A model generated the notes under the pieces. That model did not search any database. It worked only from the letters and a program-made list of their open reading frames with translations, and was not told where the DNA came from. A stretch of DNA of 34,921 bases from Pseudomonadota bacterium. GTDB taxonomy: Bacteria > Bdellovibrionota_B > Oligoflexia > Oligoflexales > CAIYRB01. A program made the position numbers and the translations under genes. Below, piece by piece: positions 1 through 34,921 of this stretch. The stretch is taken from the NCBI GenBank assembly GCA_026390435.1, contig JAPLFY010000095.1, positions 1 through 34,921 of the forward strand, in the 5' to 3' direction. Position 1 is the first letter of the stretch, and the number at the start of each line of letters is the position of its first letter.

Positions 1-51
1 ACCCTCCTGCACACTTTGGCCAGATTCAAAGCAATCCGTGATTATTTTTCA

Positions 52-120
52 AAAGCATCAAACGCGGCACTCTGCAGAGTGAGACCAGCGCTCGCTAGGC
101 GAGTTGGCTGGCGATGCTTT
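52..120. repeat. Three-way-junction palindrome at the 3' end of the fibre gene
   Basis: The outer arms AAAGCATC (52-59) and GATGCTTT (113-120) are perfect inverted repeats. They enclose the 14-bp palindrome CACTCTGCAGAGTG (68-81) and a second compound hairpin made of CCAGC (85-89), CTCGC (91-95), GCGAG (99-103) and GCTGG (107-111). The structure begins where the fibre protein loses its repeat homology and supplies its stop codon. It could be a REP-like or mobile-element end, or an unusual transcription end. Confidence 0.5.
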
Positions 121-3100
121 CCTTACATTGCCGACATTGCCGTTGGTATTGTTCACTGTCATCCAATTGCGTTGCCACGCCGTTTCACTGCCGGCACCGG
201 AGCGGAAATAAGTGTAGCCGCCTACACCCGACTTCGAGTCGATGTAATTGCTTCCATCGGAGTGGGCTAAAAAGCTTAATCCGTTCAGACCGGTCGAGGT
301 CGAGCCATTGTCGTCACCGACCTTGACATAGGACGTACCACCCACTTTCGCTACATGGAAAGCGGAGGCCGGAGACGTAGTGCCGATGCCGACGTTGCCT
401 GTCCCTGTTGGGAGTAGTGCTATCGATGTGTTAGCGCTTACACCCTCCAACGTAACTAATCCAGTGCCACCGTAGCTGAGCTGGCCATTTGAGGCAGCCG
501 AACCATAACGAACTACACCTGCAACGTCGAGCTTAGCTGCTGGAGCTGTAGTCCCAATCCCGACATTGCCACCCGAATAAACGAAGTTAGCATTACCAGC
601 TAGAGCTCCACCACTGTTGTACTGAATCTGGTTAGTTGCACCCGCTGCAGCTGCAGCTGCCGCGGGCGCAGCCCATGTGCCATCACCACGCAAGAACTTA
701 ACGTTATCCGTTGCAGCAGGACCAGGGACGGCTCCAGCCGTACCAGCGGTTGTACCGTTGGCACCACCCATAGCCGGGAGGTCTCCGGCCACTAGCGCCC
801 GGAATGAGGGCGCGCCAGAGCCACTTGTCGGGCCAGCGAAAACAGAATTTGCGGTTGTTGACGAGACGCCGGTACCACCATTGGCAACGGCCAAAGTGCC
901 TGAACTTATAAGAGCTGCGCTATGTGCCGGGAGATCCGCAGCAGTTAAAGAGGTGCCAGAAGTTATGCGTCCCTTCGCATCGTAAGTAACTTTAGTTGAG
1001 GTCCCTGCGATAGCGACCGCAGCAAGCGTTGCCGCTGCCGATCCAGGGCCCGTGGCCGTGACATCGCCGGTGAGAGCTGTGATGTAGTTACCCGCTGCTT
1101 GTTTAGTACTGAACGTGGTCCAATCAGCCGAGCTTAGGTAGCCGTTTGTCGTGCCGTTTGCTTGCGACATCGAAATAACTGGCGTTGATGTACCGGTGGC
1201 TACTGAGATTGGCGCCGTACCAGTGACGTTTGTTACGCTTCCGGCAGCAGCAGATACCCAGCTTAATGTCCCTGAACCGTTGGTTGAGAGTACTTGGCCA
1301 GATGAGCCGTTGGTGCTCGGTAGTTCCCAGGTGAGTGACGACCCCAGAGTGTCTGGAGCTTTCAGTGCGACTGAGTTAGTAGAGCCTTTGTCGTTAAGAA
1401 CAAGTTTATTTGCCGTGGTGCTATTACCTAGAATGGTGACATTGCCAGCTACTGTATGGGCACCGGAGTTAACGATGCCAGTGGTGTTGATCGTAGTTGA
1501 GCCGCCAATGGTAGAGGCACCGTTGATGGTAGCGGCACTCAAAGTTTTGTTGGTCAGAGTTTCCGTCGCATCGCGAGTGACCACCACGCCCGAGGTCGGG
1601 AAGCTTGCGGTGGAGTTTACGCCGGTACCTCCGTTAGCCGCTGCAAGAGTGCCGGAAGTGATGATGGCTGCGCTCAGTGGCGGAATATCCGATGCTATTA
1701 ATGACGTACCTGAGGTCACTCGACCTTTCACGTCGTAAGTCACTTTGGTTGAGGTCCCTGCGATAGCGACTGCAGCAAGCGTTGCCGCAGCAGACCCGGG
1801 GCCGGTGGCCGTGATGTCACCAGTGAGGGCGGTGATATAGTTACCGGCTGATTGTTTATTATTGAAGGTCGTCCAGTCAGCCGAGCTTAGGTAGCCGTTG
1901 GTCGTGCCGTTTGCTTGCGACATGGAAATCACTGGAGTTGATGTACCGGTAGCGACCGAGATTGGAGCCGTACCCGTGACGTTTGTTACGCTCCCGATGG
2001 CAGCAGATACCCAGCTTAATGTCCCTGAACCGTTGGTTGAGAGTACTTGGCCAGATGAGCCGTTGGTGCTTGGTAATTCCCAAGTTAGGGACGACGCCAG
2101 AGTGTCTGGAGCTTTCAGTGCGACTGAGTTAGTCGAGCCTTTGTCGTTGAGAACTAGTTTGTTTGCGGTCGTGCTATTACCAATAATGGTGAGGTTACCC
2201 GCCACTGCATGAGCACCGGAGTTAACGGTACCAGTGGTGTTAATCGTAGTCGAACCGCTAATATTCGATGCGCCATTGATCACGGCTGCTGACAAAGTTT
2301 TGTTGGTCAGAGTCTCTGTCGCGTCACGAGTAACCACTACGCCCGAGGTCGGGAAGGTAGCGGTTGAATTCACGCCCGTACCGCCGTTAGCTGCTGCAAG
2401 AGTGCCGGAAGTGATGATGGCTGCACTCAGTGGCGGGATATCCGCAGCTGTTAGCGTAGTACCAGAGCTTACACGGCCGTAAGCGTCAGTGGTGACTTTG
2501 GCGTAGTTGCCGGCGGTGCCTACTATCCCCAGACTTACCGTAGCCGTGCCGCTTGACGTTGCTACCGCTATGCCTGAGCCCTGAGCAACAGCGCTGACTT
2601 TCCCGTTAAATGCTGCGAAATCAGCATTAGATAACAAACCAGCAGTCACACTTGCTGCAGACGCCATCGGAATATTAAGCGTATGTGCATTACTCGCCGA
2701 CGACCAAGTCGGTGAAGTGCCCGAGGTGCCTGGAACGGCCAAGGTCTGCGTGTTGCCAGTTTGTCCGTTGAGATTGCTCAGTCCTGAACCGGCGGCTCCA
2801 AGTGCAATAGCGGCAGACCCGTTCCAATACTTAATCTGATTAGTACTCGAATTAAACCACGTTTTGCCGACATCGCCCGCCGTGAGTCCTGATGGGTCGG
2901 TGGCGTTTGTGCTGAGAGCTAAAGTTTTGGACGCTGCCATTTGGATGTTGCCGGAGTTGGTGAGGTCGTTCGCCCCGAGGTTCAGGGCGCCGCTCACGGT
3001 GTCGCCAGCTTTATTAAGTGGCGTGTAACCAAGTGATGAAGTGATGTCACCTATAGCAATCGTCCCAACAGTAACACTACCGCCCACGGTAGTTTGTTTC

Positions 3101-5895
3101 AGGTACTGACCTGCACCACCGGTGCTGCTGAGATTTGCGCCGGTACCGCCGTTAGCTGCTGCAAGAGTGCCAGAAGTAATGATGGCTGCACTCAGTGGCG
3201 GAATATCCGCTGCTGTTAGAGACGTACCAGAGGTCACTCGACCTTTCACGTCGTAAGTAACTTTGGTTGAGGTCCCTGCGATAGCGACGGCGGCAAGTGT
3301 AGCCGCTGCCGATCCAGGGCCGGTGGCCGTGACATCGCCGGTGAGGGCAGTGATATAGCTACCGGCCGCTTGCTTACTATTAAATGTGGTCCAATCAGCC
3401 GAGCTTAGGTAGCCGTTTGTCGTGCCGTTTGCTTGCGATATGGAAATCACTGGAGTCGAGGTACCGGTTGCAACTGAAATTGGTGACGTACCCGTGACGT
3501 TTGTTACGCTCCCGACTGCAGCGGATACCCAGCTCAGTGTCCCTGAGCCGTTGGTGGATAGTACTTGCGCGGATGAGCCGTTGGTACTCGGCAGCTCCCA
3601 AGTAAGTGATGAAGCCAGAGTGTCTGGAGCTTTCAGTGCAACTGAGTTAGTTGAGCCTTTGTCGTTGAGAACTAGTTTATTGGCGGTCGTGCTGTTACCA
3701 AGAATGGTGACGTTGCCGGCCACTGTTTGGGCCCCTGAGTTTACGGTGCCAGTGGTGTTGATCGTAGTTGAGCCGCCAATGCTCGATGCGCCGTTAATCG
3801 TGGCAGCAGTTAGTGTTTTATTGGACAGTGTTTCCGTCGCATCACGAGTGACCACCACGCCCGAGGTCGGGAAAGTGGCGGTGGAGTTAACGCCCGTACC
3901 GCCGTTCGCAACGGAAAGTTGGCCAGTGGTAATTTTACTTGCATCGAGGCCTGGGATATCGCCGGCACTAAGAGCGCCACCACTTACTACCTGGCCCTGA
4001 GCATTAGTCTGGACTTTAGTGTAAGTTCCAGCTGTGCCCACGGAGCTTAAACTTACGGTAGCCGTTCCACTTGCTATCGAAACAGATACGCCAGTCCCCG
4101 CAGCGACTCCGCCGAGTTTGCTGCCAAAGCTTGCAAATTCACTGTTGGAGATGAGGCCAGCCGTAACTCCAGTGGCAGCAGCCAGCGGAATATTTAGCGT
4201 GTGTACCGCTCCCGTAGAGCTGAACAGTGGACTGTTACCACTAGTACCGGTAGCAAAGGTTTGTGTGTTTCCCGTCAGTCCATTTAAATTCGTCAGCCCT
4301 GCGCCGGACACTCCGAGCGACTGCACTGCGCTACCGGTCCAGTATTTGATTTGACTGGTCGAGCTGTTAAACCAGGTTTTACCTTTGTCAGGAGACGTCG
4401 CCCCTGTGCTGTCTAGCAGGGCCAACATGGTTGCTTCGGACGTGTTGTCAAATATTCCAAGCCCTAGAGTCTTAGCTGTGCTGATTGTGACGTTGCCAGC
4501 GTTGATAATTGCCTGGCCGTTCATCTCGAGCGCGCCGGACATTGAATCACCGGCTTTATTAAGCGGAGTGAAACCGAGAGCGTTTTGTTTACCGTTGAAG
4601 GTCGTCCAATCGGTGCCACTCAAGTAACCACTCGCGCTACCACTCGCCTGCGCAAGTGAGATTTGACCACTTGAAATACCGTAACTTAGTGGCGCATTAG
4701 CCGAGATCACCCCTCGTGCCCGCGCGTCCGTGTAATAAAGATTTGTACCGCTCTCGGCAACGACTGCGGTGGTCAAGCTTTGCCAGGCTTTGTTGCCAGA
4801 CAAAAACTGATTTGATGTCCCTCCCGAGGGTAGAGCTGGTTCTTTACTTGCCAGATCTGTAACTAAACCTTGGACTTTGTTCTGCGCAATTGCTGCACCG
4901 CTGGCAATGTCCGCATCCACGATGGGAGCGGCACTTTGCGCCGCGGTGATGCGTCCCGTAGAATCAACGGTGATGTTAGCACGCGTATAAGTGCCGGGGC
5001 TTACCGAAGTATTGGCTAGGCTGATCGTTCCACCGTTGATGATCGTTCCACCATTTAGACCGGATCCTGCGTTAAAATTTACCGAAGAGAGCGGCGTAAA
5101 TCCAAGTGCTCCGGTGATATCCGCCGCAGCAAGTGACATCCCCTGCGTCACACGCCCCTGAGCATCGGTCACGACTTTGACGTAGGTTCCTGCAGTGCCA
5201 ACATTCGGCAAGCTAGTTGACCCAGATGAGGTGATCGATTGCGGCACCCACTGCCCACCGATAAATTGCAACACCTGGCCAGAACTCGGCTGTGTGCTCG
5301 CAATGTTTTGACCCTGCAAGGAAGTGACTGCGGGACTACCCCAAGTTAGCCGACCGCTCGTATCTTTAGTCAAAAACTGATTGTTGGCTGGCGCCCCACC
5401 ATTAACAGCGAGGCCAAGGTTGCCGTTACTATCGAACGCGAGAGTTTTATTATCCACTGGGATGCGCAGGGCGTAGGGTACGAAACTATACTGCTGGCGT
5501 GGATAAGTTTTACCAGCTGCGGTGATCTCGATATAAACCGGACTACTAAGGTCACCGTAGATTTGCTGAACCTGATCGGCGCTCAGTTCGAGTGGTAAAC
5601 TAAACACACCGCTATTCAGATCCACTGCCGTGAACTCGATCGGAGCAGTGAGAGTGCTACCACTGACAGCAGCGTTCCAAAACTTTACCGAAATATCGAC
5701 GGGGCCGTCTACAGGGGCACCCGATGCCTGCGTGAGACGCCCACTATATGAAACGGAAAAAGGCGCAGCGTGAGCTTGCGAAACGGAGATTAGGCTCGCC
5801 GCAAATGCCAAACTCAGCACGTATAACCGGGAGCCGATTGAGGCCCTTGGCTGGCACAAAGCGAGTTGTTTCAAAGTGGACATAAGCGGACTCAT
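58..5895 (-). CDS. Giant secreted tail-fibre-like repeat protein
   Basis: A 1945-residue protein with an N-terminal signal peptide (hydrophobic stretch about residues 24-40, cleavage near SQAHA). Residues 44-145 form a lead domain of the kind that starts YSGRLTQ and ends VPYALRIP, seen in secreted repeat proteins of Bdellovibrionota-like bacteria. The rest is Gly/Ser/Thr/Ala-rich with phage tail-fibre-like phrases (GYLSSADWTTF, YTPLNKAGD, ANGGTGV). Two GNVGIGTT motifs lie near residues 1775 and 1835, as in trimeric fibre stalks. It is probably a surface-exposed or released fibrous adhesin. The expected C-terminal chaperone or trimerisation domain is absent: after a third GNVG the reading frame enters about 20 unrelated residues and stops inside a structured DNA segment. 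The first ATG is preferred because AGGAAAGG lies upstream and the next in-frame ATG has no ribosome site. The exact role is unknown. Confidence 0.85.
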   Translation of the reverse strand: MSPLMSTLKQLALCQPRASIGSRLYVLSLAFAASLISVSQAHAAPFSVSYSGRLTQASGAPVDGPVDISVKFWNAAVSGSTLTAPIEFTAVDLNSGVFSLPLELSADQVQQIYGDLSSPVYIEITAAGKTYPRQQYSFVPYALRIPVDNKTLAFDSNGNLGLAVNGGAPANNQFLTKDTSGRLTWGSPAVTSLQGQNIASTQPSSGQVLQFIGGQWVPQSITSSGSTSLPNVGTAGTYVKVVTDAQGRVTQGMSLAAADITGALGFTPLSSVNFNAGSGLNGGTIINGGTISLANTSVSPGTYTRANITVDSTGRITAAQSAAPIVDADIASGAAIAQNKVQGLVTDLASKEPALPSGGTSNQFLSGNKAWQSLTTAVVAESGTNLYYTDARARGVISANAPLSYGISSGQISLAQASGSASGYLSGTDWTTFNGKQNALGFTPLNKAGDSMSGALEMNGQAIINAGNVTISTAKTLGLGIFDNTSEATMLALLDSTGATSPDKGKTWFNSSTSQIKYWTGSAVQSLGVSGAGLTNLNGLTGNTQTFATGTSGNSPLFSSTGAVHTLNIPLAAATGVTAGLISNSEFASFGSKLGGVAAGTGVSVSIASGTATVSLSSVGTAGTYTKVQTNAQGQVVSGGALSAGDIPGLDASKITTGQLSVANGGTGVNSTATFPTSGVVVTRDATETLSNKTLTAATINGASSIGGSTTINTTGTVNSGAQTVAGNVTILGNSTTANKLVLNDKGSTNSVALKAPDTLASSLTWELPSTNGSSAQVLSTNGSGTLSWVSAAVGSVTNVTGTSPISVATGTSTPVISISQANGTTNGYLSSADWTTFNSKQAAGSYITALTGDVTATGPGSAAATLAAVAIAGTSTKVTYDVKGRVTSGTSLTAADIPPLSAAIITSGTLAAANGGTGANLSSTGGAGQYLKQTTVGGSVTVGTIAIGDITSSLGYTPLNKAGDTVSGALNLGANDLTNSGNIQMAASKTLALSTNATDPSGLTAGDVGKTWFNSSTNQIKYWNGSAAIALGAAGSGLSNLNGQTGNTQTLAVPGTSGTSPTWSSASNAHTLNIPMASAASVTAGLLSNADFAAFNGKVSAVAQGSGIAVATSSGTATVSLGIVGTAGNYAKVTTDAYGRVSSGTTLTAADIPPLSAAIITSGTLAAANGGTGVNSTATFPTSGVVVTRDATETLTNKTLSAAVINGASNISGSTTINTTGTVNSGAHAVAGNLTIIGNSTTANKLVLNDKGSTNSVALKAPDTLASSLTWELPSTNGSSGQVLSTNGSGTLSWVSAAIGSVTNVTGTAPISVATGTSTPVISMSQANGTTNGYLSSADWTTFNNKQSAGNYITALTGDITATGPGSAAATLAAVAIAGTSTKVTYDVKGRVTSGTSLIASDIPPLSAAIITSGTLAAANGGTGVNSTASFPTSGVVVTRDATETLTNKTLSAATINGASTIGGSTTINTTGIVNSGAHTVAGNVTILGNSTTANKLVLNDKGSTNSVALKAPDTLGSSLTWELPSTNGSSGQVLSTNGSGTLSWVSAAAGSVTNVTGTAPISVATGTSTPVISMSQANGTTNGYLSSADWTTFSTKQAAGNYITALTGDVTATGPGSAAATLAAVAIAGTSTKVTYDAKGRITSGTSLTAADLPAHSAALISSGTLAVANGGTGVSSTTANSVFAGPTSGSGAPSFRALVAGDLPAMGGANGTTAGTAGAVPGPAATDNVKFLRGDGTWAAPAAAAAAAGATNQIQYNSGGALAGNANFVYSGGNVGIGTTAPAAKLDVAGVVRYGSAASNGQLSYGGTGLVTLEGVSANTSIALLPTGTGNVGIGTTSPASAFHVAKVGGTSYVKVGDDNGSTSTGLNGLSFLAHSDGSNYIDSKSGVGGYTYFRSGAGSETAWQRNWMTVNNTNGNVGNVRKASPANSPSERWSHSAECRV
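888..1640 (-). repeat. 753-bp internal repeat, copy C (fibre gene)
   Basis: This is the most C-terminal of three long copies inside the fibre gene. Matching anchors sit exactly 753 bp from copy B: CGAGGTCGGG at 1591 versus 2344, and CGTGCCGTTTGCTTGCGA at 1150 versus 1903. The unit encodes about 251 residues. Its edges are approximate because copies B and C are directly adjacent. Confidence 0.75.
1641..2393 (-). repeat. 753-bp internal repeat, copy B (fibre gene)
   Basis: Tandem with copy C at a 753-bp period (anchors at 1903 and 2344). Differences between copies are mostly synonymous, which suggests duplication followed by drift or selection for protein sequence. Edges are approximate. Confidence 0.75.
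3159..3911 (-). repeat. 753-bp internal repeat, copy A (fibre gene)
   Basis: Offset from copy B by 1518 bp at both anchors (3421 and 3862). The 2394-3158 spacer between A and B encodes a different module (KAGDTVSGAL to VSSGTTL). That module resembles the one N-terminal to copy A (about 3912-4570, starting KAGDSMSGAL). The protein order is therefore module K, A, K', B, C. Confidence 0.7.
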
Positions 5896-6081
5896 GATTT
5901 GTTAACGGGGCACCTTTCCTGTTACACAATTCCCTCATTCGTCAACAAATTAGTAAAACTTTAGAAAAATAGGTAATTACTCAATATTGTTGACATTCAT
6001 GAGGCCTAACTTTGTAACCTAAAATCCGACTTCTTCAGTAAACATAAAAGACAAGTGTTTATAGGTACATGGCTATGTTGA

Positions 6082-6475
6082 TTGTTAAGCCAAGCAGATA
6101 ACTCGAGTGGTAGGAATTTAGACGTAGCCGTAGCTTTGGCAACTGATGCGGGTGGCGGTGGCGAGATGCGTCATAAACGATCGGGCGATGCTTCCACTTC
6201 ACCGGTGCGGGTGAGCCCAAAGACGCGAGCGAAATTGGATCAATTACTGCGTCAGGCTAATAAAGATCGCCTGGGTCGGCACGTCAAACCCGACGACGTG
6301 ATGGCGTTTGCCTTGGGGGCCGGTAACCGACGAGCATCTGGCTGTGATTTGTGACCAAACTCTTTCGAATAAGGAGCGGTTAGAGGTCCTGTTTCGGCGC
6401 ATGACTAAGGAGCGCCGTGGACTCACTCGCGAGGAGTTCTTTGGTCTACTTCTGGACGGGAAGTTAAGCGTTTAA
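6082..6475 (+). pseudogene. Small conserved-type protein gene split by a one-base frameshift
   Basis: The first frame runs from a TTG at 6082 (or more likely the ATG at 6166) and stops at 6354. It encodes a basic region, RVSPKTRAKLDQLLRQ, followed by GRHVKPDDVMAFALG. Removing one G from the GGGGG run at 6315-6319 joins this to a second open frame ending at 6475 that reads VTDEHLAVICDQTLSNKERL and ends in FFGLLLDGKLSV. The joined product is about 130 residues (102 from the internal ATG) and reads as one continuous helical protein. I recognise the layout as a small DNA-binding or plasmid-accessory style protein but cannot name a family. The alternatives are a true pseudogene, a phase-variable G-tract, or a homopolymer sequencing error. 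Confidence 0.6.
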
Positions 6476-6507
6476 TTTACGCCGAGTGGCTCCAGGGCTC
6501 ACCTCAA

Positions 6508-6530
6508 AGAGCGCCTGGCAGCTCTCTTTT
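6508..6530 (+). terminator. Possible terminator of the frameshifted gene
   Basis: AGAGC (6508-6512) pairs with GCTCT (6521-6525), followed by CTTTT. The stem is short but lies 33 bases after the stop at 6475. Confidence 0.35.
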
Positions 6531-6712
6531 AAGTTGCTCATGGCAGTCATATCCAGCCCCGCTGTCGGTGGGTAACGCGACGGTCAGCGCATTGCGAATA
6601 GTCTCCCCGATTGAGACTGGTGGCGTTGCTAGGATACTTTGAAGCCCTTAATTGAGCATGCCATATGGCGTGGTGACAATATCAATTGTACTTACAGACT
6701 GTTACGTGGTTT

Positions 6713-6763
6713 TTTGTTACAAAATTATCATCATATGGAATAATATGATAAGAGTGTAACAAA
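6713..6763. promoter_or_regulatory. abiE promoter with nested inverted repeats (probable AbiEi operator)
   Basis: Perfect outer arms TTTGTTAC (6713-6720) and GTAACAAA (6756-6763) enclose an imperfect AT-rich palindrome, TTATCATcATAT (6725-6736) against ATATGATAA (6743-6751). The TAATAT/TATGAT region offers -10 candidates. The strong ribosome site GGGGAGG (6770-6776) follows before the ATG at 6782. AbiEi antitoxins are known to repress their own operon by binding inverted repeats at the promoter, so this is the likely operator. Confidence 0.55.
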
Positions 6764-6781
6764 CCGACGTGGGGAGGCAAA

Positions 6782-7354
6782 ATGTCCCTGGAAAAGTTGT
6801 TGAAGCGACTTCGCGTGCAGAAGGTCGCAAAAGCCGCAGAGCTAATGGCTATAACCAACCGGAGTCAACTCCGCCGTTATGTTGAGGAGGGTGCCATTCA
6901 ATCGATTGGGTATGGCTATTACGCCCATCCATCCATTGATCCGGTAGATGCTTATCTTTTGGTAGTTGCGAAATACTACCCTCTGGCCGTGGTCTCAAGC
7001 ATCACAGCATTGTCGGTGTACAGATTAACTGACGAAAGAATTGATCTGATCGACGTCGATATCCCAAATGACTCTACGGTAAAAAATAGCTTCCTGCGCG
7101 TGCATCGAGTCGCCAAGGGTTTGATGGTGGGGATCGTGCGCCATGACATCTGTGGGAAAAAGATCCGCATTTATTCAAAGGAGCGCGCGCTTTGTGGCAT
7201 CTACAAAGAGCGGCCAGATGGTGCGATTTTTCTAAAGGCACTAAAGCGATATGTAAAAGGCGGCCAGATAGATTCGCAGGTCATTGCTACTCTCGACAAG
7301 AAGCTAAAAACCAACGTGCTCAAGGCACTCATGCAGGAGTTAGCCGATGGTTAA
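6782..7354 (+). CDS. abiEi: Type IV antitoxin AbiEi (abortive infection)
   Basis: A 190-residue protein matching AbiEi antitoxins. The N-terminal winged-helix region (about residues 1-60) includes the phrase NRSQLRRYVEEGAIQSIGYGYYAHP, typical of this family. The C-terminal antitoxin domain includes the family phrase YSKERALCGIYKER. AbiEi represses the operon and counteracts the AbiEii nucleotidyltransferase toxin, probably without stable protein-protein binding (type IV logic). The gene starts after GGGGAGG and overlaps abiEii by 8 bp (ATG of the toxin at 7347), so the two are translationally coupled. Palindromes upstream fit autoregulation. The family call is confident; the spectrum of phages affected cannot be read from sequence. 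Confidence 0.88.
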   Translation: MSLEKLLKRLRVQKVAKAAELMAITNRSQLRRYVEEGAIQSIGYGYYAHPSIDPVDAYLLVVAKYYPLAVVSSITALSVYRLTDERIDLIDVDIPNDSTVKNSFLRVHRVAKGLMVGIVRHDICGKKIRIYSKERALCGIYKERPDGAIFLKALKRYVKGGQIDSQVIATLDKKLKTNVLKALMQELADG

Positions 7355-8027
7355 GGCATCAAAGACCTTCCTCGGGAGAGCGCGCTCTTGGACCAAGAAG
7401 CAAGGGCTTCATGGTCCGGGAGCGTTTCTTAGATTCGTCATGATGACGTTCGTTGAGAGGCTGAATGCAGAAAGCGGCGATTTTGTGTTTAAAGGAGGAA
7501 ACCTGCTTTGGGTATATATTAAAACCCCTAGGTCCACGGTCGATCTGGATTTTTCGACCAAGCAAATAGCAAGCCATGAGGCAGTGGAAGAAGCGCTAAA
7601 GAGAGTCTGTCTGACTGAGCAGGACGGGGTTACTTTTAACTTGAAGGCATTCTCTCCGGTGGAACGTCCCGACGGCAAGGGAGCAGCGGTACGGATTGGC
7701 TACCAAACAAATGAGGGCCAGTCCAATCAGTTTGAAGTGGATATCGTTTATGCGCTACCGGCACTGACGATTTCCATTCCGTCACCGATATCTGACGGCG
7801 TCGAGATCGTCGCGGTAACGGTTGAGAACATCATTGCTGACAAGCTGTCCGCTGCACACCGCTTCAAAAGTGGCAACACTAGAATGAAAGATTTTGACGA
7901 CCTCTGGCGTATATCAAAGGCGGACTCCACTCCTATTGTCTGGCAAGTCTTGTCGGAACTCCTGAAGGAGCGAGTGATTGTCCCAGGACTAGATCTTTTG
8001 CCTGGATTAGCGTTGAGATGGATTTAG
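7347..8027 (+). CDS. abiEii: Type IV toxin AbiEii nucleotidyltransferase, C-terminus frameshifted
   Basis: A 226-residue AbiEii/DUF1814-type nucleotidyltransferase. The nucleotide-binding KGGN is at residues 49-52 and the metal-binding DLD at 66-68. A later motif reads ADKLSAAHRF with MKDFDDLW, matching the family's conserved catalytic block. The toxin is thought to transfer nucleotides to RNA targets and arrest growth on infection. The annotated stop at 8027 looks premature. Adding one T to the TTTT run at 7996-7999 continues the protein as LFAWISVEMDLAWAAHL through LMNEVNNWLKG to a stop at 8129-8131, giving about 261 residues with a family-typical end. As read, the product lacks about 40 C-terminal residues. 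It may be inactive, or this may be a sequencing error. Confidence 0.85.
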   Translation: MVKASKTFLGRARSWTKKQGLHGPGAFLRFVMMTFVERLNAESGDFVFKGGNLLWVYIKTPRSTVDLDFSTKQIASHEAVEEALKRVCLTEQDGVTFNLKAFSPVERPDGKGAAVRIGYQTNEGQSNQFEVDIVYALPALTISIPSPISDGVEIVAVTVENIIADKLSAAHRFKSGNTRMKDFDDLWRISKADSTPIVWQVLSELLKERVIVPGLDLLPGLALRWI

Positions 8028-8131
8028 CCTGGGCTGCCCATCTTGCCGCCAATGCAGGTTTGCCGGCTAGCCTACGGACCTTGATGAACGAGGTGAATAA
8101 CTGGTTGAAAGGGGGGCTGAATGTTTCTTGA
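7994..8131 (+). other. abiEii: Detached C-terminal coding segment of abiEii
   Basis: In the -1 frame relative to abiEii this segment reads as the missing end of the toxin (ISVEMDLAWAAH, then NAGLPASLRTLMNEVNNW). It has no start codon or ribosome site of its own. It becomes part of abiEii if the TTTT run at 7996-7999 has five T residues. Confidence 0.7.
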
Positions 8132-8170
8132 TGCAGCAGCTAAGAGCGCTGTGTGGCGCATTTTTTGTTA

Positions 8171-8232
8171 CAGTTTGATTTTCAAACTGATGCAAGAAAC
8201 CCGAACCAGCAGTGAAGCTGGTCCGGGTTTTT
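8171..8232 (+). terminator. Strong terminator after abiE
   Basis: CAGTTTGA/TCAAACTG (8171-8178 with 8182-8189) is followed by a larger stem: AAACCCG-ACCAGC (8197-8210) against GCTGGT-CGGGTTT (8217-8230) with one mismatch, then TTC. A small GCGC hairpin with six T residues (8146-8166) precedes them. Confidence 0.75.
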
Positions 8233-8243
8233 CTTGATGACCA

Positions 8244-8276
8244 AAAAACGAGTCTTCGAAAGTCGTCATCGTTTTT
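8244..8276. terminator. Possible bidirectional hairpin terminator
   Basis: AAAAACGA (8244-8251) and TCGTTTTT (8269-8276) are perfect inverted repeats around 17 bases that contain TTCGAA. A-rich and T-rich flanks suit termination from either side: abiE from the left and, before island insertion, groEL from the right. Confidence 0.45.
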
Positions 8277-8289
8277 CGTCATTGTCGGG

Positions 8290-8316
8290 GTTTTGAGAGC
8301 TGTAAGCCCTCAAAAC
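8290..8316. other. Hairpin, possibly the original groEL downstream hairpin
   Basis: GTTTTGAG (8290-8297) pairs with CTCAAAAC (8309-8316). It lies directly beyond the displaced groEL 3' end copy at 8319, so before insertion it would have followed the groEL stop by about 15 bases. There is no clear T-run. Confidence 0.4.
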
Positions 8317-8318
8317 TC

Positions 8319-8356
8319 CTGGGGGATTCTTACATCATGCCGCCCATGCCGCCCAT
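8319..8356 (-). repeat. Left attachment-site repeat: displaced groEL 3' end
   Basis: This 38-bp segment matches 10689-10726 with only two differences (8324 and 8339), at an offset of 2370 bp. On the minus strand it reads ATG GGC GGC ATG GGC GGC ATG ATG TAA, the MGGMGGMM-stop tail of GroEL, plus the bases after the stop. No groEL body is attached here. It is best read as the original gene end left behind when an element integrated and supplied a new one. Confidence 0.85.
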
Positions 8357-8655
8357 GTGTAAGGAGGTAACAGCAGATTTGGTACTGAGAAGTATGGGTT
8401 AGTATTTACTGGTAGTTACGTTTCAATTTTGCCCCGCAGTTTTGCCCGCGACCGGTATTGATGAGTATTCTCGTGTATAGAATTTGGCCCACTTTGGCCC
8501 ACTTTCATTTGGTTGCTCTCTAGAAACGTCTGTTCCCAATCTTCGACTCCGGTCGGGAGGTGACCGCGTTTAATAACAGCGATGATTTTGGAGGGAACGG
8601 AAATGACGGCGAGAGTTTGATGGTCACTCTACACGAAAAGTCGTAACACTCGATG

Positions 8656-8690
8656 CCGCCGCCAAGGCCCGTGAGCTTGGCGGCGGTATC
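8656..8690 (+). terminator. GC-rich hairpin terminator
   Basis: CCGCCGCCAAG (8656-8666) and CTTGGCGGCGG (8676-8686) form a perfect 11-bp stem with a 9-base loop, followed by TATCTTTG. It would insulate the toxin-antitoxin operon from transcription entering from the left. Confidence 0.6.
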
Positions 8691-8742
8691 TTTGTGCCGT
8701 TTCATTGCTTTGGTCGCAGTCAAAGATGCCACCACTAAAGTT

Positions 8743-8810
8743 TGCTTATAAGCATTTTTTAGTACACAATAGGTATGCTTTTAAGCATTCTTTTGTTATG
8801 CTTATATATG
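8743..8810 (+). promoter_or_regulatory. Operator array and promoter of the mobile mystery A/B operon
   Basis: TGCTTATAAGCA (8743-8754, perfect palindrome) and TGCTTTTAAGCA (8776-8787) are followed by a half-site, TGCTTATATATG (8799-8810). Centres are about 33 and 23 bp apart, near whole helical turns. TATATA at 8813-8818 is a -10 candidate. The array lies just upstream of an HTH-regulator gene, so autorepression by that protein is likely. Confidence 0.55.
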
Positions 8811-8833
8811 TTTATATACATACAGAGGTTGCG

Positions 8834-9280
8834 ATGAAGATCCCAGAAAAATTGGCAATGAGGCAGATCGAACGAAGGCTTCAGAACCTCCGACCTCTCG
8901 CCAAGGACGCCAAGATCCGAACCGGCTGGATCCGTTATATGCGCCAAGCGATGTTAATGACACTTAGCACTCTGGCGAAAGCAGCCGGTTTGACTAAAGC
9001 TACTGTTCAACAAATCGAGAAACGAGAAATCTCCGGAAAGGTCACTATCGCAACCATGCGAAAAATTGCGGCCGCCATGGAGTGCGAGTTTGTTTACGCT
9101 CTCGTTCCCAAGCAGGAGTTAGGCGAGTTTCTGAAAAAGAAAGCAACAGTCAAAGCCACACATATCGTCCGCGCAGCGGATGTTCACATGACGCTTGAAG
9201 ATCAAAGGGTCTCCGATAGCATAAAAGACCGGATTGACCGCATTGCTGAAGACTTGCTTGCCAAGGGGGATATTTGGTGA
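8834..9280 (+). CDS. Mobile mystery protein A, HTH regulator/antitoxin candidate
   Basis: A 148-residue protein with the mobile mystery protein A layout: an N-terminal helix rich in RQIERRL, then GWIRYMRQAM, then an XRE-type helix-turn-helix at about residues 41-62 (LSTLAKAAGLTKATVQQIEK). This is followed by the family phrase ECEFVYALVP (about 83-92) and a charged helical tail. The family is found almost always beside mobile mystery protein B, a Fic protein, and often on mobile DNA, as here. It probably represses the operon through the palindromes at 8743-8810 and may neutralise the Fic partner. ATG 8834 is chosen because AGAGG lies 6 bases upstream; the frame is open further upstream only across the operators. 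The stop overlaps the next start (GTGA). Confidence 0.85.
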   Translation: MKIPEKLAMRQIERRLQNLRPLAKDAKIRTGWIRYMRQAMLMTLSTLAKAAGLTKATVQQIEKREISGKVTIATMRKIAAAMECEFVYALVPKQELGEFLKKKATVKATHIVRAADVHMTLEDQRVSDSIKDRIDRIAEDLLAKGDIW

Positions 9281-9873
9281 GCGATTTCCTGTTCAAAGAC
9301 CGAGACGGCCAGACGCCTCTACCACCTGAATTACACAAGGGACTCAAAATTAAGAGCATCCAAACCGTCGGTGAGCTGGATGAATACGAAGAAGACAATA
9401 TTGCCAAAGGCCTTAGTTGGCTGGCAAAGCAGAAGGCCAATCCATGCAAATACGAATTTTGGCTGAAGCTCCATAAAAAGCTTTTTGAGAACGTCTGGAC
9501 CTGGGCTGGAAAAATCCGCACGCACGAATTAGCAAATCCCGACTTCAAGTTACCGCGCGAAATCTGGCCGGAGCTCTATCAGTTAGAAAAGGATTTGGAT
9601 TTTTGGATCAAAGCCAAGACTATTTCCAACCAGGAATCGTCAGCGAGATTCCACGAACGCATCGAGACCATTCACCCGTTCGCAAATGGAAACGGCCGGT
9701 TTGGTAGAATCATCACAGAACAAATATGCCGATTTCAACAAAGCGACATCCCCACATGGGGCCGGAAGCTGCAAAGCAAACCAGCGGAACGGCGCGCGGT
9801 TTACATTGCGTCACTGACGCGGGCGAGGCGAAACGGTGATTACTCCGATCTTGTAGCAATGATGTTTACTTAA
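9277..9873 (+). CDS. Mobile mystery protein B, Fic-domain protein
   Basis: A 198-residue Fic/DOC protein. The Fic motif HPFANGNGRFGR is at residues 133-144, with the catalytic histidine at 133. Upstream blocks VGELDEYEEDNI and NVWTWAGKIRT match the lead region of mobile mystery protein B. Fic enzymes transfer AMP or related groups from nucleotides to target proteins. The canonical motif has Asp or Glu where this protein has Asn137 (HPFxNGNGR), a change I recall as common in this subfamily. Metal handling or substrate may therefore differ from standard AMPylators. The GTG at 9277 overlaps the partner's stop by 4 bp and has AAGGGGG 6 bases upstream. It is probably the toxin half of a Fic-type pair; activity is unproven. 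Confidence 0.87.
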   Translation: MSDFLFKDRDGQTPLPPELHKGLKIKSIQTVGELDEYEEDNIAKGLSWLAKQKANPCKYEFWLKLHKKLFENVWTWAGKIRTHELANPDFKLPREIWPELYQLEKDLDFWIKAKTISNQESSARFHERIETIHPFANGNGRFGRIITEQICRFQQSDIPTWGRKLQSKPAERRAVYIASLTRARRNGDYSDLVAMMFT

Positions 9874-10266
9874 TTGCTGTCCACATCATGGGTTCGTGGC
9901 TGGATGCATTCCTCTCGAGGGTTGATGGAGCTGAGAGCCTGGAATTTTGGTCGATGAGCTGGCGCACCGCTACGGTGGCCGTAGGCCGCTACTTGCGATG
10001 GAGAGAAGTCGGTGTCCGGGCGGGGAGTCGTGAGATATTTGGGTGAGCTGTGGCCAACTAGATACCCACGATATGTACGAATGCAAATAGCAGTTTCGGC
10101 GATCACGAACCAGCAGCGCAAGTCGTGGCTAGTTTATGATTTCCGCGAAAAGTCTTCCGTTGCCGTCGCCATGATTCCTCGCAGCATCTCTCGCCACCCT
10201 CTCGCTGGCCTAGCGGCCCGATGTAAGGGAGGGGGGAGGGCTCGCTATGCCTGCTAGAAATCATCA
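9874..10266. other. Island stretch without a recognised gene
   Basis: About 390 bp between the Fic gene and the integrase remnant. An 81-codon open frame (10012-10257) has no ribosome site and no recognisable motif. The stretch may hold the decayed remains of other island genes. No repeat or RNA gene was seen. Confidence 0.45.
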
Positions 10267-10520
10267 TCAGACTTGTGACGACTTCTCGCTCACAATCATG
10301 CTTCGCGTCACCATCGTGGACTCGATGAAGGCGTGGCCCAGTTGGTCGCGAATCATGATTAAGCTAGCACCTCGGTTTAATAAATTAGTCGCCAAGCTGT
10401 GACGAACCAGGTGTGGGTACACCCTGCGCTTGCCGAGTTCGCGTTTAGCCACCGTGCGCAGCGTCTTTCTGAGGTCCCCTGGACTTAGCTGGTTATTCTT
10501 CACCAGTGTCATTCTGCTGA
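10267..10520 (-). pseudogene. Tyrosine recombinase (integrase) C-terminal remnant
   Basis: The reading frame carries the C-terminal catalytic part of a phage/XerCD-type integrase. KRRVYPHLVRHSLATNLLNRG contains the HxxR box and RDQLGHAFIESTM contains the LGH box. The N-terminal core-binding domain and the first catalytic Arg are missing. The nucleophilic Tyr normally found about 9 residues after LGH is absent, the protein instead ending VTRSMIVSEK. Upstream codons to 10641 read through two hairpins and are not integrase-like, so the true homologous part starts near 10520. It is the likely relic of the enzyme that inserted the island, lying about 170 bp from the right repeat. Confidence 0.75.
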
Positions 10521-10533
10521 TGCTTGATCCGCT

Positions 10534-10560
10534 GTTACATTTTGGTTCGCCAAATGTAAC
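10534..10560. repeat. UUCG-capped hairpin
   Basis: GTTACATTTTGG (10534-10545) and CCAAATGTAAC (10550-10560) pair across a TTCG tetraloop with one bulged T, giving an 11-bp stem. It lies 4 bases from the terminator at 10565-10596. Confidence 0.6.
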
Positions 10561-10564
10561 GAAA

Positions 10565-10602
10565 AGTCCCAAGCCCTTGTTACAGGACTTGGGACTCTTT
10601 TT
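10565..10602. terminator. Bidirectional terminator downstream of groEL
   Basis: AGTCCCAAG (10565-10573) and CTTGGGACT (10588-10596) form a perfect 9-bp stem flanked by A-rich sequence on the left and CTTTTTC on the right. On the minus strand it lies about 105 bases after the groEL stop and is the first clear terminator for groESL. Confidence 0.72.
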
Positions 10603-10688
10603 CACTTCAACAAGACGCTTGGGTCTGATGGTCTGGCCCACTAAAATGGCCCAGTTGACGTCTCGAGCAGCGTAACCACCCGAAACAT

Positions 10689-12400
<1,712 letters not shown>

Positions 12401-12419
12401 CTAGACTCTCTATCCACTG

Positions 12420-12450
12420 ATCCGATAATCCGATAATCCGATAATCCGAG
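12420..12450. repeat. 8-bp tandem repeat between groES and groEL
   Basis: The unit ATCCGATA is repeated almost four times just after the groES stop. There is no obvious protein or RNA role; it may be slippage-derived spacer or a weak mRNA structure. Confidence 0.6.
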
Positions 12451-12454
12451 ATTC

Positions 12455-12742
12455 TTAGACGAGTACGCCGAGAAGGTCGTCTTCGCGCAAGATCAGATGC
12501 TCGTGGCCGTCAATTTTGACTTCCGAACCAGCGTATTTGCTGAACAGAACGCGGTCGCCGACTTTAACGTCAGGCTTGCGCAGTTTGCCGTCGTCAAGCA
12601 CTTTGCCAGCGCCGACAGCGATGACTTCCGCCTCTTGCGGCTTTTCTTTGGCATTATCAGGGATGATGATGCCGCTTGCGGTTTTCTCTTCGCCTTGCAG
12701 CCTTTTAACCAGGATGCGATCCTGCAGGGGCCTGATTTTCAT
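12455..12742 (-). CDS. groS: Co-chaperonin GroES (10 kDa)
   Basis: A 95-residue GroES with [14 protein letters not shown] at the N-terminus, the mobile-loop region TASGIIIP, and the terminal [10 protein letters not shown]. The heptameric lid caps GroEL. ATG 12742 is chosen because AGGAGG lies 7 bases upstream and the family starts here, although the frame stays open 34 codons further upstream. It is followed by groEL in the same transcript. The sequence shows a sigma-70-like promoter (12893-12920) and no CIRCE operator. Confidence 0.97.
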
Positions 12743-12892
12743 CGAAATACCTCCTAATGATGGTAAAAAACCTAACTCAACACAAACACAATGCTCTCTA
12801 TCCAGCCGGACCAGCCCGCCAAGCCAACTATCATCAAATAGCAATCAATGATTGATTTCAGGCAGATACTGTAGCGAATTAAGAACTAAGCG

Positions 12893-12920
12893 AATGTAAT
12901 CCCGCTCCCCGAATTGTCAA
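12893..12920 (-). promoter_or_regulatory. groESL promoter candidate
   Basis: On the minus strand TTGACA (12915-12920) is followed after 16 bases by TACATT (12893-12898), a near-consensus housekeeping promoter about 150 bases before groES. No CIRCE (TTAGCACTC/GAGTGCTAA) is visible, so HrcA control is not supported. Confidence 0.6.
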
Positions 12921-12971
12921 GGGAGAGCCGGAAAAAAAATTTCGCACTCAGGCGGCGCACCGAATCCAGCC

Positions 12972-13763
12972 TCAAAAGCTGGTCGGACGAGCCTTGCCGA
13001 GATCTAGAGTTTCGCGCTTTAAGTATTCAGGCTCACTGTGGAATCTTGCGATGTCCTGGAGTAAATAGGTGCGCGCTCTGATCGCGGTGCTGTTTTGTGT
13101 CAAGTCAATCTCAACTGGCCGAGTGGCCGGATTTTTGGGCAGAAGCATGAGTGAAAGCCGTGGCCCCTTGGGGCGCTGCGACTGAACCAGACAAACCCGG
13201 GACAGGTCGGCCCAGTTGAAAGAGTAGCGGCGCAGGCGCGTCCCCACTGTGATACCCGAGGGCGCAACGGCCACGTAGCGTATCGACCTAACATAAACAG
13301 CTATGATCGCTACCCACGGCATCATGACCAGTAGTCCGAAGGTCGATAGCATGATTTCCGCCGAGGCCAGGACCGGGTAAAGGCTCGATAGGCGGGTTGT
13401 CAGAAGGAAGGTCACGCAGCCGAGGAGTCCCAGGGCGGAGAGTTGGACCAAGCTGCGCGGATAGGCAACAAAACGTCGACCGCCACCTGGCACCTCGTCG
13501 GTGAAATAGAAATGCTCGCGGTCCTCAACTTGCCGCCGCAAGAGATAGGCCACGGCATCCGGATCTTCCCGGTCGATCGTAGCAATTCGGTCCCAAACTT
13601 TACTTTCTTCCTGGAACCTACCGGCATGTTCGTACAGGCGAGCCTTCAGTTTTAGGGCAGCAGTATTATTTGGACCGAGTGACAAAAGTTGCTCTAAAGC
13701 CTCTTGTGCCTCTTCGGTTGCCCCGGCGTCGATGATTTCGGTGATTTGTTTGACGTGCATCAT
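12972..13763 (-). CDS. TPR and two-helix membrane protein, function unknown
   Basis: A 263-residue protein if started at ATG 13763 (MMHVKQITEII). Residues about 1-75 are TPR-like (EEAQEALEQLLSLGPNNTAALKLKARLYEHAG). Two membrane helices follow (about 108-130, LSALGLLGCVTFLLTT, and 139-165, STFGLLVMMPWVAIIAVYV). A C-terminal beta-rich region (IRYVAVAPSGITVGTRLRRYSFNWADLSRV) resembles the membrane-linked PH-like domains of small bacterial membrane proteins. No enzymatic motif is seen. It diverges from a TPR gene at 13918, with about 155 bp between them. An upstream TTG at 13871 would add 36 poorly coding residues, so the ATG is preferred. Confidence 0.7.
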   Translation of the reverse strand: MMHVKQITEIIDAGATEEAQEALEQLLSLGPNNTAALKLKARLYEHAGRFQEESKVWDRIATIDREDPDAVAYLLRRQVEDREHFYFTDEVPGGGRRFVAYPRSLVQLSALGLLGCVTFLLTTRLSSLYPVLASAEIMLSTFGLLVMMPWVAIIAVYVRSIRYVAVAPSGITVGTRLRRYSFNWADLSRVCLVQSQRPKGPRLSLMLLPKNPATRPVEIDLTQNSTAIRARTYLLQDIARFHSEPEYLKRETLDLGKARPTSF

Positions 13764-13917
13764 ATGTTCTGAGGATCGGCGCGTTGACGGGAAAAGTTGA
13801 GGCAGTGGTGGAAAAAAGTTATGCTTTATAAATGACCAAAATTGATCGGTACCCCCAACCACAATTCCCAAGAGTCATCCAAACCCCGCGTGAGATCATT
13901 TGCATACGGAGGGCACT

Positions 13918-14340
13918 GTGAGCCTTTCGCAGGTACGGGACCTATGCCTTGAGGCAAAGCGGCACTATGACGGCGGTGAACTTCGTGCCGGACTCGGCGT
14001 TGCTGAGCAAGCAGTGGCAGACTGCACCGAGACTCTCGGTCGTAGCCACTACGCTTATCCACTGAGCCTTTGCGCCTTGGGCTGGTTAAGGCATGCGGTT
14101 GGTGAAGGCGCTAGCGCTCTATTTTCTGAAGCCGTGGCGCGCGCACGTGCACTGGTCGAGGACGACTTTGAACACGCTTTGGTCGTGCTGAAGCATGCTA
14201 CCGACTTTGCCAGAGAGACTGGGCAAACCAAGCGTGTGGAGGAGCTAACAGCTGAGCTGTTGGGTCTACACCGGATTTATCTGGGCGAGCTCCATCCACG
14301 GACGTTGCAACTTCAGTTTGCTCCCAGAAGCCATTTCTAG
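13918..14340 (+). CDS. Small TPR-like protein
   Basis: A 140-residue protein beginning VSLSQVRDLCLEAKRHYDGGELRAG and built of helical pairs with TPR spacing (LGRSHYAYPLSLCALGW, FEHALVVLKHATDFARETGQ, ELLGLHRIYLGELHP). It resembles the TPR families in which each repeat ends with a G-x-xHP-type phrase (LGRSHY, LGELHP). No signal peptide, so it is probably cytosolic. GTG 13918 is preferred over the TTG at 13900 because GGAGGG lies 4-5 bases upstream. It converges on the lplT-like gene and overlaps its stop by 4 bp (CTAG shared). Function unknown. Confidence 0.7.
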   Translation: MSLSQVRDLCLEAKRHYDGGELRAGLGVAEQAVADCTETLGRSHYAYPLSLCALGWLRHAVGEGASALFSEAVARARALVEDDFEHALVVLKHATDFARETGQTKRVEELTAELLGLHRIYLGELHPRTLQLQFAPRSHF

Positions 14341-15650
14341 AAGCGTGAAAACAGCAGTCGGCGCGCACTCTGGAGATAATCTCGATTGGCTGCGGCCAAA
14401 AGGCCAGCAAACACTAGATTAAGGCCTGCGGTGATTACCAGTAGGTCGATGGTGGTAAATCCTGATTTATAGATCGTCATGGCAATCAAAGCCGATCCCA
14501 CCATAAACACAGAATTGTATACGTTATTAACTGCTATAACTCGCGAGCGTAAGCTTGCATCGCTGCGCTGCTGAATCAGCGAATAAAGTGGGACGATAAA
14601 AAAGCTACTAAAGACTCCAGTCAGAAATAGGTCAATGAGTGTCCGCCAAAGCGACCAAGCGTCCGGCCCACTCAGCAGAGCTAGAGGCGACTGCAGCACG
14701 CCGTCAGCCGCCGCCTTTGCTCCGCGGACCCAAAACAGGTCGGCCGTGAATAGGCTCATGCCGACGGACCCGATCAACACTAGGCCAGTCTCCAGGCGGC
14801 CGCGAGAAATCTTGGCGCAGATGCCGGCGCCGACGCAGATCGCAATCGCAAAATTTGTCAGCAGGAGGATCACAACCTTCTCGTTGCCGTTAAGCATGTG
14901 GCGAGTGAAGTTCGGCAGCTGCGCCAGGACCGTGGAGCCGACGTACCAAAACCACGAAATGCCCATGACTCCACTGAACACAGTCTTTTGGCTACGGACC
15001 AGCCGGGTCATGGCGGCAATTTGTTTGAACGGATTCCAATCTAAAACTAAGTCAGGAGCTGCTGCTGGTGCAGGGGGGACGGTTCTCGAAGCAATGTAAC
15101 CTGCGGTGGCTACCGTTAGCATCGTGGCACCCGAGATCCATGCGTTGCGTTCTTGCGCCAGGAGCCCGCCTATTGTTGTACCTAGCAAGATGGCAAGAAA
15201 CGTACCCATGCTGACCAAGGCGTTGCCCGTAACTAGCTCATCGTTTGCAAGGTGCTGCGGTAAGATGCTGTACTTCACCGGTCCAAAAAACGTCGAGTGC
15301 ACTCCCATGAGCAGCAGCGTCAAGAATAGAAGCGGCATGGAGTCGAGGCTAAAGCCGAGCGTACCGAGAGCCATAATCCCAATCTCGCTAGCCTTTACGG
15401 CTCGCATGATGGAAGCCTTTTCGACCTTGTCCGCAATTTGGCCAGCGATTGGCGAGAGCAAGAAAAATGGCAAAATAAACAAGCCAGCCGCTAGGTTTAT
15501 GAGTAAACCTGATGTTGTTTCGTTAGTAATTTTGTAGGCGATCATGATCATAAGGACATTTTTGAAAATATTGTCATTCATGGCGCCGAGAAACTGCGTC
15601 ACGAAAAAGCCGGCAAAGCGGCGCTGACCAAGTAAAGTGAAGGTACCCAT
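14337..15650 (-). CDS. lplT: MFS lysophospholipid transporter, LplT-like
   Basis: A 437-residue, twelve-helix major-facilitator protein. The LplT/Aas-type hallmarks are FLGAMNDNIFKNVL (about 20-33), the cytoplasmic loop motif AGQIADKVEKA (69-79) and FFGPVKYSILPQHL (121-134). LplT flips lysophospholipids across the inner membrane for re-acylation; in many bacteria it is fused or adjacent to the Aas acyltransferase. No aas gene adjoins it here, although a PlsC-type protein is encoded at 25608-26327. ATG 15650 has GGAG 6 bases upstream and fits the family N-terminus better than the ATG at 15674. Substrate specificity is inferred from family. Confidence 0.82.
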   Translation of the reverse strand: MGTFTLLGQRRFAGFFVTQFLGAMNDNIFKNVLMIMIAYKITNETTSGLLINLAAGLFILPFFLLSPIAGQIADKVEKASIMRAVKASEIGIMALGTLGFSLDSMPLLFLTLLLMGVHSTFFGPVKYSILPQHLANDELVTGNALVSMGTFLAILLGTTIGGLLAQERNAWISGATMLTVATAGYIASRTVPPAPAAAPDLVLDWNPFKQIAAMTRLVRSQKTVFSGVMGISWFWYVGSTVLAQLPNFTRHMLNGNEKVVILLLTNFAIAICVGAGICAKISRGRLETGLVLIGSVGMSLFTADLFWVRGAKAAADGVLQSPLALLSGPDAWSLWRTLIDLFLTGVFSSFFIVPLYSLIQQRSDASLRSRVIAVNNVYNSVFMVGSALIAMTIYKSGFTTIDLLVITAGLNLVFAGLLAAANRDYLQSARRLLFSRF

Positions 15651-15909
15651 TGACATCTCCTGAGGCGGCTTCAAGCTATTTGAGAGCGCCTGTGTTCACT
15701 CTGTGGCATGCTCTTAGGTAAATCTACAAATGGGCCAGTTACGATTGATGTTAGTCGCATGATTTTGGTTACCGATTACCTTTTTCAAAACGGTGGTGAG
15801 CTCAGGCCAAAAGCTCTTCCCATTTTGGAGGGATCCATTTACTAATACTAAAGTCCGCAAAGCACAGCTGATTGAGTCTTAACTACCTCATACTAAGAGG
15901 GATTTTGCA

Positions 15910-16905
<996 letters not shown>

Positions 16906-16906
16906 T

Positions 16907-17788
16907 ATGCTGTCGCCTGAAATCATTCAACAGATCAAGAAGGTCCAGTTCAAAGCTGGGCACTTAGTTACCACGGCTCTCGCCGGCAACTACCTGAGTG
17001 CGTTTAAAGGACGCGGCATGGAGTTTGACGAGGTGCGTGAGTATGTGCCTGGTGATGACGTGCGGTTGATTGATTGGAACGTCACAGCTCGGATGAGCCA
17101 ACCATACGTCAAGGTACTGCGGGAAGAGCGCGAGTTAACCCTGATGCTGATGGTGGACGTGAGCCCGTCGCAGGCCTATGGGTCTAGTGGGCGCCGCAAA
17201 CAGGAGGTCGCCGCTGAGTTGGCGGCTGTGCTCGCATATCTGGCCATACGCAACAACGATAAAGTTGGACTGATCGTCTTCTCGGATCACGTGGAGCAAT
17301 ATATCCCGCCGAAAAAGGGTCGCGGTCACGTTTGGAATATCATTCGTGCGGTGCTCACTCATAAGGGTGCTGGTCGTAGGACTGATATCAGTGGAGCCCT
17401 GGACTCGTTGCTGCAGCATGCTAATAGACGCAGCATGTGCTTTCTGATTTCCGATTTCTGGGCCTCGGACTTTGATAAGCAGCTGCGTCTTGCAGCCCGG
17501 CGCCACGATTTGGTGGCCGTGCGCGTCAGTGACCCGCGTGAGCATGAGTTGCCCGACGTCGGCATGGTGGCGCTACAGGATAGCGAGACGGGCGACTTTG
17601 TCGAAGTGGATACCAGTGATTCCCGTGTCCGCTCAGCCTATCAAAAGGCGGCCGTCGTGCGGGAAAAGGAACTACTCGGGCAGCTGCGCAAGGCCGGCGT
17701 CGGGACCTTCGCCATTGATACCGTGGCATCAGTCACAGAGCCACTCGTTCGCTATCTGCGCGAGCGTGAGCGGAGGCGTTACCGATGA
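16907..17788 (+). CDS. DUF58 domain protein (MoxR/Bat operon)
   Basis: A 293-residue DUF58 protein with the characteristic block FDEVREYVPGDDVRLIDWN (about residues 40-58), followed by a degenerate VWA-like fold (LMLMVDVSPSQAYG; ISDFWASDFDK). DUF58 proteins are regular partners of MoxR and Bat proteins in envelope-stress operons. ATG 16907 follows the moxR stop by one base, so the genes are coupled; the frame is open upstream only inside moxR. The end overlaps the next gene (ATGA at 17785). Cytosolic, with no membrane helix. Confidence 0.92.
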   Translation: MLSPEIIQQIKKVQFKAGHLVTTALAGNYLSAFKGRGMEFDEVREYVPGDDVRLIDWNVTARMSQPYVKVLREERELTLMLMVDVSPSQAYGSSGRRKQEVAAELAAVLAYLAIRNNDKVGLIVFSDHVEQYIPPKKGRGHVWNIIRAVLTHKGAGRRTDISGALDSLLQHANRRSMCFLISDFWASDFDKQLRLAARRHDLVAVRVSDPREHELPDVGMVALQDSETGDFVEVDTSDSRVRSAYQKAAVVREKELLGQLRKAGVGTFAIDTVASVTEPLVRYLRERERRRYR

Positions 17789-18459
17789 ATCCGAATGTCG
17801 GCGCTCCCATGGGAGGAAGTCCAATTGGTAATGCGGCTGCTATGCAACCACCTGGCGGTGGCCCGCCTGGTGGTAGTCCGGCTGCTGCCGGCCTTCCCCA
17901 CGACATCCGCGGTACCATTTTTGTGCCGCTGCCGTGGTGGCAGATTGCACTGATTGTGCTTGTGGCCATCGCTGTTTTAATCGCTATATTTACTGCTTGG
18001 AAGTGGTGGAAGAAGCGGCAAGCGAATCGGCCACTGCCACCGCGCGATCCGTGGGACGAGCTGCAAGAGCGACTGCAAGTCACACAGCCGCCGGTACCGT
18101 TTACCAAAGCGGCGCAGATAGAGTATTTCGCTCAGTTGAGCCTAATTCTTCGCGAAGCCATTGAACGGCGTACCCAAATTCCAGCGACTGACCGGACCTG
18201 TCAGGAGCTTAAGGCGCCGCTGCGGGCGAAGTTGCCGCTTAAACCGACCGAGACGGAAGCGTTATTAAGCTTTCTCGAACGCGCGGATTTTATCAAATTT
18301 GCCAAAGCGCCTACCGACACGGCCGAGGCCCTGTCTGCACACGGTCACGTCGTGACTTGGCTGCGCGCCTTAGTTCCGCTCAGTATTCACCAGCAAAATG
18401 AGCAGAATCAGCAGGGTGCCTCCGACGCAAATGAGGGAGCCAACTATGCGTCTAGCTGA
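17785..18459 (+). CDS. DUF4381-like membrane protein of the Bat operon
   Basis: A 224-residue protein with a Pro/Gly/Ala-rich N-terminus (residues 1-40), the phrase IFVPLPWWQIALIVLV leading into one membrane helix (about 50-72), a basic WKWWKKR stop-transfer and a helical cytosolic domain (YFAQLSLILREAIERR; ELKAPLRAKLPL). This layout, and the place between DUF58 and batA, match the DUF4381 family. The ATG overlaps the DUF58 stop (ATGA) and its own end overlaps batA by 14 bp. It probably bridges MoxR/DUF58 to the membrane VWA proteins; that role is inference. Confidence 0.75.
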   Translation: MNPNVGAPMGGSPIGNAAAMQPPGGGPPGGSPAAAGLPHDIRGTIFVPLPWWQIALIVLVAIAVLIAIFTAWKWWKKRQANRPLPPRDPWDELQERLQVTQPPVPFTKAAQIEYFAQLSLILREAIERRTQIPATDRTCQELKAPLRAKLPLKPTETEALLSFLERADFIKFAKAPTDTAEALSAHGHVVTWLRALVPLSIHQQNEQNQQGASDANEGANYASS

Positions 18460-19405
18460 TCCATGGCTGCTTGCAGCTGCGTTGATCTTGATACCACTTT
18501 GGTTGATTTACCAGCATCGGCGGTTGGCACTGCGTTTTCCTAGCTTGGGTGTGATTCGGGGGGTGCCGCCCTCGCGCTGGGCGCGCCTGCGGCATGTGCC
18601 GTTTGCGCTGCGTTGTTTAGCGGTGGCAGCCCTGGCCATTGCTTTGGCTAGGCCACAGTCGGGCAACTCCAACACTCAGCGCACGGCTGAGGGGCTAGAC
18701 ATCGTGATCATCCTCGACACCTCTGGGAGTATGAACAACCGCGACTTTACCTGGGGACGCGAGCGCCCAACGCGACTTGAGGTGGTCAAGAAAGTCATTA
18801 CAGCCTTCATCAACGAAAGACCTGATGACCGCATTGGCATGGTGGTTTTCGGTACAGAGGCATTTACGCAGGCGCCACTGACCTTGGATCACGAGGTTTT
18901 GGGTCGTTTCATTGATCACATTCAAATCGGGATGGCTGGCGAGGCCACTGCAATTGGCGATGGTCTGGCGACAGCGGTAAACCGCCTCAAGTCAGTGGAG
19001 GCCAAGTCAAAGGTCGCCATTCTGCTTACCGATGGGGGCAATAATTCAGGTCGAGTTGATCCGCTAGCAGCGGCTCAAGCTGCAGCTTCGATTGGAGTGA
19101 AGACCTACACCATCGGTGTTGGCTCTCCGCCTCAACCGGGTAATGCTGGTCAGGGCTTTGATATCGACGAGAAGAGCCTAGAAGAGATCGCCAAGACCAC
19201 CGGTGGCAAGTATTTTCGTGCCACCAATACGGAAACGTTGATCAAGGTTTACGACACTATCGATAAGCTGGAAAAAACCAAAGTTAAGATCGATAGCTTT
19301 GCCAATTATGAAGACCTCTTCACCAGTTTGGTAGCAATCGCTTTGGTTTGTTTAATCATCGAGCTGCTACTGGGTTTGAGTCGGCTACGGAGGTTGCCAT
19401 CATGA
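18446..19405 (+). CDS. batA: BatA, membrane VWA protein
   Basis: A 319-residue VWA protein. Two N-terminal membrane helices (about residues 7-22, and about 50-67 ending ALARPQSG) precede the VWA domain. The MIDAS motif DTSGSM is at 91-96, with the later ILLTDGGNNSG block. A C-terminal helix (LVAIALVCLIIELLLGL) anchors the end, as in Bat/BatA proteins. The first residues MRLADPWLL fit the family, so ATG 18446 is chosen over upstream codons. It overlaps both neighbours (ATGA at 19402). It probably binds metal-dependent partners in a MoxR-remodelled complex in the inner membrane. Confidence 0.93.
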   Translation: MRLADPWLLAAALILIPLWLIYQHRRLALRFPSLGVIRGVPPSRWARLRHVPFALRCLAVAALAIALARPQSGNSNTQRTAEGLDIVIILDTSGSMNNRDFTWGRERPTRLEVVKKVITAFINERPDDRIGMVVFGTEAFTQAPLTLDHEVLGRFIDHIQIGMAGEATAIGDGLATAVNRLKSVEAKSKVAILLTDGGNNSGRVDPLAAAQAAASIGVKTYTIGVGSPPQPGNAGQGFDIDEKSLEEIAKTTGGKYFRATNTETLIKVYDTIDKLEKTKVKIDSFANYEDLFTSLVAIALVCLIIELLLGLSRLRRLPS

Positions 19406-21330
19406 CGTTAGCGCGACCGGAGTTACTGGCTTTGTTATGGCTGCTGCCCCTGGCCTTGTGGGTGCTTTGGCGCGGTGAGCGTCGGCGTCGCCAGCGCTTA
19501 GCCCTTGTCATTGGCAGAAACGCTGCGGCATCCGGAGTGGACTTACGTCCAGCGAGAACCGTACTTAAAGTGACCCTGCTCATCCTAACACTCGCAATTT
19601 TGATCATCGCTTTGGCGCGCCCACGATGGGGGTTTGCCTGGACCGACGTCAAGCGCCACGGCAGCGATATCATCATTGCCGTCGATGTTTCGCAGAGTAT
19701 GCTGGCCCAGGACGTTAACCCTAGTCGGATCGAGCGGGCTAAGCATGAGATTCTAGATCTATTGCCGGTACTGAAGGGCGACCGCATTGGCCTTGTAGCA
19801 TTTGCCGGTGATGCTTTTGTCGAGTGTCCACTCACGGAAGATTACGCAGCGATGCGGATGTTTGTGGGCTTCCTCGGTCCAGATTTGATTCCGCTCCAGG
19901 GGACCGACCTAAAAGGTGCGATCAACACCTCGATGAAAGCCTTATTTGACGGCAGTCCGGGTGGGACTGAGGGGCGGGCGATCATTTTGATCACCGATGG
20001 CGAAGACCAAGAACCGGATGCCGAGAAGGCTGCGGCCGCCGCAAAAGATAAAGGCGTCAAGATTTACGCGCTTGGCATCGGTACGCCGGACGGGGCGCCG
20101 ATTCCGGATCCTAACGGTGGCTTTAAAAAAGATGCCGCTGGCAACATGGTTGTGACTAGGCCCAATGAAAAGGCGCTGAGTCGATTGGCGGCCAGTAGTG
20201 GGGGAGTCTTCGCCCGTTCGGAAGCGGGTGGTGGCGACCTCGAGCGCATCTACGTGAGCGGGATTCGTCAGCAAGTCGCGCAGCGCGAATATCAGGCTAC
20301 ACGGGAAAAGTTGTGGTTCGAGCGCTTTCAGTGGTTTGTCGGGTTGGCGATCCTTTTATTGGTCGCAGAATTTTGTTTACACGACGTGCGGTTGACAGCC
20401 TTACTGTTGGTCGGTTTGGGCCTTTCAGCCTCAGCGCCGCCAGCGCTGGCTGGCTCTCTTGCCGAGGTCTACAATCAGTCCGTAGAGCGCTACCGAAAAG
20501 GGGATTTTGCCGCCGCCGCCAGAGGCTTTGCCGCCGCTGGAGATTCCACCGATCAAGTGTTGGCAGAAACCTCGCTCTTCAATCTAGGTAACACTCAAGT
20601 GCAGCTTGGCAAGCTTGACGAGGCGATCAAGGCCTATGAAAATGCCTTAGCCTTGGACCCTAAAGATCAGCAAGCACGCGAGAATTTGGAATACGTTAAA
20701 AAACTGAAGGACCAACAGGATAAGCAAAAAGATCAGCCCAAAACTGACCATAACCAAAACAATCCCGATCAACCGCAGCAGCAGAACAACCAGCCGCCGC
20801 CGCAAGGTCAGCAGGATCAGAATCAATCAAATAAACAAGATCAGCAGAATCAACAGCCGCAGGGTGGTCAGCCGGAGCAGAAGCCTCAAGATCAGAGCAA
20901 AGATCAGAGCAAAGATCAAAAAGGCGGTGGTGATCAAGATCCGAGTAAAAAGGACCCATCAAAAGATAAGCCCGATCAACAACCGAGTGGCGGCGATCAG
21001 GGGCAAGATAAAGACAAGAATAAAGATGAAAAAGATAAGGGTCAGGACAAGCAGCCTGAAAAAGACGGTAATCAGCAGCCTCAAGACGAGGGGCCTGGTG
21101 GTGCCGGTCAGGGCGGCGCGGATCAGCAGGATCAGCAGGATCAGCAGGACAAGCAGGATAAGCAAGATCAGAAGCATTCTAACAGTGGTGCGCAGGGTGA
21201 GTTACAGCCGCAGCAGATGTCTCCCGAGGAGGCCGAAAAAGTTCTGCGTGCTGTAGACGACAATCCTAAAAAATTCCTTTACGCACCAAAGGACAAAAAT
21301 CCGCCCCGGCACAAAGATAAGGATTGGTGA
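19402..21330 (+). CDS. batB: Fused BatB-BatC: VWA domain plus TPR and Gln/Lys/Asp-rich tail
   Basis: A 642-residue fusion. Residues 1-325 are BatB: helices at about 5-21 and 53-72, MIDAS DVSQS (95-99), ILITDGEDQEPD (about 195) and a third helix near 310-325. Residues 329-350 (VRLTALLLVGLGLSASAPPALA) look like a complete signal peptide, and residues 351-435 form TPR repeats typical of BatC (FNLGNTQVQLGKLDEAIKAYENAL). Residues about 436-590 are a low-complexity Q/D/K/N/P-rich tract, ending in a short conserved-looking tail (SPEEAEKVLRAVDDNPKKFL). Separate batB and batC genes are common elsewhere. The start overlaps batA; batD starts 3 bp later. Confidence 0.9.
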   Translation: MTLARPELLALLWLLPLALWVLWRGERRRRQRLALVIGRNAAASGVDLRPARTVLKVTLLILTLAILIIALARPRWGFAWTDVKRHGSDIIIAVDVSQSMLAQDVNPSRIERAKHEILDLLPVLKGDRIGLVAFAGDAFVECPLTEDYAAMRMFVGFLGPDLIPLQGTDLKGAINTSMKALFDGSPGGTEGRAIILITDGEDQEPDAEKAAAAAKDKGVKIYALGIGTPDGAPIPDPNGGFKKDAAGNMVVTRPNEKALSRLAASSGGVFARSEAGGGDLERIYVSGIRQQVAQREYQATREKLWFERFQWFVGLAILLLVAEFCLHDVRLTALLLVGLGLSASAPPALAGSLAEVYNQSVERYRKGDFAAAARGFAAAGDSTDQVLAETSLFNLGNTQVQLGKLDEAIKAYENALALDPKDQQARENLEYVKKLKDQQDKQKDQPKTDHNQNNPDQPQQQNNQPPPQGQQDQNQSNKQDQQNQQPQGGQPEQKPQDQSKDQSKDQKGGGDQDPSKKDPSKDKPDQQPSGGDQGQDKDKNKDEKDKGQDKQPEKDGNQQPQDEGPGGAGQGGADQQDQQDQQDKQDKQDQKHSNSGAQGELQPQQMSPEEAEKVLRAVDDNPKKFLYAPKDKNPPRHKDKDW

Positions 21331-21333
21331 GTC

Positions 21334-23196
21334 ATGACAAAGATCTTAACGAAGTGCTTGGTCTTCTTGGCTTTAATGCAGGCGCCGCTTGCTTTGGCTG
21401 GTTCTATAAGCGCGGAACTTAGTCCCACCGACGGGGCCTTGGGCGATACCTTCGTCCTAACAGTTATGCTGGAAGGTAGTAAACGCAGTGATCCAGTCAT
21501 TCCGAATGTGGATGGACTGCAATTCCAACAGCAAGGTGTCTCGCAGTCGATGAGCATCGTCAACGGCCAAAGCACCTCGCAGTTGCAACTCACTGTGCTC
21601 GTGCTGCCGGAACGGGCTGGAGACTTTACCATCCCGAGCATCACGGCCGAGTTGGATGGGCAAAAGGTTGCGACATTGCCACTCAAGCTGAAAGTCCGTG
21701 CTGCTGGCGCACAGGGTGGTGGGGCGCAGGCCCAGCGCGGCGGCACGGCTAATCCCAATGCGAATGCTGGTGCAAAAGGCGCAAGCGGCGGTGCCGCTGA
21801 AGGTACAGGAGTGTTTATTGAGCGTGAGTGCGACGCAACCTCCGTATACATAGGTCAGCAGGTGACTTGCACGATGCGGCTGTATCACCGTGGTAATTTA
21901 AACGGTGGCCAGCGGGTGAGTCAGTCATCGGCAGACTTTCGCCGGTTCAATATCGATGGTGAGAAGCGTTACCAAAAGGTGGTCAATGGTCAGCGCTACG
22001 GGGTTATTGAGCTGAAAGAGTTAGTGGTGCCGACCAAGGCTGGCAACTTGGATTTGCCGCCGTATTCTATTGAGGCTCGCGTCCTCGTTTGGACTAAACA
22101 AAATAATCCGTTGGACAAGTTCTTCGATAAATTTGGTGGAGGGGTGTTTAATTTTGACCTGAACTTTACCGAGGAGCGCGCAGTCACAGTTGCCAGCGAG
22201 CCTCAGCGCTTTCAAGTCAAACCGCTGCCTGATGCGGGTAAACCGCGGAATTTCGGCGGGCTAGTCGGACTCTTCCATCTCGACGCTAATCTAAGCAAAG
22301 CCAAAATCGCGGCAGGGGACACAGTTACCATAACCATTACTATCGAAGGTAACGGCCTAACCGACACCTTGGGCGACATAGGCCCTACCTTAACTAATAT
22401 TGGTAAAGTCTATCCTGATAAACCTGAGTACCTAGAACAGATCACCGCCGAAAACGGCATCGTCTCGAAAAAGGTTTACAAGTACGCTGTCGTGCCGAGT
22501 CGGGCCGGTCAATACGATCTCGGTGCTATCGAAGTGCCATCGTTCAATCCGAAGCTGAATCAATACGTAACTCTCAAAGCGGATCTCGGCCGGTTGATTG
22601 TCGATCCAGCCCAGGCCGAACAACATCCAGCACCAGCGGGTCCAACCTTACCTGCGGCAGTAGCCAAAGAAGACGTGAAAGCCATCGGCAACGATCTTGT
22701 GGACCTGCACCGCGGAACTAATTTATCCTCACAACAAACCATAACCAGTGCAGACAAAGCAATCTTCGGCCTCGTCGCGGCCTCCCCACTAGCAAGTGCT
22801 TTGCTAGCTTTAGGTCTATTTATTTTTCGTAATAGAGAACAAGACCCACTAGCTCAACGTCGCTCCCGTGCCTACCGTAGTTACCGTGACGGGATGAGTA
22901 AGGTGCAAGTCGATCTTGCCGCTGGTCATGTTACTTCAGCTTTAGCAGAGGCGCACAAAGTGTTGCGCACTTATCTGGGTGACCGGCTCGGCACACAGGG
23001 CGGATCGCTTACGGCTCGTGAGATTGAAAGCATACTAGACAAGCTTGGTGCCGACGTCGAAACAAGAAGTAGCCTCAACAACGTGGTTGAAGGGCTTGAG
23101 CGGCTCGAGTTCGGCGGCAAGGCACCGGCACCGGAGCACGCCAACGAGCTTTTGGCCACCCTTGACAAAGTCATCGTAGGCTTGGAGAAGGCATGA
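21334..23196 (+). CDS. batD: BatD, periplasmic/membrane protein
   Basis: A 620-residue BatD: signal peptide (residues 1-22, CLVFLALMQAPLALA), beta-sandwich repeats (SAELSPTDGALGDTFVLTVMLEGS; YIGQQVTCTMRLYHRG; IAAGDTVTITITIEGNG), an Ala/Gly/Asn-rich linker at about 125-158, one membrane helix near 475-497 and a helical cytosolic C-terminus. BatD is named from the Bacteroides aerotolerance operon, where Bat proteins support growth under oxidative or envelope stress. It follows batBC by 3 bp and overlaps batE by 4 bp. Confidence 0.92.
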   Translation: MTKILTKCLVFLALMQAPLALAGSISAELSPTDGALGDTFVLTVMLEGSKRSDPVIPNVDGLQFQQQGVSQSMSIVNGQSTSQLQLTVLVLPERAGDFTIPSITAELDGQKVATLPLKLKVRAAGAQGGGAQAQRGGTANPNANAGAKGASGGAAEGTGVFIERECDATSVYIGQQVTCTMRLYHRGNLNGGQRVSQSSADFRRFNIDGEKRYQKVVNGQRYGVIELKELVVPTKAGNLDLPPYSIEARVLVWTKQNNPLDKFFDKFGGGVFNFDLNFTEERAVTVASEPQRFQVKPLPDAGKPRNFGGLVGLFHLDANLSKAKIAAGDTVTITITIEGNGLTDTLGDIGPTLTNIGKVYPDKPEYLEQITAENGIVSKKVYKYAVVPSRAGQYDLGAIEVPSFNPKLNQYVTLKADLGRLIVDPAQAEQHPAPAGPTLPAAVAKEDVKAIGNDLVDLHRGTNLSSQQTITSADKAIFGLVAASPLASALLALGLFIFRNREQDPLAQRRSRAYRSYRDGMSKVQVDLAAGHVTSALAEAHKVLRTYLGDRLGTQGGSLTAREIESILDKLGADVETRSSLNNVVEGLERLEFGGKAPAPEHANELLATLDKVIVGLEKA

Positions 23197-23969
23197 AAAA
23201 CACTACTATATTTAATCTTATTGCGAGTTTTTGCTTATCCCTGAGTTTTGCCATCTCCGGACTGGCAACAGCCAGTGAGGAGGACCAACACGCAACAGCA
23301 GCCGAGCAGGCCTTTGATAAGGGTGATTACGCGGCTGCAATCAGTAATTACGAACAGTTGGTTAAGGCCGGTGTGGTGAACGGTCACCTCTACTACAACT
23401 TAGGCATGGCTTATTACCGTGCCGGGCAGCGCGGCGATGCGGTAGCAGCCTTCTTAGGTGCTCGCCGGTACTTGCCAAGGGACCCTGATACGGCAGCAAA
23501 CTTAAAATTCGTACTCGGGACCATTCGCGACAAGCTAGAACCTGAACTGCCAAAGAGCTGGGTCAACCGGGTTGGTTTTTGGATCGATCGTCTCACCATG
23601 AAAGAGCTGGCGTGGGTTGCAGTGCTGCTATGTGCTTTTTGGGGCATAGCGATGACCGCGGTCTTGTTAATACCCGCATGGAGCAAGTGGCGGTGGTATG
23701 CCGGTGCAACTGTCTTAGTGCCTGGCATTGTGTTGTCGAGCCTGGCTGCCAAAGGGCAGGACAATGAGCGCTGGGGAGCGGTCGAGCTGGCCAAGGCAAA
23801 GGTGTATTCCGGGCCTGGAACATTGAATGCGGTCGTTTTTGAACTCCAGGAGGGGGCTCCGGCCTTGGTGACCGAGGTCGCCGCCGGTGGATTTTACCGG
23901 ATTCAACTCTCCGATGGTAAGAAGGGCTGGATCTCTGGTAGTCACTTAAAGGTTTTCGGACCTCTTTGA
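23193..23969 (+). CDS. batE: BatE, TPR and SH3-domain protein
   Basis: A 258-residue protein with a signal peptide (1-28), TPR repeats (about 30-110: AEQAFDKGDYAAAISNYEQL, YYNLGMAYYRAGQRGDAV), two membrane helices (about 131-153 and 158-178) and a C-terminal bacterial SH3-like domain (about 195-255: AKVYSGPGTLNAVVFELQEG, GWISGSHLKVF). This architecture is that of BatE. SH3b domains often bind peptidoglycan stems, so a cell-wall link is plausible. The ATG overlaps the batD stop (ATGA). Confidence 0.9.
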   Translation: MKNTTIFNLIASFCLSLSFAISGLATASEEDQHATAAEQAFDKGDYAAAISNYEQLVKAGVVNGHLYYNLGMAYYRAGQRGDAVAAFLGARRYLPRDPDTAANLKFVLGTIRDKLEPELPKSWVNRVGFWIDRLTMKELAWVAVLLCAFWGIAMTAVLLIPAWSKWRWYAGATVLVPGIVLSSLAAKGQDNERWGAVELAKAKVYSGPGTLNAVVFELQEGAPALVTEVAAGGFYRIQLSDGKKGWISGSHLKVFGPL

Positions 23970-23985
23970 CTCAGGATTATCGGGC

Positions 23986-24651
23986 ATGGTTAAGGACCGC
24001 TATATCGAACTGCTGCTCCGCAGTGGAGCCCTGCGATTTGGTGAATTTAAGACTAAATCCGGGCGGTTATCACCCTACTTTTTTAATACAGGGTACTTTG
24101 ATTCCGGCGTCACCTTAGGTGGCGTGGCGGATCTCTACGCCGAGGTGATTGCGGAGCGATTTGGCTCTCAGGTAGAGAACCTCTTCGGCCCTGCCTACAA
24201 GGGCATACCGCTAGCGGTCATGACGGCCTTTCAGCTCAGCCGGCGACTCGGCCGGGACATTTCCTACACCTTCAATCGTAAAGAAGCTAAAGATCACGGC
24301 GAGGGTGGGGTGTTGGTCGGTCGCAGTTACAAGGGCGGCGAGAAGGTGGTTTTAATTGAGGACGTTATCACTGGGGGCACGAGCTTTCGGGATATGCGTC
24401 CGCTACTCGAGTCGTTCAAGGTCGACGTGGTTGGCCTAGTTGTCGGGGTGGACCGTCAGGAGCGCGGCAGCGGCAAGCGTTCCGCTTTAGTGGAAGCGGC
24501 TGAGATCTGGGGCGTGCCGACAGCCAGTTTGGTCACAGTCACAGAAGTCGTACAGTGCTTGCACGGACGTGAAGTCCTAGGTAGGGTTTGGATAGATGAC
24601 GCAATTAAAGGTCGCATCGATGACTATCTCGCCACTTACGCGGGGCATTAA
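23986..24651 (+). CDS. pyrE: Orotate phosphoribosyltransferase
   Basis: A 221-residue PyrE. The PRPP-binding loop VVLIEDVITGGTS lies at about residues 121-133, and the N-terminal KTKSGRLSPYFFNTG is family-typical. It makes OMP from orotate and PRPP in pyrimidine synthesis. It follows batE by 16 bp on the same strand and is probably co-transcribed with the Bat operon, although functionally unrelated. The ATG is the family start. Confidence 0.96.
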   Translation: MVKDRYIELLLRSGALRFGEFKTKSGRLSPYFFNTGYFDSGVTLGGVADLYAEVIAERFGSQVENLFGPAYKGIPLAVMTAFQLSRRLGRDISYTFNRKEAKDHGEGGVLVGRSYKGGEKVVLIEDVITGGTSFRDMRPLLESFKVDVVGLVVGVDRQERGSGKRSALVEAAEIWGVPTASLVTVTEVVQCLHGREVLGRVWIDDAIKGRIDDYLATYAGH

Positions 24652-24693
24652 GTTTGAAATAGCGGCACTAACGTTTCAATTACGGGCGAAGAA

Positions 24694-25605
24694 ATGACAC
24701 AGTTAACTCCCTCTCATTCGAATGCCGCATTAGCCAAAGTAGCCAATTGGCTGCTCATAGCGTCCGCCGTGATCGCTTTGATCTCAGTGTTTGGCTTCAA
24801 GTTTTTCACACTGAATCCAGAACTGTTGGCCAAATTTGACTGGGCTATGCAGCTATATCCCTATTCTTACAAGGCATTCGCCCAGGCTCAGATCCTTACC
24901 GGCTTTCTGGCTACCGCGGCGCTTTTGGCGGCACGGACGAAGACGCATTGGATCAAGGCATTTGTTGGCGTGTACGCCCTGTCTTTTTTCAGCGAGTTTT
25001 CTGGCACCAGTTGGGGACTGCCCTTCGGTCATTATGAATACACTGACCTGCTCGGCTTCAAACTCCTCGGCAAGGTGCCATGGTTGATTCCGATGAGCTG
25101 GTTTTTTATGGGCTTTGCCTCCTACCGCTTAACTGTCGGTCTGCTCGGGCCAAGCGGCACGATCGCTCGCTTTCCCGCGGCGCTCATCCGTTGCTTACTA
25201 GCCACTGCCGTTTTGCTACTTTGGGACGTCACCCTTGATCCGGCGATGAGCAAGACCACTCCGTTTTGGATTTGGGAGCAAGAAGGCAGCTACTACGGCA
25301 TGCCTGCCGTCAACATCTTCGGGTGGGCTGTAACAGGCCTGGCCATCATGATGGTATTCGAGTGGGGCTTCGGATCTGTCCGCGCTAAGCATGTACCGAT
25401 TCGCTTCTTCCTTGCTTTATACGCAACGAACTTAATCCTGCCGTTGGGTCTACTGGCTGCAGTTGGCGCTTGGGCTCCACTGGGCTTGACACTGGCCATG
25501 GGCTGGATGTTGGTACGGATCGGCCGTTGGGTAGGCTGGAGGGCTCTGCCGCGGATGAGTATCCGTCAAGATCTCGCTGAGGCGTCATCCAGGTCGCCAG
25601 CCTAA
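24694..25605 (+). CDS. cruF: Carotenoid 1',2'-hydratase CruF-like (DUF422)
   Basis: A 303-residue polytopic membrane protein with about eight helices. Conserved blocks include FFSEFSGTSWGLPFGHYEYTD, VPWLIPMSWFFMGFASYRL, LLLWDVTLDPAMS, WIWEQEGSYYGMPAVNIFGW and FFLALYATNL, as in CruF/bisanhydrobacterioruberin hydratase proteins. These add water to the 1',2' double bond of an acyclic carotenoid end, making a tertiary hydroxyl that a glycosyltransferase can use. The next genes are an acyltransferase and a CruG-like glycosyltransferase, which supports the call. Carotenoid backbone genes (crtB, crtI) are not in the window. Confidence 0.87.
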   Translation: MTQLTPSHSNAALAKVANWLLIASAVIALISVFGFKFFTLNPELLAKFDWAMQLYPYSYKAFAQAQILTGFLATAALLAARTKTHWIKAFVGVYALSFFSEFSGTSWGLPFGHYEYTDLLGFKLLGKVPWLIPMSWFFMGFASYRLTVGLLGPSGTIARFPAALIRCLLATAVLLLWDVTLDPAMSKTTPFWIWEQEGSYYGMPAVNIFGWAVTGLAIMMVFEWGFGSVRAKHVPIRFFLALYATNLILPLGLLAAVGAWAPLGLTLAMGWMLVRIGRWVGWRALPRMSIRQDLAEASSRSPA

Positions 25606-25607
25606 GT

Positions 25608-26327
25608 ATGAGCAAGCCAATCCCCGACGCCCGTATCGGCAAATACATGCCTTGGGCGCGGGCTGTTTTTGACTGGTTCATCTTCAGGATGATGCGTCGC
25701 GATTTCTCCGCTTTGCATCTGCTGGGAACTTTGCCCAAAGTTCCAGAAGGTACGCGCATCATATTTGTGGCGAATCATACCAGCTGGTGGGACGGATTCT
25801 TCTTATTCCGGATCCATAGGCTACTCGCGCCTAAGCAGCAGCTTTATTCGGTCATGTTGGCGAGAGAATTTTATCAGACCTTTTGGTTTAGAGTGATTGG
25901 CATGCTTCCTATTACTCCCGGTAGTACTAGCTCCATTCGCCAGCTTTTGCGTCGCTTGGTCAGGCTTAAAAATAGTCTAGAAACATCCGGCTTTCTCTGC
26001 AGCTTTTTCCCGCAGGGGGAAATCAAACCGAGTTTTACCCGGCCGCTGGGATTTTCCGATGGATTGCGTGGCGTGGCGGGTGCCATGGCCCCAGTGGTCC
26101 TCTTGCCGATCGGAATTCACATCGAGCCGATGTGTGAGAGGCGGCCACAAGCATTCCTAACCCTAGGTAAGCCAATAGAACATATCAGCGGGCAGCTGGA
26201 TGTCGGGCGGGTTGAGGCAGAGCTGACGCAGGTGCTGGACGCTTTATTGAATCAGTTGAAGGCAAAGGGCGAGCATATATTCTTAGCTCAGTCTGGTGAG
26301 GCTATGACTCATGTTAGTTTGTTTTAG
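25608..26327 (+). CDS. PlsC-type acyltransferase in the carotenoid cluster
   Basis: A 239-residue 1-acylglycerol-phosphate-acyltransferase-fold protein. It has the catalytic HX4D motif in NHTSWWDGFF (about residues 50-59) and a second block FFPQGEIKP (about 130-138), where classic PlsC has FPEGT. It starts 2 bp after cruF and overlaps the cruG-like gene by 17 bp, so the three are one transcript. By analogy with green-sulfur-bacterial CruD, which acylates a carotenoid glucoside, it may add a fatty acid to the sugar placed by CruG. A phospholipid acyltransferase role cannot be excluded. Confidence 0.85.
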   Translation: MSKPIPDARIGKYMPWARAVFDWFIFRMMRRDFSALHLLGTLPKVPEGTRIIFVANHTSWWDGFFLFRIHRLLAPKQQLYSVMLAREFYQTFWFRVIGMLPITPGSTSSIRQLLRRLVRLKNSLETSGFLCSFFPQGEIKPSFTRPLGFSDGLRGVAGAMAPVVLLPIGIHIEPMCERRPQAFLTLGKPIEHISGQLDVGRVEAELTQVLDALLNQLKAKGEHIFLAQSGEAMTHVSLF

Positions 26328-27444
26328 TATTGGGCTTTTAGCCTTGTTTTGCTTTATTGCTTTGTTTAATGCTTTGGCTGCTCCGCGCCTTGCCCGCGGA
26401 GGTATCTGGTTCGACTCTAATTTTGACGCGAGCAGCGGCAGTCCATTCGTCAGTGTGATTGTGCCCGCACGCAATGAGGCTCATCAAATAGAGTCCTGTT
26501 TGACTGCGTTGCTAGCTAATGAATATCAGGCGTTTGAGGTCATCGTTGGTGACGATCAGTCCACAGATGGTACCGGTGACTTAGTTCAGTCCATGCAGGC
26601 GCAGGTCGGTGATCGGCTTAAACTGATTCGGTTGACGACGCCTCCTGCGCCAGGGTGGACGGGTAAAGCGCGGACATGCCAGGAGCTGGTCAAATACGCA
26701 CGCGGCGAGATGCTCGTTTTCTGCGACGCCGATGTTGTAGTGGGCCCGCGGGTCGTAAAGAGCACGGTCGGCTCGCTTTTGGCCTACCAAGCTGGAGCCC
26801 TCACTGTGCTGCCGCGGCAGTTAGGGGGGTCCCCATTGGTGCAGGCACTCGTGGCTGTAGTGACTCAGTTCCTGATCCTGATCTCACTGCCGCTTTGGCT
26901 GGTGCCGCGTTTGCGCTCTCCAGGACTTGCGACTGGCAATGGTCAGTGGTTTGCCTGGCAGCGTGAGACCTATGACTTAGTTGGTGGCCATGCTGCAGTC
27001 CGTGCTTCACTGATCGAGGATGTCGAGCTGGGACGGCTGGTGAAAAAAGTGGGCCATAAGCTAGTGCCAGCATGTGCAGCCGGAGAGATTTGCGTACAAA
27101 TGTATCAAAGCTGGGCCGAGGCCAGACAGGGCTTTCGTAAGAACCTATTTGTCTTGTTTGGTGGCTCGCAGCTAGCTCTCCTGATTATGATGCCTCTCAT
27201 CTTGCTGTTACTATTTGCCCCGTTATTGGCGATCCTTCAAAACGATTGGGTGACGATATTTGGTGTTTTTATGCTGAATACTGTGCTCCTTTGCTCGCAG
27301 CGACTGACTTTCAAAACTCCCTGGCTAGCGTTGGTTTTATTTCCCTTTGGTATCCTGCTTGCGCTTGGTGTCCTCTGCGAATCCGCTTTTTATACTCGCA
27401 AAGGTGACCTGGCCTGGAAGGGACGGGCGCTAGAGGTCTCATAG
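26311..27444 (+). CDS. cruG: CruG-like carotenoid glycosyltransferase (GT2)
   Basis: A 377-residue family-2 glycosyltransferase with an N-terminal membrane helix. The nucleotide-sugar site comprises VIVPARNEAHQIESCL, GDDQSTDGT and the metal-binding CDADV; acceptor-side blocks ATGNGQWFAWQRETYD and IEDVELGRLVKK follow, and two or three C-terminal helices end the protein. CruG-type enzymes glycosylate the 2'-hydroxyl of myxol-type carotenoids; other members act on related hydroxycarotenoids. Membership rests on fold, length and linkage to cruF. The ATG lies inside the acyltransferase gene, so translation is coupled. Confidence 0.8.
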   Translation: MLVCFSIGLLALFCFIALFNALAAPRLARGGIWFDSNFDASSGSPFVSVIVPARNEAHQIESCLTALLANEYQAFEVIVGDDQSTDGTGDLVQSMQAQVGDRLKLIRLTTPPAPGWTGKARTCQELVKYARGEMLVFCDADVVVGPRVVKSTVGSLLAYQAGALTVLPRQLGGSPLVQALVAVVTQFLILISLPLWLVPRLRSPGLATGNGQWFAWQRETYDLVGGHAAVRASLIEDVELGRLVKKVGHKLVPACAAGEICVQMYQSWAEARQGFRKNLFVLFGGSQLALLIMMPLILLLLFAPLLAILQNDWVTIFGVFMLNTVLLCSQRLTFKTPWLALVLFPFGILLALGVLCESAFYTRKGDLAWKGRALEVS

Positions 27445-27523
27445 CGAGGTCCGACCTTGTGCTTGCAAAAATAGAGATTTCGCCCTAAAAAATTATGGTT
27501 AGACTGGAAAAGGAGACTCGCGG

Positions 27524-28273
27524 ATGAAAAATAAAGCGTTAGCGGCTTGTGTCGCATTTCTAATGTCTGCAGCTAGCACCCTAGCTGCGGCAACCGCGAC
27601 CCATCCAGTGGAAGCGGTGGTTGTACCTAGTCAAGAGCGTCTCGCCATTGCTGACAGCGCCAAAGCGAAGCTGGACTTGCTAGTAACTAAAAATGATAAA
27701 AGTCGCGCCAGTCTTATTGAACAAGCCCGCCTGTCTTACTTTATTGGGAAATATGGCAACACGGATGAGGAGAAGCTTGCCGCTTATGAGCATGGTGTAA
27801 AGCTTTTAGAGCCCTTTGCAGCAGACGTCAATGAGCCTGAAGCTGCACTAATCTGGGCAGCTAATGCTGGTGGCATGGCTAGTGTTCAGCGCAATCTTGA
27901 TGCCCTGCGCCTCATGGAGAAAATTGAAAAGCGTTTGATTGCAGTCAGTGAGAAGCACCCATCCTATGAGGCCGGAGCTGCTAATCGCGCTCTAGCTAGT
28001 ATCTATCTAAACGCGCCGCGGTTTATCTCGGTCGGGTCGAAGAAGAAAGCCGCTGAGTACGCCCGCAAAGCCTTTGCTCAAGATCCGCAAAACCCCGCAA
28101 ATATGCTAATAATGGCGCACATTGCCGCCGACGATGGTGACGAACAAAAAGCCGTGCAGCTCTATCAAAGTGTACTTGTAATTGCTAAGCCCGACCGCTA
28201 CCCGCTAGATTACGCCGCATGGCGAAACGAGGCGGTCGAGGGCCTAGACGACGCTGGTGTCCTTAGGTCCTGA
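27524..28273 (+). CDS. Periplasmic TPR-type protein
   Basis: A 249-residue protein with a clear signal peptide (residues 1-22, LAACVAFLMSAASTLAAA) and helical repeats (QARLSYFIGKYGNTDEEKLAAYEHGVKLLEPF; EAGAANRALASIYLNAP; ARKAFAQDPQNPANMLIMAHIAADDGDEQKAVQLY). The pattern with NRALASIYLNAP and EYARKAFAQDP resembles the TatT-like TPR proteins linked to TRAP transporters, but no TRAP gene is nearby. AAGGAG lies 8 bases before the ATG. It is monocistronic, 79 bp after cruG, and converges on the SDR gene. Confidence 0.75.
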   Translation: MKNKALAACVAFLMSAASTLAAATATHPVEAVVVPSQERLAIADSAKAKLDLLVTKNDKSRASLIEQARLSYFIGKYGNTDEEKLAAYEHGVKLLEPFAADVNEPEAALIWAANAGGMASVQRNLDALRLMEKIEKRLIAVSEKHPSYEAGAANRALASIYLNAPRFISVGSKKKAAEYARKAFAQDPQNPANMLIMAHIAADDGDEQKAVQLYQSVLVIAKPDRYPLDYAAWRNEAVEGLDDAGVLRS

Positions 28274-28282
28274 GCTTAAAGG

Positions 28283-29023
28283 TCAGCCGCGAGCTCGCAC
28301 GGTGCCTAGGCCACCGTCGACGCCAATCACTTGTCCGGTCATCCAGCTGGAAGGCCCGACCAGTAAGAATTCGGCCATCGCGGCAATATCCTCTGACTCG
28401 CCAAGTCGGCCGAGAGCGTGCATTGCCACAGAGGCTTTGCGTGACACCTCAGAGCTAGTGATGCGCTCTGTTAGCGGGGTGGCGACTAAACCAGGGGCGA
28501 TGCAGTTGACCCGTATACCCTTGGAGCCATAGGTTGCGGCAGCCGACAAGGTCAGCCCAATCACTGCTCCTTTTGCTGCAGCAATCGCCTCGTGATTCGC
28601 CAGCCCTATGCGCGCAGCGGCTGAGCTCATCAGCACGATGGAGCCCCCGCCCGATTGCATGACTTTCGCCGCTCCCGCGACTGTGGCAAATGCAGTGCGC
28701 GCGCTGGCGTTCATTACGGCATCGAACTCGTCTTCGCGGGTTAAATGTGCCGGCTTCAGCAGCAGGGAACCCGCACAACAGATCACCCCGTCTAAACGTC
28801 CCAAAAGGCTAGCAGCCTTGGCCGATGCATCGACGATACTTTCATAATCGCCTGTGATCGGCAGTGCATCCCCACCTATACGTGCCACCAACTCATCCAA
28901 GCGTCCTTCGTTCCTAGCTGCGAGGGCTACGCGGTGATTATTTTGGAGTAGTCTCTGGGCTAGGTTCTGGCCGATACCGCCTGTTGCACCGATGATTAAT
29001 ACATGTTTTGGTGTTGCTTCCAT
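28283..29023 (-). CDS. SDR-family protein lacking the catalytic tyrosine
   Basis: A 246-residue short-chain dehydrogenase/reductase. The NAD(P)-binding motif GATGGIG is at 12-18, CCAG near 82-85 and MSSAAARIG follows. The YxxxK motif reads IAAAK (147-151): Lys151 is kept but Tyr is replaced by Ile147, with Ser134 correctly spaced. The family C-terminal block WMTGQVIGVDGGL is present. Without Tyr normal dehydrogenase chemistry is doubtful, so it may bind cofactor for another purpose or use another residue (His144 is nearby). ATG 29023 has GGAG 6 bases upstream and is preferred to the ATG at 29065. Confidence 0.88.
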   Translation of the reverse strand: MEATPKHVLIIGATGGIGQNLAQRLLQNNHRVALAARNEGRLDELVARIGGDALPITGDYESIVDASAKAASLLGRLDGVICCAGSLLLKPAHLTREDEFDAVMNASARTAFATVAGAAKVMQSGGGSIVLMSSAAARIGLANHEAIAAAKGAVIGLTLSAAATYGSKGIRVNCIAPGLVATPLTERITSSEVSRKASVAMHALGRLGESEDIAAMAEFLLVGPSSWMTGQVIGVDGGLGTVRARG

Positions 29024-29087
29024 TTTGAGCTCCGCAGGTGATTGACAACATTGGCTTAGCCTCACGGTAAGTCCGCCGTCACGGTGA

Positions 29088-29093
29088 CGTCAA
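29088..29093 (-). promoter_or_regulatory. Possible promoter of the SDR gene
   Basis: A TTGACG -35 candidate on the minus strand overlaps a 13-bp palindrome, CGTCACGGTGACG (29077-29089), about 65 bases before the SDR start. The -10 region 17 bases on is poor (TTACCG). The palindrome could be an operator. Confidence 0.3.
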
Positions 29094-29099
29094 CCATAT

Positions 29100-30368
29100 T
29101 CAAAACACAGCAATCAGAGCAATTTGCCCGCCGCCCCAAGGCCAAAATGGCTTGTCTTTACTGGCATAGGGAAAGTTGTGAGCCAATCGGGACACATTCC
29201 AAGTGGTATTGACGATTGCATGTGCGCTACTGCTGAGTGCTGAATCCCACGCAAGCAACGTCTTTGCCTCTGTGCGATACCAGTGTCCTTTGTCCTCCCG
29301 GGCTTCGACTAAGTGCAAGAAAGCTCCGTATTCAAGACTTTGTCGCGTCCCACTAACCTGTGTGAATCTCGTCGCGCGAAGGCCAACTTCTTGTCTATCG
29401 ACGACACTCGGGCTTGGTGCTTCAGGAGCTAGTGAAACTATAACTGTGGGATCAGCTCCTGCAGGTGACGTAAACCTGTAATCAGCATGTCGTTTAATAT
29501 AAACCAAGCCAATTTCAGAAAATGAATCATCGGCTTGGCGTTGCAGTGTGACGTGGTACTGGCCGACATTGCGCTTCATACTTTTACTGTAGATTAGGGG
29601 CAAGCTGTCCCAGGTTTTAGCTTCTTTCTTCCATTCCATTTGCCCCTCGCTAACTAACCGGATCCCAGATTTCAGTTCGTAACTGACTTTGTAGTCTGCG
29701 AATGTTCGTGAATAATCGTAACTATAGCCGCGGCTTTTACGGATCCAGCTAAATGGGGCGTCGTTGCCTAAATTGAAACGTGCACGCCAATGTTGATCGA
29801 TCCAAAATCCCCTAATCTCGCGTGATATCGGTTTGCCTAGGCGCTGATCAACCAAATCCGAACGCTTATCTTGATAGTAGTGATCGACAGACCAGTAACG
29901 AAACTCTAGCCACTGCGACGGTGAATTCCAAAGCGCAACAGCACCTCCAAGATCGCCATATTCTTTATAAGAACCACCGTCTCCGAGCAAACTCCACCGC
30001 AGCCACGTACCGCTAGGTTGTGCCCATAGCTGTAATAAGTGTTCCGCTCGTTGTTCTATCAGATCTTCGCGACGATATTGGAAGACGGCACATCCAGCAC
30101 TCTCATTAAGCGGCGACTGAACTTTTATGTCTTCGCGATAATCAAAGCGTCGCGCATTGTAGCTCCCACCGTAAGCACGAAATCCACTATCTGCGCGATC
30201 CCATAATTCCTCATATAATAGAGGAAAGCGGTAGCTCATCTGATCCAGAAGGCTATGGCTGCTTAAGCTCTCCTCACGATCGATACGATCGGCATCCGCC
30301 TCTATGAAGCGAGCCAGCGCAGTTGTGCTAAATACCGCAACTGCTGCAGCCACTGCGCCGACTCTCAT
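29100..30368 (-). CDS. Outer-membrane beta-barrel-like protein
   Basis: A 422-residue protein with a signal peptide (1-20, VAAAVAVFSTTALA). The mature part has many short alternating-hydrophobicity strands rich in Tyr, Trp and Arg (WLEFRYWSVDHYY; YKVSYELKSGIRLVSEGQMEW; QYHVTLQRQADDSFSEIGLVYIKR). It ends in Phe (QIALIAVF), the usual signal for the barrel assembly machinery. A 16-20-strand barrel or porin-like protein is likely; the substrate is unknown. It follows the membrane-protein gene at 30829 by 5 bp, so both form an operon read leftwards. Confidence 0.68.
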   Translation of the reverse strand: MRVGAVAAAVAVFSTTALARFIEADADRIDREESLSSHSLLDQMSYRFPLLYEELWDRADSGFRAYGGSYNARRFDYREDIKVQSPLNESAGCAVFQYRREDLIEQRAEHLLQLWAQPSGTWLRWSLLGDGGSYKEYGDLGGAVALWNSPSQWLEFRYWSVDHYYQDKRSDLVDQRLGKPISREIRGFWIDQHWRARFNLGNDAPFSWIRKSRGYSYDYSRTFADYKVSYELKSGIRLVSEGQMEWKKEAKTWDSLPLIYSKSMKRNVGQYHVTLQRQADDSFSEIGLVYIKRHADYRFTSPAGADPTVIVSLAPEAPSPSVVDRQEVGLRATRFTQVSGTRQSLEYGAFLHLVEAREDKGHWYRTEAKTLLAWDSALSSSAHAIVNTTWNVSRLAHNFPYASKDKPFWPWGGGQIALIAVF

Positions 30369-30373
30369 CGTAT

Positions 30374-30829
30374 TTACAGCTTTTCCTCGGTCGTTAGATC
30401 CAGGCTGCTATTAACCTTTGACCATCCAAATGCATGTCCGGCTGCAATAAGGGAGCCACCTCCTAAGATAGTCTCAGTAGAGTGCATCCAAACGCCAGCC
30501 AGACAAACGATAGCGCCAATGAACTGCACTGCTAGATTAGCTGGATGCAGATGCAAAAGAGCCATCTTTCCAAGTAATGTCTCCGACATTTCCTGAAGAT
30601 GAGTGTGACGCACCGCAGCGAATCCTAGAGCTCGCGCGGCAACAAAAATCGCGAGCGCAAAGACCCAATTCTGATTCCAGAGATAAAAAATACTCCACAT
30701 CGCTCCGACTAAATAAAAAATGATCGATACAGGATGAGCCGCTCTTAGGGCCATTCGCTGCATCATCGAGAATTCCTTAGTCCGCGATATTGTGACTAGA
30801 CCACCAGTTTGGACATTAGGCGAGGCCAT
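30374..30829 (-). CDS. Small polytopic membrane protein
   Basis: A 151-residue protein with three or four predicted helices (about 37-55 IFYLVGAMWSIFYLW; 58-72 VFALAIFVAARALGF; 100-118 LAVQFIGAIVCLAGVW; 120-135). It contains HTHLQEM and HLHP motifs, histidine-rich positions that could bind metal, but I do not recognise the family. AAGGAGG stands 6 bases before the ATG. It leads the two-gene operon with the outer-membrane-like protein. Confidence 0.7.
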   Translation of the reverse strand: MASPNVQTGGLVTISRTKEFSMMQRMALRAAHPVSIIFYLVGAMWSIFYLWNQNWVFALAIFVAARALGFAAVRHTHLQEMSETLLGKMALLHLHPANLAVQFIGAIVCLAGVWMHSTETILGGGSLIAAGHAFGWSKVNSSLDLTTEEKL

Positions 30830-30842
30830 CGTAGTTCCTCCT

Positions 30843-30869
30843 TAAGTGTGGGTAACGCATACACACTTA
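30843..30869 (-). promoter_or_regulatory. Inverted repeat abutting the ribosome site of the 30829 gene
   Basis: TAAGTGTG (30843-30850) and CACACTTA (30862-30869) pair perfectly. On the transcript the second arm runs straight into AAGGAGG, so the hairpin could control ribosome access or serve as an operator. Confidence 0.35.
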
Positions 30870-30894
30870 GGGGACATGCATAACCGATGCCACT

Positions 30895-30908
30895 ATGGGG
30901 TCAGGCAC
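30895..30908 (+). repeat. REP-like motif, copy 1
   Basis: ATGGGGTCAGGCAC, the complement of GTGCCTGACCCC, a motif common in repetitive extragenic palindromes linked to IS200-like (RAYT) transposases. A near-identical copy in opposite orientation lies at 34676-34689. Confidence 0.4.
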
Positions 30909-30913
30909 TTCTC

Positions 30914-31144
30914 TTAACTATCCAAAATCGCCTGAATCTGCCGCTCAATCGCATCGGCATAAGCATCCATAAATTTCCCAATGGAGCTTTTCGGCACGAC
31001 AGCCTCAGCGACTTTTTCCCCTTGATCGTCTGCATCAGAGCTAGTCAGCGTATCTTGCGACACCAAACGTAGGTGTGCTCTTTGGGATGCTTTGCCAGCT
31101 TGCATCGGCGGATTTTTAGGAGTGGTTGTCATATACACTGCCAT
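30914..31144 (-). CDS. Small hypothetical protein
   Basis: About 76 residues from the ATG at 31144 (a later ATG at 31132 is also possible). There is no recognised domain. The N-terminus is Thr/Lys/Pro-rich and probably disordered, and the C-terminus SSIGKFMDAYADAIERQIQAIL forms an amphipathic helix. No clear ribosome site is seen, and the start lies only about 20 bp beyond the fusA terminator, so expression would depend on read-through or an internal promoter. Coding status is uncertain. Confidence 0.4.
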   Translation of the reverse strand: MAVYMTTTPKNPPMQAGKASQRAHLRLVSQDTLTSSDADDQGEKVAEAVVPKSSIGKFMDAYADAIERQIQAILDS

Positions 31145-31164
31145 CGGCAGGAACGACAAAAAAC

Positions 31165-31202
31165 TTAAAAAAAGACCCCCGCGACCATGGCGGCCGCGGG
31201 GG
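31165..31202 (-). terminator. fusA terminator
   Basis: On the minus strand CCCCCGCG (31195-31202) pairs with CGCGGGGG (31176-31183), followed by TCTTTTTTT. It is a textbook intrinsic terminator 15 bases after the fusA stop. Confidence 0.9.
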
Positions 31203-31216
31203 CTGGTAAACTTAAC

Positions 31217-33319
31217 TTACTTGTTGCCTTTAGCCTGCTCTTCGCGGTGCTTAGACACGATCTGCTCTTGAATGCTCGCTGGCACCGGACGGTACTTGGA
31301 AAACTCCATAGAGAAGTTAGCTTTACCTTGGGTTGCCGAGCGTAGGTCGGTCGAGTAACCGAACATTTCAGACAATGGCACTTCAGCGATGATGACTGCG
31401 TAATCGTCACGCATGTCGCTACCTAGTAGCAAGCCGCGGCGGGACGACAAGTCACCTTGGACTGTACCTTGGAAGTCGCTTGGGGTCTCAACTTCGACGC
31501 GCATAATTGGCTCGAGGAGCACCGGCTTAGAAGCCAGGAATGCTTCTTTGAACGCTGCGCGCGACGCAATTTTGAACGCCATCTCAGAGGAGTCGACAGG
31601 GTGGAAGCCACCGTCGTCTAGGTCGATCTGGGTACGAATCACTTGGAAGCCGCCCAGCGGACCTTTCACGACGGATTCGTTGAAGCCCTTCTCGCAACCA
31701 GGGATGAATTCTTTTGGAATCGCACCACCGACGATGTTGTTTTCGAACTTGAAGTTGACCTCCGAGTCCTCAGGCAGCGGAATCAGTTTGCCCACGACGT
31801 GCGCGTACTGGCCCGAACCCCCGGTCTGCTTCTTGTGCTTGTAGTCGTAGTTAGCTGGCAGTGTTGGAGCTTCACGGTAGTTAACCTTAGGCTGACCTAC
31901 AACTACGTTAGCTTTGTACTCGCGTTTGATCCGCTCAACGTAAATCTCAAGGTGGAGTTCGCCCATGCCTTTGATGATCGTTTCGTTGGATTCTGGATCA
32001 ACAAAAACGCGGAAGGTTGGGTCTTCTTTCATAAAGCGGTTGAGCGCTTTTGAAACTTTCACCAAGTCGTCTTGTTTTTCAGGCCTCAATGCTAGTTCAA
32101 TAACTGGCTCTGGGCAAAAAATCGATTCCATCGCGACGTTGATGCTTTCTGCACAGTACGTGTCACCAGAAGCACACTCAACACCAACCATAGCTATAAT
32201 ATCGCCAGCGGAGGCGACATCGATCTCTTCTTTATCTGCCGAGTGCATGCGCACGAGACGGCCGATACGTTGCTTCTTCTGCGTCCGAGGGTTGTATGCA
32301 GTGTCGCCTTTTTTCAGCGTACCTTGGTAGATCCGTGTGTAGGTCAACTGGCCGTATTGGTCGTCTGAGATCTTAAATGCCATGCCAATGAGAGGTAGGG
32401 ATGGGTCAGAGATAGCTTCGACCTTCTCGTTTTTATCGAGATCGGTACCGAAGTTCTTAACATCCAAAGGACTTGGAAGGTAGCGGCCGACAGCATCGAG
32501 CAGTAGCTGAACGCCGCGGTTTTTATAGGCAGAGCCCATAAAGACCGGGGTCAACTCGCGTTTGATCACCGCCTCGCGGATGGTTTTGTTGAGCAGATCT
32601 TCTGGAATTTCTTTTTCTTCCAGCATCAACTCAGTCATCTCGTCAGAGAACATCGAGACTTTGTCGAGCATAATGCCACGGTATTCATTGGCTTTATCGG
32701 TAAATTCTGCCGGAATGTCGGCTTCGCGGATGCGCTCGCCTTTTTCGCCTTCAAAGAAGAATGCGCGCATTTTGACGAGGTCTATCTCGCCTTCATGAGC
32801 GCCTTCGAGGCCGATCGGGATCTGCATCATAACCGCATTGTGGCCCAGCTTTTCTCTAAGCATTCCAGTTACGCGGTATGGGTTAGCACCTTGGCGGTCC
32901 AGCTTATTGATGAAGGCCAAGCATGGAACGCGGTAGCGCTTCATTTGGCGGTCAACTGTGATGGACTGCGACTGGACACCGGATACGCCGCAGAGTACCA
33001 GAACCGCACCGTCGAGAACCCGCAGCGAACGCTCCACTTCTACCGTGAAGTCCACGTGACCGGGAGTGTCGATGATGTTGATGGCGAAGTCTTTCCACGC
33101 GACAGTGGTAGCTGCGGAGGTAATCGTGATGCCACGCTCTTTTTCAAGCTCCATGTGGTCCATCGTAGCGCCGTCACCAGTTGTGCCCCGCACTTCTTGG
33201 ATCTTGTGGATCCGGCCGGTGTAAAAGAGGATCCGCTCAGTGAGCGTCGTCTTGCCGGAGTCGATGTGAGCTGAAATGCCGATGTTACGGACAAATTCCA
33301 TTTTACCTGTTGATGCCAT
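31217..33319 (-). CDS. fusA: Elongation factor G, EF-G1/spd-like subtype
   Basis: A 700-residue translocation GTPase: P-loop AHIDSGKT (17-24), switch motif [20 protein letters not shown] and G5 GSAYK, with full domains II-V. The P-loop reads AHIDSGKT, not the usual bacterial AHIDAGKT, and [20 protein letters not shown] closely follows mitochondrial EF-G1 and the spd EF-G1 group of spirochaetes, planctomycetes and deltaproteobacteria. It moves tRNA and mRNA on the ribosome. It stands alone with its own terminator, outside the usual str operon (no rpsL, rpsG or tuf next to it), so another fusA may exist elsewhere in the genome. Confidence 0.96.
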
Positions 33320-33360
33320 GCGCGAACACCCTGTTACTTATGTGAAAGGACTCAGCTTTC

Positions 33361-33405
33361 TAATAGTTACCATGAAGCCTGCAGGAGTACCAAGGTAACC
33401 TATTA
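33361..33405 (-). promoter_or_regulatory. Nested palindrome in the fusA leader
   Basis: TAATAGTTACC (33361-33371) pairs with GGTAACCTATTA (33394-33405) with one extra C, and the 8-bp palindrome CCTGCAGG (33378-33385) sits at the centre. It lies 42-86 bases before the fusA start and may be an operator or leader hairpin. A promoter candidate further upstream reads TTTAGG, 17 bases, TATGGT. Confidence 0.4.
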
Positions 33406-33530
33406 ATCTCAAGCGAAAAGTACCAGACTTACCCACAAACGACCATATCTAGTCTAAATTTTTTCCTAAACTCCGTTGCCAAACTCTACGAAAAGGAGTG
33501 TGGGAAATTTGACGCAACGCGGTGAAGACT

Positions 33531-34604
33531 ATGGCCAGCAAATTAAATCTCAGCAGTTCTAACCCGAGTTCGTTGGGCAGTGCAACGGACGGTGGCCCCA
33601 CCTTAGTGCGTGGGCTTAGCGGGCCCGCCCTGGGCGAAAGTGAGGCGCTTTGGGAGAGCTACGATGCTCCCGAAGACTTATCACCAGAGCAGCAAGAATT
33701 TAGTGCCCTGGGCGAACTGGAGCTAACACCCGGGGGTATTAAATACCGCTTCGTTTGGCTGATTCTGCTCTTGGTCGGGGCCGGGTCTTACAGCGCCTAC
33801 GAAGTCCTCATCAACGATCATAACCCTTTCGAGTCCATGCTCGTCTCGCTAGATGAGCTCATCAAGTTCGGCTTGGGTCAGGATGTAGCCGAGCCACAAA
33901 CGGATGCCACCGTAGCGACGAGTGTTCCGCAAGCTGGTTCGCCAAAGAAAGCTGATTCTGGACCAGTTTCAGAACGCGCAGATTCTAAAGTATCATCGAA
34001 TACTTCTAAAGCTTACGATGGGTTGCCAAATAAACCACCAATCCAGCTGGCTAAAGTCGACGCGGCTAAAGACGCCCCAACAGCAGTTGCCGATGAGATA
34101 GTCGCAGGTATGAATCACGAGTTTGTCTACCAGCGCTTCAAGGCCATTCAGGAAATTCGCAAACAAAAGGTCATCGCTGCTACCGATCTGTTGCAACAGG
34201 GCCTAATCGATGAGAAATTTTGGAATCGCATGTATTCAGCCATAACTTTGGCTGAGTTTGGTGTGCCAGTGACAGTTGCCGAGTTGGGCGATGCCATAGA
34301 AGACACCCGTTCGGAGCTCATAGCCAATTTCTTTCAGCGTTTTCTCAAGAAGCCAGGCCCTGGTGAGCTTTATATTATGCGGCAGATGCTGCGCGTAGCG
34401 GATGAGCGCGGGCGGTTGGTTTTGCTGCAGGCAATTGCGAGGTCCCGGGACGACCTTCGCGATTTATATCTAGTCGCGGCGACGATGGAAGACTCGGCTA
34501 AGATCAAAGGTTGGGCGACAACTGTGGTCAAAGGCCTGCGCTTGCCGCAAGAGGAGCTGCAGAAGCTGAGGGAGCAAGTTCTGCGGGTCAGTCACTCGCT
34601 CTAA
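33531..34604 (+). CDS. Single-pass membrane protein with helical-repeat C-terminus
   Basis: A 357-residue protein: a cytosolic, Ser/Gly/Glu-rich N-terminus (about 1-70), one membrane helix (about 73-92, FVWLILLLVGAGSYSAYEVL), a disordered linker with Asp, Ser and Lys (about 115-185) and a C-terminal helical domain (about 190-345). The C-terminal domain has HEAT-like spacing (FVYQRFKAIQEIRKQKVIAA; FWNRMYSAITLAEFGVPVT; LVLLQAIARSRDDLRDLYLVAATM). I do not recognise a family. ATG 33531 is preferred over GTG 33522 because GGTGA lies 5 bases upstream. It diverges from fusA with about 210 bp between them. Confidence 0.75.
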   Translation: MASKLNLSSSNPSSLGSATDGGPTLVRGLSGPALGESEALWESYDAPEDLSPEQQEFSALGELELTPGGIKYRFVWLILLLVGAGSYSAYEVLINDHNPFESMLVSLDELIKFGLGQDVAEPQTDATVATSVPQAGSPKKADSGPVSERADSKVSSNTSKAYDGLPNKPPIQLAKVDAAKDAPTAVADEIVAGMNHEFVYQRFKAIQEIRKQKVIAATDLLQQGLIDEKFWNRMYSAITLAEFGVPVTVAELGDAIEDTRSELIANFFQRFLKKPGPGELYIMRQMLRVADERGRLVLLQAIARSRDDLRDLYLVAATMEDSAKIKGWATTVVKGLRLPQEELQKLREQVLRVSHSL

Positions 34605-34675
34605 CCAATCTAAATCATTAATATTACTCAAAACCTGATTAACACAGTTCCTGTGCTTTCAGGGGGTTAGCTCCA

Positions 34676-34689
34676 GTGCCCGACCCCAT
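34676..34689 (-). repeat. REP-like motif, copy 2
   Basis: GTGCCCGACCCCAT, the inverted near-copy of 30895-30908 (one transition). It lies between the 34604 stop and the nuclease gene. A weak CACAG/CTGTG hairpin (34643-34655) precedes it. Confidence 0.4.
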
Positions 34690-34808
34690 TCTCATGGACT
34701 GACATCTCCGCGCACTGCCCCCGTGTCCGTCGACTTTAGTCTTCACTTGTTTGAGTCTCTGTGCAGTCCCGAGCACTCACGCTCGCTAATCTGCGCAGGA
34801 TCATCACG

Positions 34809-34921
34809 ATGAAGTTAAAACACTCGCTGCTAAGACCCACTTTAGACGTCGTCTTCAAGATGCTTTTTGCGCGTAAGCGTGGGCGCAGCGCTCTCATCAG
34901 TCTGCTAAACGAAATATTAAA
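34809..34921 (+). CDS. Rpn-family PD-(D/E)XK nuclease/transposase (5' part)
   Basis: The first 37 codons of a gene cut by the window edge. The start LLRPTLDVVFKMLFARKRGRSALISLLNEIL matches the N-terminal signature of Rpn-type recombination-promoting nucleases (form L-P-x-D-x-x-F-K-x-L-F, then LxxFLNAIL). Full-length members are about 250-330 residues. They have been linked to DNA cleavage, horizontal transfer and defence. AGGA lies about 8 bases before the ATG. The catalytic residues are outside the window. Confidence 0.7.
   Translation, partial: MKLKHSLLRPTLDVVFKMLFARKRGRSALISLLNEIL

What the first reader, a model, noticed from the sequence alone, without database searches (positions are those of the whole stretch)
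52..120. Three-way-junction element replaces the fibre protein C-terminus
Outer arms AAAGCATC/GATGCTTT enclose two independent hairpins, a clover-like fold. Fibre homology ends at the outer arm: after GNVGNVR come about 20 unrelated residues, and the stop TGA lies at the arm's edge. The final stalk and chaperone part expected for such proteins is missing. This looks like a structured element that landed in and truncated the gene.
Basis: partly seen in the sequence, partly recalled or inferred. Interest (0 to 1): 0.52.

Follow-up and report, generated by a model that had tools for sequence, protein, structure and literature searches.

The report
Guide-RNA insertion sequence in fibre gene
The folded stretch at the cut-off end of this fibre gene is the left end of a jumping gene whose own guide RNA appears to steer it to a motif repeated many times in the fibre (adhesin) genes of these Bdellovibrio-related bacteria.

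Summary
Window 1-130 (minus strand) is the left end of a ~1.63-kb IS110/IS1111-type insertion sequence (IS); the contig stops inside it. The 69-bp three-way fold is a domain of that end, not the whole element. Window 1-141 is identical to the start of contig G000:C67; a same-genus genome (G004) has five copies at 96-98%, one complete: 249-bp left end, 341-aa DEDD transposase, 351-bp right end. The right end carries two loops whose 8-nt guides match both halves of the target, AACGTC-GG-GATTGG, DNA for the fibre motif N-V-G-I-G (both guides: 0 of 20,000 shuffles). Six of seven left-end copies sit in fibre-like sequence; the seventh is in a methylase gene whose flanks rejoin to an intact frame. 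Each adds the same 23-residue tail and stop. The IS is 96-98% alike between hosts whose one compared gene is 68% alike, and was not found in the nearest relative: recent horizontal spread. In relatives the left-end arms pair with the transposase ribosome site, so I infer a translation-limiting leader. New member of a known kind; the programmed adhesin-motif target is the interesting part.

The parts
1..130 (-). Left end (LE) of the IS110/IS1111-type insertion sequence, cut by the contig end; transposase and right end lie beyond position 1
   Evidence: identical to start of G000:C67; 96-98% to five G004 copies, one leading into a full IS with transposase
124..130 (-). terminal extension CAATGTA of the left end
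   Evidence: boundary fixed by comparing 7 LE and 7 RE copies and by the rejoined hsdM frame; a like motif (ACAA, any base, GTA) lies at the LE of 22 of 35 relatives examined
115..123 (-). subterminal inverted repeat AGGAAAGCA (partner TGCTTTCCT in the right end)
   Evidence: sequence comparison of LE and RE copies
52..120 (-). three-way-junction domain: outer arms 52-59/113-120 and two hairpins
   Evidence: all 5 variable columns among 7 copies are unpaired positions; model hits only this IS
131..132 (-). GG core dinucleotide shared by target and IS junctions
   Evidence: hsdM flanks rejoin to an intact 496-aa frame when GG is counted once
133..138 (-). left half of the target, AATGTC, bound (inferred) by the left target guide
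58..129 (-). 23 IS-encoded codons and the TGA stop fused to the fibre frame
131..5895 (-). truncated secreted fibre gene (phage-tail-fibre-like, repeated modules); C-terminal tip missing
   Evidence: PHROG tail fiber protein 7.3e-12

Best explanation
Positions 1-130 are the left end of an IS110-family, IS1111-type insertion sequence that inserted into the fibre gene at the GG of the codons for N-V-G-I-G. Shown from sequence: multiple near-identical copies, DEDD transposase, defined ends, 2-bp core, the same target in the copies, truncation of the fibre. Inferred: an RNA from the right end pairs with both target strands (AAYGTCGG and GGGATTGG) and with the donor ends, and the transposase joins the circularised IS into the target. 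As the target motif is asymmetric and coding, the IS lands co-oriented with the fibre gene and in the same frame, so each hit fibre gets the same 23-residue tail and loses its tip. Inferred with less certainty: the folded left end, including the three-way junction, is the 5' leader of the transposase mRNA and keeps transposase low, e.g. against read-through from the fibre promoter.
For: Copies. Transposase: PF01548 9.6e-16 and PF02371 4.2e-8, both above cut-off; NCBIfam transpos_IS110 5.3e-33 but below its cut-off (114.6 of 140). LE target half: AACGTCGG in 5 of 7 copies, AATGTCGG in 2 of 7; RE target half GGGATTGG in 6 of 7, two mismatches in the hsdM copy. Guides LTG AACGTCGG and RTG CCAATCCC in the right-end noncoding region, 26 nt apart; both present in 0 of 20,000 dinucleotide shuffles, each alone in 131 and 126. 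Donor guide LDG ACAGACGG (58 of 20,000); RDG ACATTGC, 7 nt, seen. hsdM flanks rejoin to one open frame. Uninterrupted homologues. Horizontal spread: IS 96-98% against 68% for a host gene; the nearest relative G002 (93% at that gene) had no LE match below E 0.15 and no transposase or RE match at the thresholds used. Leader: 15 relatives, own arms pair better than swapped arms, 0 of 5,000 permutations as good.
Against: No transposase or complete element is assembled in the window's own genome (0 matches), so activity there is inferred. The right donor guide fails the strict test that demands both core bases (4 nt only; 17,252 of 20,000 shuffles do as well). RNA production, pairing and transposition are untested. 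The subterminal repeat is 9 bp without a gap, shorter than the usual 11-13. In two of the six fibre-like copies (G004:C60 and C117) the frame before the junction is open for only 59 and 81 codons, so those are fibre fragments, already broken or newly broken. Leader role: the ribosome-site region was less accessible than the shuffle mean in 12 of 15 leaders but clearly so (at most 3 of 60 shuffles as low) in only 6 of 15; this IS's three-way junction does not itself cover the ribosome site.
Confidence: 0.94

Rival explanations
1. A native structured 3' element or alternative C-terminus of this fibre family, e.g. an invertible or shuffling tip cassette, with no transposon.
For: Nearly the same 23-residue tail on all six fibre-like copies; fibre modules in these genomes are mosaic.
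Against: A copy lies antisense in an unrelated hsdM gene; a transposase and a defined right end follow; an uninterrupted homologue lacks it.
Confidence: 0.02
2. The IS is a programmed fibre switch: insertion and excision at the motif turn individual adhesins off and on, to the host's benefit.
For: The target is a common repeat of the adhesin set (15, 33 and 30 exact sites in G000, G002 and G004); IS492 of this family is known for precise excision (recalled; a title seen in the reference list of PMC11208160).
Against: For ISEc11 (IS1111 type) the rejoined target was not detected when circles formed (PMC11187229, section 7); one copy is in hsdM; no evidence of excision here.
Confidence: 0.1
3. 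The three-way junction acts as folded DNA in end recognition by the transposase rather than as an mRNA leader.
For: Its 5' arm overlaps the subterminal repeat (115-123).
Against: The DNA fold is not better than shuffles; in relatives the partner arm sits at the start codon of the transposase, as expected of RNA; ISPpu9 has a 244-nt leader that likely hides its ribosome site (PMC8450116: abstract and passages seen).
Confidence: 0.15
4. Assembly chimera: the shared 141 bp is an artefact.
For: Both own-genome copies start exactly at contig ends with 141 identical bases, typical of a k-mer break (inference).
Against: The junction recurs in another assembly, inside contigs, in two copies (G004:C60 and C13).
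Confidence: 0.02

Closest known systems
IS1111-type insertion sequences with downstream seekRNA (ISEc11, ISPa11, ISKpn4; PMC11187229)
   Same: DEDD transposase; longer noncoding region downstream of the gene; top-strand complement precedes bottom-strand match in the RNA; subterminal inverted repeats; fixed target and orientation
   Different: 9-bp ungapped repeat; 15 nt between the repeats at the inferred circle junction; left end is also long (249 bp); target is a protein-coding adhesin motif
IS621 / IS110-group bridge RNA (PMC11208160)
   Same: two loops, one for target and one for donor, with a dinucleotide core
   Different: guide RNA is in the right end here, not the left; order of guides reversed
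ISPpu9 of Pseudomonas putida (PMC8450116)
   Same: targets a sequence repeated many times in the genome; 244-nt folded leader that likely hides the ribosome site; RNA encoded downstream of tnp
   Different: target is REP, extragenic; an antisense sRNA was not looked for here
MAT fibres of Bdellovibrio bacteriovorus (PMC10769870; passages seen)
   Same: signal peptide (by eye here), phage-fibre-like repeats, S74 chaperone at some C-termini
   Different: no homology test against the Bd proteins was made here

Membership tests
IS110 family (DEDD transposase) | PF01548 plus PF02371 domains | tested here: met
   both above gathering score; tested on the G004:C13 copy, not on the window genome, which has no assembled transposase
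IS110 family (DEDD transposase) | NCBIfam transpos_IS110 curated cut-off (a naming threshold, not a biological definition) | tested here: not met
   114.6 of 140 bits, E 5.3e-33; divergent member
IS1111 group | longer noncoding region downstream of tnp | tested here: met
   351 bp right end against 249 bp left end in G004:C13; left end is unusually long too
IS1111 group | seekRNA: top-strand complement 5' of bottom-strand match | tested here: met
   CCAATCCC then AACGTCGG
IS1111 group | subterminal inverted repeats, usually 11-13 bp (7-17 bp in PMC11208160) | tested here: met
   9 bp perfect, about 12 with one gap; within the wider range only
IS1111 group | terminal extensions of 7 (or 6) and 3 bp | tested here: inconclusive
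   left CAATGTA is 7; right ACAGAC is 6, depending on where repeat and core are drawn
IS1111 group | transposase groups with IS1111 in a tree | not tested
seekRNA / bridge RNA | RNA is made, co-purifies with transposase and is needed for transposition | not testable with these tools
   needs bench work
Integron attC or IS200/IS605-type ends | own recombinase type (tyrosine integrase or HUH) and end structure | tested here: not met
   element encodes a DEDD transposase

The most novel reading that the evidence does not exclude
A guide-RNA insertion sequence has settled on the coding repeat of an adhesin family as its niche: the motif is present in tens of copies, the hits are co-oriented and tolerable because fibres are redundant, and recurrent insertion (perhaps also excision) reshapes the adhesin repertoire of predator-related bacteria.
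Probability: 0.2. Interest if true: 0.72.

Novelty: new member of a known kind. Interest (0 to 1): 0.43.

Why it matters
Known IS1111-type elements are described at repeats such as REP and attC sites (PMC11187229); here the RNA-specified target is a repeated protein-coding motif of surface fibres, in a phylum where such fibres are tied to prey recognition (PMC10769870). It gives a natural, multi-copy test of guide-to-target matching, including one off-type insertion with two mismatches, and a case where transposon targeting and adhesin evolution are coupled. I found no report of this in the searches, which cover only the held open-access library.

Tried and rejected
Considered and dropped: attC-like recombination site, IS200/IS605 end, REP, group II intron, DGR element (the transposase and ends settle it). 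Rfam: nothing. Phage and plasmid collections: no match to window 1-141; the plasmid protein search gave only distant IS110 transposases, 25-30% identity in the 15 rows listed of 140 records. No solved structure matched by sequence. Scans of genome and viral contigs with the single transposase found nothing; with alignment A1 the genome scan gave 39 relatives, mostly Bdellovibrionota. A junction promoter in the inferred circle: best score 7 of 12, not convincing. The sigma-70 scan was at chance. Guides of the JABFRR relatives against their flanks: looked at by eye, not tested.

Rows dropped before counts: of 39 relatives, 35 were examined for the left-end motif and 22 had it; one search was given 16, of which 15 had the motif and were counted (7 with the motif were left out as near-copies); one search used 14 of those 15 plus this IS. 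In one search five of the seven far halves and one near half were scanned.

Full report
What was checked. The arms, the two hairpins, the stop at the arm's edge and the loss of fibre homology are all as described. The fold is better than chance as RNA of the gene strand (z -2.94, 0 of 200 shuffles), not as DNA.

It is a repeat. Window 1-141 is identical to the first 141 bases of contig C67 of the same genome, then the two diverge. Of the 56 genomes in the relatives search only one other, G004 of the same genus, has strong matches: five copies, 96-98%. In two of them the sequence continues past the window's edge, in G004:C13 into an open frame of 341 aa, which is an IS110-family DEDD transposase (PF01548 9.6e-16, PF02371 4.2e-8; PHROG transposase 2e-31; NCBIfam IS110 5.3e-33 but below cut-off). 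After the gene come 351 noncoding bases and then fibre sequence resumes, GIGTTSPATPLDVNG.

Ends and target. Right-end copies: six in G004, one in G000. Aligning seven left and seven right ends gives left end [target]-GG-CAATGTAAGGAAAGCA and right end TGCTTTCCTACAGAC-GG-[target] (ACAGCA in one copy). Left target half: AACGTCGG in 5 of 7 and AATGTCGG in 2 of 7 (the two from the window's genome); right target half GGGATTGG in 6 of 7. The seventh right end, C61, and the left end C81 flank a type I methylase gene (hsdM, named by eye from the proteins), in antisense; joining the flanks with GG counted once restores a 496-aa frame through the site. That fixes the ends, shows a clean insertion with a 2-bp core, and shows that DNA sequence, not fibre protein, is recognised.

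Guides. In the right-end noncoding region of the C61 copy, CCAATCCC (complement of GGGATTGG) and AACGTCGG (same as the left half) flank a hairpin, starts 26 nt apart; a second loop with the same hairpin has ACATTGC and ACAGACGG, matching the two donor ends, also 26 nt apart. Both target guides occur together in 0 of 20,000 shuffles; the strict test failed for the right donor guide (4 nt with both core bases). The C13 copy has AATGTCGG as left guide, the form of the target in the window. Order and place agree with the IS1111 seekRNA rule (PMC11187229: abstract, passages, sections 7, 9 and 13 read) and with bridge RNAs in right ends of IS1111 elements (PMC11208160, passages).

Target supply. The loose motif GGNAAYGTNGGNATNGGNAC occurs 53 times in G000, 140 in G004, 93 in G002, and 30, 11 and 8 in G005, G003 and G001, and 0 in G006, reversed control 0 throughout. 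The exact site AAYGTCGGGATTGG: 15, 30, 33, 7, 5, 1 and 0 in the same order, control 0. I did not check gene by gene that all sites are in fibre genes.

Effect on the gene. In 7 of 7 left-end copies the frame reads GNVG, then NVRKASPANS and so on, 23 residues, stop, with up to two substitutions from the window's tail; six are fibre-like, C81 is the antisense of hsdM. In C60 and C117 the frame is open for only 59 and 81 codons before the junction. The far halves start at GIGTT (5 of 7), GIGAT (C71) or in hsdM (C61); of five far halves scanned one, G004:C73, has the S74 chaperone (PF13884 3.8e-14). Uninterrupted relatives: G004:C13 has a 65% homologue of the window's last 75 residues that reads on GNVGIGTTGPGSKL. 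G002:C97 has an uninterrupted gene that joins homologues of the C67 left flank and the C91 right flank, with one module of about 77 residues fewer, so C67 and C91 are probably the two sides of one insertion. The right partner of the window was not found.

Spread. A 1,863-bp gene of the window is 93% identical in G002 and 68% (over 1.36 kb) in G004, yet the IS is 96-98% identical to G004 and was not found in G002. One gene is a small sample, but the contrast is large. The genome belongs with Bdellovibrionota: a family member, G006, contains the contig titled Pseudobacteriovorax antillogorgiicola MAG (sequence contained exactly; lineage).

The folded end. Among the seven copies five columns of the 69 vary, all unpaired (48 paired, 21 unpaired; 0.0018 if columns were independent, but they are about three events). 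The model of the fold finds no relative. Of the 39 relatives, 22 of 35 examined have a like left terminus, such as ACAATGTAAGAAAGC, and in most of the 15 relatives' leaders folded the arm next to the terminus pairs with the bases just before the transposase start codon, by the ribosome site. Swapping arms between the 15 leaders counted weakens pairing; 0 of 5,000 permutations match. Accessibility of the ribosome-site region was below the shuffle mean in 12 of 15 and at most 3 of 60 in 6 of 15; L073, L082 and L110 went the other way. In the present IS the ribosome site is paired with a nearer strand, GGGTTGCGCTTC, and the three-way junction stands as a separate domain upstream. ISPpu9 gives the precedent (PMC8450116: abstract and passages). 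I infer a translation-limiting leader; what the three-way junction adds is not shown.

Verdict. A transposon insertion, correctly suspected, of a known kind with an unusual and well-supported target.

Noticed in passing
L064 (G004:C71) 2013-2304: Degenerate copy: right end only, with one of the two guide loops lost between identical hairpins (ATGACCTTCGAGGTCCTA), next to genes that look like an antitoxin/PIN-toxin pair (by eye).
   Followed up: partly
window 866-3909: Three modules of about 770 bp, 84% alike, inside the fibre gene (866-1638, 1619-2391, 3138-3909).
   Followed up: no
right ends of all 7 copies: The last ~25 codons of the IS are open in frame with the downstream fibre half (LVALAASKK...CFFTCFPTD then GIGTT); a start inside the IS could in principle express the stranded tip without a signal peptide.
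   Followed up: no
L075, L077, L078, L087, L092, L096, L099, L101, L110 (JABFRR01, Bacteriovoracaceae MAG): Nine copies of a related IS, transposase 30-41% identical, inserted between ...TTTGA and GATG... sequences; loop sequences differ from those of this IS, as expected of reprogrammed guides.
   Followed up: partly
L045 6731-7753: The transposase also scores to NCBIfam TIGR_Tas_endo (6.1e-9, below cut-off), the RNA-guided TIGR-Tas relatives.
   Followed up: no
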